A stretch of 64,000 nucleotides of DNA from Candidatus Vesicomyidisocius sp. Agig_15_S12 (GCA_021730225.1 CP072532.1:269230-333229), one strand, 5' to 3'; counted from the first letter of the stretch, positions 1 through 64,000 are shown. Made by a program: numbers and translations. Notes: generated by a model not told the origin, from the letters alone.

Positions 1-47
1 TATACAAGTATCTTTAACCAATGATGGATCTGTGATATTTTATTATT

Positions 48-458
48 ATGTTAGATAGTATAGTAGTACTTATAAATCAATTAGAAGATATACTATTAAT
101 CATAGGTATAATTTTTGGAATGATTTTTATCATTAGTTTATTTTTAATACCTTATTTATTAGGGCTAATGCCATTGAATTATTTTCTAAAAAACTCAGAA
201 AATAAATTAAAAATAAGAAGACCTTTTAATTTGATGAAATTGATACTTAAGACATTAACTGGTTTTATATTATTAATTATTGGTATTATCATGTTAGTAA
301 CGCCAGGCCAAGGATTAATATCAATTTTATTAGGTTTATTTTTGATGGAATTTCCAGGTAAACGACAACTAGAACTTAAATTAATCAATCATAACTTAAC
401 CTTTAAAACACTTAATTGGTTACGTTCTAAAGCTAATAAACCCCCATTTAAGCGATAA
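48..458 (+). CDS. Small PGPGW-type inner-membrane protein
   Basis: The 136-residue protein has two strongly hydrophobic stretches, about residues 16-40 and 67-100. The second runs into TPGQG (85-89), followed by FPGKR (102-106). This glycine/proline turn after a membrane segment resembles the putative transmembrane PGPGW family, whose function is unknown. The C-terminus is basic and probably cytoplasmic. The next gene starts 3 nt after the stop, so the two are probably co-transcribed with the ArsC-like gene that follows. The family call is from motif recognition only. Confidence 0.6.
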   Translation: MLDSIVVLINQLEDILLIIGIIFGMIFIISLFLIPYLLGLMPLNYFLKNSENKLKIRRPFNLMKLILKTLTGFILLIIGIIMLVTPGQGLISILLGLFLMEFPGKRQLELKLINHNLTFKTLNWLRSKANKPPFKR

Positions 459-461
459 TTA

Positions 462-1091
462 ATGATAGAAAGTAAAATAATATCAATAACATTATTATTA
501 GCAGTAGTAATATTTACTCTATTTTACCTATTTACTCGTAATATACAAATGCCACAAAATCAATCTATGCCGTGGCAAAGTTTTATCAATAGTCAAGGTA
601 ATACGGTTGTGTTTAATTTAACCATGGGCCATAGTAGTCTTATCGATGCAATGCATTTATTTGGCTCTGAGATTGAGATTGCTATGTTTGGAAGTGAGAG
701 TAAAGAGCAGGAATTAGAAGTATTCTTTTCTAACACAAAAGTGGGTGGTATTGGTGCTAATGTTATTTTAAATTTAATATTTGATCAAAAAGATACTAAA
801 TATTTAAATAACAACATTAAAAAATTGAGAGTTATGTCTTCAAGTGTTAGGAAAACAACGTTTAATTTGATGGCTGAAATATCAATGTTAGATCTAAAAA
901 TCAAATCATTAACCTTTATACCTAAAGTAGATTTATCAAAAGAGATAATTATTAATCTATTTGGTAAGCCTAGTAGAGTGGAGCTGGTTAGTCAGAGTGT
1001 ATCATATTGGTATTATTTAATCAAAGGTATACGTATAATTATTGATGACGATAATAAAGAGATTTTAGAATTTTATAATGAGGTAGTTTAA
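462..1091 (+). CDS. Hypothetical membrane-anchored protein
   Basis: I do not recognise this 209-residue protein. It begins with one hydrophobic segment (about residues 5-25), probably an uncleaved anchor or signal sequence. A soluble, probably periplasmic part of about 180 residues follows, with several short beta-rich stretches and no cysteine pair or obvious catalytic motif. Its stop codon overlaps the start of the ArsC-like gene by 1 nt, and it follows the upstream membrane gene by 3 nt, so it sits in the middle of a three-gene unit. Normal codon use and the tight spacing argue that it is real. Confidence 0.6.
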   Translation: MIESKIISITLLLAVVIFTLFYLFTRNIQMPQNQSMPWQSFINSQGNTVVFNLTMGHSSLIDAMHLFGSEIEIAMFGSESKEQELEVFFSNTKVGGIGANVILNLIFDQKDTKYLNNNIKKLRVMSSSVRKTTFNLMAEISMLDLKIKSLTFIPKVDLSKEIIINLFGKPSRVELVSQSVSYWYYLIKGIRIIIDDDNKEILEFYNEVV

Positions 1092-1417
1092 TGATTACAA
1101 TGTATGGGATTAAAAATTGTAATACCATTAAAAAAGCACAAAAATTCTTAATCAACCATCAGGTTAATTTTGAATTTATTGATTTTCGTGATAATCCGAT
1201 TGATAAAACTAAGTTGCAAACATTTGTAGATAAGGTCACTTGGGAAAGGCTTATTAATAAGCGTTCTACTACTTATCGAAATTTAAATGATGAAGAAAAA
1301 GGTAATATTACTTTAGAATTAGTACTGAAAAATCCAACACTTATCAAACGCCCAATATTGATAATTGGTGATGATATCATGGTTGGATTTAGTGAAAAAA
1401 ATTATTTAAAATTATAA
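1091..1417 (+). CDS. ArsC/Spx-family reductase (YffB-like)
   Basis: This 108-residue protein has the thioredoxin-like fold signature of the ArsC/Spx family. The N-terminal motif YGIKNCNTIKKA carries a single reactive Cys10, and a KRP motif near residue 89 (TLIKRPILI) is typical of these proteins. The short length and the KNCNT context match the YffB subgroup, thought to act as glutathione-dependent reductases, better than true arsenate reductases. No ars genes are nearby, so an arsenic role is not implied. It overlaps the preceding gene by 1 nt. Confidence 0.8.
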   Translation: MITMYGIKNCNTIKKAQKFLINHQVNFEFIDFRDNPIDKTKLQTFVDKVTWERLINKRSTTYRNLNDEEKGNITLELVLKNPTLIKRPILIIGDDIMVGFSEKNYLKL

Positions 1418-1423
1418 TAATAA

Positions 1424-1783
1424 TTATTTTTTCTTTTTAATTTCTTCACGTATTTTGTGCATATCAAATGCCTTGGCTTTAGTAATAACATCTTCTAAAT
1501 TAGAACCTGACATTGCTCCTGGTTGAGAGAATACTTCAATTTGTTCTCTGAAAATCATTAGAGTAGGAATAGATCGAATTTGAAAATTACTTGCTAGTTT
1601 TTGTTCATCTTCGGTGTTTATTTTAGCAAAAATAACATTATCTACTTTGTTAGAAACTTCATCATAAGTGGGTGAAAATTGTTTGCAAGGACCACACCAT
1701 GGAGCCCAAAAGTCTAGTACAACAATGTCATTATTTTGAATGGTTTCATCAAAATTACTTAGATTTAGTTCTAATACTGCCAT
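1424..1783 (-). CDS. Thioredoxin
   Basis: A 119-residue thioredoxin-fold protein with the canonical active site WCGPC near residues 30-34 and the cis-proline segment RSIPT near residues 72-76. It lacks a signal peptide, so it should act in the cytoplasm as a general disulfide reductase. The C-terminus carries an extra charged, lysine-rich tail of about 15 residues beyond the usual fold. It is convergent with the ArsC-like gene (7 nt between stops). Which trx paralogue it represents cannot be told from the sequence. Confidence 0.9.
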   Translation of the reverse strand: MAVLELNLSNFDETIQNNDIVVLDFWAPWCGPCKQFSPTYDEVSNKVDNVIFAKINTEDEQKLASNFQIRSIPTLMIFREQIEVFSQPGAMSGSNLEDVITKAKAFDMHKIREEIKKKK

Positions 1784-1869
1784 TTGTTTTAATCCTTAAA
1801 ATTTAAAAGTATATCATAAGGGTGTAATATGTGTTAGATAAACCTATAAAAATTATTAAATATTTTTTA

Positions 1870-2316
1870 ATGAAATTTTAGGGGTTTATTTTGGTTTAAG
1901 AATAACAGATTTCGGTTTAATTGAGTCTAATAATCTTAAATTTAATGGTTTCGTATATTGGCTAAGCATATTATTACTAATTTTATATAAATCTAGTAAA
2001 TTTTTTAAAAATATTAGTCTGATATTATAGTGATCGAACGTACTTTTTATGAGTTCTAATCACTTAAATTTTAATGTAGTAATTAAATTTGATATATAGA
2101 GGCGCTCTTATTTTAGTAACAGGTATAAATTATCAAGATAATAGTTGAGTATAGTTACTAATCTAATTAAGAAACTATTATTAGAAAAATAACACTCTGT
2201 TAAAAGAACAGGCATTATTTATGGTATAAGGAGAGATTATTAAGACTTAATAAAGATAGACTCCAGAAAGACATAGTAGATACATTATTAATGTGCTATT
2301 AGTATTAGCATGCTAA
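1870..2316 (+). pseudogene. ruvC: Decayed ruvC (Holliday junction resolvase)
   Basis: The gap between the thioredoxin and CDF genes still reads as RuvC when translated across frames. From 1875 the plus strand gives ILGVYFGLRITDFGLIES, matching the RuvC N-terminus (ILGxDPGxxxTGYGxIE), but the catalytic Asp is Tyr. At 2033 IER and at 2049 MSSN follow in two different frames, matching the AIExxFMxxN segment. At 2290 NVLLVLAC ends the gene, matching DALAVAxC. There are several stops and at least two frameshifts. The span (about 447 nt) is slightly shorter than a normal 520-nt ruvC, so small deletions have occurred. Confidence 0.7.
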
Positions 2317-2326
2317 TCGTTGTCTT

Positions 2327-3466
2327 TTAATTCTGGCTAAAATAAACCTTAATCTTTCCAAAATTATCAAGATTATTAACAGTCTCTTGTAATTTAGTTA
2401 GTATTTTATCAGCAGTATTGTCAGTTTGAAGGCATTTAAGTGGCAAGTAAAAATCTACATGAATTTTACTTTCTAAATAATGTAATTGAATACGACTAAT
2501 TTCACTGTTGTATTTGTTATTAAATAGGGCTTTAGTTAGAATTCCTAACGCTTCTGAACGTTCTGGTAATGCCTTGTACATAGAATTAGTTTCATCATCT
2601 TCTACATCAATATGAACTGTCACATCGTTTAAGTTTTTTAAGCATTTTTTTGCTACACGTTCAACACTGATACTAATAATATGTCCCTCACTAACACTTA
2701 AAAAAGGATCAACTTGTATGTGTACATCACAAGAAATAGTGTGTCCAATTTTGCGAGTACGTAGAGAATGAACATTATTAACATCATTAATTTGTCCTAG
2801 TGCGTGCTTTAATTCTGCTACTTGTTGTGAGTCAATAGAGGTGTCTACTAGTTCTTTAGTTGCACTTAGACCTAATTTCCAAGCAATATAAATAATCATG
2901 ATACCCACAACGATAGCTGCAATACTATCTAAATATGGATAATCATTTAAACTACCAAGAATACCGATTAGTACCACAATTGAAGATAATGCATCTGAAC
3001 GATGATGCCAAGCATTGGCTTTTAATAAGTCAGATTTATAATCATTGGCTACCTTTAGAGTATACCAATATAAAGCTTCTTTAGAAAAAATTGATAAGAT
3101 AGCAATATTTAAAAGTAACGCATTATGTGAAAGTGTTATAGGGTTAGTTAATCTAATCATTGCATCTAAAATAATACCTAAACCAACAATGGTTAAGATA
3201 ATTGCAAGACCTAGAATAGCAACTGTTTCAAACCGATTATGCCCATAAGGGTGTTCTTCGTCGGCATCAAGGGTTGAATGTTTAGTAGCATATAGAACTA
3301 ATCCATCAGATAATAAGTCAGAAAATGAGTGGATACCATCTGCAATCAAAGCGCCAGAATTTCCAATAAAACCTGTAGTAACTTTCAATATAGCCAATAA
3401 AAAATCAACAGCTATACCTACAAGAGTAACTTTCTGACTGGCTTGAGTACGTTTAGTTAAATCCAA
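2327..3466 (-). CDS. Cation diffusion facilitator metal efflux transporter
   Basis: The 379-residue protein is a CDF-family antiporter that exports divalent metals (Zn, Fe, Cd or Mn) from the cytoplasm in exchange for protons. Visible features are several hydrophobic helices in residues 12-205, the metal-site segments DGIHSFSDLLSD and HRSDALSS, the HPYGH loop after helix 2, and a C-terminal cytoplasmic domain from about residue 210 with conserved His residues (SCDVHIQV, VTVHID). It is longer than E. coli FieF (300 aa) because of an extended C-terminal domain. Metal specificity is not determined. Unrelated decayed DNA lies on both sides. Confidence 0.87.
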   Translation of the reverse strand: MDLTKRTQASQKVTLVGIAVDFLLAILKVTTGFIGNSGALIADGIHSFSDLLSDGLVLYATKHSTLDADEEHPYGHNRFETVAILGLAIILTIVGLGIILDAMIRLTNPITLSHNALLLNIAILSIFSKEALYWYTLKVANDYKSDLLKANAWHHRSDALSSIVVLIGILGSLNDYPYLDSIAAIVVGIMIIYIAWKLGLSATKELVDTSIDSQQVAELKHALGQINDVNNVHSLRTRKIGHTISCDVHIQVDPFLSVSEGHIISISVERVAKKCLKNLNDVTVHIDVEDDETNSMYKALPERSEALGILTKALFNNKYNSEISRIQLHYLESKIHVDFYLPLKCLQTDNTADKILTKLQETVNNLDNFGKIKVYFSQN

Positions 3467-4028
3467 AGTAGTAAAAAGATGAATGATGACTATTTTATTT
3501 TATGTTATATTTTTATAATATGCAATTATTAAGATATATCTAGGGTTGATAGTGATAGTAATTTATTCATACTTTCTTTTTTGTATAGCATATGAGTAAA
3601 TTAAAGTAGAGCTTATATAATTTATGATATAAGAGTGTTTGTATAATTTTAAGATAAATTTGATTTTGTAATAAATGCACTATTAATAATATCAATTATA
3701 AAATCAAATTTAAACGATAGGTCTATGGAAATTGATTGAGTGAATAGTATAGCTGAGCGTTTAAGAGATTTTATTTTTTCTCAATAGCTACGATAATAAT
3801 TTATTATAAAATATTTATATTTTATTATAAATGCAAATAATAACTGATATCATTTACTAACTTGAAGAAATTAACTCTCTTTAATAAAATAAAAGAAGGT
3901 GAATTAAGAGTAATACACATAGACATCAAATATGTAGAAGCAGTTCTGTAGATATTTCTAATTAAAATATATAGGATAAATAGTATTAAGTATATGAATA
4001 TTATTACAGATATAGTAGTTGATATATT
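3467..4028. other. Gene-free decayed stretch
   Basis: About 560 bases of AT-rich DNA with no credible gene. An 89-codon open frame on the minus strand (3825-4094) is low complexity, rich in Ile and Thr, and lacks any family signature, so I do not count it. Short coding-like pieces can be read on the plus strand near 3870-3950 but I could not name them. The stretch leads into a better-preserved pseudogene fragment at 4029. Confidence 0.5.
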
Positions 4029-4175
4029 GTTAGTATTGGTGTGAATTATTTTAAAAATGATATAACGGGTTATGGCAGTTCTAGTCCTTATCATTTAGGG
4101 TTTAATTTAGATAGTGGTCTAGGTTGAATGGTTTTCTGGTTTAGTTTACAGTTTTTGATTAGTTATAAGGTGTAA
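4029..4175 (+). pseudogene. C-terminal remnant of a probable outer-membrane beta-barrel protein
   Basis: A 49-codon frame reads VSIGVNYFKNDITGYGSSSP, continues with HLGFNLDSGLG, is broken by TGA at 4125, resumes with MVFWFSLQFLISYKV and ends at TAA 4173-4175. Alternating hydrophobic/polar residues, Gly/Ser-rich turns and the final amphipathic strand look like the end of an outer-membrane barrel. The parent family is not identified. It lies directly upstream of the iron-related imelysin operon, so a lost outer-membrane metal transporter or porin is possible, but that is inference. Confidence 0.35.
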
Positions 4176-4299
4176 TTATATTTTTGAAAATAATAAAATG
4201 GACAGATGAAAAATCAATTAATAGTTTATAAATGACTTTTGAATGCTAATACTAGCAACTATATAATTTTTAGGAGTGTAAGGATAAGGAAAAATATAT

Positions 4300-5607
4300 A
4301 TGACAATACAAAAAAAATTGATGATTTCATTTATTTTAACAGGAGTAATGGTAATTTCTGTTGCAAGTGTATTCTTGAGTGGAGATGAGATTAATCCGTT
4401 GTTAATCACTTATGCAAATATTGCAACTGTAAATTATACTGATGCTCTGAATGACGCCAAAAAACTAGGGATAAAACTAAAAGATTTTACAAATAATCCT
4501 ACAATAGAAACCATGGGAAATGCCAAAGCGGCATGGCTAAATGCTCGTGAATCTTATGGTCAAACTGAAGCGTTTAGATTGTCTAATGGGCCTATTGATG
4601 CAGAGGAAGGTTGGCATACATCTTATGGTGCACCAGAAGGGCGATTAAATGCTTGGCCATTAGATGAAAATATGATTGACTATACAACCAATGCCAAGGG
4701 TAGAAAAACATCAGGTAATATTATTGACACGCCAGGCATGTTTAATCCAGGCGGGGAAAATCCTTTAGTGATTGATGTAAGTATAATTACTTCTGATATG
4801 TTAGCAGCACTTAATGAAAATGGTGGCAATGCTAATGTTGCAACTGGTTATCACGTTATTGAGTTTTTATTATGGGGTCAAGATCAGGATTATGCTAATT
4901 TTATAAAAGATGGTGTAACTCATGGTGCTTTGTTAGCAGGGCAGAGAGCACTTGCTGATTATACGATTAATGCAAATGCTGATCGTCGTAAACAATATTT
5001 AAATGCAGCAGTGAGTCTAATTATTGCTGATTTAAAGTTAATAACTTTAGCTTGGGCAGATGACGATAGTACTAATTATAAAGCAGCATTATTGGGTAAA
5101 AATTCTGATGCGACTAAGAATATTGATGTAAAGGTGGCACTTAAGCAAATTTTTTCTGGGTTAGGTATTTTTATTAAATCTGAACTTGCTAATGAGCGTA
5201 TTGCAGTAGCAGTACTAACGCCATCTGAAGAAGATGAGCATAGTTGTTTTTCTGATAATACACATCGTGATATAACGCAAAATTTTCAAGGTTTTAAGAA
5301 TTTGTTGTTCGGTACTTATAATAGTTTTGATTATGGTGTAGCACTTATTGATGCTATGAAAGATAAAACTAAGTTAATGGGTTTAATTGCATCAGTAAAT
5401 ACCAAAATTAATCAAATGAATACATTGGCACAAGTAAGTCGTCATTTTGATTATCAAATTCGTCCGAATGACTCTCAAGCTAGGCAAATCAAAAAACTGA
5501 AAAATGAGTTAAGAGCTATTGGTGATCAAATGATTTATGTAGCAAAATCAAATGGTATTGATTTAACAGTTGGAAATATAATTAATGCTGAGGAAGTTAA
5601 ACTATAA
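4300..5607 (+). CDS. Imelysin-family iron-regulated protein (IrpA-like)
   Basis: This 435-residue protein has an N-terminal hydrophobic signal or anchor (about 8-28) and then an imelysin-like domain. Family landmarks are GWHTSYGAPEGRLNAWP in the first half and the GxHxxE motif as GYHVIEFLLWGQD. Imelysins (old peptidase M75 label) are periplasmic or surface proteins linked to iron uptake; proteolysis is doubtful. A Shine-Dalgarno-like AAGGA lies about 9 nt before the ATG. It overlaps the di-heme protein gene by 23 nt and is the first gene of the iron block. The pair imelysin / di-heme protein / imelysin is a recurring arrangement in Proteobacteria. Confidence 0.85.
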   Translation: MTIQKKLMISFILTGVMVISVASVFLSGDEINPLLITYANIATVNYTDALNDAKKLGIKLKDFTNNPTIETMGNAKAAWLNARESYGQTEAFRLSNGPIDAEEGWHTSYGAPEGRLNAWPLDENMIDYTTNAKGRKTSGNIIDTPGMFNPGGENPLVIDVSIITSDMLAALNENGGNANVATGYHVIEFLLWGQDQDYANFIKDGVTHGALLAGQRALADYTINANADRRKQYLNAAVSLIIADLKLITLAWADDDSTNYKAALLGKNSDATKNIDVKVALKQIFSGLGIFIKSELANERIAVAVLTPSEEDEHSCFSDNTHRDITQNFQGFKNLLFGTYNSFDYGVALIDAMKDKTKLMGLIASVNTKINQMNTLAQVSRHFDYQIRPNDSQARQIKKLKNELRAIGDQMIYVAKSNGIDLTVGNIINAEEVKL

Positions 5608-6952
5608 ATATTTAGCAGTTTTAATCATATTAATTCTTGTTATTAGTCTAATGGAAATGGTTTTTGCTAATGACTTTAGTAATTTATCAACTTACGAGTT
5701 AAGTCAATCTTTTACGCAAGTTCAGCCTGATTTAAGTAATGATAAACTGGATAAGTTTATTTTAGGAAAAAGTTTTTTTCGTATTCCTTGGGTAGAAGCT
5801 CCTAGTTCAACAACAGCACGTGATGGATTAGGTCCATTATTTAGTGCTAATACTTGTGTTAGTTGCCATGTAAAAAATGGTCGTGGAAAAGTATTTGGAG
5901 TAAATAATATCGTTGATAAGTCGTACGTAATACGCTTATCCATACCTTCGAATGGTACTAATGAGCATCAAGGAATGATAGCTAAACTTGGTTCTATTCC
6001 TGAGCCAAATTACGGTGTTCAAATTAGTATTAATGGAGTTCCTGGTGTGCCTTTTGAAGCTAAGTCTTTGGTGCATTATTCAACTAAAAATATTCATTAT
6101 TCTGATAGTACTATCATTATTTTGCAACAACCAATAGTTGAATTAAAGAAATTGGGTTATGGTAATTTACTTTCTAATACAATTATTTCTGCTAGAATTG
6201 CTCCAGCACTTGTGGGTTTGGGTTTATTAGAACAAATTACTGATGAACAAATTCTAGCTAATGAAGATATTAATGATGCTAATCATGATGGTATTTCTGG
6301 TAAAGCTAATAGGGTTTGGTCAGAGCAGACTAAGAAAATTGAGATTGGTCGTTATGCTTGGAAAGCTTCCACACCAACAGTAAAGTATCAATCAGCCAAT
6401 GCTGCTATTAATGATATGGGCTTAACTAATCCTATTTACGAACACCAATCGTGCACATCAATGCAAGTTGAATGTATTAATTCCTCAAAAGATGGAGAAA
6501 AACATGAGTTAACAGCACACAGATTAAATGCGATTAGTTATTATTTGACACATTTAAAACTACCAAAATCTATTATTAGCCAATATCAAGGACAAAAACT
6601 ATTCTTTGAAATAGGATGTTCACAATGTCATATTCCAAGTTATTTATTGCCTAATATTACTATATATCCATATAGTGATTTTCTATTACATGATATGGGA
6701 AAGGATTTAGCAGATGGTCGTTCAGAATTTGATGCTTTAGGTAATGAATGGCGCACACCTCCATTGTGGAGATTGGGCAGAGTTTCTTTAATACTTAAAG
6801 ATAATAAGAATTTTTTGCATGATGGGCGTGCACACAATCTCGAACAGGCAATTATTTGGCATGGTGGCGAGGCTGAGAAGTCTAAAACTTTGTTTATGAA
6901 TTTACCTGTTAGTAGCAGAGGTAAAATATTGCAATTTTTGAATGAGATATAG
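5585..6952 (+). CDS. Di-heme cytochrome, DUF1111 (putative thiol oxidoreductase) family
   Basis: The 455-residue product begins with a signal sequence (hydrophobic 9-28, then FAND) and should be periplasmic. It carries two c-type heme motifs, CVSCH near residue 95 and CSQCH near residue 345, plus the C-terminal segment HDGRAHNLEQAIIWHGGEA typical of MauG-like/DUF1111 di-heme proteins. The biochemical role is not established; in this context it may change the redox state of iron or pass electrons to the neighbouring imelysins. The start codon lies within the end of the upstream gene, which implies translational coupling. Confidence 0.85.
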   Translation: MLRKLNYKYLAVLIILILVISLMEMVFANDFSNLSTYELSQSFTQVQPDLSNDKLDKFILGKSFFRIPWVEAPSSTTARDGLGPLFSANTCVSCHVKNGRGKVFGVNNIVDKSYVIRLSIPSNGTNEHQGMIAKLGSIPEPNYGVQISINGVPGVPFEAKSLVHYSTKNIHYSDSTIIILQQPIVELKKLGYGNLLSNTIISARIAPALVGLGLLEQITDEQILANEDINDANHDGISGKANRVWSEQTKKIEIGRYAWKASTPTVKYQSANAAINDMGLTNPIYEHQSCTSMQVECINSSKDGEKHELTAHRLNAISYYLTHLKLPKSIISQYQGQKLFFEIGCSQCHIPSYLLPNITIYPYSDFLLHDMGKDLADGRSEFDALGNEWRTPPLWRLGRVSLILKDNKNFLHDGRAHNLEQAIIWHGGEAEKSKTLFMNLPVSSRGKILQFLNEI

Positions 6953-6964
6953 GGGGGTAAGTCG

Positions 6965-7927
6965 ATGAGATACTTGGTTGTTATTATTTTGCTTGTATCG
7001 ATTGTTGTAAATGCAGTCAGTGAAAAGTTTTTTAACCAAGTTATTATTGGCAATATTGTATTAGCCATTAAAAATGTTGAGCTACTAATTGATGATATTA
7101 ATCAAGCTAATTCTACAAGAATTAAAATACAATTTGGTAACTTAGTTTCAAGTTGGAAAAAAGTTGAAACTACTTATTTATTGGGTGATTTGAATGAGGA
7201 TTATTTAGATATACCAAGATACATTGATATATTTCATGGGAATAATGAGGAGATTAGACCTCAATTAGATTTAATTATTAATAGTAATGATGAGCTATTT
7301 AATGCTATGTATAAGTATTCACACAAAACTATTAATGCTTTGGAATATGTTCTTTTTACAAAAGATTTGTCTCATCAGAGGGTTAAAAATATGGCGTTAA
7401 TAATTGCCAAGTCAATTAAAAGCTATTTGTTAGAAATTTTAGATGGTTATAACATATATCAGTCAAAATTTCTTGAAAGTGAGCAATATGCCAGTGCAAT
7501 TTTGCTAAATACTTTAATTGCTGGTACCTATAAACTTAAAGAGTGGCGCGTTGGTGATGTAGCTGGTTTGAGTAAAAAATTTAAGAATAAACCGAATAAT
7601 TACAGAGCAGAGTATGCAACTAGTGGTAATAGTGTCAATGCTATTAAAGCTATTCTTGAAACACAAGCTCAGGTTATTAATTCACTAGATTATCAAGATT
7701 TTGGTGATATATCTCGTCAATTTAAAGCAGGAAAAGAGATCAACCAGGCTATTAGTGCATTAAATGATTCAATTGTTAATGCTAATAATATGTCTGAGTT
7801 TGATTTTATTAACGATAAAGGTAAACGTTTATATCGATCAACTAATAGGCTTATGAAAGCCTATTACATTTCTTTAATGAATAAATTGGGGTTTGTCTCT
7901 AAGGTGTTAGATGCTGATGGAGATTAA
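6965..7927 (+). CDS. Second imelysin-family protein
   Basis: A 320-residue protein with an N-terminal signal sequence (residues 3-18), related to imelysins. The N-terminal part has the helix pattern WKKVETTYLLGDLNEDYLDIP, and the family GxHxxE motif is degenerate here (KTINALEYVLF, where the His is Asn). The metal site may therefore differ from the first imelysin. An AGGGGGTAAG ribosome-binding region lies just before the ATG at 6965. The gene overlaps the following hydroxylase gene by 17 nt. It probably works with the upstream imelysin and di-heme protein in the periplasm. Confidence 0.75.
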   Translation: MRYLVVIILLVSIVVNAVSEKFFNQVIIGNIVLAIKNVELLIDDINQANSTRIKIQFGNLVSSWKKVETTYLLGDLNEDYLDIPRYIDIFHGNNEEIRPQLDLIINSNDELFNAMYKYSHKTINALEYVLFTKDLSHQRVKNMALIIAKSIKSYLLEILDGYNIYQSKFLESEQYASAILLNTLIAGTYKLKEWRVGDVAGLSKKFKNKPNNYRAEYATSGNSVNAIKAILETQAQVINSLDYQDFGDISRQFKAGKEINQAISALNDSIVNANNMSEFDFINDKGKRLYRSTNRLMKAYYISLMNKLGFVSKVLDADGD

Positions 7928-8819
7928 TCCATTTGAATATTTAATGGATCCTCATAGGCGAATTTATTGGTTATTTTTGCTAAGTTCATTAATGATTGCG
8001 TTTGTTTTTTTAAAGTTTCATCCAAAACAGCAACGTATTGTTTTATCAAAAAAACTTTGGCTGCATCCTTCTAGTTTATTGGACTATAGTTATTTTATTT
8101 TTTCTGTATTCTTTAAAATTATGATTATATTACCAGTGATAATAAGTACTAAAGAAATTGCATTGTTTGTTAATATTGTCTTATTAAATCAATATGGTTT
8201 TGTGAGAATAGAAGCTTTATCTTATACACAGGTGATGGCGCTATTTACACTTATTTTGTTTATTTTAAGTGATTTTACCCGTTACTGGTTACATCGTTTA
8301 TTGCACTTTGTGCCATGGCTATGGGCGTTTCATAAAGTACACCATAGTGCTAAAGTTTTAAATCCACTGACATTTTATCGAGTGCATCCTATTGAATTTT
8401 TATTGTTTGGTTTTCGCTATTCTCTAAGTATCGGGTTTGTGACAGGTGTTTTTGTATTTTTATTTGGCAGTTTGGTGAATAGTTATGATATCTTAGGCGT
8501 TAATTTGTTTGTTTTTATATTTTCATTATTAGGGTCTAATCTTAGACATTCTCATATCAGGTTAGGTTTTGGAAATGTGATTGAGCTATTTTTAATCTCT
8601 CCTTTACAACATCAAATTCATCATTCTAAGAATCATATTAATACTAATTTTGGTGGTTTTTTGTCAGTTTGGGACTATTTATTTGGCACATTAATTTTTT
8701 CAAAAAATGTAACTAATATTAAATTTGGCTTAGAAAAGACACAGATGAAAAACTTTCAAAGTTTGAAAGATTTGTTATTCTTCCCTTTTATTGTCATTTA
8801 TAAACAAATAAAAAAGTAA
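7911..8819 (+). CDS. Fatty acid hydroxylase / sterol desaturase superfamily membrane protein
   Basis: This 302-residue polytopic membrane protein has four to six hydrophobic helices. It carries the histidine boxes of the di-iron hydroxylase superfamily: HRLLH, then HKVHH about 12 residues later, and HQIHH near residue 237, with a further HSHIRLG. Such enzymes hydroxylate or desaturate lipids using O2 and two bound irons. The substrate is unknown. Its place inside the imelysin/multicopper oxidase block is odd; many related operons have a DUF1513 gene here. Overlap with the upstream gene suggests one transcript. Confidence 0.83.
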   Translation: MLMEINPFEYLMDPHRRIYWLFLLSSLMIAFVFLKFHPKQQRIVLSKKLWLHPSSLLDYSYFIFSVFFKIMIILPVIISTKEIALFVNIVLLNQYGFVRIEALSYTQVMALFTLILFILSDFTRYWLHRLLHFVPWLWAFHKVHHSAKVLNPLTFYRVHPIEFLLFGFRYSLSIGFVTGVFVFLFGSLVNSYDILGVNLFVFIFSLLGSNLRHSHIRLGFGNVIELFLISPLQHQIHHSKNHINTNFGGFLSVWDYLFGTLIFSKNVTNIKFGLEKTQMKNFQSLKDLLFFPFIVIYKQIKK

Positions 8820-8879
8820 GAATTTTATGTCATATTTTATGAGATTATTTCGGCTCCAAAGATTAAAAAGAGAATAGTT

Positions 8880-10574
8880 ATGAAACGTAGAGATTTTATT
8901 AAAACATCTATTCTGTCTAGTAGTGTTCTAGTAGTGGGTTGTAGTGATAAGTATTCTGATAAATTTATTCATCCTGATTATGCAGACAGATCTTTTATTG
9001 TTCCACCACTTATTGAACCTACAATTGTTAACGGTAAAAGAATATTTAAATTTTCAATCAATCACAATACAACAGAAATTTTTAAAGGTAAATTAACATG
9101 CGTATTAGGTTATGGTGATAGCCTTTTAGGTCCAACTATTCGGGTAGATAATATGGATAATGTGGGTTTTGAAATAACCAATTATTTATCAGTTAATACC
9201 ACCGTACATTTTCATGGATTGCATTTACCGGCTAAAGAAGATGGTGGTCCGTATCAAATTATTCCACCTAATAAAACATGGAAACCTAGTTGGCGTATTA
9301 ATCAATTAGCTTCAACTCAATGGTATCACCCTCATCTTGAGGGTTATACGGGTGAACAAGTGTATAAGGGCATGGCAGGTTTTTTCTTAATCGATGATGA
9401 AACTTCTAGATTATTAGATATTCCTAAAACTTATGGCGTTGATGATTTACCTGTGGTGATTCAAGATAGGCGGTTTGATGAAAAAGCCCAATTGCTTTAT
9501 TTAAATAAAGGTGATTTTGATAAATCAGGTGGCATGAAGGGGTATACAATTTTGGTAAATGGTAAACCTGTTCCTATTTTAAATGTACCTGCTCAAGTAA
9601 TTAGACTAAGAATACTCAATGGCTCTAATGCAAGAATTTACAATTTAGGTTTTGAAGGAGATATTCAGTTTTATCAAATTGCTAGTGACGGTGGTTTTTT
9701 AGAAAAACCGGTTTCACTTACTAGAGTATTGTTAGGTCCTGCAGAACGAGTAGAAATTTTGCTTGATTTGAGTAATAGCAAGAATACAACTTTACGGTTC
9801 AAGAGTTTTAGTGCTGAATATTATGATAAACAAAAATTCAACGGCCATCAGTTTGGTGGACCGTTTAAAGTAGGTGGTACAGGCCGTTTGTCGGATTCGG
9901 TGGATACGTTAGATAAAGTTAATTTTGATATTATGAGTATTTACGTTAATAAATCAACTAATACTAATGTTGTTAGAAAAATTCCTAATAAACTCACTAA
10001 AATAGTCAGATTAAAAGAATCAGATGCTATTAAAACTAGGAATTTTGGATTAACAGTTATGAGTGGCTTTAAAATCAACAGACGAGTTTTCACTTCTATG
10101 TTTAAAACTATTAATGGTATTGTATTTAAAGGTGCACATATGTTACATTTAATTAATGGTGTTCAAATGGACATGAACGTGATTAATGAAGTGGTTAAAA
10201 AAGGTGAAATTGAAATTTGGCGAATTACCAATGGTGCACATACTGCTCACCCTTTTCATATTCATGATATTCAATTTCAAATCCTTGACAGAGAACAAGG
10301 GGATGGTTCAGATCCAATACCACCAAATGAAAATGAACGTGGTTGGAAAGATACCGTACTACTTATGCCAGAAGAAACCGTAAGAGTAGTTGCTAAATTT
10401 GATCACTATGCAGATACTCAATACCCCTATATGTATCATTGTCATATATTGGAACATGAAGACGCAGGAATGATGGGACAATTTTTGGTGGTAGAACCAG
10501 AGGATTTTGATACTGTCATGACTGATATTGATAATAACAAAAGAATTCCATTAAAGTCTTTTTGCAAAATTTAG
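8880..10574 (+). CDS. Multicopper oxidase, Tat-exported, possible ferroxidase
   Basis: A 564-residue three-cupredoxin-domain multicopper oxidase. All four copper-binding motifs are present: HFHGLH, WYHPH, HPFHIH and HCHILEHEDAGMM, the last giving the type 1 site with a Met ligand. The N-terminus has a twin-arginine motif (KRRDFIK) followed by a hydrophobic segment and VVGC, so it may be a Tat-exported lipoprotein. Family members such as CueO oxidise Cu(I) or Fe(II). Followed at once by an Fe(III) ABC transporter, a ferroxidase role is the most economical reading, but copper detoxification is possible. Confidence 0.88.
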   Translation: MKRRDFIKTSILSSSVLVVGCSDKYSDKFIHPDYADRSFIVPPLIEPTIVNGKRIFKFSINHNTTEIFKGKLTCVLGYGDSLLGPTIRVDNMDNVGFEITNYLSVNTTVHFHGLHLPAKEDGGPYQIIPPNKTWKPSWRINQLASTQWYHPHLEGYTGEQVYKGMAGFFLIDDETSRLLDIPKTYGVDDLPVVIQDRRFDEKAQLLYLNKGDFDKSGGMKGYTILVNGKPVPILNVPAQVIRLRILNGSNARIYNLGFEGDIQFYQIASDGGFLEKPVSLTRVLLGPAERVEILLDLSNSKNTTLRFKSFSAEYYDKQKFNGHQFGGPFKVGGTGRLSDSVDTLDKVNFDIMSIYVNKSTNTNVVRKIPNKLTKIVRLKESDAIKTRNFGLTVMSGFKINRRVFTSMFKTINGIVFKGAHMLHLINGVQMDMNVINEVVKKGEIEIWRITNGAHTAHPFHIHDIQFQILDREQGDGSDPIPPNENERGWKDTVLLMPEETVRVVAKFDHYADTQYPYMYHCHILEHEDAGMMGQFLVVEPEDFDTVMTDIDNNKRIPLKSFCKI

Positions 10575-10579
10575 TTAAT

Positions 10580-10592
10580 ATGATATTATCAT
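10580..10592. promoter_or_regulatory. Possible Fur-type operator, site 1
   Basis: A 13-bp palindrome ATGATATTATCAT lies upstream of the Fe(III) ABC transporter genes and shares the TGATA/TATCA core of Fur boxes. Chance is possible in such AT-rich DNA; support comes from the second, better site 15 nt downstream. Confidence 0.4.
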
Positions 10593-10605
10593 TAATATAT
10601 CTTAT

Positions 10606-10626
10606 ATAATGATAGGAATCATTATC
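10606..10626. promoter_or_regulatory. Possible Fur box, site 2
   Basis: The bases ATAATGATAGGAATCATTAT and onward contain the inverted repeat AATGAT-AGGA-ATCATT and resemble the Fur consensus (GATAATGATAATCATTATC) with a small insertion at the centre. The site ends 14 nt before the ATP-binding protein's start codon, so a bound repressor would block transcription of the iron transporter. Confidence 0.55.
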
Positions 10627-10640
10627 ATTTTTATTATTAA

Positions 10641-11291
10641 ATGTTATTAGTTAACCATTTATCAATTTCCTATCAAGCCACTCAAATTTTGAATGATTTT
10701 TATTTAAGTCTTGCTACAGGTGATATTTTTGCCTTATTGGGCGATAGTGGTAGTGGAAAAAGTTCAGCACTTAGGTTTATTTCTGGACTTGATGAGGCGC
10801 AAAGTGGTCAGGTAGTTTTAAATGGCAAACAATTATCTAATAATGGTATACACAATGTAGCACCAGAATTAAGAAAAATAGGAATGGTGTTTCAAGATTA
10901 TGCGTTATTTCCGCATATGAATGTAAAAAAAAATATTTCTTTTGGTATTTATAATTTATCAAATAGCGAACAGAAAACTAAGGTTGAAGAATTGCTCTTG
11001 ATGATTGGTTTGAAAGGTGTAGAGAGAAAATATCCACACCAGCTGTCGGGTGGAGAGCAACAGCGTGTTGCCTTAGCTCGTGCATTAGCTCCATCACCAA
11101 AATTATTATTATTGGATGAGCCATTTTCTAGTCTAGATAAGCACCATAAAGAACGATTAGTATTACAGGTTAGAGATATTTTAAAGAAAACTAATATCAC
11201 TTCAATTCTAGTAACACATGATAAATATGAGGCGACTATTTTTGCTGATAAAGTAGGAGTAATTAAAAATAAAAAATTGACTATTAATTGA
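10641..11291 (+). CDS. fbpC: Fe(III) ABC transporter, ATP-binding protein
   Basis: A 216-residue ABC ATPase with Walker A GDSGSGKSS, signature LSGGEQQRVALARAL, Walker B LLLLDEP and the H-loop VTHDKYEA. It is shorter than classical FbpC (about 350 aa) because the C-terminal regulatory domain is absent. It energises the permease encoded two genes downstream. The order ATPase, binding protein, permease, and the adjoining multicopper oxidase and imelysins, point to ferric iron as substrate. Fur-box-like sequence immediately precedes it. Confidence 0.85.
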   Translation: MLLVNHLSISYQATQILNDFYLSLATGDIFALLGDSGSGKSSALRFISGLDEAQSGQVVLNGKQLSNNGIHNVAPELRKIGMVFQDYALFPHMNVKKNISFGIYNLSNSEQKTKVEELLLMIGLKGVERKYPHQLSGGEQQRVALARALAPSPKLLLLDEPFSSLDKHHKERLVLQVRDILKKTNITSILVTHDKYEATIFADKVGVIKNKKLTIN

Positions 11292-11348
11292 CAATAGGCA
11301 TCAATTATATGATCTTGGTTAGTTTTTTTTATAAGGAGAAAAATAAAG

Positions 11349-12368
11349 ATGAATATAAAAATATGGATATTATCAGCATTGGTAGTATTGGTACTAGTAG
11401 TAACTAGTGTTAGTATAGCACGAGCAAGAAGTGAAAATTTAGTTACTGTATACAGTTCTAGAAAAGAACATTTAATTAAACCTTTATTTGAATCTTTTAC
11501 AAAAGATACAGGCATTCAAGTTACGTATTTAACAGGCAAAGGTGGTGCATTGATTGAGCGTTTGAAATTAGAAGGTAAAAACACTAACGCTGATATGTTT
11601 ATGACTGTAGATGCAGGTAATCTTTGGTACGCTGCTACGCAAGATTTATTTCAAGCGGTACAAACACAAACGCTAGAAAACAACATTCCAAGCCATTTAA
11701 GAGATTCTAAAGGATTGTGGACAGGACTATCAGTACGTGCAAGAACTATTGTTTATAGTACTGAGCGTGTTAATCCAATCGAGCTATCTACTTATGAGAA
11801 TTTAGCAGATATGAAATGGGCAGGTAGATTATGCTTAAGAACTAGTAAAAAAATTTATACTAAGTCATTAGTGGCATCGATGATTTATCATCATGGTATA
11901 AATAAAGCAAGCGATATTATTAGTGGTTGGGTGAATAATTTGGCAGCTACACCTAATGCTAAAGATTCTCATATTATGAATGCAATTATTTCAGGCCAAT
12001 GTGATATTGGTTTGATAAATACTTATTATTTTGCTCGCTTAATTACTAAAAATCCTAATGTACCATTGAAGTTATTTTGGGCAAATCAAGATACCACAGG
12101 TGTGCATGTAAATATATCAGGTGCTGGTGTGACAAAATATGCTACTAATGTCAAAGGTGCTATTAAATTATTAGAATGGTTGTCAAATGTTAAAGCACAA
12201 GCTATTTATGCATCGCTTAATAAAGAATATCCAGCTAATCAGAACGTTGCTTCAGATGAAGTGGTATCGAGTTGGGGATCTTTCAAGCAAGATAAAATGA
12301 ATTTAGAACAAACAGGTATATTACAAGCTGATGCAGTGAAACTCATGCAAATAAAAGGCTATCGATAA
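11349..12368 (+). CDS. fbpA: Fe(III)-binding periplasmic protein of ABC transporter
   Basis: A 339-residue substrate-binding protein with an N-terminal signal peptide (hydrophobic 5-22, then ARARS). It resembles FbpA/FutA: VTVYSSRKEHLIKPLFE at the mature N-terminus, the NADMFMTVDAGNL segment, and the paired tyrosines of the iron site in NTYYFARL. It captures ferric iron in the periplasm and delivers it to the permease. A clear Shine-Dalgarno AAGGAGAA precedes the ATG by about 8 nt. The gene lies 57 nt after fbpC. Confidence 0.87.
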   Translation: MNIKIWILSALVVLVLVVTSVSIARARSENLVTVYSSRKEHLIKPLFESFTKDTGIQVTYLTGKGGALIERLKLEGKNTNADMFMTVDAGNLWYAATQDLFQAVQTQTLENNIPSHLRDSKGLWTGLSVRARTIVYSTERVNPIELSTYENLADMKWAGRLCLRTSKKIYTKSLVASMIYHHGINKASDIISGWVNNLAATPNAKDSHIMNAIISGQCDIGLINTYYFARLITKNPNVPLKLFWANQDTTGVHVNISGAGVTKYATNVKGAIKLLEWLSNVKAQAIYASLNKEYPANQNVASDEVVSSWGSFKQDKMNLEQTGILQADAVKLMQIKGYR

Positions 12369-12456
12369 GTTTCTATTTTAGTAGCAAGAAATTTAGGTTT
12401 TAACAGTCTTGAGTTTTTTATTTTTAAAATAGTTATTAAAAATTAAAAATAGTATT

Positions 12457-14052
12457 TTGGAAAAAAATTGCCTTAAATCAAAAGTTTGGATTAGTGTTTT
12501 GGCACTATTGGTAGCTATGCCAATTTTTGTTGTTGCTATGTCGTGGTTATTTCCAGAACGTGAACTGTGGGCGCATTTTTCTACTATTTTGTTACCAAAT
12601 TTAATTAGCGCTACTGTAGTTTTACTTATTGGTGTAGGGATAGGTGTTACTTTTTTAGGTACAATTTTAGCATATTTAGTGGTAATGGTTGAATTCCCTG
12701 GTAGACAGTGGTTAGAATGGGCATTATTTTTGCCTTTTGCTGTTCCTGCATATGTATTAGCTTTTGTATATTTAGGTGTATTTGACTATTCTGGTTATGT
12801 ACAAGTTTGGATGCGTGAAGTGCTAGGTTTATCAGGATTTGATATTCGTACTGGATCTTGGGCAATTATTCTGACTTTTATACTTGTGTTTTATCCTTAT
12901 GTATATATGATGGCACGAGCTTCATTTAAACGTCAAAAGATTAATATAATCGAAGCTGGTCGCTTATTAGGTACCGGTCCTTTGCGTACGTTTCTTAAGA
13001 TATCTTTGCCTCTAGCACGCCCAGCAGCAGCAGCTGGATTATTAGTAACACTAATGGAAGTATTGGCTGATTTTGGTGTGGTTAGTTTGTTTAATTTTGA
13101 TACGTTTACTACGGCAATTTATTCTGCTTGGGGTGATTTTCGTTCTATTGAAGTGGCAGCGCAATTGGCATCATTATTAGTGTTAGTGGCATTTTTTTTG
13201 ATTTATTTTGAAAAAAAAGCACGTGGACAAGCAAAATATTACTCAAATGAAGTGGCTAATAGGAAGCCTTATCGTGCTTTTGGTGTTATGGGCTGGTTAA
13301 TTAGCATCTTTATATTTAGCGTGTTTATGCTTGCTTTTGCTATGCCTATGTTACAATTAATAATTTGGGGTTGGACATACTCAGGTAAGGGGTGGAGTGT
13401 TAAGTATATTGATTTGATTATTTCAACTTTAATTCTAACTGTATCAGCTACTTTAATAACGGTTAGTATTGCTACTATACTAGCATTACCTAATCATTGT
13501 AAAAAGAATAGCTCTTGGCTTAAAAGTGTGATTAATATAGCAACATTAGGCTATGCATTACCAGGTTCAATTATGGCAGTTGGATTATTGTATGGTATTA
13601 ACCAAGTGTCAGCAATCAGTATATATTTTGGTGGACAAAGTATTAATCAGATTATTTTTGGTTCTATTGCTTTATTATTATTTGCTTATATATCTCGTTT
13701 TATGGCAATTGGCTATAATTCAATTAAAGCCAGTACTGAACAAATTAAGCCTATATTCACTCAAAGTGCACGTTTACTTGGTGTATCACGCTTACGACTT
13801 ATTTGGAAAATATACTTACCTATGATGACCCCAGGTATTTTGGCAGGTGGTCTGTTAGTTGCAGTTGATATAATGAAAGAATTGCCAGCTACCTATTTAT
13901 TACGTCCATTTGGTTGGGATACACTGGCAATTCAAGTGTATGAGTTAAGTGCTGAAGGTTTATTTGAACAAGCTGCTATACCAGCACTTATAATGGTTTT
14001 ATTTGGTTCTGTACTAATGATTATTTTTCAGTATCTAGACAAAAAGTCTTAA
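12457..14052 (+). CDS. fbpB: Fe(III) ABC transporter permease, fused two-domain
   Basis: The 531-residue inner-membrane protein has about 12 hydrophobic helices and two copies of the binding-protein-dependent permease domain, as in FbpB. Each half has an EAA loop for ATPase docking (EAGRLLGTGPLRTFLKISLP, and SARLLGVSRLRLIWKIYLPM). The frame starts with TTG at 12457 and lacks a clear ribosome-binding site; the next in-frame ATG falls inside the first helix, so TTG is preferred. It completes the FbpABC-type iron importer. Confidence 0.87.
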   Translation: MEKNCLKSKVWISVLALLVAMPIFVVAMSWLFPERELWAHFSTILLPNLISATVVLLIGVGIGVTFLGTILAYLVVMVEFPGRQWLEWALFLPFAVPAYVLAFVYLGVFDYSGYVQVWMREVLGLSGFDIRTGSWAIILTFILVFYPYVYMMARASFKRQKINIIEAGRLLGTGPLRTFLKISLPLARPAAAAGLLVTLMEVLADFGVVSLFNFDTFTTAIYSAWGDFRSIEVAAQLASLLVLVAFFLIYFEKKARGQAKYYSNEVANRKPYRAFGVMGWLISIFIFSVFMLAFAMPMLQLIIWGWTYSGKGWSVKYIDLIISTLILTVSATLITVSIATILALPNHCKKNSSWLKSVINIATLGYALPGSIMAVGLLYGINQVSAISIYFGGQSINQIIFGSIALLLFAYISRFMAIGYNSIKASTEQIKPIFTQSARLLGVSRLRLIWKIYLPMMTPGILAGGLLVAVDIMKELPATYLLRPFGWDTLAIQVYELSAEGLFEQAAIPALIMVLFGSVLMIIFQYLDKKS

Positions 14053-14159
14053 AAATTTCTAAAATGAAGCATTAAGAAATAATTTATTATGTTACTGATC
14101 TATAGATTCTTAATAGTATTAAGAAAGAAGTTTTAATTGACTATGATTTTTATTATGAT

Positions 14160-15377
14160 ATGGATAATATATTAAACATTAACGGTATTACTTGCGCAGC
14201 AATTAATTCTGGCATTAAGTATGTGCAAAATTTTTCAGAAAATTTAAGCATTAAAGATATTAAAAAGCTAGATTTGTCTATTATTTTTTTGAAAAGAGGC
14301 ACGCAAACTGCAGCTGTTTTTACAAAAAATATATTTTGTGCTGCGCCTGTATTAGTAGCAAAGAATCATCTTAATCATACTGTTAAAGCATTAGTTATTA
14401 ACAGTGGTAATGCTAATGCAGGTACAGGTTTGTTAGGACTTCAAAATGCTTATAAAGTTTGTAACTTGGTGGCAAAAGAGCTAGATATTAAGGCTGAACA
14501 AGTGTTACCATTTTCAACAGGTGTAATTGGTCAGTTGTTGCCTATGGTTTGTTTTGAGAATAATATATCTACATTAGTTTCTAATTTGGCAATAGATAAC
14601 TTATCCCAAGTAGCACAAGCTATTATGACTACTGATTTAGTTGACAAAGTATATTCTGAACAATTTAAAATAGGTGATAATTTGATTACTATTACTGGTT
14701 TTGCTAAAGGTTCAGGCATGATTCGTCCTGATATGGCAACCATGCTTAGTTTTATTTTTACTGACATTAAAGCCACTCAATCTGAGTTACAAAATTGCTT
14801 AACTCAGGCAGTGAATCAATCTTTTAATCGTATTACTATAGATGGCGATACTTCTACTAATGATGCGTGCACATTGAGTGCGACTGGCGTGTCCAGTATT
14901 AAAATTAATGATTGCATGGAAAAGTTCCAACAATCTCTAAATACTGTAACCAAGATATTAGCACATAAAATTATTAAGGATGGTGAAGGTGCAACCAAGT
15001 TCGTTGAAGTGTGTGTTAAAGGCGGAATAAGTGTTAAAGATTGTCTTGAAGTAGCCTATACGGTTGCGCATTCACCTTTGGTTAAAACTGCTTTATTTGC
15101 TTCTGATGCAAATTGGGGGAGAATTTTAGCAGCAGTAGGACGTGCTAATATCAAGTATCTGAGAATTGAAGATGTGAGTATTTATTTAGGTAAGGTTTGT
15201 TTAATTAAAGATGGAGAGTTGAATGTTTATTATACCGAAGCTCAAGGTGAGGAAGAAATGAAGAAATCTGAAATTGTAATTACTATTGAGATTGGTAAAG
15301 GCGAATCAACAGAAAGCGTATGGACAACTGATCTTTCTTATGATTATATAAAAATTAACTCAGCATATCGAACCTAA
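14160..15377 (+). CDS. argJ: Glutamate N-acetyltransferase / amino-acid N-acetyltransferase
   Basis: ArgJ (405 aa) transfers acetyl from N-acetylornithine to glutamate in the cyclic arginine pathway. The autocleavage and nucleophile motif is present as PDMATMLSF with Thr194, and the flanking signatures INSGNANAGTG and TIDGDTSTND are clear. Length matches the family (about 400 aa). Full ArgJ architecture implies that the symbiont makes its own arginine. It stands alone between the iron transporter and a decayed region; no other arg gene is nearby. Confidence 0.93.
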   Translation: MDNILNINGITCAAINSGIKYVQNFSENLSIKDIKKLDLSIIFLKRGTQTAAVFTKNIFCAAPVLVAKNHLNHTVKALVINSGNANAGTGLLGLQNAYKVCNLVAKELDIKAEQVLPFSTGVIGQLLPMVCFENNISTLVSNLAIDNLSQVAQAIMTTDLVDKVYSEQFKIGDNLITITGFAKGSGMIRPDMATMLSFIFTDIKATQSELQNCLTQAVNQSFNRITIDGDTSTNDACTLSATGVSSIKINDCMEKFQQSLNTVTKILAHKIIKDGEGATKFVEVCVKGGISVKDCLEVAYTVAHSPLVKTALFASDANWGRILAAVGRANIKYLRIEDVSIYLGKVCLIKDGELNVYYTEAQGEEEMKKSEIVITIEIGKGESTESVWTTDLSYDYIKINSAYRT

Positions 15378-15699
15378 ATTAGTATGAGTGTTTGTATATT
15401 TTTAATTTCATATCCATATGTGTGAGTTGAACAATATGGCGTTAAGTTAATTAGTGCAACTTGCTATTGATTGATGTTACTAGAGTGTTAGACGAAATTT
15501 CAATTATTGAATAATACTTTACTTTAGAGTGACACAATGTTCTATGTAGGATAATAAATTGAAAAAATTACGTTAGTAAAAGGGTTGAAATATCATATGG
15601 AAGACCTGGTTCTTAATTATTCATAATAAAACAATTGTATTTGTACAGATATTGTTGATATTACTTATTGTGGTAGCGATTTTTTAAAAAGTTATTGTT
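15378..15699. other. Gene-free stretch
   Basis: About 320 bases between argJ and the end of the decayed cbbR. I see no open frame with family character, no RNA gene and no strong hairpin. It may hold promoter remains or another unrecognisable pseudogene. Confidence 0.5.
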
Positions 15700-16581
15700 T
15701 TAATTTTTATCAATGATAAACGCTTTAAAATATTTTACAATGGGATAGAGTGTGTTATTGTTATTCTTGTACTACATGTCAGTAAACGAATAATGTGGTA
15801 ATGTTTTTAACATTAAGTTATTTGATAATATTACATTTTATAATTCTAACCTAATCGTATTCTTAGAGATAAACTCCATGCTTAAGCCTGCCTAAACTGA
15901 TTTAATGGTTACTTAATTGGAGTTAATTTCAATGTTTGAATTAAATTATACACCTGTAATGCTTTCTAATAGTAATATGCATATTTGAATTTTATTCGGG
16001 GGTAATGAAAGCTTTACGCATAAGTGTGTTGATACTTTTATAATTATTGGTAAGTATCAAATGTTTAGGATAAGCAATAGATATGTGGATTATTTATAAG
16101 GAGTTTTGTTGTTAGTGATATATCTTGATGGCTTTCTGTAACAATTAAATTAGTTTTATTGTTACTTAGTTTTTCAAGTAGTAATTTATGATTAGTTACT
16201 TTTAGGTGAAAGGTCCTTTTAGGGTATTTTTATTTAAATTTTGCCAATACATGACTAATGAATGAGTTTGGTTGTGCTGATAACCTCAATTTATAGGTGT
16301 CTAGAGTTTGGATTTAGTGTTTTTTCAATATCAGATTGGGTTCGTTCTAGTTTATTAATAACCTTTAAGCAAGTTTGATATAGTTTATTTCCAATAAAAG
16401 TAGGGTGAATGCTTTTACCTTTAATATTAACTAAATCAGAGCCAATATTTTTTTGTAGTTGTTGAATTTGCATATACACAGCAGGTTGAGTAATATTAAG
16501 CTCTTTGCTGGCCTTGGTAAAACTAGATAGACGGATTACTGCTTCAAAGCTGTATAGCTGTTTTAATGTAAAGTTGATCAT
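15700..16581 (-). pseudogene. cbbR: Decayed cbbR (LysR regulator of RuBisCO) with intact DNA-binding domain
   Basis: An open frame (16291-16581, 96 aa) encodes only a LysR winged-helix domain: FTLKQLYSFEAVIRLSSFTK, TQPAVYMQIQQLQ. After its TAA the minus strand continues as a broken CbbR: IEVISTTK, a one-base shift, SFISHVLAKFK, a stop, then KYPKRTFHLKVTNHKLLLEK and NNKTNLIVTES. Further on come FITPE-stop-NSNMHITIRKHY, INSN-stop-VTIKSV-stop-AGLSMEFISK, and LYPIVKYFKAFI at the end. These match successive parts of the CbbR effector domain. Total 882 nt equals a normal LysR gene. The divergent position beside cbbM supports the identity. Whether the DNA-binding piece is still made is unknown. Confidence 0.85.
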
Positions 16582-16682
16582 ATCGTTAAGATATATTTGT
16601 ATAAAATTATAAATAAATATTATTTTACATTATTGATAGTGTCTTGTATCATGAACGTTTATTTAATAAATAGGAGTCCATT

Positions 16683-18065
16683 ATGGATCAATCAAATAGA
16701 TATGCAGATTTGTCATTAGACGAAGATACGCTATTAGCTGAAGGCGGGCATATTCTTGTTGCCTACACAATGACCATAATGCCTAATTTTGGTGGTTATT
16801 TAGAAACTGCTGCTCACTTTGCAGCGGAATCATCTACTGGTACAAATGTTGAAGTATCAACTACAGATGATTTTACTAAAGATTTAGATGCTATGGTTTA
16901 TGAGATTGATGAAGTTAAAGGCATTATGAAGATTGCTTATCCATGTGGCTTATTCGATCGTAATTTAATTGATGGTCGTGCAATGGTTGTATCTTTTCTA
17001 ACACTTGCCATTGGTAATAATCAAGGTATGGGTGATGTGAAATGCGCACAAATGATTGATTTTCATGTTCCTAAGCAAATGTTAGATATTTTTGATGGCC
17101 CCTCTGTTGATATTACAGATTTATGGAATTTATTGGGTCGTGATCGTACAAATGGGGGGTATATTGCTGGTACGATTATTAAGCCTAAGTTGGGTTTACG
17201 TCCTAAGCCTTTTGCTGAAGCAGCATATCAATTTTGGTTAGGTGGTGACTTTATTAAGAATGATGAACCTCAAGGTAACCAAGTTTATGCTCGTATGAAA
17301 GATGTAATGCCTTTAGTTTCTGATGCTATGAAGCGTGCACAAGACGAAACTGGTGAAGCTAAAATTTTCTCTGCTAATATTACTGCTGATGACTATCATG
17401 AAATGATTGCTCGTGGTGAATATATTTTAGAAGCTTTTGGCGAAAATGCGCATCATGTTGCTTTTTTAGTTGATGGTTATGTGGGTGGTTGTGGTATGGT
17501 TACTACTGCACGTCGTAACTTCCCCAGTCAGTACCTACATTATCATAGAGCTGGTCATGGTGCGATTACATCTCCAAGTTCAGTTCGTGGTTATACGGCA
17601 TTGGTTCTTGCTAAACTTTCTCGTCTTATGGGTGCGTCTGGTATCCATGTGGGTACAATGGGTTATGGTAAAATGGAAGGTGGTGCTGATGATAGAAACA
17701 TTGCATACATGATTGAGCGAGATAGAGCTGATGGTCCAGTTTATCATCAAGAGTGGTTTGGTATGAAGCCAACAACACCAATTATTTCTGGTGGTATGAA
17801 TGCGTTACGTCTTCCTGGTTTCTTTGAAAACCTTGGTCATGGTAATGTAATTAATACTTCTGGTGGTGGTTCTTATGGTCATATTGATTCGCCTTCAGCG
17901 GGTGCTAAGTCATTACGTCAAGCATATGATTGTTGGATGGCTAAAGCTGATCCAATTGAGTTTGCTAGAGATAATAATGAATTTGCTCGTGCATTTGAAT
18001 CTTTTCCAGGAGATGCTGATTCTTTATATCCGGGTTGGAGAGATAAATTAGGCGTTCACAAGTAA
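16683..18065 (+). CDS. cbbM: RuBisCO form II large subunit
   Basis: The 460-residue enzyme carboxylates ribulose-1,5-bisphosphate in the Calvin cycle. Form II is indicated by [12 protein letters not shown] at the start and by length. Catalytic landmarks are [11 protein letters not shown], the carbamylated-lysine segment [13 protein letters not shown], loop 6 MGYGKMEGG and the phosphate-binding [12 protein letters not shown]. No small subunit gene follows, as expected. An AGGAG ribosome-binding site lies 7 nt before the ATG and an intrinsic terminator follows, so it may be transcribed alone at a high level. The divergent regulator cbbR is decayed. Confidence 0.97.
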
Positions 18066-18091
18066 AATTTGTGGCAAATAGTTAATGAAAG

Positions 18092-18117
18092 CCTCTGCTA
18101 CATGCAGAGGTTTTTTT
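18092..18117 (+). terminator. Intrinsic terminator after cbbM
   Basis: A perfect 7-bp GC-rich stem CCTCTGC / GCAGAGG (18092-18098 and 18104-18110) with loop TACAT is followed by seven T. It separates cbbM from cbbQ; read-through would allow lower expression of the activase genes. Confidence 0.93.
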
Positions 18118-18152
18118 ATAAAATTTAAAAAAGATACATTTAGGATAGAGTT

Positions 18153-18962
18153 ATGTCAAATTTCGATATCAACCAATTTAAAATTGAATTAGAGCCTTTT
18201 TATAAAGCTCAATCAACTGAAGTAGAATTATATACTGCAGCATATAATTTAAGATTACCAGTGATGATCAAAGGACCAACAGGTTGTGGAAAGTCTCGTT
18301 TTATTGAATATATGGCCTATAAGTTAGACAAGCCTATTATTACGGTATCCTGTAATGAAGATATTACCGCTTCAGATTTGATTGGTCGTTTTTTACTAGA
18401 TACCAATGGCACTCGTTGGGTAGATGGTCCGTTAACATTAGCAGCACGTCATGGTGCAATTTGTTATCTTGATGAAATTGTAGAAGCACGCCAAGATACG
18501 ATGGTTGTTATCCATTCTCTTACTGATCATAGACGTGAGTTAATGTTAGATAAAAAAGGAGAGCTTGTAAAAGCACATTCGGACTTTCAATTGGTGATTT
18601 CATATAACCCAGCTTATCAATCACTTATGAAAGACCTTAAACAATCAACTAAGCAACGTTTTACTGGTATGGATTTTGATTATGTGTCGGCCGAATTAGA
18701 AACCAGTATTGTTGTTAGAGAGTCTGGTGTTAATAGCGATATTGCAATTAAATTAGTCAAACTTGCACAGGTTACTCGTAATTTAGTAGGACATGGTATT
18801 GAAGAAGGTGCATCAACTCGTTTGCTTAATTATGCAGGTATATTGATTGCTTCAGGTGTTTCAGTAAAAGATGCTTGTAATATGGCATTAGTATGTCCAA
18901 TCACTGATGATATAGAAATTCGTACCACCATGGGTAGTGCAATTGATGCTATTTTTGACTAA
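18153..18962 (+). CDS. cbbQ: RuBisCO activase ATPase CbbQ
   Basis: A 269-residue MoxR-type AAA+ ATPase. Walker A is GPTGCGKSRF near residue 41, Walker B is CYLDEIVEAR near residue 106, and the sensor segment ISYNPAYQ is present. CbbQ forms hexamers that, together with CbbO, remodel inhibited RuBisCO and release bound sugar phosphates. Located between cbbM and cbbO with the usual order. NorQ is the close homologue, but the RuBisCO neighbour settles the assignment. Confidence 0.92.
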   Translation: MSNFDINQFKIELEPFYKAQSTEVELYTAAYNLRLPVMIKGPTGCGKSRFIEYMAYKLDKPIITVSCNEDITASDLIGRFLLDTNGTRWVDGPLTLAARHGAICYLDEIVEARQDTMVVIHSLTDHRRELMLDKKGELVKAHSDFQLVISYNPAYQSLMKDLKQSTKQRFTGMDFDYVSAELETSIVVRESGVNSDIAIKLVKLAQVTRNLVGHGIEEGASTRLLNYAGILIASGVSVKDACNMALVCPITDDIEIRTTMGSAIDAIFD

Positions 18963-18977
18963 AAATTACTTAATATT

Positions 18978-21224
18978 ATGCCTGAAGTAAGTCAATATAA
19001 ACCCTTAAATTGTGCTTTTAATACAATTCAAAGAGTATTTATTGAAAATATTGAACAAGCTGCTAAAAGACTTTCAGAACAAGGTTTAATTGAGTATTAT
19101 AAAGGTGCTGAATTTTTAGCAAAAATTGGGCAAGGCGATACTCTGTCTATTGTTTTTTTAAAAACCATGCCTTGGGTAGGTGAATTTTATGGTGATGGTA
19201 GTATTCAAAAAATTGTAGATTTTGCTTATCAAAAAATATCTAGGACACCTAATAAAGATGCAGTTAAACCGTTTTTAAACAGCTTTATTGATGTTATTGA
19301 ACATACAAATAATGATCAACTTGATAAATATTTGAATCTAATTGAATATCATCTGAATAAAACTACATTTTCAATACATGGTATTCATGATACGCACTCT
19401 TCTCCATCGTTATTAGCTATGCTTGCTAATATGCATTTGTTGTTGGAACAACTAGAATTTGAAGGTATTTATAAGTGGATTAATTATGGTTTAAGATATT
19501 TTCAAGATCATCCTGAACGACAAGAGGAATACTTTTCATTATTAAGCGCTGATTCAAAAGCCGTATTTCAACGGCAAAGAAAGGGTTTGTTGTTTATTGA
19601 TGTTGAGCGGAGAATTAATTTATTTCAGCGTGCGCTTTGGAAAACAGAATTCATGTATGCACCGTATTCTCCAGATTTTGAAAAATTAGAACATTTTCGT
19701 CCTTATTTAGAAGATAATATTATTCGTCTACCAGATATTTATGAATTGTTTAATGGCATTAATGCTTGTAAGCGTTATATGGCTTTAGTGGCACATTTGA
19801 TTGCACATCATCAATTTACCACTAAGATTGTTGCTGATAATGTTTCACCGCAGCAACGATTTTTTACTGAAATTTTTGAAGATGCTCGTGTTGAATATTT
19901 AGCTATGCAAGAGTATCCTGGTTTAAAAAATTTATGGTTAAACTTAATTCCAATAGTAGATGAGTTTGATTGTGATAATAATCATCAATCTTGTTTGCGA
20001 CATCGTGCTATTATGCTTACATACGCTTTACTTGATGATAATCACAATTATAAGAATAAAATTCTCTTAGATTATGTTGAAAAATTTAAGACATTAATGA
20101 ATACAGGGAAAACCAGTACATTAGATAGTTTAAATCTTGGCTTAAAATATTTAATTAAAACAAGAAGCGCCTCAGATGCGTTAGCTAATATGTATTTTGA
20201 AAATACTGAAGTGACTTATCGAGATGATAATCGTTCAATGTGGTTGTTTATTGAAAAATTTGATGAAGAAGATAATATTTTTGAACATCAAAAAAAATCT
20301 GAAGAGGAAGATGAGGATAAAGTTGAAGTAATACCTCCACATTATTATGACGAATGGGATTATTCTTATGAAGCTTATAAACCAGATTGGGTGGCTGTAT
20401 ATGAACGATTACATTCGCATAGTGATGCATCAAAGATTGATAAAATTCTTGAGAAGCACTCAGCTTTGGTTAAACAGCTTAAAAAAATATTAGATTTGCT
20501 TAAACCCCAAAATAAGAAACGTCTTCGTTATCAAGAAGAGGGTGCTGAGTTAGACCTTGATATTGCATTACGCAGTGTGATTGATATCAAAAATGGTTCT
20601 CAGCCTGATACCAGAATTAATGTTGATTTTGAACATGATTCTCGTAGTGTATCAGTATTATTATTGTTGGATTTATCGGAGTCATTAAATAAAGTTGTTG
20701 GGAAATTTGGACAAACTATTTTAGAATTATCACAAGAGGCAGTGTCTTTGTTGGCTTGGGCAGTAGAGCAGTTAGGTGATAATTTTTCTATTTCTGGGTT
20801 TAATTCTAATACCAGACAGAAGGTCATGTATTATCATATCAAAGGCTATGGTGAACATTGGGATGATACAGTAAAGGCGCGTTTAGCTGATTTAAAGGCT
20901 GAATTTTCTACTAGAATGGGGGCTGCTATTCGCCATGGCGCCCATTATTTAGACTTACAACAAAGTGATAAAAAATTAATGCTTGTTTTAACTGATGGAG
21001 AACCTTCTGATATTGATATTTATGATCCAAAAACCTTAATTCAGGATACACATAAAGCTGTGCAAGAAGTTCAACAAAAAGGCATATATCCTTATTGTAT
21101 TAGTTTAGATAAAAAAGCAGATGAATATATTGTTGATATTTTCGGCTCCCATTACTCGGTAATTGATCGTATTGAATCTTTACCTCAAGAGTTACCAAAA
21201 TTATTTTTATCACTGACTAAATAA
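18978..21224 (+). CDS. cbbO: RuBisCO activase adaptor CbbO (von Willebrand A domain)
   Basis: A 748-residue protein with a long N-terminal helical region and a C-terminal von Willebrand factor A domain from about residue 550. The MIDAS metal motif is visible as LLLDLSES, and the later TDGEPSD segment completes it. A highly acidic stretch lies around residues 430-455. CbbO bridges the CbbQ ring to RuBisCO during activation. It starts 15 nt after cbbQ and overlaps the next gene by 1 nt, forming one operon. Confidence 0.92.
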   Translation: MPEVSQYKPLNCAFNTIQRVFIENIEQAAKRLSEQGLIEYYKGAEFLAKIGQGDTLSIVFLKTMPWVGEFYGDGSIQKIVDFAYQKISRTPNKDAVKPFLNSFIDVIEHTNNDQLDKYLNLIEYHLNKTTFSIHGIHDTHSSPSLLAMLANMHLLLEQLEFEGIYKWINYGLRYFQDHPERQEEYFSLLSADSKAVFQRQRKGLLFIDVERRINLFQRALWKTEFMYAPYSPDFEKLEHFRPYLEDNIIRLPDIYELFNGINACKRYMALVAHLIAHHQFTTKIVADNVSPQQRFFTEIFEDARVEYLAMQEYPGLKNLWLNLIPIVDEFDCDNNHQSCLRHRAIMLTYALLDDNHNYKNKILLDYVEKFKTLMNTGKTSTLDSLNLGLKYLIKTRSASDALANMYFENTEVTYRDDNRSMWLFIEKFDEEDNIFEHQKKSEEEDEDKVEVIPPHYYDEWDYSYEAYKPDWVAVYERLHSHSDASKIDKILEKHSALVKQLKKILDLLKPQNKKRLRYQEEGAELDLDIALRSVIDIKNGSQPDTRINVDFEHDSRSVSVLLLLDLSESLNKVVGKFGQTILELSQEAVSLLAWAVEQLGDNFSISGFNSNTRQKVMYYHIKGYGEHWDDTVKARLADLKAEFSTRMGAAIRHGAHYLDLQQSDKKLMLVLTDGEPSDIDIYDPKTLIQDTHKAVQEVQQKGIYPYCISLDKKADEYIVDIFGSHYSVIDRIESLPQELPKLFLSLTK

Positions 21225-21613
21225 TGTCTACTAATACGGTTACAGTAAGTGTTGGATTTGATTATCAAGGCCAACATTATGAGTTAAGTAATGTGATTGA
21301 TATTGAGCATATTATTTATTATGATGATTTTTTTAATGCTGTATATTTATCAATTGCTCGAGTAAACAATATTGACTTATATTCTTATCAACTAGATGTT
21401 ATATTAGATCAAACTATTATATTTTCTAATGCAAAAGGTTGTGTAGAAGATTGTGTGAATAATGGTAAGCTAGATTTAACTTTGTTAAGAGAAAATTATC
21501 AACAAATAGAATATTTGCCTAAGATTAAAGTCATTGCTGAGCAATTTAAAATCCACGACAACATCACTATTGCACTAGTAGACGCTTACCTATTAGGTAA
21601 GAAGTATAGTTAA
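21224..21613 (+). CDS. Hypothetical protein coupled to cbbO
   Basis: I do not recognise this 129-residue protein. It starts at an ATG overlapping the cbbO stop by 1 nt, so it is translationally coupled and probably serves the RuBisCO activase unit. It is acidic, without membrane segments or a signal peptide, and seems to hold mostly beta-strands at the N-terminus (TVTVSVGFDYQGQHYELS) and helices at the C-terminus. No catalytic motif is evident. A small assembly or adaptor protein is a guess from position alone. Confidence 0.65.
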   Translation: MSTNTVTVSVGFDYQGQHYELSNVIDIEHIIYYDDFFNAVYLSIARVNNIDLYSYQLDVILDQTIIFSNAKGCVEDCVNNGKLDLTLLRENYQQIEYLPKIKVIAEQFKIHDNITIALVDAYLLGKKYS

Positions 21614-21617
21614 ATTT

Positions 21618-22148
21618 TTACTCTAAATTTTGTTCAATAAAATCTAAATTAATTTGAATATTAGATTGATCTAGTAATTCTAAACATTTAGGTACTGCTA
21701 AAAATACTGCACCTAAACATATTGCAATTGCAGCGGGTTTTCCTGGTAGATTGATAATTAAGCTATTACCACGTGTACCTGCTGTTTGGCGGGATAAAAT
21801 CGCTGTGGGAACCGTGCGTAATGATATATTACGCATTTGTTGAGCAAATCCATCAAAGATACGTTCACATACGGTATGTGTTGCTTCTGGTGTTACATCA
21901 CGCGTTGTGACTCCAGTACCACCAGTAGTTAGAATTAAGTTGCAATGTTTATTATCAGCAAAATCAATTATGGTTTTTTCAATTAGAGGTTGATTATCTT
22001 CAATAGTTATATCTTCTGTTGTGTAGGGAGATAGTACAGCATTTTTAATCCAATTTTGCATAGCAGGCCCGCTGATATCTTCATATTCACCTCTAGCAGC
22101 GCGATCAGATATAGTAATAAAACCAACTTTAATGTTTATTTTTCTCAT
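21618..22148 (-). CDS. mogA: Molybdopterin adenylyltransferase
   Basis: MogA (176 aa) activates molybdopterin with ATP before molybdate insertion by MoeA. Landmarks are the N-terminal FITISDRAARGEYEDISGP, the TTGGTGVTTRDVTPEAT loop and LPGKPAA near residue 140. It is convergent with the cbbO cluster (4 nt) and divergent from narG, whose product needs this cofactor. The other Mo-cofactor genes lie 8 kb further on, past the nar operon. Confidence 0.92.
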   Translation of the reverse strand: MRKINIKVGFITISDRAARGEYEDISGPAMQNWIKNAVLSPYTTEDITIEDNQPLIEKTIIDFADNKHCNLILTTGGTGVTTRDVTPEATHTVCERIFDGFAQQMRNISLRTVPTAILSRQTAGTRGNSLIINLPGKPAAIAICLGAVFLAVPKCLELLDQSNIQINLDFIEQNLE

Positions 22149-22204
22149 ATATTTATATAAATATTAAATATAATTAATAATTCATTTTACCATTCTTTTG
22201 AATG

Positions 22205-22260
22205 ATAATAACAGTCTAAATAGTTAATTTTACTAAATTAACTATTTAGACTGTTATTAT
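22205..22260. repeat. Perfect 26-bp inverted repeat in the mogA-narG intergenic region
   Basis: Arms at 22205-22230 and 22235-22260 are exact reverse complements (core ACAGTCTAAATAGTTAA) around the loop TACT. There is no T-run on either side, so it is not a standard terminator. It lies between divergent promoters, 57 nt from the mogA start and 180 nt before the narG start, and could be an operator, a cruciform or a long RNA stem in one leader. Confidence 0.9.
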
Positions 22261-22440
22261 ATAAATATAAAAACTTATATCATTTAACCCAAACTGAATT
22301 GAATGTAAAATTATTCTGATTATTTCTTTTTATTAAATAAATAATAAGTATACTTGTTTAGTAATTGGATTGATTGCTTTACATTAAAGTTCTTATTAAA
22401 ATCATCGAATAAAAAATTTAATGATAATAGGGAGGTAAAA

Positions 22441-25400
22441 ATGAGTTATTTATTAGATAGAATAACATTTTTTACCCAGACAAAGCCTGAATATTTTTCT
22501 AATGGTCATGGAAAATTAGTACATGAAAATAGAAGTTGGGAAAAAGCTTATCGTAATCGTTGGGGACATGATAAAGTTGTTCGTTCGACTCATGGTGTTA
22601 ATTGTACAGGTTCATGTAGTTGGAAAATTTATGTAAAAAATGGCTTAGTAACTTGGGAAACACAACAAACTAATTATCCTAGAACTCGTCCAGATTTGCC
22701 AGATCATGAGCCTAGAGGCTGTCAAAGAGGAGCAACATATTCATGGTATTTGTATAGCGCCACTCGTCTTAAATATCCTTTAATTCGTTCTAGATTGTTA
22801 AAAATATGGCGTGAAGCTAAAAAGCAAAATATTGATCCTGTTGATGCATGGAAGTCAATCATGAACGATAAGGCTAAAACAAAAGAATACAAACAAGTTC
22901 GTGGTTTAGGTGGTATGGTTCGTGTTGATTGGGATGAAGTAAATGAGATTATTGTAGCCTCTAATATTTATACAACTCAAACCTATGGACCAGATAGAGT
23001 TGTTGGGTTTTCACCTATTCCAGCTATGTCAATGGTGTCTTATGCAGCTGGTTCTCGTTATTTGTCATTGATTGGCGGTACTTCTTTAAGTTTTTATGAC
23101 TGGTATTGTGATTTACCACCGTCCTCACCTCAAACTTGGGGTGAGCAAACTGATGTACCAGAAAGTGCTGATTGGTATAATTCATCATATATTATAGCAT
23201 GGGGTTCTAATGTTCCTCAAACTCGTACTCCAGATGCTCATTTTTTTACGGAATCTCGGTATAATGGTACTAAAACTATTGCAGTAACACCTGATTTTAG
23301 TGAAGTTGCTAAGCTTTCTGATGAGTGGATGAGTCCAACTCAAGGTACAGATGCAGCGCTTGCTATGACAATGGGACATGTTATCCTAAAAGAGTATCAT
23401 TTAACCAATAAAAGTAAATATTTTACTAATTATATCAAGCAATATACAGATATGCCATTTTTGGTAATATTGGAAGAAAAAAAAGGGGTATTTGTTCCTG
23501 GGAGAACTCTTCGAGCTTCGGATATTCATGACACTTTAGGTGAAAAAGATAACACTGAATGGAAACCACTACTCATTGATCAAAATACTAATGAAATTGT
23601 TGCTCCAACGGGAACGATAGGATTTCGTTGGGATGGTTCTGGTAAGTGGAATATTGAAAATAAGAATTCTATGAATGGGGCGGATATTGATCCAAAAATT
23701 ACTTTAAAAGATAGCAATGATGAGATTATATCTGTTGGGTTTCCATATTTTAATAATAAAGCGCATGATCAAGAAATATTTACAAATACAACTCATAATT
23801 CTGTTTTAATGAGAAATGTTCCAATTAGACAGTTAGCATTGATTAATGGTAAGGAAGTTAAAGTTTCAACAGTATTTGATTTAATGATGGCAAATTATAG
23901 TGTTGACCAAGGATTAGGGGGTGACAATGTTGCTTCATCATTTAATGATGATGTGCCTTATACGCCAGCTTGGAATGAAAAAGTAACAGGAGTTCCAAGA
24001 GAGCAAACTGTGCGTATTGCTAGAGAATTTTCAGAAAATGCAGATAAAACACAAGGCAAGTCGATGGTTATTCTAGGCGCTGCTATTAATCATTGGTACC
24101 ATATGGATATGATTTATCGAGGTATTATTAATATGTTAATGATGTGTGGCTGTATTGGTAAATCTGGTGGTGGCTGGTCTCATTATGTAGGTCAAGAAAA
24201 ATTGCGTCCACAAACAGGATGGTTACCATTAGCATTCGGGTTAGATTGGCATCGCCCACCTCGCCAAATGAACGGCACTTCATTTTTTTATAACCATTCT
24301 AGTCAATGGAGATATGAAAAATTAGAGATTGATGAGATCTTATCTCCATTGACTGATAAAACAGAATGGAAAAACTATTCTATAATAGATTGTAATGTTC
24401 GTAGTGAAAAAATGGGCTGGTTACCTTCAGCACCACAGTTTGAAGATAATCCATTAGAAATTACTAAGCAAGCAGAAGAAGCAGGCATAAATGTTAAAGA
24501 TTATATTGTTAATAAACTTAAATCTAAAGACTTAAAATTTTCTTGTGAAGATCCTGATAATCCAAAAAATTTTCCTCGTAATATGTTTATATGGCGTTCT
24601 AATATATTAGGCTCTAGTGGTAAAGGACATGAGTATTTATTAAAATATTTATTAGGTGCACAAAATGCAGTTTTAGGCAATGAGACAGATAAAAAACCAT
24701 CTGAGGTTAAGTGGCGTGAAGGCGTAGAAGGTAAGGTTGATTTATTTGTAACATTAGATTTTAGGATGTCAACTACTTGTTTGTATTCAGATATTGTTCT
24801 ACCATCAGCAACATGGTATGAAAAGAACGATCTAAATACTTCGGATATGCATCCATTTATTCATCCGTTGTCTAAAGCAGTAGATCCTGCTTGGGAATCA
24901 AGAAGTGATTGGGAAATTTATAAAGGGTTAGCTAAAAAATTCTCAGAACTTTGTCCTGGACATTTGGGAAAAGAAAAAGATATTGTTGCTTTACCTATTT
25001 TGCATGATACGCCGGCAGAAATGGCTCAGGCAACTGATGTTAAAGCTTGGTTCGATGGTGAGTGTGAAGCTATTCCTGGTAAAACCATGCCAAATTTTAT
25101 TGAAGTTGAAAGGAATTATCCAGATACTTACAAAAAGTTTACTTCATTAGGACCGCTGATGTCTAAGATGGGCAATGGTGGTAAAGGCATTGAGTGGAAC
25201 ACTAAAGATGAAGTTACTTCTCTAGGTTATTTAAATAAAATTGTCAAAGAAGAAGGCGTGTCTAAAGGTCTTCCTAGAATAGAAACTGATATTGATGCAA
25301 CCGAAGTAATTTTATCTTTAGCACCTGAAACTAATGGTAAAGTTGCTGTTAAAGCTTGGAAATCATTAGGAAAAATAACAGGTAAAGATCATACGCACCT

Positions 25401-26175
25401 AGCGAAATCAAAAGAAGATGAGCAGATTCGTTATAGAGATATTCAAGCACAACCTAGAAAAATTATTTCATCACCTATTTGGTCTGGTCTTGAAGATGAA
25501 CATGTTAGTTATAATGCAGGTTATACTAATGTGCACGAATATATTCCTTGGAGAACATTAACAGGTAGACAGCAGTTCTACCAAGACCATAAATGGATGA
25601 TAGATTTTGGTGAGAATTTATGCACTTATAAGCCACCTATTAATACTAGAACAGTTAAACCTATTATCAATGAAAATAATGATGGACGTTCTCAAGTTGT
25701 ATTAAACTGGATTACACCACATCAGAAATGGGGTATTCATTCCACTTATTCTGATAACTTGTTAATGCTCACACTTAATCGTGGTGGTCCGGTAGTGTGG
25801 ATAAGTGAAGTGGATGCTCAAAAAATTAATGTTGAGGACAATGATTGGATTGAGTTGTATAATTCTAATGGTACGATTGCTGCTAGAGCAGTTGTATCAC
25901 AAAGAGTGCCAGAAGGTATGTCACTTATGTATCATGCTCAAGAAAAAATTACCACTACACCTATAGCAGAAAAATCAGGATTTAGGGGTGGTATTCATAA
26001 TTCTGTTACTAGAACGATTACTAAACCCACTCATATGATTGGTGGTTATGCACAATTATCTTATGGATTTAACTATTATGGTACAGTAGGTTCTAATCGT
26101 GATGAATTTGTAGTTGTGCGTAAAATGAATAAGGTAGATTGGAAGGATGAACCAGAAAAAAGTAATAATTCATGA
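22441..26175 (+). CDS. narG: Respiratory nitrate reductase, alpha subunit
   Basis: The catalytic Mo-bisMGD subunit (1244 aa; E. coli 1247) reduces nitrate to nitrite at the inner face of the membrane. The true start is the ATG at 22441, giving MSYLLDRITFF like E. coli MSKFLDRF and preceded by a strong GGGAGG; the frame is open further up to a TTG at 22354 but that extension has no support. The FS0 [4Fe-4S] ligands are visible as His51, Cys55, Cys59 and Cys94. It overlaps narH by 4 nt. Its long leader holds a large inverted repeat. Confidence 0.97.
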   Translation: MSYLLDRITFFTQTKPEYFSNGHGKLVHENRSWEKAYRNRWGHDKVVRSTHGVNCTGSCSWKIYVKNGLVTWETQQTNYPRTRPDLPDHEPRGCQRGATYSWYLYSATRLKYPLIRSRLLKIWREAKKQNIDPVDAWKSIMNDKAKTKEYKQVRGLGGMVRVDWDEVNEIIVASNIYTTQTYGPDRVVGFSPIPAMSMVSYAAGSRYLSLIGGTSLSFYDWYCDLPPSSPQTWGEQTDVPESADWYNSSYIIAWGSNVPQTRTPDAHFFTESRYNGTKTIAVTPDFSEVAKLSDEWMSPTQGTDAALAMTMGHVILKEYHLTNKSKYFTNYIKQYTDMPFLVILEEKKGVFVPGRTLRASDIHDTLGEKDNTEWKPLLIDQNTNEIVAPTGTIGFRWDGSGKWNIENKNSMNGADIDPKITLKDSNDEIISVGFPYFNNKAHDQEIFTNTTHNSVLMRNVPIRQLALINGKEVKVSTVFDLMMANYSVDQGLGGDNVASSFNDDVPYTPAWNEKVTGVPREQTVRIAREFSENADKTQGKSMVILGAAINHWYHMDMIYRGIINMLMMCGCIGKSGGGWSHYVGQEKLRPQTGWLPLAFGLDWHRPPRQMNGTSFFYNHSSQWRYEKLEIDEILSPLTDKTEWKNYSIIDCNVRSEKMGWLPSAPQFEDNPLEITKQAEEAGINVKDYIVNKLKSKDLKFSCEDPDNPKNFPRNMFIWRSNILGSSGKGHEYLLKYLLGAQNAVLGNETDKKPSEVKWREGVEGKVDLFVTLDFRMSTTCLYSDIVLPSATWYEKNDLNTSDMHPFIHPLSKAVDPAWESRSDWEIYKGLAKKFSELCPGHLGKEKDIVALPILHDTPAEMAQATDVKAWFDGECEAIPGKTMPNFIEVERNYPDTYKKFTSLGPLMSKMGNGGKGIEWNTKDEVTSLGYLNKIVKEEGVSKGLPRIETDIDATEVILSLAPETNGKVAVKAWKSLGKITGKDHTHLAKSKEDEQIRYRDIQAQPRKIISSPIWSGLEDEHVSYNAGYTNVHEYIPWRTLTGRQQFYQDHKWMIDFGENLCTYKPPINTRTVKPIINENNDGRSQVVLNWITPHQKWGIHSTYSDNLLMLTLNRGGPVVWISEVDAQKINVEDNDWIELYNSNGTIAARAVVSQRVPEGMSLMYHAQEKITTTPIAEKSGFRGGIHNSVTRTITKPTHMIGGYAQLSYGFNYYGTVGSNRDEFVVVRKMNKVDWKDEPEKSNNS

Positions 26176-27713
26176 GAATAAGAGCACAAATAGGAATGGT
26201 TTTAAATTTGGACAAGTGTATTGGTTGCCACACGTGTTCAGTTACTTGTAAAAATGTATGGACTTCACGTCAAGGTGTTGAGTATGCTTGGTTTAATAAT
26301 GTAGAAACAAAACCTGGTATTGGTTACCCTACAGATTGGGAAAATCAAGATAAATGGAATGGTGGCTGGGTTTCGAAAAACGGTAAATTACAGCCTAAAA
26401 TTGGGGGTAAATTTAGATTATTAGCAAAAATATTTGCTAATCCTGATTTACCTGAAATTGATGATTACTACGAGCCGTTTACGTTTAATTATGCTCATTT
26501 GCAAAATGCACCTGAAATGATTACACCACCTGTGGCAAGGCCACACTCTATGATTACTGGTGAAGTTATGGAAAAACCAGAATGGGGTCCTAATTGGGAG
26601 GAAATTTTAGGTGGTGAGTTTAAAAAACGTTCAAAAGATTATAATTTTAAAACTATAGAAAAAGAGATTTATGGTCAATTTGAAAATACATTTATGATGT
26701 ATTTACCACGCTTGTGTGAACATTGTCTTAACCCATCTTGCGTGGCTGCATGTCCATCTGGCGCTATTTATAAACGTGAAGAGGATGGTATTGTTCTAAT
26801 TGACCAAGATAAATGTCGTGGTTGGAGAATGTGTGTTAGCGCTTGTCCTTACAAAAAGATTTATTACAATTGGCAGTCTGGTAAATCAGAAAAATGTACA
26901 TTTTGTTATCCAAGAATAGAATCTGGAGAGCCAACAGTTTGTTCTGAAACTTGTGTTGGTAGAATTCGTTCATTAGGGGTTATTCTTTATGATGCTGATA
27001 AAATTGAAGAAATGGCTAATATGAACGATGAAAAAGATTTATATGAGGCTCAGTTAAAGATATTCTTAGATCCAAACGATAAATCCATTCAAGAAAAAGC
27101 TAAAAAAGATGGCATACCTGACAGTTGGATTGAGGCTGCTCAAAACTCTCCTGTTTATAAAATGGCAATTGATTGGAAAGTGGCTTTTCCGTTACATCCT
27201 GAATATAGAACATTACCTATGGTTTGGTATATACCACCATTATCCCCAATCCAAAATGCAATTGAAAAGGGTGTGATTAATAATCGAGGCCCTATTCCAA
27301 ATGTTGAAGAGTTGCGTATCCCAATTCGTTATTTGGCAAATATGCTTACAGCAGGTGATGATGAACCTATTATATTTGCTTTAAAGAGAATGATTGCTAT
27401 GCGTAATTTTATGCGTGCAAAGCGTGTTGATAATGTTATCTTAACTGATGTATTGGATGAGGTAGGTTTGACAGAAGATATAGTTGATGATATGTATAGA
27501 ACTATGGCACTGGCTGCTTATGAAGATAGATTTGTGATTCCTACTAATCATAAAGAATATGCAGGAGAGACGCCTTTTGATAATGAAATTGCTTTTGATA
27601 CTAGGTCTTCTTGTGGATTTAGCTTTGGCAATGGTTGTTCTGAAGGTTCTACAACAGCGACTTTATTTGGCGGTAAAACACACTCTAATACAATGAATGG
27701 AAACATTTTATGA
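26172..27713 (+). CDS. narH: Respiratory nitrate reductase, beta subunit
   Basis: NarH (513 aa; E. coli 512) carries the iron-sulfur relay between NarI and NarG. The cysteine groups CIGCHTCSVTCKNVW, CEHCLNPSCVAACPSG, CRGWRMCVSACPYKK (the Trp-containing group giving the [3Fe-4S] cluster) and CTFCYPR / CSETCVG are all present, so three [4Fe-4S] and one [3Fe-4S] clusters should form. It starts within the narG stop (ATGA overlap) and overlaps narJ by 4 nt. Confidence 0.97.
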   Translation: MRIRAQIGMVLNLDKCIGCHTCSVTCKNVWTSRQGVEYAWFNNVETKPGIGYPTDWENQDKWNGGWVSKNGKLQPKIGGKFRLLAKIFANPDLPEIDDYYEPFTFNYAHLQNAPEMITPPVARPHSMITGEVMEKPEWGPNWEEILGGEFKKRSKDYNFKTIEKEIYGQFENTFMMYLPRLCEHCLNPSCVAACPSGAIYKREEDGIVLIDQDKCRGWRMCVSACPYKKIYYNWQSGKSEKCTFCYPRIESGEPTVCSETCVGRIRSLGVILYDADKIEEMANMNDEKDLYEAQLKIFLDPNDKSIQEKAKKDGIPDSWIEAAQNSPVYKMAIDWKVAFPLHPEYRTLPMVWYIPPLSPIQNAIEKGVINNRGPIPNVEELRIPIRYLANMLTAGDDEPIIFALKRMIAMRNFMRAKRVDNVILTDVLDEVGLTEDIVDDMYRTMALAAYEDRFVIPTNHKEYAGETPFDNEIAFDTRSSCGFSFGNGCSEGSTTATLFGGKTHSNTMNGNIL

Positions 27714-28366
27714 AAACACTTAAAGTTTTAGCTGTTTTATTGTCTTATCCGAATATTCATGTTTATAAAAATATTGATGAGCTTACTGAGGTTTTAAAGC
27801 AAGAATCTTTGTTATCTAAAAAGAAGATTAAAGAATTATTGTCTTTTATAGAGGATTATAAAAGTAAAGATATTTTAGAGTTGCAAGAGCGTTTTGTGGC
27901 AACCTTTGATAGAAGTCGTATTCATTGCTTAAATTTATTTGAGCATATTCATGGTGAATCACGTGATCGTGGTCAGGCTATGGTTGACTTGATTGATATG
28001 TATGCAAAGAAGAATTTATTTATTGACAAGAAAGAATTGCCTGATTATTTACCCTTATTTTTAGAGTATTTGTCTTTATGTGATGTTCAAGAAGCGATAA
28101 CCTCATTAGGGGATACGGTTGATATTATTGCTTTAATTGGTGCTCATCTTAAAAAGAATAAATCTCCTTATCACATTATCTTTTTTGCATTAGAAGAATT
28201 GTCTAACATTAAGGCAAATCAATTTAAAGTAGCAGAGGCAATAGAAAATAGCCTAAAAGAGCCAGAAACATTGGATGAATTAGATGAGTTATGGCAAGAA
28301 CAAGAAGCGTTTAGTGGCGATTCATCAGAGTGTAGTACTTGTGAAATTAATACAACAATAAATTAA
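27710..28366 (+). CDS. narJ: Nitrate reductase assembly chaperone
   Basis: NarJ (218 aa) is the dedicated chaperone that holds apo-NarGH during cofactor insertion and membrane attachment; it is not part of the final enzyme. The N-terminal LKVLAVLLSYPN and the LFEHIHGESRDRGQAMVDL segment are family hallmarks. The C-terminal tail is acidic and ends in a Cys-containing segment (SECSTCEI). It is fully embedded in the operon, with overlap upstream and a 19-nt gap to narI. Confidence 0.93.
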   Translation: MKTLKVLAVLLSYPNIHVYKNIDELTEVLKQESLLSKKKIKELLSFIEDYKSKDILELQERFVATFDRSRIHCLNLFEHIHGESRDRGQAMVDLIDMYAKKNLFIDKKELPDYLPLFLEYLSLCDVQEAITSLGDTVDIIALIGAHLKKNKSPYHIIFFALEELSNIKANQFKVAEAIENSLKEPETLDELDELWQEQEAFSGDSSECSTCEINTTIN

Positions 28367-28385
28367 ACACAGAGGGAGGTATGTT

Positions 28386-29066
28386 ATGAATACTTTTTTA
28401 GATCAGTTTTTTTTTGGTTACTATCCTTATGTTGCTATGACTATGTTTATTGTAGGTAGTGCACTACGTTATGACAGAGATCAATATACCTGGAAAGCAG
28501 ATTCATCACAATTATTACGAAAAAAAGGCATGTTGTGGGGTAGTAATTTATTCCATATTGGAATAATCTTATTATTCTTTGGTCATTTTGTTGGTTTATT
28601 AACCCCAGAATGGGTGTATCATCCATTTATGAGTGCTGCTACTAAGCAAATAATAGCAATGATTGCTGGTAGTATTTTTGGCACAATGTGCTTAGTTGGC
28701 ATGTTAATTTTATTAAATAGACGCTTGTTTGATAAACGTATTAGAAAAACCAGCAAGTTTAGTGACATCTTTATTTTGATCTATCTATTTGCACAATTAT
28801 TACTAGGCTTGTTAACCGTTCCTTATTCAGCACAACATTTAGATGGTAGCTCAATGATTGCTTTGGCTAATTGGGCACAATATATAACTTCTTTTAGAAT
28901 GGGAGCTACTGATTTTATTGTTTCTGAGGCTTGGGTATTTAAGTTACATTTAGTTCTAGGTATGACGCTTTTTGCTATTTTCCCATTTACTCGATTAGTG
29001 CATATTTGGAGTGTTCCTGTACAATATTTAATTCGTACAAGTTATCAAATAGTAAGAAGAAGATAG
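28386..29066 (+). CDS. narI: Respiratory nitrate reductase, cytochrome b subunit
   Basis: NarI (226 aa; E. coli 225) anchors the enzyme in the membrane, oxidises quinol and carries two b hemes. Five hydrophobic helices are seen. The heme ligands are conserved with the E. coli spacing: His57 and His67 in helix 2, His188 and His206 in helix 5. A strong GGAGG precedes the start. With NarGH it makes a proton-motive nitrate respiration module suitable for low-oxygen life in host tissue. Confidence 0.96.
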   Translation: MNTFLDQFFFGYYPYVAMTMFIVGSALRYDRDQYTWKADSSQLLRKKGMLWGSNLFHIGIILLFFGHFVGLLTPEWVYHPFMSAATKQIIAMIAGSIFGTMCLVGMLILLNRRLFDKRIRKTSKFSDIFILIYLFAQLLLGLLTVPYSAQHLDGSSMIALANWAQYITSFRMGATDFIVSEAWVFKLHLVLGMTLFAIFPFTRLVHIWSVPVQYLIRTSYQIVRRR

Positions 29067-29072
29067 GTAGCT

Positions 29073-29525
29073 ATGTCTATTAAAGTTAACCACGTACAAA
29101 TTAGTGATGATGATGTATTTCAAGAAATGCAATATCAAACAGATGCTATAAATGTAAAAGAAGTTATTTTTAAAGCAGCACAAGCTTTAGTTGTTCAACA
29201 ACTATTATTGCAGGCAATTGGTATTAAAAAAAACAATCCTAATGAGGAGAAAAAAATTAATCAATTGTTAAGTGATAATATAATTATTCCTACAGCAAGT
29301 ATAAAATTTTGTAAGCGTTATTATGATAATAATAAAATTAAATTTTTAGATAAAGAAAGAGGTGAAACATTACCATTTGAAATGGTAAGGGTGTGTATTA
29401 AAGAATATTTACAAAATCAATCAACAATTTCTGGTATTAATGAATACATTAAAATGCTTGCTGTAGATGCAAATATACAAGGGTTTGACTTTAAAGATCC
29501 GAGTGTTATTAATATCAAAATATAA
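29073..29525 (+). CDS. Nar-operon parvulin-like protein lacking its isomerase domain
   Basis: This 150-residue protein matches both ends of the NifM/PpiC-type peptidyl-prolyl isomerases that often follow narI, but not the middle. Residues 1-92 fit the N-terminal chaperone part (AAQALVVQQLLLQAIGI, then CKRYYDNNKIKFL). Residues 96-150 fit the post-catalytic tail (GETLPFEMVRVCIKEYL, then EYIKMLAVDANIQGFD). The roughly 100-residue rotamase domain between them is missing with the frame kept. It starts 7 nt after narI. A chaperone role for nitrate reductase without isomerase activity is plausible. Recognition is by recalled family pattern. Confidence 0.7.
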   Translation: MSIKVNHVQISDDDVFQEMQYQTDAINVKEVIFKAAQALVVQQLLLQAIGIKKNNPNEEKKINQLLSDNIIIPTASIKFCKRYYDNNKIKFLDKERGETLPFEMVRVCIKEYLQNQSTISGINEYIKMLAVDANIQGFDFKDPSVINIKI

Positions 29526-29591
29526 TAAATTAATATTAATCATAAAGAAATAGCTTAGAGTTGATTAAGTTAAAAAGTATAATACTATTGT

Positions 29592-29810
29592 ATGATTATT
29601 TGGACTATATTTAATTTATTAAGAGTAATTATAATATACATAGTGCTGTTCCTGATGTTTCATCATACAACTAAATAGGTATCGATTGATTTTGGTGTAA
29701 ATAGAAATTTTGCTGAAGCTAAATTATTTAGTTTGTTTCCTTATGGATATGTAAAACAAGCTTGTGAAATATATGTTATGAAACCTCCAAGTGATTGGAG
29801 TACTAAATAA
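29592..29810 (+). pseudogene. Small membrane protein gene interrupted by one TAG
   Basis: A 73-codon frame begins with ATG at 29592: MIIWTIFNLLRVIIIYIVLF, a clear membrane helix. It meets TAG at 29676 (codon 29) and continues in the same frame as DFGVNRNFAEAKLFSLFPYG, then YVKQACEIYVMKPPSDWSTK, and stops at TAA 29808-29810. The second part is well composed and looks like a conserved small-protein tail, so the gene was lost recently or is read through. I do not know the family. It follows the nar operon and may once have belonged to it. Confidence 0.6.
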
Positions 29811-29899
29811 AGGCTTTAATGTTGAATTTAATTATATTTTGACCATCTGTTTGAAGATTATTTTTAGCCAGGTTAATTTGTAAGAAATTAAAGATATTA

Positions 29900-29928
29900 T
29901 TTTATCCCCCAGTTACTGGGGGATAAAA
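29900..29928. repeat. Near-perfect palindrome over the moaD stop codon
   Basis: Arms TTTTATCCCCCAGT (29900-29913) and ACTGGGGGATAAAA (29915-29928) are exact reverse complements around one base. The palindrome includes the last codons and stop of moaD (minus strand), which encode the essential Gly-Gly tail. There is no U-tract after it in the moaD direction, so it is a candidate 3'-end stabilising hairpin rather than a textbook terminator. Confidence 0.8.
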
Positions 29929-30138
29929 AGCTACTTCATCTGTTTTGTTAATAATAACTGCATCATTAGCAATTTCTTGATTAATCGCACAAATAGTGTT
30001 ACTTGGAAAATTATGTTTTCCATATTTGTTAATGAGTTGTGTTCTTAGTTGTTTTATTGTAGTGTTATCAGCAAGAATAATTTTCTCACTGGATAGATTA
30101 AGTGATTCTTTAAGTGAGGCAAAATATAAAATATTCAT
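29902..30138 (-). CDS. moaD: Molybdopterin synthase small subunit
   Basis: MoaD is the ubiquitin-like sulfur carrier of molybdopterin synthase. The protein ends in the required Gly-Gly (YPPVTGG), and the start MNILYFASLKESL is the usual MoaD N-terminus. I chose the ATG at 30138 (78 aa; E. coli 81); the open frame extends upstream to a TTG at 30168, overlapping moaA, which I consider unlikely. It is the last gene of the minus-strand moeA-moaC-moaA-moaD run; its partner moaE lies apart at 33.6 kb. Confidence 0.92.
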   Translation of the reverse strand: MNILYFASLKESLNLSSEKIILADNTTIKQLRTQLINKYGKHNFPSNTICAINQEIANDAVIINKTDEVAFYPPVTGG

Positions 30139-30157
30139 AAATTTTTTAAGTATTATT

Positions 30158-31153
30158 TTATCCGCCAATTTCTACCATTTGTCGGTTGCTAATATTGTCA
30201 ACAACAGAGTTGAATTCGTGTTTTTCAGGTTTTTTATTAATTGCATTTATAATTATGTTTTTAATTTGATCATCTGTTAAGTTTGAGTATAGTGCATCTT
30301 TTAAAGAAATTGAATCTTTTTGTCCTAAGCATAGGATTAATTTCCCCTTAGCAGTAATTCTAACACGATTGCAAGTTTGGCAAAAATTGTTTGACATGGC
30401 GCTAATTGTTCCTATTGTAGAGTTCGTGCCCATAATTTTAAAATTATGGGCAGGGCCATCGATATCACTAGATGCAAAAGGAACTAATTTATTGTTTAGG
30501 TGATTATTTATTTTAGTAAGAATGCTCTTTTCACTAATGTATTGATTAAGTATTTTTATACCTGTTGATCCAATTGGCATGGTTTCAATAAAGCGAATAT
30601 CGATGCCCTTATTAATGGCAAAATCAATCATTGATTCTATTTCATTATCATTAACGTTACGCATGGCTACCATATTAATTTTGATTGGTTTCATGTTTGC
30701 TTGTATTGCTGCATCAATACCTTTAATAACTTCTGTTAAATCTCCGCCACGAGTGATTTCTGCGAACTTTTTAGGAATGAGCGAATCAATAGAAATATTC
30801 ACTCTATTAATACCATTTTGGTAAAGTTTTTTAGCGAATTTTTCTAAAAGATGTGCATTAGTTGATAAAGGTACATCACTAATGCCATCAATATGGCTGA
30901 TAATTCTAGCTATTTTATAGATGTCTTTTCGTATTAGAGGTTCTCCACCTGTTAATCTGACTTTGGTAATGCCCAATTGTGCAAAAAGTTGAACGATCCT
31001 TTCAATATCTCCATAACTTAGAATATCTTCACGTTTACAGTGGGGTGTATATTTATTGTCACGACAATAAAAACATCGGTAGTTACAGTGCTCAGTTACT
31101 GAGAGTCTTAGGTAATTAATTTTTCTACCAAATTTGTCAATTAATTTAAACAT
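30158..31153 (-). CDS. moaA: GTP 3',8-cyclase (radical SAM)
   Basis: MoaA starts Mo-cofactor synthesis by rearranging GTP with a radical SAM mechanism. The SAM cluster motif CNYRCFYC and the C-terminal second-cluster cysteines (FCQTCNRVRITAKGKLILC) are present, as is the GGEPL motif. I place the start at the ATG at 31153 (MFKLIDKFGRKINYLRLSVT), which overlaps the moaC stop by 8 nt; an upstream start at 31183 would add 10 residues. Product with this start is 331 aa, like E. coli (329). The C-terminal GG tail seen in many MoaA is present (MVEIGG). Confidence 0.94.
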   Translation of the reverse strand: MFKLIDKFGRKINYLRLSVTEHCNYRCFYCRDNKYTPHCKREDILSYGDIERIVQLFAQLGITKVRLTGGEPLIRKDIYKIARIISHIDGISDVPLSTNAHLLEKFAKKLYQNGINRVNISIDSLIPKKFAEITRGGDLTEVIKGIDAAIQANMKPIKINMVAMRNVNDNEIESMIDFAINKGIDIRFIETMPIGSTGIKILNQYISEKSILTKINNHLNNKLVPFASSDIDGPAHNFKIMGTNSTIGTISAMSNNFCQTCNRVRITAKGKLILCLGQKDSISLKDALYSNLTDDQIKNIIINAINKKPEKHEFNSVVDNISNRQMVEIGG

Positions 31154-31652
31154 ATTCAAGTTTCCAATAACCAGATTTTCCACCTTGTTTTTCTAATAAT
31201 TGAATATCTTGAATTTTAATAAAACGATCAACTGATTTACACATATCATAAATGGTTAGTGCTGCTATACTTGCTGCGGTAAGTGCTTCCATTTCTACGC
31301 CAGTTTTCGCGTTTAGTTTAGCTAATGTGATAATTTGTATACCATTTTTAACAAACTTAAAATCAATGTTAATTTGTGAAAGATTAAGGCTATGACACAT
31401 TGGAATAAGATGATGGGTTTGTTTTGCTGCCATGATACCAGCAATTCTTGCAACTGATAATACATCACCTTTTTTAAAATTATTATCTTTAATTTTTTTC
31501 AAGGTTTTTAATTTCATTATTACTTTTGCAGTTGCTTTAGCAATACGTGTGGTGGTATTTTTTTTGGAAATATCCACCATATTGCTTTCTCCTTTATTGT
31601 TTATATGAGTTAATTTATCTGTTTGGATTACTATGTGTTGCTTGTTATTCAT
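31146..31652 (-). CDS. moaC: Cyclic pyranopterin monophosphate synthase
   Basis: MoaC (168 aa) converts the MoaA product to cyclic pyranopterin monophosphate. Landmarks are LTHINNKGESNMVDIS near the N-terminus, KGDVLSVARIAGIMAAKQTH, IPMCHSL and GVEMEALTAASIAALTIYDM with the catalytic Lys-containing C-terminus (MCKSVDRFIKI). It overlaps moeA by 4 nt and moaA by 8 nt, so it lies within one operon. The N-terminal extension of about 12 residues over E. coli may mean that translation starts slightly later. Confidence 0.95.
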   Translation of the reverse strand: MNNKQHIVIQTDKLTHINNKGESNMVDISKKNTTTRIAKATAKVIMKLKTLKKIKDNNFKKGDVLSVARIAGIMAAKQTHHLIPMCHSLNLSQINIDFKFVKNGIQIITLAKLNAKTGVEMEALTAASIAALTIYDMCKSVDRFIKIQDIQLLEKQGGKSGYWKLEYV

Positions 31653-32920
31653 GACAACATCTCATTGAGTGAGTAAAAATTTAATATCTCCCCCTTTTTA
31701 AAAGTAGTTTTTTCTGGAATTTCCATTAGCCCATCGGCCCATACCATGGAACTAAGTACGTTGGATCCTTGTTTTGTATATATATTTGCTTTGGCAGGGA
31801 ATGTTGTACGGTCAAGGCATACACGTACAAATTCACATCTTGGTTTAGGTTTATGCCAATCAAAGTTTGCTTTAATTTTTAAAGTGGTGTTTAAATAGTG
31901 ATTTGCACCTTGTATTTTTTTAATAAAAGGTCGGGCAAAGAGTAAAAAAGTTACCATGGTAGAGACTGGATTTCCTGGTAGTCCAATAAAAGTGCAATGT
32001 CCTATATTACCAAAAGCAATTGGCTTTCCTGGTTTTATCTTAATACGCCAAAGGTTTAATTGGCCTAGTTTTTCTATAGCAGGTTTAATATAATCTTTAT
32101 CCCCAATAGACACTCCGCCTGTGGTTATAATTAAATCACAATCAGATTTTAATGTTTCTAACGCATCACAAGTGGCATTAAGGGTATCTTTAATATTGCC
32201 TAAGTTAATAATGTCACAACTAAGCTTGTTTAATAGCGCTACTAATAAATAACGATTAGAGTTAAAAATTTGTCCTTGTTGTAATGTATTTCCAGGCTGG
32301 ACTAACTCATCACCTGTAAAAAAAACACCGACTTTAATTTTATTAAATACTTTAAATTTTCTTATTCCTATGGAGGAAGCTATTGCAATATCTTGTGGTT
32401 GTAACTGTTTCCCTTTGAATAGAATAACATCACCTGATTGAATGTCATTACCTATAGGTCTGATATTTTCATTAAGTAGAATAGGTCGATCAACTTTAAT
32501 TATTAATTTGTTTTTAACTACCTTGCACTCCTCTTGCACGAGTACTGTATTGGCACCATTTGGTATAGGCGCTCCTGTAAATATACGTGCTGCACAGCCT
32601 GGTTCTAGTATACTTACTGTGTTACCTGCAGAAATACGATCGGTAATTTCAAATACAAATTTACCAGGCGTATTTATTTGATTTTTTTTAAGATTAATAG
32701 CGTAACCGTCCATAGCAGAATTATCAAAACTAGGGACAGAAATATTGGCATGTATATCAACAGCTAGAATTCTATGTAATGCGTCATCGAGTTCTATTAA
32801 TTGAGTGCTATCCATAACCTTAGCAAAGCTTATTAATTTTTTTAAAGCCTTATTAATAGAAGGTAAAAATTCTGGCGTTTGATCACTTTCATAATCAACT
32901 TGATGCTGGTTGTTTATCAT
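31649..32920 (-). CDS. moeA: Molybdopterin molybdotransferase
   Basis: MoeA (423 aa) inserts molybdate into adenylylated molybdopterin supplied by MogA. Motifs include PSFDNSAMDGYAI, the RIFTGAPIPNGANTVLVQEE segment, TTGGVSIGDKD and the FIGLPGNPVSTMVTF loop. It is the first gene of the minus-strand moeA-moaC-moaA-moaD operon. The promoter must lie in the 78 bp it shares with the divergent mobA. Its product feeds NarG and any other molybdoenzyme left in this genome. Confidence 0.95.
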   Translation of the reverse strand: MINNQHQVDYESDQTPEFLPSINKALKKLISFAKVMDSTQLIELDDALHRILAVDIHANISVPSFDNSAMDGYAINLKKNQINTPGKFVFEITDRISAGNTVSILEPGCAARIFTGAPIPNGANTVLVQEECKVVKNKLIIKVDRPILLNENIRPIGNDIQSGDVILFKGKQLQPQDIAIASSIGIRKFKVFNKIKVGVFFTGDELVQPGNTLQQGQIFNSNRYLLVALLNKLSCDIINLGNIKDTLNATCDALETLKSDCDLIITTGGVSIGDKDYIKPAIEKLGQLNLWRIKIKPGKPIAFGNIGHCTFIGLPGNPVSTMVTFLLFARPFIKKIQGANHYLNTTLKIKANFDWHKPKPRCEFVRVCLDRTTFPAKANIYTKQGSNVLSSMVWADGLMEIPEKTTFKKGEILNFYSLNEMLS

Positions 32921-32998
32921 AAATTTTTATAGTTAATAATTAAAGTTAATTATTTAATTGTATCATATAGCTTATACATTTGACATTAATACACCCAT

Positions 32999-33583
32999 AT
33001 GAAAAATATTGTTAAAAGTGATATCACTGTTGTTATACTTGCAGGGGGTCAATCCGCACGTATGAATCATAAGGATAAGGGTTTAATTTTATTTAATGGC
33101 AAACCTTTGATTAGTTATGTGATTGATATTGTTCATCAAGATGTGTGTAGTATATTAATAAGTGCCAACAGAAATATTAGTGAGTATCAAAGGTTTGGGG
33201 AGGTTATCACTGATAGTTTACCTGGGTTTCAGGGACCACTTGCTGGCATTTTATCTGCTTTGAATAAGGTTAAGACAAAATATTTGTTAATTGTACCATG
33301 TGATGGCCCATTTATTAATCAAAGTCTTGTAACTAGATTATTAAAAAATATGCAGAAACCTGGTATTAATATTTGTGTAGCAACGCAAGGGCAAAAAATG
33401 CATCCTACTTTTTCATTAGTTAGTGTTAATTTAAAAGATAATTTGAGTGAATTTTTAGAACAAGGTAATCGTAAGATGAGTGCGTGGTTTGAGAGTAATC
33501 ATGCGCAAAAAATTGATTTTTCAGATCAAGTAAATATGTTTACGAACTTAAATTCACCTAAAGATTTGAAAATTAAGCAGTAA
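32999..33583 (+). CDS. mobA: Molybdenum cofactor guanylyltransferase
   Basis: MobA (194 aa) attaches GMP to Mo-molybdopterin, making the bis-MGD form that NarG uses. The nucleotide-binding N-terminus VVILAGGQSARMNHKDKGL and the LIVPCDGPF motif (LIVPCDxPF in the family) are present. It is divergent from moeA and convergent with moaE, 2 nt between stops. Confidence 0.92.
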   Translation: MKNIVKSDITVVILAGGQSARMNHKDKGLILFNGKPLISYVIDIVHQDVCSILISANRNISEYQRFGEVITDSLPGFQGPLAGILSALNKVKTKYLLIVPCDGPFINQSLVTRLLKNMQKPGINICVATQGQKMHPTFSLVSVNLKDNLSEFLEQGNRKMSAWFESNHAQKIDFSDQVNMFTNLNSPKDLKIKQ

Positions 33584-33585
33584 AA

Positions 33586-34035
33586 TTATTCCCAACGTTT
33601 TTTTTGATTTTTATCACTACTTTTAGCTTTAACCCATGTACTCTTATTTTTAGTATGTTCTTTTTTCCAAAAAGGAACCTGAGTTTTTAGAAAGTCCATA
33701 ATAAATTCACAAGATTCAAAGGCAGATTGACGGTGTTTGCTACTTGTAATAACCAATACAATTTGATTTTTAATATTTAAATCGCCTACACGATGAATAA
33801 TGGTTGTATTGCTTATATTCCAAAGTTTATTGGCTTTATTAACAATATATTGTAGGGTTTTTTCAGTCATTCCAGGATAATATTCTAACGTCATTTTTTG
33901 AATTTGATTGTCTTTTAACTCACGTACAAAACCAACAAAACTAACTATTGCGCCAATATCAGAGCGCGTATTTTTTATTAATTCCACCTCTGTTGATAAG
34001 TCAAAATCTTGTTGTTGTATAATTATTTTATCCAT
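33586..34035 (-). CDS. moaE: Molybdopterin synthase large subunit
   Basis: MoaE (149 aa; E. coli 150) is the catalytic subunit of molybdopterin synthase, taking sulfur from MoaD thiocarboxylate. Family segments are GAIVSFVGFVRELK, LEYYPGMTEK, IIHRVGDLNIKNQIVLV, SKHRQSAFESCEFIMDFLKT and the catalytic KxxxPFWKKE near the C-terminus. It is transcribed alone, divergently from the nitrite reductase gene. With mogA, moaA, moaC, moaD, moeA and mobA it makes the Mo-cofactor set in this window essentially complete. Confidence 0.94.
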   Translation of the reverse strand: MDKIIIQQQDFDLSTEVELIKNTRSDIGAIVSFVGFVRELKDNQIQKMTLEYYPGMTEKTLQYIVNKANKLWNISNTTIIHRVGDLNIKNQIVLVITSSKHRQSAFESCEFIMDFLKTQVPFWKKEHTKNKSTWVKAKSSDKNQKKRWE

Positions 34036-34055
34036 ATTTAAAAAGTGTTTTAATA

Positions 34056-34115
34056 AACAAAATTATATCAATAAATTAAGTTTTTATAACTTAATTTATT
34101 GATATAATTATTGTT
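34056..34115. repeat. Long inverted repeat between moaE and nirB
   Basis: Arms of 22 bp, 34061-34082 and 34088-34109, are exact reverse complements (core ATATCAATAAATTAAG) with loop TTTAT. Past a one-base bulge the pairing continues (AACAA / TTGTT). It lies 26 nt from the moaE start. Like the repeat before narG it has no T-run, so it may be an operator or leader stem rather than a terminator. Confidence 0.85.
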
Positions 34116-34149
34116 TAGTTTCCTAATGAAGGGAAACAATGAACATAGA

Positions 34150-34195
34150 CGTTTACTTAGTTTTTTGATTAAATTATTAAGTAAGCGTTTTTTTT
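34150..34195 (+). terminator. Intrinsic terminator 1 in the nirB leader
   Basis: A 12-bp stem (34150-34161 with 34176-34187, two G-U pairs) with a 14-nt loop is followed by eight T (34188-34195). It points towards nirB, yet no plus-strand gene ends just before it; the only upstream plus-strand features are the inverted repeat and a small hairpin (GTTTCC / GGAAAC near 34118-34137). Confidence 0.85.
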
Positions 34196-34231
34196 CGTCA
34201 GTTCTAAGATAGAGCTGATAATTTGGTATTG

Positions 34232-34286
34232 AAGCCAGTTATTGTATTTTATGTTTATGCATATAAATGCAGTAACTGGCTTTTTT
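34232..34286 (+). terminator. Intrinsic terminator 2 in the nirB leader
   Basis: An approximately 18-bp stem (34232-34249 with 34265-34282, core AGCCAGTTA / TAACTGGCT, two G-U pairs) is followed by six T ending at 34286. It is 45 nt before the nirB start and in the same direction. Together with terminator 1 it suggests attenuation of nirB or small RNAs made from the leader. Confidence 0.87.
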
Positions 34287-34331
34287 ACTTCATAAAAAGC
34301 ATAAAATATTAAAACAAGATAGGAAAATATA

Positions 34332-36695
34332 ATGAAAAATTTAGTCATAGTTGGATCAGGTATGAGCGCCATGAAGGTGGTTGATGAGGTGTTAAATATT
34401 GATCCAATGATGTATCAAATTATCATTATTGGAGAGGAAAAGGTATTGCCATATAATAGAATTATGCTCTCACTTGTTTTGGCAGGAGAAAAAGAGTTTG
34501 AAGATATAAAAACGCATAACGAGTCTTATTTTTCTCAAAATAATATTATTTTTAAGCCGGGTTGCTCAGTGTCATCTATTGATAGAGTTAATAAAAATAT
34601 TTTATTAACTAATGCGAAAGAGTCTTATTTAATAAAATATGATAGATTGGTTATTTGTACTGGTTCAAGGCCTGTTGTTTTACCATTGCCAGGTAAAACG
34701 TTAGAGGGTGTGGTATCGTTTAGAGATATTTATGATGTTGAATATATGCAATCAAAGGTTAACCAGGCTAAAAAAGTAGTAGTAATTGGAACAGGATTAT
34801 TAGGACTTGAAGCTGCTAATGGACTTAATGAGTTAGGGTTTGATGTAACTGTTATTGGTAATATGGACTCTATTATGAATATGCAACTAGATGCTTCATC
34901 TGGTGATTTATTGCAAAAAGTATTAGAACAGAAGAATATTAAATTCAAGTTAGGTATGGTTATCAATAAAATTATTGGATTTAATAAAGTGAAAGCTTTG
35001 GAATTTAAGGATGGAATAATAATGGATGCTGATATGGTTATTATGTCAGTAGGTATTATTCCTGAGGATTCTTTAGCTAAAGCTGCAGGGCTACACATAG
35101 ATCGAGGAATTATTGTAGGCGATACAATGATGACTTCAGATCCTGCTATTTACTCAGTAGGGGAATGTATTAAACATCGAGGTATATCGTATGGTTTAGT
35201 AGCACCACTATTTGAACAGGCCCGTGTGTGTGCTGAACAGATATGTGAGGTATCTCATCATATATACACAGGTTCAAATATTTCTACTAAGTTGAAAATT
35301 TCAGGTGTTGATGTTTTTTCAGCGGGAGAGTTTGACAATCCTAAAGATGAGATTATGTGTTCTAAAGACAATGCATTTAATACTCGTAAAAGATTATCTA
35401 TTAGAGATAACAAATTAGTTGGTGCAGTTTTATTTGGCGACTCAACAGATGGATTATTTTATTTTAACTTAATTAAAAAAGAAACAGATATTAGTAGTAT
35501 CCGCAAAACTTTATTATTTGGTAATATTAATGACTTAGTAGGCGTTAAAGGTGTTGAAAAGATGTCTAATGATGAGCAAATATGTGGTTGTATGGGTGTT
35601 GATAAAGGCGATATTGTAAATGCAGTGGCTGGGGGTTGCAATACTTTTGAGGTATTACAGGAGGAAACTGGTTGTTCAACAGGTTGTGGGGGTTGTACTT
35701 CAGTTGCTAAACAAGTATTTAGTTCTGTTTCTGGCACTAAAATATTAAGTAAAAATACTTTGTGTGATTGTACAAAATACTCAACAGAAGAAGTGCGTCA
35801 ATATATTAGAGTATTAGTAAAAGTTGTTAGTGTTGATAATGTTAGAGGTGCGCTTGATTTTGATAACACTTGTGAGATTTGTGGTGCTGCTATTAACTAT
35901 TATTTATCTTCACAGTTCAATGAAACATATGTTCATAATGATGATGAACGGCCGCACAATGAGAAAATGCATGCTAATCAACAAAGAGACGGTACCTACT
36001 CTGTTGTACCACAAATGCAAGGTGGACTGACAACACCTAAAGAACTTAAAGCATTAGCTGATATTGCTATTAAATATAAGGTTCCAACGGTTAAAGTAAC
36101 TGGAGGACAACGTATTGATTTATTAGGTGTTCCTAAGGAAAATTTAAACGATATTTGGAATGAAGTCACCGGGGCAGGTATGGAGGCTGGTTACGCTTAT
36201 GCTAAAGCCACTAGAACATGTAAATCCTGTGTTGGTAAAGACCATTGTATGATGGGTACGCAAGACTCCATGGGGCTTGCAATTAAAATGGAAGATGCAG
36301 TTTGGTCACACTTTATGCCACATAAATTTAAAATGGGGGTGAGTGGTTGTCCACGTAATTGTGCAGAAGTTACGATTAAAGATTTTGGGGTTATTTGTAC
36401 TGAAAAAGGTTATGAAATCCACGTAGCAGGCGCTTGTGGTGTTCGTACTAAGACTTGTTTAAGAGACAGATTTTTTGAAACTGAAGAAGAGGTGGTTGAG
36501 TATCTTAAAGCTTTTGTTCAATTATATCGTATTGAGGCTAACTATCTTGAACGAATAATGCATTTTGAAGAGCGTGTAGGTTTAGATTATATTCAATCTA
36601 AACTAGATACATCTTCAATGATTGCATACTATGCAAACTTATTACCTAAAACTATTAAAAATCCATGGGGAATAACATCTCATAAGAAAGGTTAG
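34332..36695 (+). CDS. nirB: NAD(P)H nitrite reductase, large subunit
   Basis: A 787-residue siroheme enzyme reducing nitrite to ammonium in the cytoplasm. Domains in order: FAD/NAD(P)H oxidoreductase (1-400; GSGMSAMK and GTGLLGLEAA nucleotide loops), BFD-type [2Fe-2S] domain (about 415-470; CGCMG and CSTGCGGC), ferredoxin-like half-domain, and siroheme/[4Fe-4S] domain with TCKSCVGKDHC and SGCPRNC ligands. It is somewhat shorter than E. coli NirB (847 aa). No nirD follows directly; a small Rieske protein 7.5 kb away could serve. Its leader carries two terminators. Next gene is narK, 8 nt on. Confidence 0.92.
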   Translation: MKNLVIVGSGMSAMKVVDEVLNIDPMMYQIIIIGEEKVLPYNRIMLSLVLAGEKEFEDIKTHNESYFSQNNIIFKPGCSVSSIDRVNKNILLTNAKESYLIKYDRLVICTGSRPVVLPLPGKTLEGVVSFRDIYDVEYMQSKVNQAKKVVVIGTGLLGLEAANGLNELGFDVTVIGNMDSIMNMQLDASSGDLLQKVLEQKNIKFKLGMVINKIIGFNKVKALEFKDGIIMDADMVIMSVGIIPEDSLAKAAGLHIDRGIIVGDTMMTSDPAIYSVGECIKHRGISYGLVAPLFEQARVCAEQICEVSHHIYTGSNISTKLKISGVDVFSAGEFDNPKDEIMCSKDNAFNTRKRLSIRDNKLVGAVLFGDSTDGLFYFNLIKKETDISSIRKTLLFGNINDLVGVKGVEKMSNDEQICGCMGVDKGDIVNAVAGGCNTFEVLQEETGCSTGCGGCTSVAKQVFSSVSGTKILSKNTLCDCTKYSTEEVRQYIRVLVKVVSVDNVRGALDFDNTCEICGAAINYYLSSQFNETYVHNDDERPHNEKMHANQQRDGTYSVVPQMQGGLTTPKELKALADIAIKYKVPTVKVTGGQRIDLLGVPKENLNDIWNEVTGAGMEAGYAYAKATRTCKSCVGKDHCMMGTQDSMGLAIKMEDAVWSHFMPHKFKMGVSGCPRNCAEVTIKDFGVICTEKGYEIHVAGACGVRTKTCLRDRFFETEEEVVEYLKAFVQLYRIEANYLERIMHFEERVGLDYIQSKLDTSSMIAYYANLLPKTIKNPWGITSHKKG

Positions 36696-36703
36696 GCATA
36701 ATT

Positions 36704-38170
36704 ATGGAAGACAAATTAAACTTATTTTCATTTAAAGGTAAATACTATATTTTGCATTTAACTTGGTTTGCTTTTTTTATGACATTTGTTGTATGGCTTA
36801 GCTTGGGACCAATGATGCCATTTATTCAACAAGCATTATTATTGAGCGAACAGCAAGCAAAAGTACTGCTAATTCTTAATGTAGCTATGACGATTCCAGC
36901 AAGAATTGTAGTTGGTATGTTGGTTGATAAACTCGGTCCTAAAATTATGTTCTCCTCTATTTTAGTTTTAGGCGGGTTTGTTTCAATTGTATTTAGTTGG
37001 ATGCAGTCTTATGAGCAACTTGCGTTTGTTAGGTTTTTATCAGGCTTTATTGGAGCTGGATTTGTAGTTGGTATCCGTATGATTTCTGAGTGGTTTCCGG
37101 CTAAGCAAACAGGTACTGCACAAGGTATTTATGGTGGCTGGGGTAATTTTGGTTCAGCAGGTGCAGCCATATCATTACCCTTTATCGCAAGTAGTTTTGG
37201 TGAGATTAATGGTTGGCGCTATGCTATTACTATCGCTAGTATGTTAGCAATAAGTTATGGTATTTTTTATTATTTTAATGTAACCAATACCCCCAAGGGT
37301 TCAACTTATTTTAAACCTAAAAAAATAGGTGCAATGGAAGTGAGTAGTTATTCAGATTTGGTGTTGTATGTTTTAATGAACATACCTTTGTATCTTGCTT
37401 TGTCACTACTTACTTGGAAGTTATCGCCTGAAAGAATGAATATGATTTCATCAGGTGTGGAATTTGGTATATATATAGTATTAGTATTAGTATTTGTTTT
37501 TCAAATATTTAAAACCTGGACTGTTAATGCGCAATATTTAAAGAATTTTACGCCTAAGCAACATCAATATAAATTTAAACAGGTGGCAATTTTGGATTGG
37601 GCTTATTTGGTTACTTTTGGTGCTGAGTTGTCTGTAGTTTCAATTCTAGCTATGTTTTATGTTGATTGGTTTGGGTTGCCTAAAATTACAGCAGCCTTAT
37701 TGGCAGGTGTGTATCCATTCATTAATTTATTTGCTAGACCAGGTGGTGGTTATTTGAGCGATAAATATGGTCGAAAGTTAACGTTAGTTGTACTTTTCTC
37801 TGGTATTACTTTAAGTTTTTTAGTATTAGGTGCTGTGGATAAAAGCTGGTCTATGTATTTAGTAGTGGCATTGACAATTGTTGGTGGTATTTTTTCTAAA
37901 GCAGGATCAGGAGCAATATTTTCTATGGTGCCGCTAATTCAGAGAAGATTAACAGGTCAAATTGCAGGTATGGTAGGTGCATTTGGAAATGTGGGTGCAG
38001 TCTTGTTTTTAACTGCAAATTCTTTGGTAGATTATGATGAATTTTTTATATTAATTAGTATGACTAGTGCTGTAGTATTAGTATTGATTGTTATTTTTTT
38101 AGAAGAACCAAAAGAACACATGACTGAAATTTTAGATGATGGTACGGTTGAAATAATCAAACTAAATTAA
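36704..38170 (+). CDS. narK: Nitrate/nitrite transporter (MFS, NarK/NasA type)
   Basis: A 488-residue major facilitator with about 12 membrane helices. The two nitrate signature segments are visible: GGWGNFGSAGAAISLPF in helix 5 and GMVGAFGNVGAVLFL in helix 11, and the substrate arginines lie in VVGIRMISEW and FARPGGGYLSDKYGRK. It imports nitrate and/or exchanges nitrite. It is 8 nt after nirB and 2 nt before the kinase gene. It could supply both NarG and NirB, since the nar operon in this window has no transporter of its own. Confidence 0.92.
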   Translation: MEDKLNLFSFKGKYYILHLTWFAFFMTFVVWLSLGPMMPFIQQALLLSEQQAKVLLILNVAMTIPARIVVGMLVDKLGPKIMFSSILVLGGFVSIVFSWMQSYEQLAFVRFLSGFIGAGFVVGIRMISEWFPAKQTGTAQGIYGGWGNFGSAGAAISLPFIASSFGEINGWRYAITIASMLAISYGIFYYFNVTNTPKGSTYFKPKKIGAMEVSSYSDLVLYVLMNIPLYLALSLLTWKLSPERMNMISSGVEFGIYIVLVLVFVFQIFKTWTVNAQYLKNFTPKQHQYKFKQVAILDWAYLVTFGAELSVVSILAMFYVDWFGLPKITAALLAGVYPFINLFARPGGGYLSDKYGRKLTLVVLFSGITLSFLVLGAVDKSWSMYLVVALTIVGGIFSKAGSGAIFSMVPLIQRRLTGQIAGMVGAFGNVGAVLFLTANSLVDYDEFFILISMTSAVVLVLIVIFLEEPKEHMTEILDDGTVEIIKLN

Positions 38171-38172
38171 TC

Positions 38173-39873
38173 ATGAAGCAATTAAAGGTTATTGTTAGCT
38201 CACATTCTATTGCAGGTGTAAAGAGGGAAAATCAAGATGCTTGCGCCTATTATATACCCAACCATCAAACCCTACAATTCAAAGGAATTGTAGGTGTTAT
38301 TGCTGATGGTGTGAGTGCTTGTGAACGAGCAAAAGAAGCAAGTGGTTGTTGTGTTAAAGGGTTTTTAAGTGATTATTATTCAACTCCTGAATCTTGGAGT
38401 ATTGAGCATTCAGCTAGTACAGTTATCTCAGCACTTAATAATTGGCTGTATTCTCAATCAATGCGTTTTGGTGAAGTTTCATCCATGCTATGCACACTTA
38501 GTGTAGTGATTATTAAATCAAACACTATACATGTTTTTCATGTGGGAGATTCACGAGTTTATCGTTATAGAAATAAAGTATTAAAACAACTGACTAAAGA
38601 TCATATTTTAAGCCTTAATAAGGAAAAAACTTATTTATCAAGAGCAATGGGTTTTGATTTAAGCATTAATGTTGACTATCAAATTTTTGATCTTGAACTG
38701 GGAGATCAGTTTTTAATGACAACTGATGGTGTACATGATTATTTGCAATATGCATCATTAGCATCTCTAATGGATAAAGACTCGTCTGCTCATAAAATTG
38801 TTGAACAAGCGATTAAGAGAAACTCCCAGGATAATATCTCAGCTATGATAATAATGATTGAGCAATTACCAGATAAAAATTTAGGTGAAGCATTTGATGA
38901 ATTAACCCAAAAACCTGTACCACCTGAATTAACTAAAGGAATGAAAATTAATGGTTTTGAGATAGAATCCTTAATTATTTCAAGTGCAAAAATGCAACTG
39001 TATCTAGCTAAAGATATTACGACTAAACAGTTAGTTGCTCTTAAAACTCCTTCTGTTAATTTTGAAGATGATCCAGAATATTTGCAACATTTTATGTATG
39101 AGAAGTGGGTAGGACAGCGCGTTAAAAGCCCAAATGTTGTTAAAATTTATAATAGTTATAAAAAAGCGAACTTTCTAGCTTATGCCATGGTATATGTTAA
39201 GGGGCAAACTTTACGATCGTGGATGAATGGAAATAAACATCCTAATATTGAAGTGGTTGTTAGTTTTGTAAAACAAATTATTCAAGGTCTTAGAGCATTT
39301 CATCGCCAAGAAATGTTGCACTGTGATTTAAAACCAGAGAATATCATGATTGATGAAATTGGTCAAATCAAAATCATTGATTTTGGTTCGGTTAGAATTG
39401 CTGGTGTGTCAGAATTAGTTAATCCTATTGATTTTATAGGTAATCAAGGTACACAGGGTTATACTGCGCCAGAAGTAATTTTAAATGAAATTGTTTCACA
39501 AGCTTCTGATCAATTTAGTTTAGGTGTGATTGTATATGAGATGTTTTCATCTCATTTACCTTATCATAATAAATTAGATAAGAATTTGAGTGTTAAAACA
39601 TTATCTAAATTAACTTATAAATCATTGTTAATATACAATTCAAATTTACCTGTATGGATTGATGGTGCTATACGTAAGGCTTGTTATCTGGATTATATGA
39701 AAAGGTATGAGTCTTTGTCAGATTTTTTATATGACTTGGAACATCCAAATTCAATATTTTTATTACCTACAAAGAACAGGCAGTCAAAATCAAAACCAAT
39801 AAAATACCAACTATTAAGTGTATTGTTGCTTGTATTAAATCTTATTCTATTGTTAATTTTGTTCATTAATTAA
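38173..39873 (+). CDS. PP2C phosphatase / Ser-Thr kinase fusion, membrane-anchored
   Basis: A 566-residue bifunctional protein. Residues 1-235 form a PP2C phosphatase (RENQDA, GVIADGVSA, HVGDSRVYRYR, MTTDGVHDY). Residues 258-530 form a Hanks-type kinase with the VALK lysine, HCDLKPEN catalytic loop, IDFGSV and the GYTAPE segment. The last 20 residues are a hydrophobic anchor. Similar fusions sit beside nitrate transporters in assimilation clusters of Pseudomonas and others, where they may regulate nitrate uptake or reduction. It is one of very few signalling genes in this window and appears intact. Confidence 0.9.
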   Translation: MKQLKVIVSSHSIAGVKRENQDACAYYIPNHQTLQFKGIVGVIADGVSACERAKEASGCCVKGFLSDYYSTPESWSIEHSASTVISALNNWLYSQSMRFGEVSSMLCTLSVVIIKSNTIHVFHVGDSRVYRYRNKVLKQLTKDHILSLNKEKTYLSRAMGFDLSINVDYQIFDLELGDQFLMTTDGVHDYLQYASLASLMDKDSSAHKIVEQAIKRNSQDNISAMIIMIEQLPDKNLGEAFDELTQKPVPPELTKGMKINGFEIESLIISSAKMQLYLAKDITTKQLVALKTPSVNFEDDPEYLQHFMYEKWVGQRVKSPNVVKIYNSYKKANFLAYAMVYVKGQTLRSWMNGNKHPNIEVVVSFVKQIIQGLRAFHRQEMLHCDLKPENIMIDEIGQIKIIDFGSVRIAGVSELVNPIDFIGNQGTQGYTAPEVILNEIVSQASDQFSLGVIVYEMFSSHLPYHNKLDKNLSVKTLSKLTYKSLLIYNSNLPVWIDGAIRKACYLDYMKRYESLSDFLYDLEHPNSIFLLPTKNRQSKSKPIKYQLLSVLLLVLNLILLLILFIN

Positions 39874-39882
39874 AATGAAAGA

Positions 39883-40419
39883 ATGATAAGTTTTAAAATA
39901 ACCTGTCCTTATTGTGGAATTGTGTGGTTTGGTATTAAATTTATTTGATTAGAATCTATCCTAAAATTGACAGGAGAGAAAAATTTTCCTGTTAATAAAG
40001 GAAAATTTTGCATTAGAGGCTAAACTCTATTAGACATAGTAGGTATCTAGATAATGATAGTTTGATTAGTTTTTCATTGAATAGATTGTAAAAACCATTA
40101 AGGCAGTGGTTAAAGTGTTTGAGTTAACAGTAAAATACTAAATAATATTGTATTTGTTTAGGTAAATATTAACAGAAGATTTTTGTGAAGTTGATATTAT
40201 TCCTGTGTCATTTGATAATATTTATCAAACACAAACTATGTTTGTTATCGGGGGCAATACTGTATTTATGCGATATTAAAATATTTAAAGCTTTTGTGAT
40301 TTGTGTTGATGTTATATAAAAGACATAGATATTGTTAATAATCCGTTTTAACGATTTTAATTTAAAGATAAAAAAGTTGAATTAGATAAATATTTTAAAC
40401 AACCACTCTTTAAAGGTTA
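39883..40419 (+). pseudogene. nasA: Decayed molybdopterin oxidoreductase, probably assimilatory nitrate reductase nasA
   Basis: Directly after the kinase gene a frame opens with MISFKITCPYCGIV, matching the N-terminal Fe-S segment of NasA (TCPYCGVGC). The same frame, broken by stops, goes on LKLTGEKNFPVNKGKFCIRG and TLLDIV, as in the family (GDxxHPANxGxLCxKGxxLxETL). Around 40230-40290 FVIGGNTVFMRY recalls the GxN substrate-binding segment. Only about 540 nt remain of more than 2 kb, so large deletions have occurred. Formate dehydrogenase is an alternative, but the nirB-narK-kinase context favours nasA. Confidence 0.65.
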
Positions 40420-41454
40420 AGCAATTGGCAAGATAGTTTTACTTTTAAAATGATGCCACTCATAACGAACAGGGTAATTTCTACGATAATCTTCAAAATT
40501 ATTAATATCTTGGATAGCTTTTGCATCTTGCCTAAAATCGTAAATCTTATTTAATGTATTTTTTAAGTTATCCTTATTGATGAATAATTTATCAAGATTA
40601 ATTAAATTTTTGATGTTGTGATCTTGTTTTTTACCTAAAAAATCACAAAGTGCTTCATATACCATAAAACTTCCTATAAATTTCGCATCAATTGAGTGTC
40701 CAGCGATGTGTGGTGTGGCTAGATAAGCAGTATTTTGTAATTTTAAGTTGATGTTTGGTTCATTTTCCCAGCAGTCAATAATATTAGCAAGTGTTTTATA
40801 TTCTTGCCATATTTTCTCTTTTATTATACCGCCACGTGCTACGTTAAAAAGAATAGTTTTATCTAAAATATAATGAAAATTATTTTCATTGAGTAGTTGA
40901 TAGGATGGATATTTACCATTAACAGTTAGGGGTGTATGAAAAGTAACAATATCAGCGCTTAATGTTGTTTTTAAATCTACAAAGTTTGGCAAGTTTTCAT
41001 ACATTTGTCGTGGTGGATCGTTAAGTAAGGTTTTAATACCCATTAATTTAGCTTTTTTTGCTAGTCTTGCGCCTACATTCCCTATGCCAATAATACCTAA
41101 GGTTTTTTTTTGATAGTCAAAATCCAATTCATCTGCTAAATTAACAATAGCACTTATGACAAATTCTGCTACTGCCATTGAATTACAGCCTTGGGCTGAG
41201 AAAAATTTAATACCTTTAGCTTTTAAATAGACTTGATCAATATGATCTAGTCCAGTAACTGTTGAGCCAACAAATTTAACTTGGCTGCCATCTAATAATA
41301 CATGATTAACTTTAGTACGTGAACGTACAATTAATATATCTGCATTTTTAACTGAGGTGGAGTTAATATCTCTACCAGCGATGGTAGAGATATTACCAAA
41401 ATGGCTAAATATTTCTTGATGAGCATAGCAGGCATCGTCAATGACTAATTTCAT
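40417..41454 (-). CDS. pdxB: Erythronate-4-phosphate dehydrogenase
   Basis: PdxB (345 aa from the ATG at 41454; E. coli 378) is an NAD-dependent D-hydroxyacid dehydrogenase in vitamin B6 synthesis. The nucleotide-binding [16 protein letters not shown] and the [11 protein letters not shown] segment with substrate Arg are present, and the catalytic His lies in [12 protein letters not shown]. The start overlaps the ung stop by 1 nt (TAATG); a TTG 9 nt upstream is less likely. B6 supply matters here because several PLP enzymes (decarboxylase, Alr) are encoded nearby. Confidence 0.9.
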
Positions 41455-42113
41455 TATTGCCAATTGATTACTTGTTGGTTGTGTATTTTAAGATAATTAT
41501 TGGCCTTTGAGAAATGTTGACAACCTAAAAAACCACGATATGCTGACAAGGGAGAAGGATGTGTGCTAGTGAGAATCAAATGCTTATTTTTATCAATCAA
41601 TATAGATTTTCTTGTTGCATGGGCGCCCCAAAGCATAAAGACTAAATGTTGTTGTTCTTTATTTAGGGTTTTAATAATACTATCAGTAAATACTTCCCAA
41701 CCTTGATTAGAATGAGAAGCTGCTTGATTGACTTCAACAGTTAAAATGCTATTAAGAAGTAAAACACCTTGTATTGCCCAACGAGCTAGATTGCTATTTT
41801 GTTTAGGGTTAATATTTAAATCATTATGTATTTCTTTAAATATATTATTAAGCGATGGTGGCTTTTTTACGCCATGAACTACTGAAAAACTTAAACCATG
41901 CGCTTGTCCCAGACCATGATAAGGATCTTGTCCAAGAATGACAACTTTAACTTTATCAAACGCAGTTAGTTCAAACGCTTTGAACCAATTATTAGAATTA
42001 GGTAGGATAACTTTTTTAGCTTGTTTTTGTCGTATCAAGAAAAGTTTTAAATTGATTATTGACTGTGTTTTCAGTAATGTTTTAATACTTGGGTGCCAAT
42101 TTTGTATGTTCAT
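41454..42113 (-). CDS. ung: Uracil-DNA glycosylase
   Basis: Family 1 UDG (219 aa) removes uracil from DNA. Motif A is [20 protein letters not shown] with the catalytic Asp, and motif B is [18 protein letters not shown] with the catalytic His; LLNSILTVE is also typical. I place the start at the ATG at 42113, which forms a 4-nt ATGA overlap with the upstream thioredoxin-like gene; an ATG 15 nt earlier is possible. It is one of the retained repair genes in a genome that has lost ruvC. Confidence 0.95.
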
Positions 42114-42601
42114 AAACTTGTCCACCATAATCTTAAGCGATAACCTAACATACTCACATAACCAACTTCGCTAAATTTAATTTGATTACTCTTTGAGATG
42201 AAAAAACTGGTTGGAGTGGCTGTAATACCAAGTAGTTTTGCTAAAGAGTTAGATTTATCATTAATAATATTGTCTATTTTCATATCATGCTCTTTTGCAT
42301 ATGCTTTTAAATCAGCATCAGAACCAGATTGCATGGCAATATTAAGCACTCTATAATCACTGCTTATAGTTTGTATGTTATCGTTCTCAAGTTGACAGAT
42401 CCTACACCAAGTTGCCCAAAAATGTATCAAAGTTGTCTTATTTGAGTGTGATGAGATAAATACATTGCTTAGAGTTTTGCTATTAAATTTGGGTATGACA
42501 CCACTACTTAAGTCTTGTTGTTGGTAAATACGAAAACTAAAAATAGCAATAATAACTAGTATCCATTGTAAAAATGTTTTTCTTTTTTCATGGTTTATCA
42601 T
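42110..42601 (-). CDS. Membrane-anchored thioredoxin-like protein (TlpA/ScsD type)
   Basis: A thioredoxin-fold protein of 163 aa from the ATG at 42601. One N-terminal membrane helix (about residues 10-25) is followed by a periplasmic domain with the active site WATWCRICQLE and the cis-Pro segment TATPTSFF. The WCxxC with Arg-Ile between the cysteines resembles ScsD/TlpA reductases that keep periplasmic thiols or cytochrome c maturation substrates reduced. An open frame upstream to 42664 adds 21 residues without support. It is the first of three overlapping minus-strand genes. Confidence 0.8.
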   Translation of the reverse strand: MINHEKRKTFLQWILVIIAIFSFRIYQQQDLSSGVIPKFNSKTLSNVFISSHSNKTTLIHFWATWCRICQLENDNIQTISSDYRVLNIAMQSGSDADLKAYAKEHDMKIDNIINDKSNSLAKLLGITATPTSFFISKSNQIKFSEVGYVSMLGYRLRLWWTSL

Positions 42602-42664
42602 TATATATGAGTGATTAGATAATACGTTGGTAAGAAGGTAAAGTAAACATAGACTATTATACAA

Positions 42665-43249
42665 ATTAGCTAAAAACAGAATTAGTTAATTGTCTGAATT
42701 AAATTTTAGTAATTGTATGTGTTTATGTCATTATGTGGTTAAAGTATTTATATGTTGTATTCCTTAAGAAAGGATTTTAAAATATTGAGTGTTAAGTTAA
42801 CTTGTAATCAACAGCTCTTTGTAGAGAGTGAAGTTGTGTTGTCGACTAATTAAAATGATAAATTTGTTGTTGTAAATTTTTAAAAGATATTTATATCTAT
42901 CATGGTAATGATCCTGATTATAATTCTAAATTTTTAAACCATGTTAGTACTACATATGATAGAGAATTTGAATTACACTGTCTTTAGTTTTAAGAGCAAA
43001 ATATATATCCTATTTATACGATATAATACCTACTGATTGTAGAATACTGGGGTTAACCTTTATCTCCACTTATGAATAAGCGGGCCACCTTATGTAATTA
43101 ATGATAGGCAGAGGTAACCTTTTAAAAGGTTTGAGCGTCAGCGGTTACAATATTTTGATGATATTAAAAATGAGTTCAAATTTCAAAGTGAATACGTTGA
43201 TTTTTTTAAAAAATAACGTATTGTTTGTGTAAAAAAATAAGAGGAAGAA
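42665..43249. other. Decayed region of unknown origin
   Basis: About 585 bases without a gene. On the plus strand short coding-like pieces survive, for example HGNDPDYNSKFLNHVSTTYD and REFELH (about 42900-42984) and QYFDDIKNEFKFQSEYVDFF ending just before 43216, each in broken frames. I could not assign them to a family. A small palindrome ACCTTTTAAAAGGT lies near 43117. Confidence 0.45.
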
Positions 43250-43564
43250 ATGGTAAAAAAAGTACAGGGAATAGTTGTCCAATTTGGCACTAAGGGATAT
43301 GGTTTTATTATGGGCGATGATGGTGAAAAATATTTTGTTCATCAAAAAAATATTTTTAATAAATCTCGCTTGAAAGTTAATACACGCGTTGTTTTTAATA
43401 CACAGAATTCTGAAAAAGGTTGGGTAGCAATGGATGTTAATTTGGAAAAAGGTGTTAAAACACCTAATCTTGAATCTAAGACGTTATCATATAGTACCAT
43501 TAAAAGTATGTTTATTATTTTGTTTATTATTCAAGCAATTATTATTTATAAAATATTTGGGTGA
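43250..43564 (+). CDS. Cold-shock-domain protein with C-terminal membrane helix
   Basis: A 104-residue protein. Residues 1-66 are a cold-shock OB fold with both RNA-binding motifs, KGYGFI and KYFVHQ. A linker leads to one hydrophobic helix (about 84-102) at the C-terminus. Related proteins carry a longer DUF1294 membrane domain after the cold-shock domain, so this may be a shortened form. It would tether a nucleic-acid-binding domain to the inner membrane. An AAGAGGAAG ribosome-binding site precedes the ATG. Its stop overlaps the next gene by 1 nt. Confidence 0.8.
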   Translation: MVKKVQGIVVQFGTKGYGFIMGDDGEKYFVHQKNIFNKSRLKVNTRVVFNTQNSEKGWVAMDVNLEKGVKTPNLESKTLSYSTIKSMFIILFIIQAIIIYKIFG

Positions 43565-44169
43565 TGAGTAAATTTTTACCTATTGTATTAATCTCATTAG
43601 TACTTAGCGGGTGTTTTTCAACACCTGCAATACAAGTGAATAATATTTGTCATTTAATGGATGAGAAAGTGAGTTGGTATCAAGCAGTTAGAGCTAGTGA
43701 GAAAAAGTATGGTATACCTATGCATGTGCAATTAGCTATTATGTATCAAGAGTCGCATTTTGCATCAAATGCAAGACCACCAAGAGATAAATTATTTGGT
43801 GTTGTGCCATGGTTTAGACAGAGCAGTGCTTATGGTTTTGCGCAAATTAGAGATATAACTTGGGAGTGGTATCAGTTAAAAACAGGTAATCAAAATATCA
43901 ATCGTGATAATTTTGATGATGCTATAAATTTTATTGGTTGGTATGCTAATCAGTCCAGTAAACGTTCTGGTATTGATAAATCAGATACATACAATCAATA
44001 TCTTGCTTATCATGAGGGACATAGTGGTTTTAATAAACAAACTTATCTTGCTAAGCCTTGGTTGGTAAAAGTCGCAGGTGGTGTTGATGATAATGCGAAA
44101 CGTTATAAGCATCAACTTAAACAATGCGCTTTGCGATTGGATAACAACAATACTTGGAGATTCTTCTAA
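43564..44169 (+). CDS. Lytic transglycosylase-like lipoprotein
   Basis: A 201-residue secreted protein from the ATG at 43564 (a GTG 3 nt earlier is possible). The signal peptide ends in a lipobox, LVLSGC, so it should be a lipoprotein. The SLT-type lysozyme fold shows the catalytic Glu in IMYQESHF, then SSAYGFAQI and AYHEGHSGF. It would cut peptidoglycan glycan strands. It overlaps the cold-shock gene and is followed by the Rieske gene after 5 nt. Peptidoglycan turnover is thus retained despite genome reduction. Confidence 0.85.
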   Translation: MSKFLPIVLISLVLSGCFSTPAIQVNNICHLMDEKVSWYQAVRASEKKYGIPMHVQLAIMYQESHFASNARPPRDKLFGVVPWFRQSSAYGFAQIRDITWEWYQLKTGNQNINRDNFDDAINFIGWYANQSSKRSGIDKSDTYNQYLAYHEGHSGFNKQTYLAKPWLVKVAGGVDDNAKRYKHQLKQCALRLDNNNTWRFF

Positions 44170-44174
44170 GCTTT

Positions 44175-44471
44175 ATGTGGGTAAAAATTCTAGATAAAGA
44201 ACCAAAAGAAGGGGAAATGGTTGAAGTTGTTGTAGAAGGTAAGGATTTATTTGTTACACTTAACCAGGGTGAGTTGTATTGTGCAGATAATCGTTGTCCA
44301 CATGAAGATATTAAATTAACGTTAGGTTGTTTAAAAGGTAATCGAATCAAATGTTCGTTGCATGGATTTAGTTTTGATTTAATTACAGGAAATAGTACAC
44401 ATAAGAGTGTAGATAATTTACGTATTTATCCTATCAAACAAGAAAGTAATAAAATTTATTTAAAATTATGA
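44175..44471 (+). CDS. Rieske-type [2Fe-2S] ferredoxin
   Basis: A 98-residue single-domain Rieske protein from the ATG at 44175. The cluster ligands are Cys41 and His43 (CPHEDI) and Cys60 and His63 (CSLHGF). No signal peptide, so cytoplasmic. Size and fold match the small subunit NirD or oxygenase ferredoxins; unlike E. coli NirD it keeps all four ligands. It could pass electrons to NirB's siroheme half or to another enzyme. The open frame extends 21 nt upstream into the transglycosylase gene, but the chosen ATG fits the family N-terminus. It overlaps the TrpD2-like gene by 4 nt. Confidence 0.85.
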   Translation: MWVKILDKEPKEGEMVEVVVEGKDLFVTLNQGELYCADNRCPHEDIKLTLGCLKGNRIKCSLHGFSFDLITGNSTHKSVDNLRIYPIKQESNKIYLKL

Positions 44472-45532
44472 AAATACCTCAAACACTTATACACTCAATT
44501 ATTCAACGCATAGCAACAGGTCCTGATTTGAGTAAAAATATTGATTTTGAAGAGGCAAAAGCAGGCATGCTAAGTATTCTTCGTGGAGAAGTTAATGAAG
44601 TGCAAACAGCTATTTTTTTAATTGCACTACGCATGAAACGTGAAACACGTGAAGAAATTGAGGGTATTCTCGCTGCTATTCTTTGTGAATCTGAACAACA
44701 ACAAGTTATTGTTGATAATTTGGTAGATTTGGGTGATCCTTATAGTGGCTACAGTCGTTCAATTCCAATATCATCATTTTTACCGCCATTGTTAGCTGAG
44801 CTTGGTTTACCTACTGTTATTCATGGTTTAGATAGTGTGTCGCCAAAGTATGGACTTACTCATCGACATATTAATAAGGCTTTGGGTTTAAATATAAATA
44901 ACTCAACTAAGCAAGCCAAGGTCCGGCTTGAAGATAATAGTATTGGTTGGTCGTATATTGATCAAGAAAACTATTGCCAAGGGTTGCATAATCTTGTGCC
45001 TTTACGTAATCAAATTATTAAGCGTAGTGTGATTAATACTGTAGAAACTTTAATTGGTCCAATGCGCGGAAAAAAAACACACTCTATTTTAGGCTATGTA
45101 CATAAGCCTTATCCTCCTATTTATGCGCATTTAGTAACCGCTTCAGGTATGGATACATCATTGTTAGTTCGGGGTGTTGAAGGAGGTGTGATTCCTTCAC
45201 TTCGCCAAAAAGGGTTAATGATTTCTTACCAAGGTTCGGTTGAGCAAGATCAAGTGGATATTGATCCTAAGTTATTGGACATCTATCAAGATATTCGTGC
45301 TATTTCATTTCCTAGTGGGCTAAATGTATATAGTGATATCAAATCCCTAGCAGATTATACAGTTAAGTTAGGAAAATCAGCCTTATCAGGCGAAAAAGGT
45401 TTGTTTTATGATGGTTTAGTTTTGGCTGCTAGTTTAATTCTTTGGCATACTAGAAAGGCTAGCTCATTGGTTGAGGCTGCCTGTATAACAAGATCTGCCT
45501 TAGACTCTGGTAAAGTATTGAGTCGTTTATAA
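44468..45532 (+). CDS. TrpD2/YbiB-family glycosyltransferase-like protein
   Basis: A 354-residue protein of the anthranilate phosphoribosyltransferase fold. The N-terminal helical domain (FEEAKAGMLSILRGEVNEVQ) and the later GVEGGVIPSLRQKG segment match the YbiB/TrpD2 group, which binds nucleic acids rather than making tryptophan. The usual TrpD GTGGD glycine loop is missing, as expected for this group. It is translationally coupled (ATGA) to the Rieske gene. True enzymatic activity is doubtful. Confidence 0.8.
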   Translation: MKIPQTLIHSIIQRIATGPDLSKNIDFEEAKAGMLSILRGEVNEVQTAIFLIALRMKRETREEIEGILAAILCESEQQQVIVDNLVDLGDPYSGYSRSIPISSFLPPLLAELGLPTVIHGLDSVSPKYGLTHRHINKALGLNINNSTKQAKVRLEDNSIGWSYIDQENYCQGLHNLVPLRNQIIKRSVINTVETLIGPMRGKKTHSILGYVHKPYPPIYAHLVTASGMDTSLLVRGVEGGVIPSLRQKGLMISYQGSVEQDQVDIDPKLLDIYQDIRAISFPSGLNVYSDIKSLADYTVKLGKSALSGEKGLFYDGLVLAASLILWHTRKASSLVEAACITRSALDSGKVLSRL

Positions 45533-45578
45533 AATTAAATAATAAAAATTATCATAAAACAGAAATGGAGTAAAAAAC

Positions 45579-45878
45579 ATGAATAATACCATTAAAGTTG
45601 TTGCCGTTTGGTTGGTTGTTTTATGGATGTCGTATGTTTTTTTAAGCTCATTACCTTATATATTTACTGGTTATGTAATAGAATCCTTATATATCTTTTT
45701 TACTTTTGGCGCTTGGATGAGTTATTTTCTAGACAGCATGATAAGTAAATTATTTGTTCAAAATAGCTCTTATATGATTAATGGCTCTAAGTTATTTACT
45801 TCTTCAGTTGTGCTATTTCCTATGATTTTTTGGTATTTAAGAAAAGATTTACATTTCATTAATGGATTAATGGATTAA
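45579..45878 (+). CDS. Hypothetical membrane protein, first gene of the dioxygenase/decarboxylase operon
   Basis: An unrecognised 99-residue protein with about three hydrophobic segments (7-27, 33-55, 70-88). A good ribosome-binding site GGAGTAAAAAAC precedes the ATG. Its stop overlaps the start of a 57-residue membrane protein (TAATG), and the decarboxylase follows closely, so it probably belongs to the same operon. A transporter or anchoring role is conceivable but not shown. A short direct repeat (ATTAATGG three times) lies at its 3' end. Confidence 0.6.
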   Translation: MNNTIKVVAVWLVVLWMSYVFLSSLPYIFTGYVIESLYIFFTFGAWMSYFLDSMISKLFVQNSSYMINGSKLFTSSVVLFPMIFWYLRKDLHFINGLMD

Positions 45879-46051
45879 TGGTATTAGTGATTATGACGTA
45901 TTCAGTGTTGTTTTATTTATTTATTCCATTGGACTGGATAGTTAAGTGGAGTCAGAATGGGCAAATACAAACTAATTCAGGCTTGGAGAATGTAGTTTTT
46001 TCTATTTTAGTTTTAGGTGTTGTAATGTTTTTTCTCAATAAACGAGCTTAA
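45878..46051 (+). CDS. Small (57 aa) hypothetical membrane protein
   Basis: A short gene: ATG at 45878 overlaps the previous stop by 1 nt, and TAA is at 46049-46051. The product starts MVLVIMTYSVLFYLFIPLDW, has a polar middle (KWSQNGQIQTNSG) and a second helix (VVFSILVLGVVMFF) ending in NKRA. Two membrane helices, strong coupling and exact filling of the space before the decarboxylase argue for a real gene. No family recognised. Confidence 0.65.
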   Translation: MVLVIMTYSVLFYLFIPLDWIVKWSQNGQIQTNSGLENVVFSILVLGVVMFFLNKRA

Positions 46052-46055
46052 TTTG

Positions 46056-47441
46056 ATGCAAGATCAGGATGTTTTACAAAAAATAACCCAAGTCTTAGCT
46101 ATTTTAAATTTTAAAAAATCTAATCAACTTATTAATTATCAAACCATTAATAAGTTGGAAAAAACCTTAAATTTAAATAAACAAAATCCACAGTGTTGGG
46201 ATGAGATATTTACATGGGTAGAACAATATCTAGAATATTCTCCTAATACTAGTCATCCTGATTTTGCTAATCGTATGTGGGCTGGTGCTAATCAACCTTC
46301 TATTGTAGGTGAAATTGTAACTGCGCTAAGCAATACTTCAAATTGCACTTTTGAGTCTGCACCTGTTGCGACGTTAATGGAAAAATACATGATTAAACAA
46401 ATGCTTGATATAGTAGGTTTTAAAAATGGTGAAGGACAGATGACCACAGGATCTAGTAATGCCAATATGATTGCTATGATGGTTGCACGTAATCAAGCAT
46501 TGGAAAAGGTCAAAAAACAAGGATTATTTAACCAGAAATATTTGTTTGCTTTTGTTAATGAGGATGCACATTATTCATTAGACAAAGCAAGTAATATATT
46601 AGGTATTGGTACCAATCATTTAATTAAGGTAGCTACCCTTGAAGATGGCTCAATAAATACAACATTGCTTAATGAGAAAATCAATCAAATCAAACAACAA
46701 GGTGGCTTAGTATTTTTTGTTTGTGCAACATTAGGTACAACAGTACGAGGCGCTTATGACAATATTGAAGCGTTAACTATGCTGAAAAAGCAACACAATT
46801 TTTGGTTACATGGTGATGGTGCATGGGGTGGAGTGGCAATTATGAGTTTGAAATTAAAAAAGAAATTCTTAACAAGTATTGAGTCTCTAGATTCTTTTAC
46901 TATGGACTTTCATAAAATGTTGGGTAGTAATTTAATGTGTAATTTTTTATTGTTAAATCATAAACATTTATTATCATGTACTTGTGCAGATGGAGATGGT
47001 AGCTATATTTTTAGAGATAATGAGGTCGATTTGGGTATTGCTTCATTACAATGTGGTCGTCGTGTTGATAGTTTAAAATGGTTTTTGGATTGGAAATTCT
47101 ATACTAGGAAAGGGTTTTCTGATAGAGTTGAGAATTACTATCAACTGGCAAAATTTGCTGAAGATTTTATTAATGCTAATGTTGATTTAGAAATGGTACT
47201 TAAACGTACTTCCTTTAATGTATGTTTTCGCTTTAAAAGTAGTCATTCTAATAAAAATAATTTTAATCAATGCTTGCGTGATAGTTTATATCAGGGACAA
47301 CAAGCCTTACTAGCTTTAGCATACGTGAAAAAGAAATTAGTATTTAGATTGTTAATTAGTAATATTAATATGAATAAAGTGAAATTAGTTAGTTTGCTTA
47401 ATCGTTTGGTTAAGAGAGGAAAAGCATTAAATAATGTTTAA
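46056..47441 (+). CDS. PLP-dependent group II decarboxylase, glutamate/cysteine-sulfinate type
   Basis: The 461-residue enzyme belongs to the group II PLP decarboxylases. PLP features: LHGDGAWGG with the cofactor Asp, and SFTMDFHKML with the Schiff-base Lys287. The segment SLQCGRRVDSLKWFLDWK is characteristic of the glutamate decarboxylase / cysteine sulfinate decarboxylase branch. Because a cysteine dioxygenase gene overlaps its 3' end by 8 nt, cysteine sulfinate (to hypotaurine) is the favoured substrate; glutamate or aspartate (to beta-alanine) remain possible. Start chosen at the ATG at 46056, not the TTG just before it. Confidence 0.88.
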   Translation: MQDQDVLQKITQVLAILNFKKSNQLINYQTINKLEKTLNLNKQNPQCWDEIFTWVEQYLEYSPNTSHPDFANRMWAGANQPSIVGEIVTALSNTSNCTFESAPVATLMEKYMIKQMLDIVGFKNGEGQMTTGSSNANMIAMMVARNQALEKVKKQGLFNQKYLFAFVNEDAHYSLDKASNILGIGTNHLIKVATLEDGSINTTLLNEKINQIKQQGGLVFFVCATLGTTVRGAYDNIEALTMLKKQHNFWLHGDGAWGGVAIMSLKLKKKFLTSIESLDSFTMDFHKMLGSNLMCNFLLLNHKHLLSCTCADGDGSYIFRDNEVDLGIASLQCGRRVDSLKWFLDWKFYTRKGFSDRVENYYQLAKFAEDFINANVDLEMVLKRTSFNVCFRFKSSHSNKNNFNQCLRDSLYQGQQALLALAYVKKKLVFRLLISNINMNKVKLVSLLNRLVKRGKALNNV

Positions 47442-47922
47442 AGAAATTCAAAATACTTATTATACGCATTCAACTAATTTTGATTTTAAAATGTTATGTG
47501 TATTACTTCATGAGGAAAAATATGCTTTAGCTATTGAGAAAATAAAAATACTAACTTTAGAAATAGATTTAGAGACTTTATTATTTGATCAGTATAATTA
47601 CACAAGAAATATTATTATTAACAATAAAAGTTATTGGCTAGGTCTATTAAATTGGGATAAAGGAGCAATAACACGTATTCATGGACATCCAGACCGTGCT
47701 TTTATTTATGTAATTAAGGGTCAGTTAATGTGCAAAGATTTTGATAAGAATCCATTGACTAAGATTAGTAGTAGTACACTTGTTGATGGAACGTGTAAAT
47801 ATAGTAATAGTGTGAAAGGAAAAATGGATAATGATATTCATCAAATTAGTGCTATTGAGTTAAGCTTAAGTTTACATTTTTATTCCGATAACCCTATCAA
47901 AGGAGAAATTTTTGACTTCTAG
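47434..47922 (+). CDS. Cysteine dioxygenase
   Basis: A 162-residue cupin. The iron ligands fit cysteine dioxygenase: His83 and His85 (IHGHPD) and His136 (DIHQIS). Residues known from mammalian enzyme also match: YTRN with Arg58 (substrate carboxylate; rat Arg60) and Tyr150 in SLHFYS (rat Tyr157). The cysteine of the Cys-Tyr crosslink is absent, as in bacterial enzymes. It oxidises cysteine to cysteine sulfinate with O2. It overlaps the decarboxylase upstream and the ATP-grasp gene downstream, so the three products should act together. Confidence 0.83.
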   Translation: MFKEIQNTYYTHSTNFDFKMLCVLLHEEKYALAIEKIKILTLEIDLETLLFDQYNYTRNIIINNKSYWLGLLNWDKGAITRIHGHPDRAFIYVIKGQLMCKDFDKNPLTKISSSTLVDGTCKYSNSVKGKMDNDIHQISAIELSLSLHFYSDNPIKGEIFDF

Positions 47923-48721
47923 GTTAATTTTTTACTATATTTATTGGTCATTAAGACTTGGTATTCCACCTTGGTATTATTTTCAAATTAATGCTGAATG
48001 GTATAATAAAAAAAAAGGGTTTTATTCTAAAATTGATATGGATAAACGAATCCCTTTAAAATGGAGATTAAATCAAGATTATCTTGATAAAAACAATCCA
48101 CCTTGTAAATTTCCTGTGTTTTTAAAGCCAGAGTGGGGACAGAATTCTAATGGTATCAAAAGGATTGATTCAAGAGATGAATTTTTAGCTTTTAACCATA
48201 AAAAAAGTAAAATTCCTTATATTGTTCAAGAAGTGGCAATAGAAATGCAAGAATATGAGATTTTTTATATTCGAAATTCTGATAATGAAACACATTGTAT
48301 TACACTAACAATTACTCAAGTAATCAACCATTCAGGCGAGTCTTATCCTGTAAATAGTATTAATAACAAACAGGTAATTTATCAAGACTGTACATTAGAT
48401 TTCTCACTCTGTGAACTTAAAAAATTGCACAATCATTTGCAAGAATTACCATATTTTCGAATTGCCAGAGTGGGACTTAGATCCAATTCTAAACAAGATT
48501 TATTGAAAGGTATGTTTCATATTATTGAGGTTAATTTATTTGCACCATTTCCGATTAATCTACTAGATAATAGTATTTCAAAAAAAAATAAACATCAGTT
48601 TATTAAAGACAATATGTATCATCTTGTTAGAATTAGTAATACAACACCTAAGGAACATTTTAATCGTTTCGTATTTTTCAAAAAAGTCATTAAACATTAT
48701 CAATCAAAAGTTGAATTATGA
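47912..48721 (+). CDS. ATP-grasp-like protein 1
   Basis: A 269-residue protein with degenerate ATP-grasp character: the ATP-binding lysine region FPVFLKPEWGQNSNGI near residue 70, the IPYIVQEVAIEMQEYEIFY segment, and a C-terminal FHIIEVNLFAPFP with the metal-binding Glu/Asn. It starts with TTG at 47912 inside the cupin gene, giving a conserved-looking aromatic N-terminus; the next Met is about 40 residues on. Substrate unknown. It forms a pair with the next ATP-grasp gene (ATGA overlap), so the two may ligate successive groups to an amine or acid. Confidence 0.65.
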   Translation: MTSRLIFYYIYWSLRLGIPPWYYFQINAEWYNKKKGFYSKIDMDKRIPLKWRLNQDYLDKNNPPCKFPVFLKPEWGQNSNGIKRIDSRDEFLAFNHKKSKIPYIVQEVAIEMQEYEIFYIRNSDNETHCITLTITQVINHSGESYPVNSINNKQVIYQDCTLDFSLCELKKLHNHLQELPYFRIARVGLRSNSKQDLLKGMFHIIEVNLFAPFPINLLDNSISKKNKHQFIKDNMYHLVRISNTTPKEHFNRFVFFKKVIKHYQSKVEL

Positions 48722-49617
48722 AGTATTGGTTGCATCGATTTTTGTCACGATTTTTTTTATCAGGATGTAGTGATTATAATCCACTTAAAATACGCCGTGC
48801 TTGTCGTTCTAAAGCTCAAGCTAGAATGGCTTTTAAGGAAAATAATTTTCCTTACGCTCAAGGTAGAATATTTATTAATCCTATTAGTGCATTTAAATTT
48901 GCTAAAAAAAATGGGTTTCCTTTAGTTGTTAAACCTAATGTTGGTGGGTTTTCCAGAGGAGCGTATTTTCCTATTAACACTTATATGCAATTAGCCAAAG
49001 CCAGTTTAAGCGTTAAAAAATGGTGGTTAGTGAGTATTGTTGAGAAATATTTATTGGGTAAAAATTATCGTATAGTTATGACTAAGTTTGGAGTAATGTC
49101 GATACTTAGACGCTACCCTCCTTTTGTTATCGGTGATGATGTGAGTGATATAACTAAGTTGATTAATGACGAGAATCTTGTTAGAAAAAAGATGGATTTA
49201 TCGCCAATTATTAAACCTATACCTAAAAATTTAGCAATTAAACAATATTTAAAGAAACAACAAATGAATTTATCTAGTATTCCTAAGGTTGGACAGAAGG
49301 TGTATTTACATAACAAAATATCATTAAAATTAGGCTCTAGTATTGAAATTATTGATAAGAAAATATTAACTGAAAAAAATAGAAAAGATTTGAAAAAGAT
49401 ACTCAATTTTTTTGATGCTAATATTTTAGGTATTGATGTGATTTGTAAGAAAGGTATTGAGATTGACTTTAATGCACAAGCTTGTATTTTTTTAGAACTT
49501 AATTCACGTCCATTTTTAGCAATGCATAATAAGCCTAGATATGGAAAAAGTGAAGATTTATCAATTTTCTATCATCAATTAGATAAAATACAAATTTTTG
49601 ATCATGGAGAGTATTAA
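48718..49617 (+). CDS. ATP-grasp ligase 2, cyanophycin-synthetase-like
   Basis: A 299-residue ATP-grasp protein. SKAQARMAFKENNFPYAQG and GFPLVVKPNVGGFSRGAYF form the ATP-binding half; VEKYLLGKNYRIVM and FLELNSRPFLAMHNKPRYGK (metal-binding Glu and Asn) are close to the ATP-grasp part of cyanophycin synthetase and GshAB. There is no Mur-ligase domain. Such enzymes make amide bonds through acyl phosphates. Within this operon it may couple a carboxylate to an amine such as hypotaurine, which is inference. Confidence 0.78.
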   Translation: MKYWLHRFLSRFFLSGCSDYNPLKIRRACRSKAQARMAFKENNFPYAQGRIFINPISAFKFAKKNGFPLVVKPNVGGFSRGAYFPINTYMQLAKASLSVKKWWLVSIVEKYLLGKNYRIVMTKFGVMSILRRYPPFVIGDDVSDITKLINDENLVRKKMDLSPIIKPIPKNLAIKQYLKKQQMNLSSIPKVGQKVYLHNKISLKLGSSIEIIDKKILTEKNRKDLKKILNFFDANILGIDVICKKGIEIDFNAQACIFLELNSRPFLAMHNKPRYGKSEDLSIFYHQLDKIQIFDHGEY

Positions 49618-50173
49618 TAAAAAATATCTTTTTTATAGTTTTATTTTGCTTAATGTTTCTTTGGTAGTTTATTTTTACTTAAATCGGGATAATATTGATC
49701 CAGCTATGCTTAAAGACTTCCTAAGTGGAAAAAATTTTTTAACTTCTTATTTAGTGTATATTTTAATACTGATTATTAGGGGTTTGACATTTTTGCCTGG
49801 AGCTATATTCTTATTAGCAGGTATTTATCTTTTCTCTTTTATACAGGTATTTTTTGCTATTCAAATAGCGATTGTAAGTTATTGTTTAATTATTTATAAT
49901 TTTTCTCATAAACTTAATTTCAGAGTACCAGAAAAAATACTTCAGTTTGAACAGGAAATTAAAAGCAAAGAAACTTCCATTATTTTTGTATTATGTTTTA
50001 TTCCTGGTATTTCGATTAATATATTGATTTATTTTTTATCAGTTATTGATATTAAACTCAAAAATATTCTGATAGGTGTTATTGCTGGAACCTCTGTCAC
50101 TTCAATTATTTATATTTCAATTATCACAGGTATTTTTAACTCAAGTTATTATTTTTCGAGTTTTTTTAAATAA
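49604..50173 (+). CDS. TVP38/DedA-like membrane protein
   Basis: A 189-residue protein with about five hydrophobic segments, started at the ATG at 49604 (14-nt overlap with the ATP-grasp gene; a TTG 6 nt earlier is possible). RGLTFLPGAIFLLAGIYLFS and the later FIPGISINILIYFLSV resemble the re-entrant loops of the VTT (TVP38/DedA) family, some of which flip lipids. As the last gene of the operon it could export or position the operon's product. The family match is weak. Confidence 0.6.
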   Translation: MESINKKYLFYSFILLNVSLVVYFYLNRDNIDPAMLKDFLSGKNFLTSYLVYILILIIRGLTFLPGAIFLLAGIYLFSFIQVFFAIQIAIVSYCLIIYNFSHKLNFRVPEKILQFEQEIKSKETSIIFVLCFIPGISINILIYFLSVIDIKLKNILIGVIAGTSVTSIIYISIITGIFNSSYYFSSFFK

Positions 50174-51285
50174 AAGATGTTTTTATGAAAGTAAGGTTTG
50201 AATTATGAAAGTATGGAGGGGAGAGGCAATAGTATTTTTCCAACATTAAAATGTAATAAAAATACTTTTATTACTGGTATTATTATTTATTCTTGTGGCG
50301 TAAAAAAGCTGTGAGCACCTATAAATATTATGTTAGATTAGTTCTAAAAAGTAGTTTCTTTGTTGCTATGAATGAAATTTATTAATTTCAACCTGAATAG
50401 GAAAATACAAAAATTAAGATAATTAATTTATTTGTAGAATAGTTTAACAAAATTTGTATTCATTCAACATGAATAAAGATATTACTTTTACAGTAGATAT
50501 AGTTAACGACGTTAGGTGTAGCAATAACTAATCTAGTTATTGCTATTGTGTTTATGCCATTAATTAGATAATGGTAATCATTAGAGAATAAAAACTTATT
50601 AAGGCAAGTTCTAAATTATTAATAGTTTGTGTATAAAATACCCACACTGACTAAAGATTTTAATTAAATCATGTATTGTCAATAAATTCTTGCATTGTAA
50701 TATTTTATTATTACTATATTTAGAATTTACTAAGTATATTATTGAATAATAAGTATTTTGTTTTGCTTAATTGGTAATTAAGGTAGGTTTATTCGAAGAA
50801 TATTTTCAAGTGATATTTACTAATAGTGAAAATTCATAAAAAGTTATTACTGATTCAAGGATGTTATTTTTAATTTTATTAGTTTTGTACGAGTAGGTTG
50901 GATACTTAAATCCTAGTTTGTAACAGATATACTATGTGTGTTAGAGAACTAGTAAGTAGTATTATCGATTATTTTTGATGAGTATGGTAAAAAATAGATC
51001 TTAATTCATTAGATGATATAATCGCTAAGAAAATAATTCTTAACACGGAACTCTTCAAATGGTTAATCACTTCAATCTTTTCACTAATGTATAAAAACTA
51101 TAGATACATACCATAAGTGTAAATAGTCATTGTACTATATAAATTACTTGTTTAGTATGATAAAACCCCCCTTTAATCATATTTAAAATCCATCCATCTA
51201 TCTGTCTATCCGTTTATATTACTTCAGGATTATTAGTATTGGTGATATTAACTAATACTTCCCTTATACACGCTATTTTTTAGTA
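50174..51285. other. 1.1-kb decayed region
   Basis: No open gene. A perfect 12-bp hairpin (50519-50530 / 50534-50545, loop ATC) is present. Coding-like pieces include IDLNSLDDIIAKKIILNTEL (near 50995-51060, plus strand) and, on the minus strand just after msbA, FYHTKQVIYIVQ followed by LFTLMVCIYSFYTLVKR, which faintly resembles an LpxK N-terminus, the usual neighbour of msbA. Neither is secure. A run of degenerate ATCC/ATCT units lies at 51188-51211. Confidence 0.4.
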
Positions 51286-53007
51286 TTAATACTTAAATTG
51301 GTGCTTATATAGTTGAGCATATTCACCTTGATAATCTAATAATTCTTGATGTGTTCCTTGTTCAATGATATAGCCATGGCGTAGTACAATAATTCGGTTA
51401 GCTTTTTGAATAGTACTTAGTCGATGGGCAATAATAATGGTTGTTCTGTTTTTTTGCATTTTATGAATGGCATTTTGCACCTTTTTTTCGGTCGAACTAT
51501 CTAGTGCTGAAGTGGCTTCATCTAAAATTAAAATAGGACTATCTTTGGCAATTGCTCTTGCAATAGAAAGTCGTTGACGTTGCCCGCCTGATAGTGATAT
51601 GCCATTTTCACCAATTTGTGTATCAAATTTATGCTCTAGTTGTTGAATAAATTCATCAGCATTAGCAATAATTGCTGATTGTTTGATTTGTTTATCTGAT
51701 ATAGTATCTAATTGACCTAAGGCAATGTTACCTTTAATAGAATCGTTAAATAGTTGTATATTTTGATCAACAAAAGAAATATTGGAGCGCAATGAATCAA
51801 TTTCAAACTGGTTAATATCCACCCCATCGATGGTAATAATTCCTTGTTTAGGAGAATAAAAACGCATCAATAATTGGATAATAGTAGTTTTGCCACTACC
51901 TGTTGCACCAACAAATGCAATAGTTTCACCTGCTTTAATATCTAGATTAATATGTTTAAGTATGGTTGTATTGTTGTTATAACTAAATGATACATTATTA
52001 AATTGAACAGAACCTTTGGGTTTTATTAGTTCCTTAGTTCCAGTATTGGATTCTTCTTTTTCGTTAATAAGCCCGAATACACTTTCACCTGCTGCCATTG
52101 CATTTTGTAAAGGCTTGTTAATATTAACTAAACTTTTAGCAGGTTTAAGTAACATACCCATTGCAGTAAAAAAGGACAAAAATTCACCTGCACTCATTTG
52201 TAGTAAAGTAGAGGAAAAATACACTACACTACTTAAAGATAAGCCAATTAAAATATTAACAAAAGCGGTATTAAAACTACTGGTCATATCAACTTTAAAA
52301 CGTTGTTGACGGATATTTTTAATCAAACTATTAAATTTGTCATTTATTTGAGATTGAGCATGATAAATTTTAACTAAGGTATTGCCAGAGATATTTTCAT
52401 TAAGTAAATGTGTCATATCACCCATTGATTGCTGTACATTAACATTTGAATGACGCATACGATTAGAGGAAAATTTTACCGCTAGATATACTAGCGGTAA
52501 AAGTATTAAAAGAGTTAAACTCAACTGCCAGTTTTTATAAAATAAATATCCAATTAGAATAACAACAGTTATTGACGACTTAATAAAATCCAACCAAATG
52601 GTTGAAGCGCTAGCTGCAATTTGTTCAACATCAAAGGTTAGTATAGATAATATTTTTCCTGTAGGGTGTTGATCAAGATACGACTTAGGTAATTTTAGCA
52701 ATTTAGTAAACATAATAATGCGTAAATCCATAATAACTTTATTGGATACCCAAGAACTAACTGCAGTAGAAGTAAGTGCAAATAATGAACTAAGAACAAT
52801 AGTACCTAATAAAGTAAGGGCATAAATAAATGCAGTTTCTGATTTACGTTCAGTTGCAAATAACTCATCAACAATTCTACCTGTGATTTCTGGTACAGAA
52901 CTTTCAAGCACTGTTGCTATTATCATCATGGTTGAAATAAAAATAAATTTTCCAATGTGTGGTTTTAAATGAATAAATAGATGAGAAATAAATTGTTTGT
53001 ATTGCAT
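51286..53007 (-). CDS. msbA: Lipid A export ABC transporter MsbA
   Basis: A 573-residue half-transporter flipping lipid A-core across the inner membrane. Residues 1-310 hold six membrane helices; the ATPase domain has Walker A GATGSGKTT, signature LSGGQRQRLSIARA, Walker B ILILDEATSALD and the H-loop IIAHRLST. Length equals that of MsbA. It implies that lipopolysaccharide or at least lipid A is still made. It is divergent from pyrG; the usual partner lpxK is not intact downstream. Confidence 0.9.
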   Translation of the reverse strand: MQYKQFISHLFIHLKPHIGKFIFISTMMIIATVLESSVPEITGRIVDELFATERKSETAFIYALTLLGTIVLSSLFALTSTAVSSWVSNKVIMDLRIIMFTKLLKLPKSYLDQHPTGKILSILTFDVEQIAASASTIWLDFIKSSITVVILIGYLFYKNWQLSLTLLILLPLVYLAVKFSSNRMRHSNVNVQQSMGDMTHLLNENISGNTLVKIYHAQSQINDKFNSLIKNIRQQRFKVDMTSSFNTAFVNILIGLSLSSVVYFSSTLLQMSAGEFLSFFTAMGMLLKPAKSLVNINKPLQNAMAAGESVFGLINEKEESNTGTKELIKPKGSVQFNNVSFSYNNNTTILKHINLDIKAGETIAFVGATGSGKTTIIQLLMRFYSPKQGIITIDGVDINQFEIDSLRSNISFVDQNIQLFNDSIKGNIALGQLDTISDKQIKQSAIIANADEFIQQLEHKFDTQIGENGISLSGGQRQRLSIARAIAKDSPILILDEATSALDSSTEKKVQNAIHKMQKNRTTIIIAHRLSTIQKANRIIVLRHGYIIEQGTHQELLDYQGEYAQLYKHQFKY

Positions 53008-53030
53008 TTGTAAATAACTAATCTTAGTGA

Positions 53031-54725
<1,695 letters not shown>

Positions 54726-55437
54726 TTTATTTACAAAAATATTGACTAAATCGTTCTTTTATTTTGTGAATTATTGTTAATTTTATGTTTATCAATTGAT
54801 TGATAAGAAACCTATATTAGTCAATAACACCATTAGTTTTGTTGATCTAATTATAATAAAAAGTGTAATAGATTTAATGTGTACATATTGCAAAGTAAAT
54901 TTTTTATTGTTTAAGGAAAAGTTATTAGTACATCGTAATTGATGGGCGGATATCTATTTTGGCACATGTAAATGCTAAATATGACAATGAAAAATAAAAT
55001 AAATTGATATTATTAAAATTATTTGATAAGGAGTTTATAAGTGTAGTTTATGAAGTTAACAGAATAGTTAATAAATATTTAATTATTTATTCAGTATTTG
55101 GCAGGTTTTAATTTAAATGTAGATTCATAAAATATAATTGAGTATGCATAAGCAATTATGTAAAGATTCAAAAAGACAGATTATATGACAGTCCATTTAG
55201 TGCTACTAGGGAAAAAGCATAAAGTTAGTTATTAGTTAGGTGATCTTATCTAGCCGATAAGATACATAAGAACTATGAAACACTATTAATAAATAATATT
55301 TTATTTTTTATTAATAATCGTTAATTCTTACAATGATCTAGAATAGTGTTTTATTTCTATTTAGAAATTTTGATAATGCTCTAAAAGCATAATAAGAATA
55401 GTATAATTGTAGTATTTAGTTCAATGTTTAGAACGTT
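54726..55437. other. 710-bp decayed region after pyrG
   Basis: No intact gene. A plus-strand coding-like stretch around 54940-55115 reads IVIDGRISILAHVNAKYDNE and, after a stop and shifts, KLILLKLFDKEFISVVYEVN, with a further piece RLYDSPFSATREKA near 55178-55220. I could not identify the parent. A small hairpin TCTTATC / GATAAGA lies near 55244-55263. Gene order elsewhere suggests eno or kdsA as candidates, but the pieces do not match them. Confidence 0.4.
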
Positions 55438-56835
55438 TTAATGTTTTTTTTTAACAAATTTCATTAGACGACGTTTTTTAGTAATTTGATTGGCATTTAA
55501 TATATTTTTTCTATTTTTAAAAGGGTTATTACCACTTTTGTATTCAATTTTGATAGGGATGTTGGTTAGCTTTAAAGAGTTAATAAAAAAATTTTTTAAA
55601 TAACGCTCATAGGCATTTGGTATATTTTGTAAATGATTTCCATGAAAAGCAAGAGTTAGTGGAAATATGTTAGTTTGATTGACATATTTAATTTTTAACC
55701 TTCTACCTTTAACAAGCGGGGGTTGATGACCTTGATTTGCTTTTTCTAAAATTTTATTCAATATTGAAGTTGAGTGTTGTTTAGAAGCATCTTGATAAGA
55801 TTGGTTGATAGGTGTAAATAATTTACCCACCCCAGATCCATGTAGTGCAGAGATATAATGTACGCTAGTATAATTTATAAAAGAAATTTTAACTTCCAAC
55901 TTGCGTTTAACTTCTTGTTTTTCATAGTCATCTAAACCATCCCATTTGTTAATAACAATTAATAGTGCTTTACCTTTATCTAGAATCATACCTAATAGGC
56001 TTGCATCTTGTTTAGTTACTCCAGTTTGTGCATCTAATACAAGAATAACAACATGAGCTCTTTCCATGGCATTAATGGTTTTAATAATAGAAAATATTTC
56101 AATTTTTTCATGGGTTGAATGTTTACGACGAATGCCTGCTGTGTCGACAAGTGTATATTGCTGTCCTTTACGTTTAAAAGGAATGTAAATACTATCGCGC
56201 GTGGTGCCTGGTAAATTAATTGCTATTACCCGTTCTTCCCCTAAAATATGGTTAATTAAAGTTGATTTACCCACATTAGGCTTGCCAAGTACAGCTATAG
56301 TAATGCCCTCTACTTCTTCTTCATTAATAGTTATTTTAGGTAGTAAAGGTAGGGTAGTATTAATTAAATTATCAATACCTTGACCATGTTCAGCTGAAAT
56401 AAGTATAGGTTTTCCAAGTCCAAGTTCAAAGAATTCGGTAGTTAAGGTTGGGTTTAAACCCTCAGCTTTATTACAAACTAAGATAATATTTTTTTTAAGC
56501 TTCCTAAGCTGTGAAGCGATTTCTAAATCAAGACTGATCACACCATCTCGGCTATTAAGCATAAAATAAATAACATCTGACTCTTTCAGTGCGCTTAGTA
56601 TTTGATCCTGTATGCCACTGTCAACTATATTATTTTTATTGGTAAATCCACCTGTATCAATAATTGTGGTAAAAGTTTGTGTGTCATTATCCAAAAGTAC
56701 TTTTGCGTATTGACGATCACGAGTTAGCCCTGCAAAATCAGAGACTAATGCTTGTCGCGAATGACTTAGACGATTAAATAACGTTGACTTGCCAACATTA
56801 GGTCGTCCAACAAGGCAAATAATAGGTAACCCCAT
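55438..56835 (-). CDS. der: Ribosome-assembly GTPase Der (EngA)
   Basis: Der (465 aa) has two tandem GTPase domains, each with P-loop (GRPNVGKST at the N-terminus, GKPNVGKST near residue 183), DTGG/DTAG and NKAE/NKWD motifs, followed by a KH-like C-terminal domain. It acts in 50S subunit maturation. The basic tail (ITKKRRLMKFVKKKH) is normal. It follows yfgM by 7 nt on the same strand; the bamB gene usually lying between them in gammaproteobacteria is absent. Confidence 0.96.
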   Translation of the reverse strand: MGLPIICLVGRPNVGKSTLFNRLSHSRQALVSDFAGLTRDRQYAKVLLDNDTQTFTTIIDTGGFTNKNNIVDSGIQDQILSALKESDVIYFMLNSRDGVISLDLEIASQLRKLKKNIILVCNKAEGLNPTLTTEFFELGLGKPILISAEHGQGIDNLINTTLPLLPKITINEEEVEGITIAVLGKPNVGKSTLINHILGEERVIAINLPGTTRDSIYIPFKRKGQQYTLVDTAGIRRKHSTHEKIEIFSIIKTINAMERAHVVILVLDAQTGVTKQDASLLGMILDKGKALLIVINKWDGLDDYEKQEVKRKLEVKISFINYTSVHYISALHGSGVGKLFTPINQSYQDASKQHSTSILNKILEKANQGHQPPLVKGRRLKIKYVNQTNIFPLTLAFHGNHLQNIPNAYERYLKNFFINSLKLTNIPIKIEYKSGNNPFKNRKNILNANQITKKRRLMKFVKKKH

Positions 56836-56842
56836 AGGTGAT

Positions 56843-57460
56843 TTAGTTAAGATCGCTTAATTTAATTTTAATCAAATTTTGTAATTCAGAATTTTTAGAG
56901 ATTTGATTTAAGGCTAATTTATAATATTTTTTAGCATTATTAATGTGGTTATTAGCCAAATAAATATCCCCTTTAAGTTGATTATACAACCCGTTAAATG
57001 CACTGTCAGGAACAGTATTTAATGTATCAAGTGCTTTTTTATAATTACCCATTTCTAAATGTAAACTAGCTATTCTCATATTAATAACTTTGGCAATGGA
57101 AGGGTTGCTTGTATTATTTAATGGGATAAGATATTCAAGTGCTTGCATATAATTTTTGTTAGTGACTGCATTTTTAGCTAGAATTAATATTGCATGATCA
57201 AGGTAAACACTATTTTTATGGTTATTTTTTAGTTGTTTATAGACTTGTATATTGTGAGGTTCAGATCTAAATGTTAAGTAAATACCTCGTGCTTTAATAG
57301 TTTGGGAGTGTTGATATTTTTTATAAGCATTAAACCCCCAAATACCACTTAAACTTACAGTAATAGCAACAACAATTTGTAGTGTATTTTTTTTAATCCA
57401 CTGTTGAATTTGTTCAATTTGTTGTTCTTCAGTTCTACTTACTTCAATAAAACTTCTCAT
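56843..57460 (-). CDS. yfgM: YfgM-like TPR membrane protein
   Basis: A 205-residue protein: N-terminal cytoplasmic segment, one membrane helix (about 28-48, TLQIVVAITVSLSGIWGFNAY), then a periplasmic tetratricopeptide domain. The start RSFIEVSRTEEQQIEQIQQW matches the YfgM/UPF0070 family, an ancillary SecYEG-linked chaperone partner of PpiD. It overlaps hisS by 4 nt and precedes der, the conserved order hisS-yfgM-(bamB)-der with bamB missing. Confidence 0.88.
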   Translation of the reverse strand: MRSFIEVSRTEEQQIEQIQQWIKKNTLQIVVAITVSLSGIWGFNAYKKYQHSQTIKARGIYLTFRSEPHNIQVYKQLKNNHKNSVYLDHAILILAKNAVTNKNYMQALEYLIPLNNTSNPSIAKVINMRIASLHLEMGNYKKALDTLNTVPDSAFNGLYNQLKGDIYLANNHINNAKKYYKLALNQISKNSELQNLIKIKLSDLN

Positions 57461-58725
57461 TGTTTTTCCTTAAAATATTTAATGGCTTTTTCTAAATTCA
57501 TAGTTTGTTGAGTTCCTTGATTTCTTAGAGGTTTGATACTAATTTGATTATTGTTTAGCTCTTGTTCACCTAAAATTAATGCAAAATTAGCTTTGACTTT
57601 ATTTGCTTTTTCAAATTGACCCTTAAAACTACCTAAAGTTAAGTCATTATAAAGTATAATATTAGGTAATTCATCATGCAAAATATTCGCTATTTGTATT
57701 GATTTAATTTGTTCCTTTTTGCCGAATGCAATCAAATAAATAGATAAAGTGGACTTAGTTGATATTAAGTTTTGCGCCTCTAATAACAATACTAGACGTT
57801 CTAAGCCAATTGCTAAACCAACTGCTGGCGTGGACGTACCACCCATCTTCTCAATTAAACCATCATATCTGCCACCAGCACAAATTGTACTTTGTGTGCC
57901 TAGATCAGTTGTTGTCCACTCAAAAACAGTACGGTTGTAATAATCTAATCCACGAACTAAGCTAGTATTAATTACATAAGTAATATTTAAAGCGTCTAAA
58001 TAAGATTTAAACTGTTCAAAATGCTGTGTAGATTTTTTATCTAAGTAATCTATTAACTTAGGTGCATCACTAATTAAAGAATGCATTGCTTTATTTTTAC
58101 TATCTAAGATACGAAAAGGGTTGGTTTTTAATTGTTTTAAACCATCTTCGTTCAGTTGGTTTTTATGTTGATTAAAATATGCAACTAATACTTTTCTATA
58201 AGCACTCCTCACCTCGTTAGATCCTAAAGTGTTAATTTCTAATACAATATTTTTTAAACCAACAATCTGCCACAAAGCATGCATAATTATCATAAGCTCA
58301 GCATCTGCTTTGGCATTAAATACACCAAATATCTCAAGTCCTACTTGATGAAATTGACGATAACGTCCTTTTTGTGGACGTTCATGACGAAACATTGCTC
58401 CTTGGTAAAAGACTTTTTGGATACTTTCTCTAGGTAAATTATGCTCAATCATCATACGTACACAACCCGCTGTGCCTTCTGGTCTTAAGCTTAATGACTC
58501 ACCACTCGCCTCCTTCCATGAATACATTTCTTTTCCAACAATATCTGTATCTCCACCAATCGCACGACAAAAAGTATCTGTTTTCTCAACGATTGGCGTA
58601 CGAATATTTTGATATCCATAAGTAATAAATAAATCAAAAATTGTTTTTTCTAACGATAACCAGAGTGCAGAGTTTTTTGGTAATAAGTCGTTCATACCAC
58701 GAATAGCTTGGATTTTTTTACTCAT
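57457..58725 (-). CDS. hisS: Histidyl-tRNA synthetase
   Basis: HisS (422 aa from the ATG at 58725; E. coli 424) charges tRNA-His. Class II motifs: motif 2 as FRHERPQKGRYRQFHQ, the histidine loops GLDYYNRTVFE and AGGRYDGLIEKMGG, and motif 3 as GLAIGLERL. The open frame runs on to 58797, but MSKKIQAIRGMNDLLP is the normal N-terminus. First gene of hisS-yfgM-der. Confidence 0.96.
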   Translation of the reverse strand: MSKKIQAIRGMNDLLPKNSALWLSLEKTIFDLFITYGYQNIRTPIVEKTDTFCRAIGGDTDIVGKEMYSWKEASGESLSLRPEGTAGCVRMMIEHNLPRESIQKVFYQGAMFRHERPQKGRYRQFHQVGLEIFGVFNAKADAELMIIMHALWQIVGLKNIVLEINTLGSNEVRSAYRKVLVAYFNQHKNQLNEDGLKQLKTNPFRILDSKNKAMHSLISDAPKLIDYLDKKSTQHFEQFKSYLDALNITYVINTSLVRGLDYYNRTVFEWTTTDLGTQSTICAGGRYDGLIEKMGGTSTPAVGLAIGLERLVLLLEAQNLISTKSTLSIYLIAFGKKEQIKSIQIANILHDELPNIILYNDLTLGSFKGQFEKANKVKANFALILGEQELNNNQISIKPLRNQGTQQTMNLEKAIKYFKEKQ

Positions 58726-58797
58726 TTTTTGATAAATGTTAGAAGTTTTTAAGATTTTACCAATTTCTCTCTTAAGAGTTAGAAGAATAAGAAACAA

Positions 58798-59320
58798 AAT
58801 ACAGTATTTATTTTATATGATGAAATTACTAGGAATTTATTCAATCTGATAATGTGTATTTTATCGTAGTACTAGAAATGGAATATCATATCCTTACCAA
58901 AACTTGGTTTTCCCATATCAACACACACTGTGTTATTGTTAATTAGATACTATTTAGTGATAATTAATAGTTAGTTCTTATCACTAATAAAGCAATGAAT
59001 GTTATTCACGATTCTTTTTTTACCCACTAAACATTATAAATAACATAATGAAAATGAATACCTATTATATTGCTAACTTCATGTGTTATCAGATGATTAA
59101 AGCCAATACTAAAATATTGAGTTTGTCTAATTTTGCTTTTTACCAGTATTAAAGGTAATGTTACTAGAAAGACTATGAACTACCATGAAGTTGTTTACTA
59201 AATCCAATGTATTTTTTAAAATAAATCAACATATCTTATGATATTGTTCACTTATAATTATTAATGTTTCATTTAATTTATTTATGATAAAATATTTGTT
59301 GGATAGTATCAAGATAGCTA
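58798..59320. other. 520-bp gene-free region
   Basis: No intact gene or RNA. One minus-strand piece (about 58885-58945) reads VCVDMGKPSFGKDMIFHF, which recalls a central DapF segment, but no flanking DapF sequence is recognisable, so I do not assign it. The ispG or rodZ genes that often precede hisS leave no readable trace. Confidence 0.4.
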
Positions 59321-59680
59321 ATGCAAACCCCAACTAATATCAGTCTAAACAAAGAAAAAACTTTATTAACTATTACCTTTGATGAGATTAATTATTCGCT
59401 TAGTGCTGAATATTTAAGAATTTATTCACCTTCAGCTGAAGTGGCTGGTCATGCTCCAGGACAAGAAATATTACAACTTGATAAAGAAAATATTACTATT
59501 TTGCGCATTCAGCCAACGGGAAATTACGCTGTAATTTTATTTTTTAGTGATAAACATGATAGCGGTATTTATTCTTGGTCACACCTACATAAACTTGCTT
59601 TGAATCATGATAAGCTTTGGCATGAATATTTACAAAAACTTAAAGATATTGGACATACCCATTCACAGTTAAATATATAA
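59321..59680 (+). CDS. DUF971 domain protein
   Basis: A 119-residue protein made up almost entirely of a DUF971 domain (related to the N-terminal domain of gamma-butyrobetaine hydroxylases). Conserved segments: AEYLRIYSPSAEVAGHAPGQ, GNYAVILFFSDKHDSGIYSW and the LHKLA tail. Some members are fused or linked to Fe-S or ubiquinone-synthesis proteins; the function of stand-alone copies is not known. In many proteobacteria it precedes ubiE; here decayed DNA follows. Confidence 0.85.
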   Translation: MQTPTNISLNKEKTLLTITFDEINYSLSAEYLRIYSPSAEVAGHAPGQEILQLDKENITILRIQPTGNYAVILFFSDKHDSGIYSWSHLHKLALNHDKLWHEYLQKLKDIGHTHSQLNI

Positions 59681-60121
59681 AAATATTAGAATTTTAGATG
59701 ATATCGGTTTTGTTAACGATAGAGCAAGGGTATAAATAAGCAGCATTTAAGTGGTTATTTTGTCTTTAACTTTATAGCATGCAGTTGTTGTGTTGTAATA
59801 AGCACTTTATTACAAAGGTAGATCATAAGGTCATACATATTTTTATTATAGTTTGAATTTAAGAAATTCCTACAAAGAAGTATTACGCTAAAAGTTAATT
59901 TTAGTGCAGTATTAGTTTTTAGATTCATTAGGAATAAAATATTTGAAATTTATATAGAAGATATAATTTATTTTTAGACAAGTTATTATTATATAATTAT
60001 ATTTTAAGATATATATCATGTATTAAATTGATCATTTACAAGTAGTAATTGGTTTAAATTTATAATATTATATTTTTTAGATCAAGTGTTAATTATATTG
60101 AGACTCATTAAGTAAGGTAAG
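59681..60121. other. 440-bp gene-free region
   Basis: Very AT-rich DNA after the DUF971 gene. I see no gene, RNA or clear pseudogene; a lost ubiE is conceivable from gene order in relatives, but no readable UbiE segment is present. It ends in the terminator at 60122. Confidence 0.5.
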
Positions 60122-60161
60122 GGTACTATTGATCAAAGATTAATAGTACCTTATTTTTTTT
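60122..60161 (+). terminator. Intrinsic terminator facing the TPR gene
   Basis: A perfect 9-bp stem GGTACTATT / AATAGTACC (60122-60130 and 60142-60150) is followed by TTATTTTTTTT. It ends plus-strand transcripts and overlaps the stop of the convergent minus-strand gene. Nothing U-rich follows the stem on the minus strand. Confidence 0.75.
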
Positions 60162-61038
60162 CAATGTTACCAAATTTACCAATTAAAACTTGGTATTTCT
60201 TGTTATCCTTTAAATTCTCAAAATAAACTTCATTCATGACCTCTGTTTTTAGCGAGTCTGTTAAATCAGTGGCTAGTTTAATGTCTGCTACTGCATCATC
60301 ATGTTGTTTTAATTTAGCTTTTGCACAAGCTCTTTGCCAGTAAGCTAGTGCATATTTATCGTCTATTTCTATAGCACGATTGGATAAAGATAGTGACCAA
60401 GTGTCTTCATCAATATCTAATAAAGTATCAGCTTTATAGGTTAATGCCTCAATATCATCTGGAGCTAGATCTAAAATTTCATCAAAAATATTAATTTTTT
60501 CTTGTTCACTTTTGGCAATGCCTGAGCGTACCCATAATGAATGAATTAGGTTGGTATTGGCAATATCTTGTTGTGTACTGATAATTTGTTCAGAGCGTAT
60601 TCTGGCTTTATCTTCTATTATACTTAGTCTTTTCTCATATTTTTGAGTTAACTCTGATACTTGTTTTGAAGTAATGGTTTTAATGTTATCTCTAACATCT
60701 TGTAATGAACGCCATCCTAATAATACAAGTAGGGTAGCAGCAATGGTAATGATGTAGAAAATATTAGTGGTAGTATCTGCTGTATATCTAATTGCTCTAT
60801 CAGAAACGTCTAATCTTGCATTTGCGACTTTTTCGGCAAAATCAACCTTTAGTTGTTGTTGTTCTTGGCGTAATAATTTAAGTTCATCTAAAATATATCG
60901 TTCTATAAAAGGTTTGTATAATGCTTTTTTAATAGAGATTTCTGTTAAATCTAAATTTTTATTATATGTATATTCAGCTTGTATAGGATTAAAGATGTTT
61001 AAAATTATAATAACAAGTATTAAAATATATATTTTCAC
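60151..61038 (-). CDS. Membrane-anchored TPR/coiled-coil protein
   Basis: A 295-residue protein. A cleavable signal (residues 1-21, ending NPIQAEY) is followed by a charged helix, a membrane helix (about 93-110, FYIITIAATLLVLLGW), a coiled coil (about 115-160) and tetratricopeptide-like helices from about 175 to 285 (EALTYKADTLLDIDED, YALAYWQRACAKAKLKQHDD). No enzyme motif. Probably a scaffold in the envelope. No partner is evident from the neighbours. Confidence 0.65.
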   Translation of the reverse strand: MKIYILILVIIILNIFNPIQAEYTYNKNLDLTEISIKKALYKPFIERYILDELKLLRQEQQQLKVDFAEKVANARLDVSDRAIRYTADTTTNIFYIITIAATLLVLLGWRSLQDVRDNIKTITSKQVSELTQKYEKRLSIIEDKARIRSEQIISTQQDIANTNLIHSLWVRSGIAKSEQEKINIFDEILDLAPDDIEALTYKADTLLDIDEDTWSLSLSNRAIEIDDKYALAYWQRACAKAKLKQHDDAVADIKLATDLTDSLKTEVMNEVYFENLKDNKKYQVLIGKFGNIEKK

Positions 61039-61227
61039 TTGGTTTTAAGTATTTGTAAAAGTGTCATTCTAACACTTTGTAAGCTTATGAATTCACTTCT
61101 GAAAGATAAATTAAAGTAGAGGAGAATTAAAAAAGAAACCAATACTAAATTTTTTAATTACTAATGTTTCTAATTTAGATGTATATTTTTGGTAGCTATT
61201 TTTTTATTAAATTATGTTAAGTCATAA

Positions 61228-62151
61228 TTATTTATCAAGCATGATTTTTTGATTGCTAATGCTATTAGGAACATGCCCTGTAGGTACGTATTTAGAGGCT
61301 GATTGGCAGTGTTGGTGTTGATCATCAAAAAAGATATCAGCACTAAATTCTTTTAAAAATATACCTTTTTCTAACCCGCCTAGGAAGAAAGATTCATCAA
61401 TACGAATACCCCATTTACGCATGGTGTGAATAACGCGCTTATGTGATGGTGCAGAACGGGCGGTTATTAGGGCAGTTCTAATTGGGTTATTTGTTGTTGG
61501 GAAAGAAGATTGTATTTTTTGTAACGACATTACAAAGCATTTAAATGGTCCAGCTTTTAATGCAATGTTAGCTAAATTTTTTTCGTTTTCTATAAAGGCT
61601 TTCAAGCCTTTCTCTTGAAAAATTCGTTCTGATTCATCTGAGAAAATAACTGCATCAGCATCAAAAGCAATTCGTAATTGGGTTTTGTGTTGTCTTTGTG
61701 AACCAGAACCGACAATTGATGCTGCTGCAAAACCTGATTCTAAGGCTTTTTGTACATCTAGATAATTACTTGATAAGAATAAATCTGCTCCAAATGCACC
61801 TACAAGATTATGTGTACTTTCGCCACGAGTAAACGCTGCTTTTGAAATATTTAAGCCATAATTTTCAATAGAATTAAAAATACGTAAGCTTGTATCGGCG
61901 CTATTACGTGAAAGTAAAATAACATCAATGGGGTTTTGTGAGGTATTTAGTGCTAGTAATTTTTTGACTAGTGAAAAACCAACCCCTGGTTGTAAAATAA
62001 CTTTTTCATTTTCTTTTTGATGTTTAGTGTAAGCTTTAACTCCTTGTTCTTTAAAGACTTTATGAGATTCATCAAGATTAAATAAGGCTCTTGATGAGAT
62101 GGTAATGACCAATTTATTTTTTTCTTGATTTTTTTTTACAGTGTTTTCCAT
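61228..62151 (-). CDS. 5'-nucleotidase (cytosolic NT5C1-like)
   Basis: A 307-residue member of the family of eukaryotic cytosolic 5'-nucleotidase I found in bacteria. Conserved segments: TISSRALFNLDESHKVF, VILLSRNSADTSLRIFNSI, AFTRGESTHNLVGAFGADLF and LRIAFDADAVIFSDESE with the HAD-type Asp-x-Asp (DAD), and FFLGGLEKG near the C-terminus. It dephosphorylates nucleoside monophosphates. It is flanked by small gaps and looks independently transcribed. Confidence 0.88.
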   Translation of the reverse strand: MENTVKKNQEKNKLVITISSRALFNLDESHKVFKEQGVKAYTKHQKENEKVILQPGVGFSLVKKLLALNTSQNPIDVILLSRNSADTSLRIFNSIENYGLNISKAAFTRGESTHNLVGAFGADLFLSSNYLDVQKALESGFAAASIVGSGSQRQHKTQLRIAFDADAVIFSDESERIFQEKGLKAFIENEKNLANIALKAGPFKCFVMSLQKIQSSFPTTNNPIRTALITARSAPSHKRVIHTMRKWGIRIDESFFLGGLEKGIFLKEFSADIFFDDQHQHCQSASKYVPTGHVPNSISNQKIMLDK

Positions 62152-62367
62152 GATTTCCTTGATATTTACTTAAGAAATAATCCAACTATTTTTTGATAAA
62201 GGTATTTAATTCTAACTATTATGCTTATTAGTACAATAGTGAGTAATTTGTTTTAAACAGTGGAACAAATTTTAAATTTTTTTGATAGTTTGATTTAAAT
62301 ATTTGAGAAACTTGAATGTAAGTTTTTGACTTTTTTTGATTATATAAAAATGTTAATAAGTATTGTT

Positions 62368-63069
62368 CTATATCCATAGTGTGTTAATTGTTAGTTGTCC
62401 ATTATCATATAGTGTGTAATAGTTAAAGCCAATTCTAGTTTCATTGTTAAATTGTAAGGCAGTTGATGGGCATGAAATAATTTTTATCCCTAATCTTCTA
62501 AATTCAGCTGCTTGATGCGCATGACCAAATAGTATAGCTTTTATTTGATGGTATTTATCAAGTACGTTAAACAATGCTTTTGGGTTTTTTAAAGATAATG
62601 AATCATCCCAAGTACTGTTCATTGGTACGGTGGGGTGATGTAATGTAATGAGTATATATTGAACAATTGATTGTTCTAAATTAAGCTCTAGTTTTATTAG
62701 TTCATTTTTTGTTAAGAATCCACTAGTTTTTGATACTTGTACTGAATTTATATTAATAATTCCCCACTTTCCAAGTGTAAATTGGTTAAATAAATTTTTA
62801 GAAAAAATAGTGCTCAGATTAGTTTTGTTATCATGATTACCAGGTATGATCAACAATTTTGTTTGAATGGGATATAGTATTTGTTGTAAAGTTTTGTAAG
62901 AAGTGATTGAACCCTTGTGAGTAAGATCACCAGTAATTAATAGTATATCAATGTTAATATGACTAATTCTGTTAACAATTTTTTTTAGATTGATATGGGT
63001 ATTAACACCCATGGAGTACTCATTATCATCAATGTGACAATCACTAATCTGAATAAGATGATGGCTCAT
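62368..63069 (-). CDS. cpdA: Metallophosphoesterase, CpdA-like
   Basis: A 233-residue calcineurin-like phosphoesterase. The metal motifs are ISDCHID (Asp, His), TGDLTH (Asp), GNHDN (Asn, His), the single His in TLHHP and HAHQ near residue 190. Size and order match CpdA, a 3',5'-cAMP phosphodiesterase. No cAMP receptor gene is in the window, so another phosphodiester substrate is possible. Its start overlaps the alr stop by 4 nt (ATGA). Confidence 0.83.
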   Translation of the reverse strand: MSHHLIQISDCHIDDNEYSMGVNTHINLKKIVNRISHINIDILLITGDLTHKGSITSYKTLQQILYPIQTKLLIIPGNHDNKTNLSTIFSKNLFNQFTLGKWGIININSVQVSKTSGFLTKNELIKLELNLEQSIVQYILITLHHPTVPMNSTWDDSLSLKNPKALFNVLDKYHQIKAILFGHAHQAAEFRRLGIKIISCPSTALQFNNETRIGFNYYTLYDNGQLTINTLWI

Positions 63070-64000
63070 ATAGTACTAACAAAAGCAACTCGAGAACTAA
63101 TACCTGTGAGTAGTTCATAAGCAATAGTATCGCTGTGTTTTGCAATAGTTTCAATGCGTAATTTCTGACTCCCCCAAAGAATGACATTATCTCTAACAGA
63201 GGCTTTAACATTACTTATATCAACGCAAATTAAATCCATCGATACACGACCAACAAGTGGACATAAATTGTTATTAATTAGTACAGGAGTACCATTTTTA
63301 GCATGGCGTGGATAGCCATCACCATAACCGATACCGATAGTTGCTATGGTCGTTGATTTTTTAGCTATCCAAGTAGCGCCATAGCCGACTGAATCACCAG
63401 TCTGAATGGTTTTAATTGAGATAATTGGTGCTGATAGTTGCATAACAGGCTTAAGATTGTTATTAATAATTTCAAAAGGAGAAACCCCATATAACATAAT
63501 ACCAGGACGAACATAATCAAAGTGTGAGGCTGGATTTGACAAAATCGCAGCAGAATTTGCCATTGAGCGTTTAGTGGTGGGATATGTTGATTTTTTAAAT
63601 TCAAATAATTGAGACTGGTTCATTGGGTGGTTAATTTCATCAGCGCAAGCGAAATGGCTCATAACACATTGGGTATTAATTAATGGGTTATTTGCTAATA
63701 ATTTTATGCAATCAAAATATTCATGGACAGATAAGCCTAGTCGATGCATACCTGTGTTAATTTTTATCCAAATATTGATTGGTTGTTTGGTGTTATTGAT
63801 GGTGGTAATTTGGGTTTTATCATGTACAACAATTTGGCAATTTAATTTAATGGCTTGTCGTAGTTCTTGGTCTTCAATAACGCCTGATAGAAGCAAAATT
63901 GGCTTTTTTGTTATTTTACGTAACTTTTTTGCTTCTGAGATTTCGCTAACAGCTAATAAATCAGAATGGTTAATAATTGGATTGATTAAATTAATCTGGT
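63066..64000 (-). CDS. alr: Alanine racemase, 5' end outside the window
   Basis: The reading frame is open to the window edge: before the first candidate start at 63896 it continues as LLAVSEISEAKKLRKITKKP, so the N-terminal barrel strand with the PLP lysine lies beyond 64000. Visible are INTGMHRLG, MSHFACADEINHPMNQSQL, the RPGIMLYGVSP segment, SVGYGATW with the catalytic Tyr, IGIGYGDGYPRHAKN and VSMDLICVDIS. It makes D-alanine for peptidoglycan. About 311 of some 360 residues are present. It is coupled to cpdA. Confidence 0.93.
   Translation of the reverse strand, partial: QINLINPIINHSDLLAVSEISEAKKLRKITKKPILLLSGVIEDQELRQAIKLNCQIVVHDKTQITTINNTKQPINIWIKINTGMHRLGLSVHEYFDCIKLLANNPLINTQCVMSHFACADEINHPMNQSQLFEFKKSTYPTTKRSMANSAAILSNPASHFDYVRPGIMLYGVSPFEIINNNLKPVMQLSAPIISIKTIQTGDSVGYGATWIAKKSTTIATIGIGYGDGYPRHAKNGTPVLINNNLCPLVGRVSMDLICVDISNVKASVRDNVILWGSQKLRIETIAKHSDTIAYELLTGISSRVAFVSTI

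Follow-up and report, generated by a model that had tools for sequence, protein, structure and literature searches.

The locus at 45579-50173 of the window, by which we mean the whole 64,000-nucleotide stretch analysed here, raises the question of what a bacterial symbiont might make with a cysteine dioxygenase (CDO), a decarboxylase of acidic amino acids and two ATP-grasp ligases packed into one operon. The window belongs to a complete genome of 1,033,397 bases of the vesicomyid clam symbiont type, whose nearest relatives are Ca. Vesicomyosocius (decarboxylase 96-97% identical), Ruthia and Ruthturnera. The seven close-packed ORFs of the original prediction were confirmed, all on the plus strand and with neighbours overlapping by 1-20 bases or separated by a 1-base gap, but they do not correspond to seven genes: the first two (45579-45878 and 45878-46051) form one DoxX-like membrane protein gene (45579-46051) that shifts frame at the ATTAATGG triplet repeat, where three head-to-tail copies occupy 45857-45882. 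In relatives this gene is a single open frame, of 153-158 aa in L166, L154, L003, L004, L007, L010 and others, and in L154 it also stands upstream of the ligases; its product matches DoxX_2 with E values of 4e-4 to 1e-3, under the curated cut-off. The operon has six genes rather than seven, and the DoxX-like one is broken in this genome. A chance arrangement is excluded, given a gene order kept across phyla and dN/dS values of 0.07-0.16 in four of the genes. Downstream, the 1.1 kb between the operon's last gene and an ABC transporter (50174-51285) contains no ORF of more than about 40 aa; it looks like eroded genes, because parts of it match the downstream regions of L003 and L004 at 65-80%, and the corresponding gap in L002 is about 100 bases.

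The cupin gene (47434-47922, plus strand) was assigned to CDO on the basis of a PF05995 (CDO_I) match above the cut-off (2e-7, 31.2 bits, cut-off 23) and of its catalytic residues. Alignment with rat CDO located YTRN (Tyr58 and Arg60 of the rat enzyme), HGH, the third His (IH) and SLHFY, so that the three Fe-binding histidines, the Arg60/Tyr58 pair and the Ser-His-Tyr157 triad are all accounted for. The residues on which the original prediction had relied (three His, the YTRN arginine and the C-terminal Tyr) were borne out, and the full set supports its reading of the cupin as CDO. The elements YxR, HxH, third His and SxHxY are conserved in CDO across the symbionts, SAR324 and Desulfobacterota. 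PF05995 alone proved insensitive for this CDO, missing full-length genes that were found by tblastn (e.g. in G039), and its absences were not used.

The decarboxylase gene (46053-47441, plus strand) encodes a PLP-dependent enzyme of the GAD/CSAD/GADL1 group (PF00282, Pyridoxal_deC, 1.5e-69) with an invariant H-K motif at the catalytic Lys; its nearest solved structures are GADL1, GAD65, GAD67 and CSAD, and its top PDB sequence match is mouse GADL1 (6enz, E 4e-66). The specificity triad is W76/S96/C98, which is neither the F/S/Y reported for CSAD nor the S/N/F reported for GAD65/67, letters that agree with the PDB sequences of these enzymes. Substrate choice in this group has been tied to three positions (Agnello et al. 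2013, as cited in PMC8153620), and work on GADL1 shows that minor pocket changes can tip it towards Asp or towards cysteine sulfinate (PMC7367687). With a bulky first residue and a Ser, as in CSAD and GADL1, W/S/C would fit Asp-sized acids rather than Glu, and it is nearly invariant throughout the clade, whether CDO is present or not. Identity as a diaminobutyrate decarboxylase was rejected (NF052646, 157 bits against a cut-off of 900). On the model of the PanP-type PLP aspartate 1-decarboxylase (TIGR03799) the window enzyme scores 126 bits against an equivalog cut-off of 606, and the S/N/F triad of glutamate decarboxylase GAD65/67 is absent from it.

Phylogenetically, the closest branch to the W/S/C clade is its sister group of decarboxylases paired with CDO in two Gammaproteobacteria (99/97); the animal GAD, CSAD and GADL1 enzymes lie apart and cluster together (98/98). 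The CDO-linked members form no single group, and standalone copies from Desulfobulbales are intermixed with them. The enzyme is of the GAD/CSAD type, as had been proposed, but it lacks the CSAD triad and lies outside the animal CSAD clade. The LQCGRRVD segment cited in favour of that proposal is present, but it is not diagnostic of CSAD, because the whole group has it, including relatives that replace PanD. As for the grouping with aspartate or diaminobutyrate decarboxylases, which the original prediction had regarded as adverse, half of it was found: the CDO-less relatives behave as aspartate 1-decarboxylases.

This behaviour is seen in the distribution of PanD. Of 146 Desulfobulbales genomes surveyed, 35 have the decarboxylase and 105 have PanD; 2 of these carry both, and a further 8 carry neither (Fisher 8e-23, a value inflated by the relatedness of the genomes). 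A need for beta-alanine follows from pantoate ligase, which is present in 44 of the 45 genomes checked for it. Complementation of E. coli panD has been shown for DVU0867, a PF00282 member from Desulfovibrio vulgaris (PMC10102598). The two genomes that carry both genes (G084 and G167) have CDO-linked decarboxylases, and across 31 Desulfobulbales examined PanD accompanies 2 of 3 CDO-linked decarboxylases versus none of the 28 unlinked ones (Fisher 0.006). This difference makes it very likely that the standalone enzymes work as aspartate 1-decarboxylases and that those linked to CDO have a different main job; coexistence with PanD is as expected if the main product beside CDO is not beta-alanine. 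In Desulforhopalus singaporensis a truncated ATPg1 remnant adjoins the decarboxylase (L035), a sign that some of the standalone copies, if not all, may be derived from the ligase cluster.

Within the symbiont family, most carriers of the decarboxylase keep PanD, and the genome of the window has an intact PanD alongside it. The genomes of decarboxylase-bearing genera that have no intact PanD (G035, G041, G001, G002 and G003) all retain the decarboxylase (p = 0.02); in G041, panD has an internal deletion. Two vesicomyid symbionts, G035 (whole genome) and G041 (L184), keep panC and the decarboxylase with panD lost or internally deleted. The family genus g5 (G005-G033) is mostly without PanD and without this decarboxylase, and several of its genomes have a PLP decarboxylase of about 25% identity that could supply beta-alanine. 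Dual use of Asp and cysteine sulfinate is likely and would explain the PanD patterns of both Desulfobulbales and the symbiont family; the window enzyme most likely takes both substrates and, beside CDO, makes hypotaurine.

Both ligases retain the ATP-grasp motifs, a glycine-rich KPxxG loop and a Mg-binding E-x-N; both score under the Pfam cut-offs, and their identity as ATP-grasp proteins is based on NCBIfam matches, fold and motifs. ATPg1 (47912-48721, plus strand), a divergent protein with a D-Ala-D-Ala ligase/LysX-like fold, has an invariant KPxWGQN loop as well as the E-x-N motif. It does not reach the cut-off of the D-Ala-D-Ala ligase family PF07478 (16.3 bits, cut-off 24), and a search against PDB sequences gave no significant match (best E 0.025). 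Its AlphaFold2 model (mean pLDDT 90) matches ArgX with Z 13.6, within a range of 12.5-13.6 for D-Ala-D-Ala ligase and ArgX-LysX. ATPg2 (48718-49617, plus strand; 299 aa) consists of the ATP-grasp part only, without the Mur-ligase-like half. Its model (pLDDT 79) matches the ATP-grasp domain of CphA1 (Z 20.6) and that of GshAB, and it is structurally close to RimK, PsnB and MdnC as well as CphA. Together with 124 bits on the cyanophycin synthetase model TIGR02068, where the equivalog cut-off of 850 is not reached, this bears out the expected likeness of one ATP-grasp protein to the cyanophycin synthetase ligase half.

The last gene of the operon (49598-50173, plus strand) encodes a VTT/DedA-like membrane protein (VTT_dom PF09335, 35.3 bits, above the cut-off of 33.9). 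The VTT-like protein of the original prediction is thus present in the symbiont family, but only there; elsewhere the slot is filled by an MFS transporter (L014, L024, L032, L039, L052, L055, L058, L059 and L153-L161). Several further features were observed around the ligases. A gene for a secreted YHS-domain protein repeatedly adjoins the cluster in lineages far apart (L154, L155, L156, L157, L032, L059, L005, L006 and L009); none was found downstream of the operon within the window, where relatives have one. In one gammaproteobacterial family, a gene for a retropepsin-like (gag-type) aspartyl protease lies just upstream of the ligase pair (L159, 6886-7422; L160, 7077-7610). In one assembly of a Bathymodiolus symbiont (L007, 11854-13562), both ATP-grasp genes are disrupted by frame changes.

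The ligase unit was found in diverse Gammaproteobacteria, SAR324 and Desulfobacterota, with ATPg1 profile matches in 11 of 369 gammaproteobacterial and 5 of 52 SAR324-phylum genomes, and ATPg1 is nearly always followed by ATPg2 and then by the MFS protein. The order decarboxylase-CDO-ATPg1-ATPg2 is kept in the symbiont family, SAR324, Desulfobacterota and Thiolapillus, so that the predicted link between the CDO-decarboxylase pair and the two ATP-grasp genes holds in several phyla. Other loci have the ligase pair and MFS gene with a decarboxylase and no neighbouring CDO (L014, L024 and L052), or with neither nearby (L154-L161). Eight gammaproteobacterial genomes have ligases without decarboxylase or CDO in the neighbourhood; in three of these genomes (G287, G429 and G496) a decarboxylase-CDO operon lies at another locus, its decarboxylase having an F/S/Y or W/S/Y triad. 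Among the 369 Gammaproteobacteria, all five CDO matches with an adjacent decarboxylase fall in the 11 ATPg1-bearing genomes (hypergeometric 8e-9), one of the five operons having the F/S/Y triad. The three operons unlinked to ligases are likewise all in ATPg1 genomes (3/3, 1e-5), a result that is partly circular in that these three CDOs were part of the search profile; with a CDO profile lacking them, G429 and G496 still rank right after the two symbionts. Among ligase-bearing genomes, the decarboxylase search returned zero matches in G396, G506 and G591, and the CDO search returned zero in these three and in G482, G598 and G533. A search of plasmids gave no match to ATPg1, only distant CphA/GshAB-like matches to ATPg2 (Legionella, Agrobacterium) without related neighbours, and only 27-31% homologues of the decarboxylase, one checked example of which adjoins a diaminobutyrate transaminase. 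As judged from gene content, the conserved unit is ATPg1, ATPg2 and the MFS transporter (the VTT protein in the symbiont family), and CDO and decarboxylase form an optional supply module, since one or the other is frequently absent where the two ligases are found.

Retention in a shrunken genome, which the original prediction had taken as a sign of importance to the symbiosis, proved a weak argument. An intact close decarboxylase (65-100% identity) is present in 19 of 83 genomes of the symbiont family, with none of this type in the large genus g5, and within the window's own genus it is kept in 6 of 12 genomes but broken or missing in the other 6 (L084-L086 among the loci checked); in its favour, all four genomes of about 1.0 Mb in that genus keep it. 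G039 has open CDO and ATPg1 frames together with a broken decarboxylase. Where retained, the decarboxylase, CDO and both ligases are under purifying selection, their dN/dS values being similar to that of a neighbouring gene. For the VTT gene, comparison with L002 suggests relaxed selection (dN/dS 0.82, with low dS).

We propose the following pathway, to which we assign about an even chance: the operon makes and uses hypotaurine (or beta-alanine), the two ligases add amino acids and the product is exported. CDO would convert cysteine to cysteine sulfinate, a step well supported by its residues, and the PLP decarboxylase could plausibly convert cysteine sulfinate to hypotaurine (2-aminoethanesulfinate), and probably also aspartate to beta-alanine. 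As suggested by their fold and conserved linkage, the ligases would next couple the amine of hypotaurine to one or two amino acids, presumably through the carboxylate-phosphate chemistry of D-Ala-D-Ala ligase, glutathione synthetase and cyanophycin synthetase. The product would be a small amide that resembles a peptide and ends in a sulfinate; its export may fall to the membrane protein encoded next to the ligases (VTT in this genome, MFS in other lineages), as the conserved linkage suggests. Counting against hypotaurine, the triad differs from the one published for CSAD and recurs in the PanD-replacing relatives. Because the ligases occur without decarboxylase or CDO, hypotaurine is not the only possible substrate unless it is imported; the substrate may be imported hypotaurine or taurine, or ordinary beta-alanine.

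The PanD data also allow the decarboxylase to be mainly an aspartate 1-decarboxylase, with ligases that build a beta-alanine peptide and a CDO that is accessory (cysteine control or another step), which we regard as possible but rather unlikely. The exclusion of PanD in Desulfobulbales, the near-universal pantoate ligase, the symbionts that keep the decarboxylase without intact PanD, the complementation by DVU0867 and the three loci with decarboxylase and ligases but no adjacent CDO all agree with such a role. It leaves the linkage of CDO in many lineages unexplained, however; two of the three Desulfobulbales with a CDO-linked copy, and most symbionts, have PanD as well, and the Fisher value for exclusion is inflated by kinship.

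That the pathway stops at hypotaurine or taurine, serving as a compatible solute or in sulfide handling, with unrelated ATP-grasp genes sharing only the transcript, appears improbable. Bacterial CDO-CSAD taurine pairs are established (Agnello et al. 2013, as cited in PMC8153620) and taurine-related compounds are proposed as sulfide detoxifiers in vent animals (PMC10548688), but the same two ligases accompany the pair across phyla and co-occur with it even when unlinked. We consider it very improbable that the ligases tag a macromolecule (a protein C-terminus or an envelope component) in a RimK-like manner with hypotaurine, beta-alanine or amino acids. The modelled proximity of ATPg2 to RimK, PsnB and MdnC would suit this role, and the aspartyl protease gene upstream of the ligases in L159 and L160 recalls the ligase-protease pairings RimK-RimB and RloC-RloA (PMC12239564); that protease is limited to one family, however, the conserved neighbourhood shows no precursor peptide, and an MFS transporter encoded beside the ligases points to a small molecule.

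Hypotaurine and thiotaurine have an important part in the sulfide tolerance of vent and seep animals, and a symbiont source or conjugate would for this reason matter to the symbiosis. The proposed pathway would define a small-molecule route that combines two ligase families outside curated equivalogs with a probable exporter and, optionally, supply by CDO and the decarboxylase. A bolder extension, which we think unlikely, is a new class of exported peptides ending in hypotaurine, sulfinate analogues of glutathione-type peptides, which a dedicated pair of ATP-grasp ligases would make in bacteria of the sulfur cycle and in symbionts of sulfide-exposed animals; such peptides might carry sulfane sulfur or act as a symbiont-host redox buffer. 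The comparison also points to a new substitute for PanD in Desulfobulbales and, with the ATP-grasp remnant in Desulforhopalus singaporensis, to a plausible way in which a decarboxylase of the cysteine-sulfinate type could have been recruited to coenzyme A supply.

Among known systems, the nearest is the CDO-CSAD operon for bacterial taurine described in Synechococcus sp. PCC 7335 (Agnello et al. 2013, as cited in PMC8153620), where CDO likewise adjoins a GAD/CSAD-group decarboxylase; the window differs in having W/S/C instead of F/S/Y, two ATP-grasp ligases, and DoxX-like and VTT/MFS genes in addition. Mouse GADL1, the best PDB sequence match, shares the aromatic and Ser pocket, but it is an animal enzyme of a separate clade with Tyr/Tyr where the window enzyme has Trp/Cys. 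GADL1 takes Asp and cysteine sulfinate, and its beta-alanine enters ligase-made peptides (carnosine) (PMC7367687, PMC5947694). The Vibrio enzyme PanP and DVU0867, PLP-dependent aspartate decarboxylases that substitute for PanD, share the PF00282 fold, and the window enzyme's CDO-unlinked relatives replace PanD in Desulfobulbales; the window enzyme's score on the PanP model is far below the cut-off. ATPg2 resembles the ATP-grasp domains of CphA1/CphA2 and GshAB in fold and sequence, but without the Mur-ligase-like half and well under the equivalog cut-off, and ATPg1 resembles D-Ala-D-Ala ligase and ArgX-LysX in fold and motifs, but below Pfam cut-offs and without close PDB sequences. A literature search, with most subscription papers outside its scope, returned no report combining ATP-grasp ligases with CDO and a taurine-type decarboxylase. 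The original claim that no system of this composition had been described is therefore too broad for the CDO-CSAD part, but stands for the ligase combination in the literature searched. The parts, CDO-CSAD pairs and ATP-grasp ligases, are of familiar kinds, and what appears to be new is their combination.
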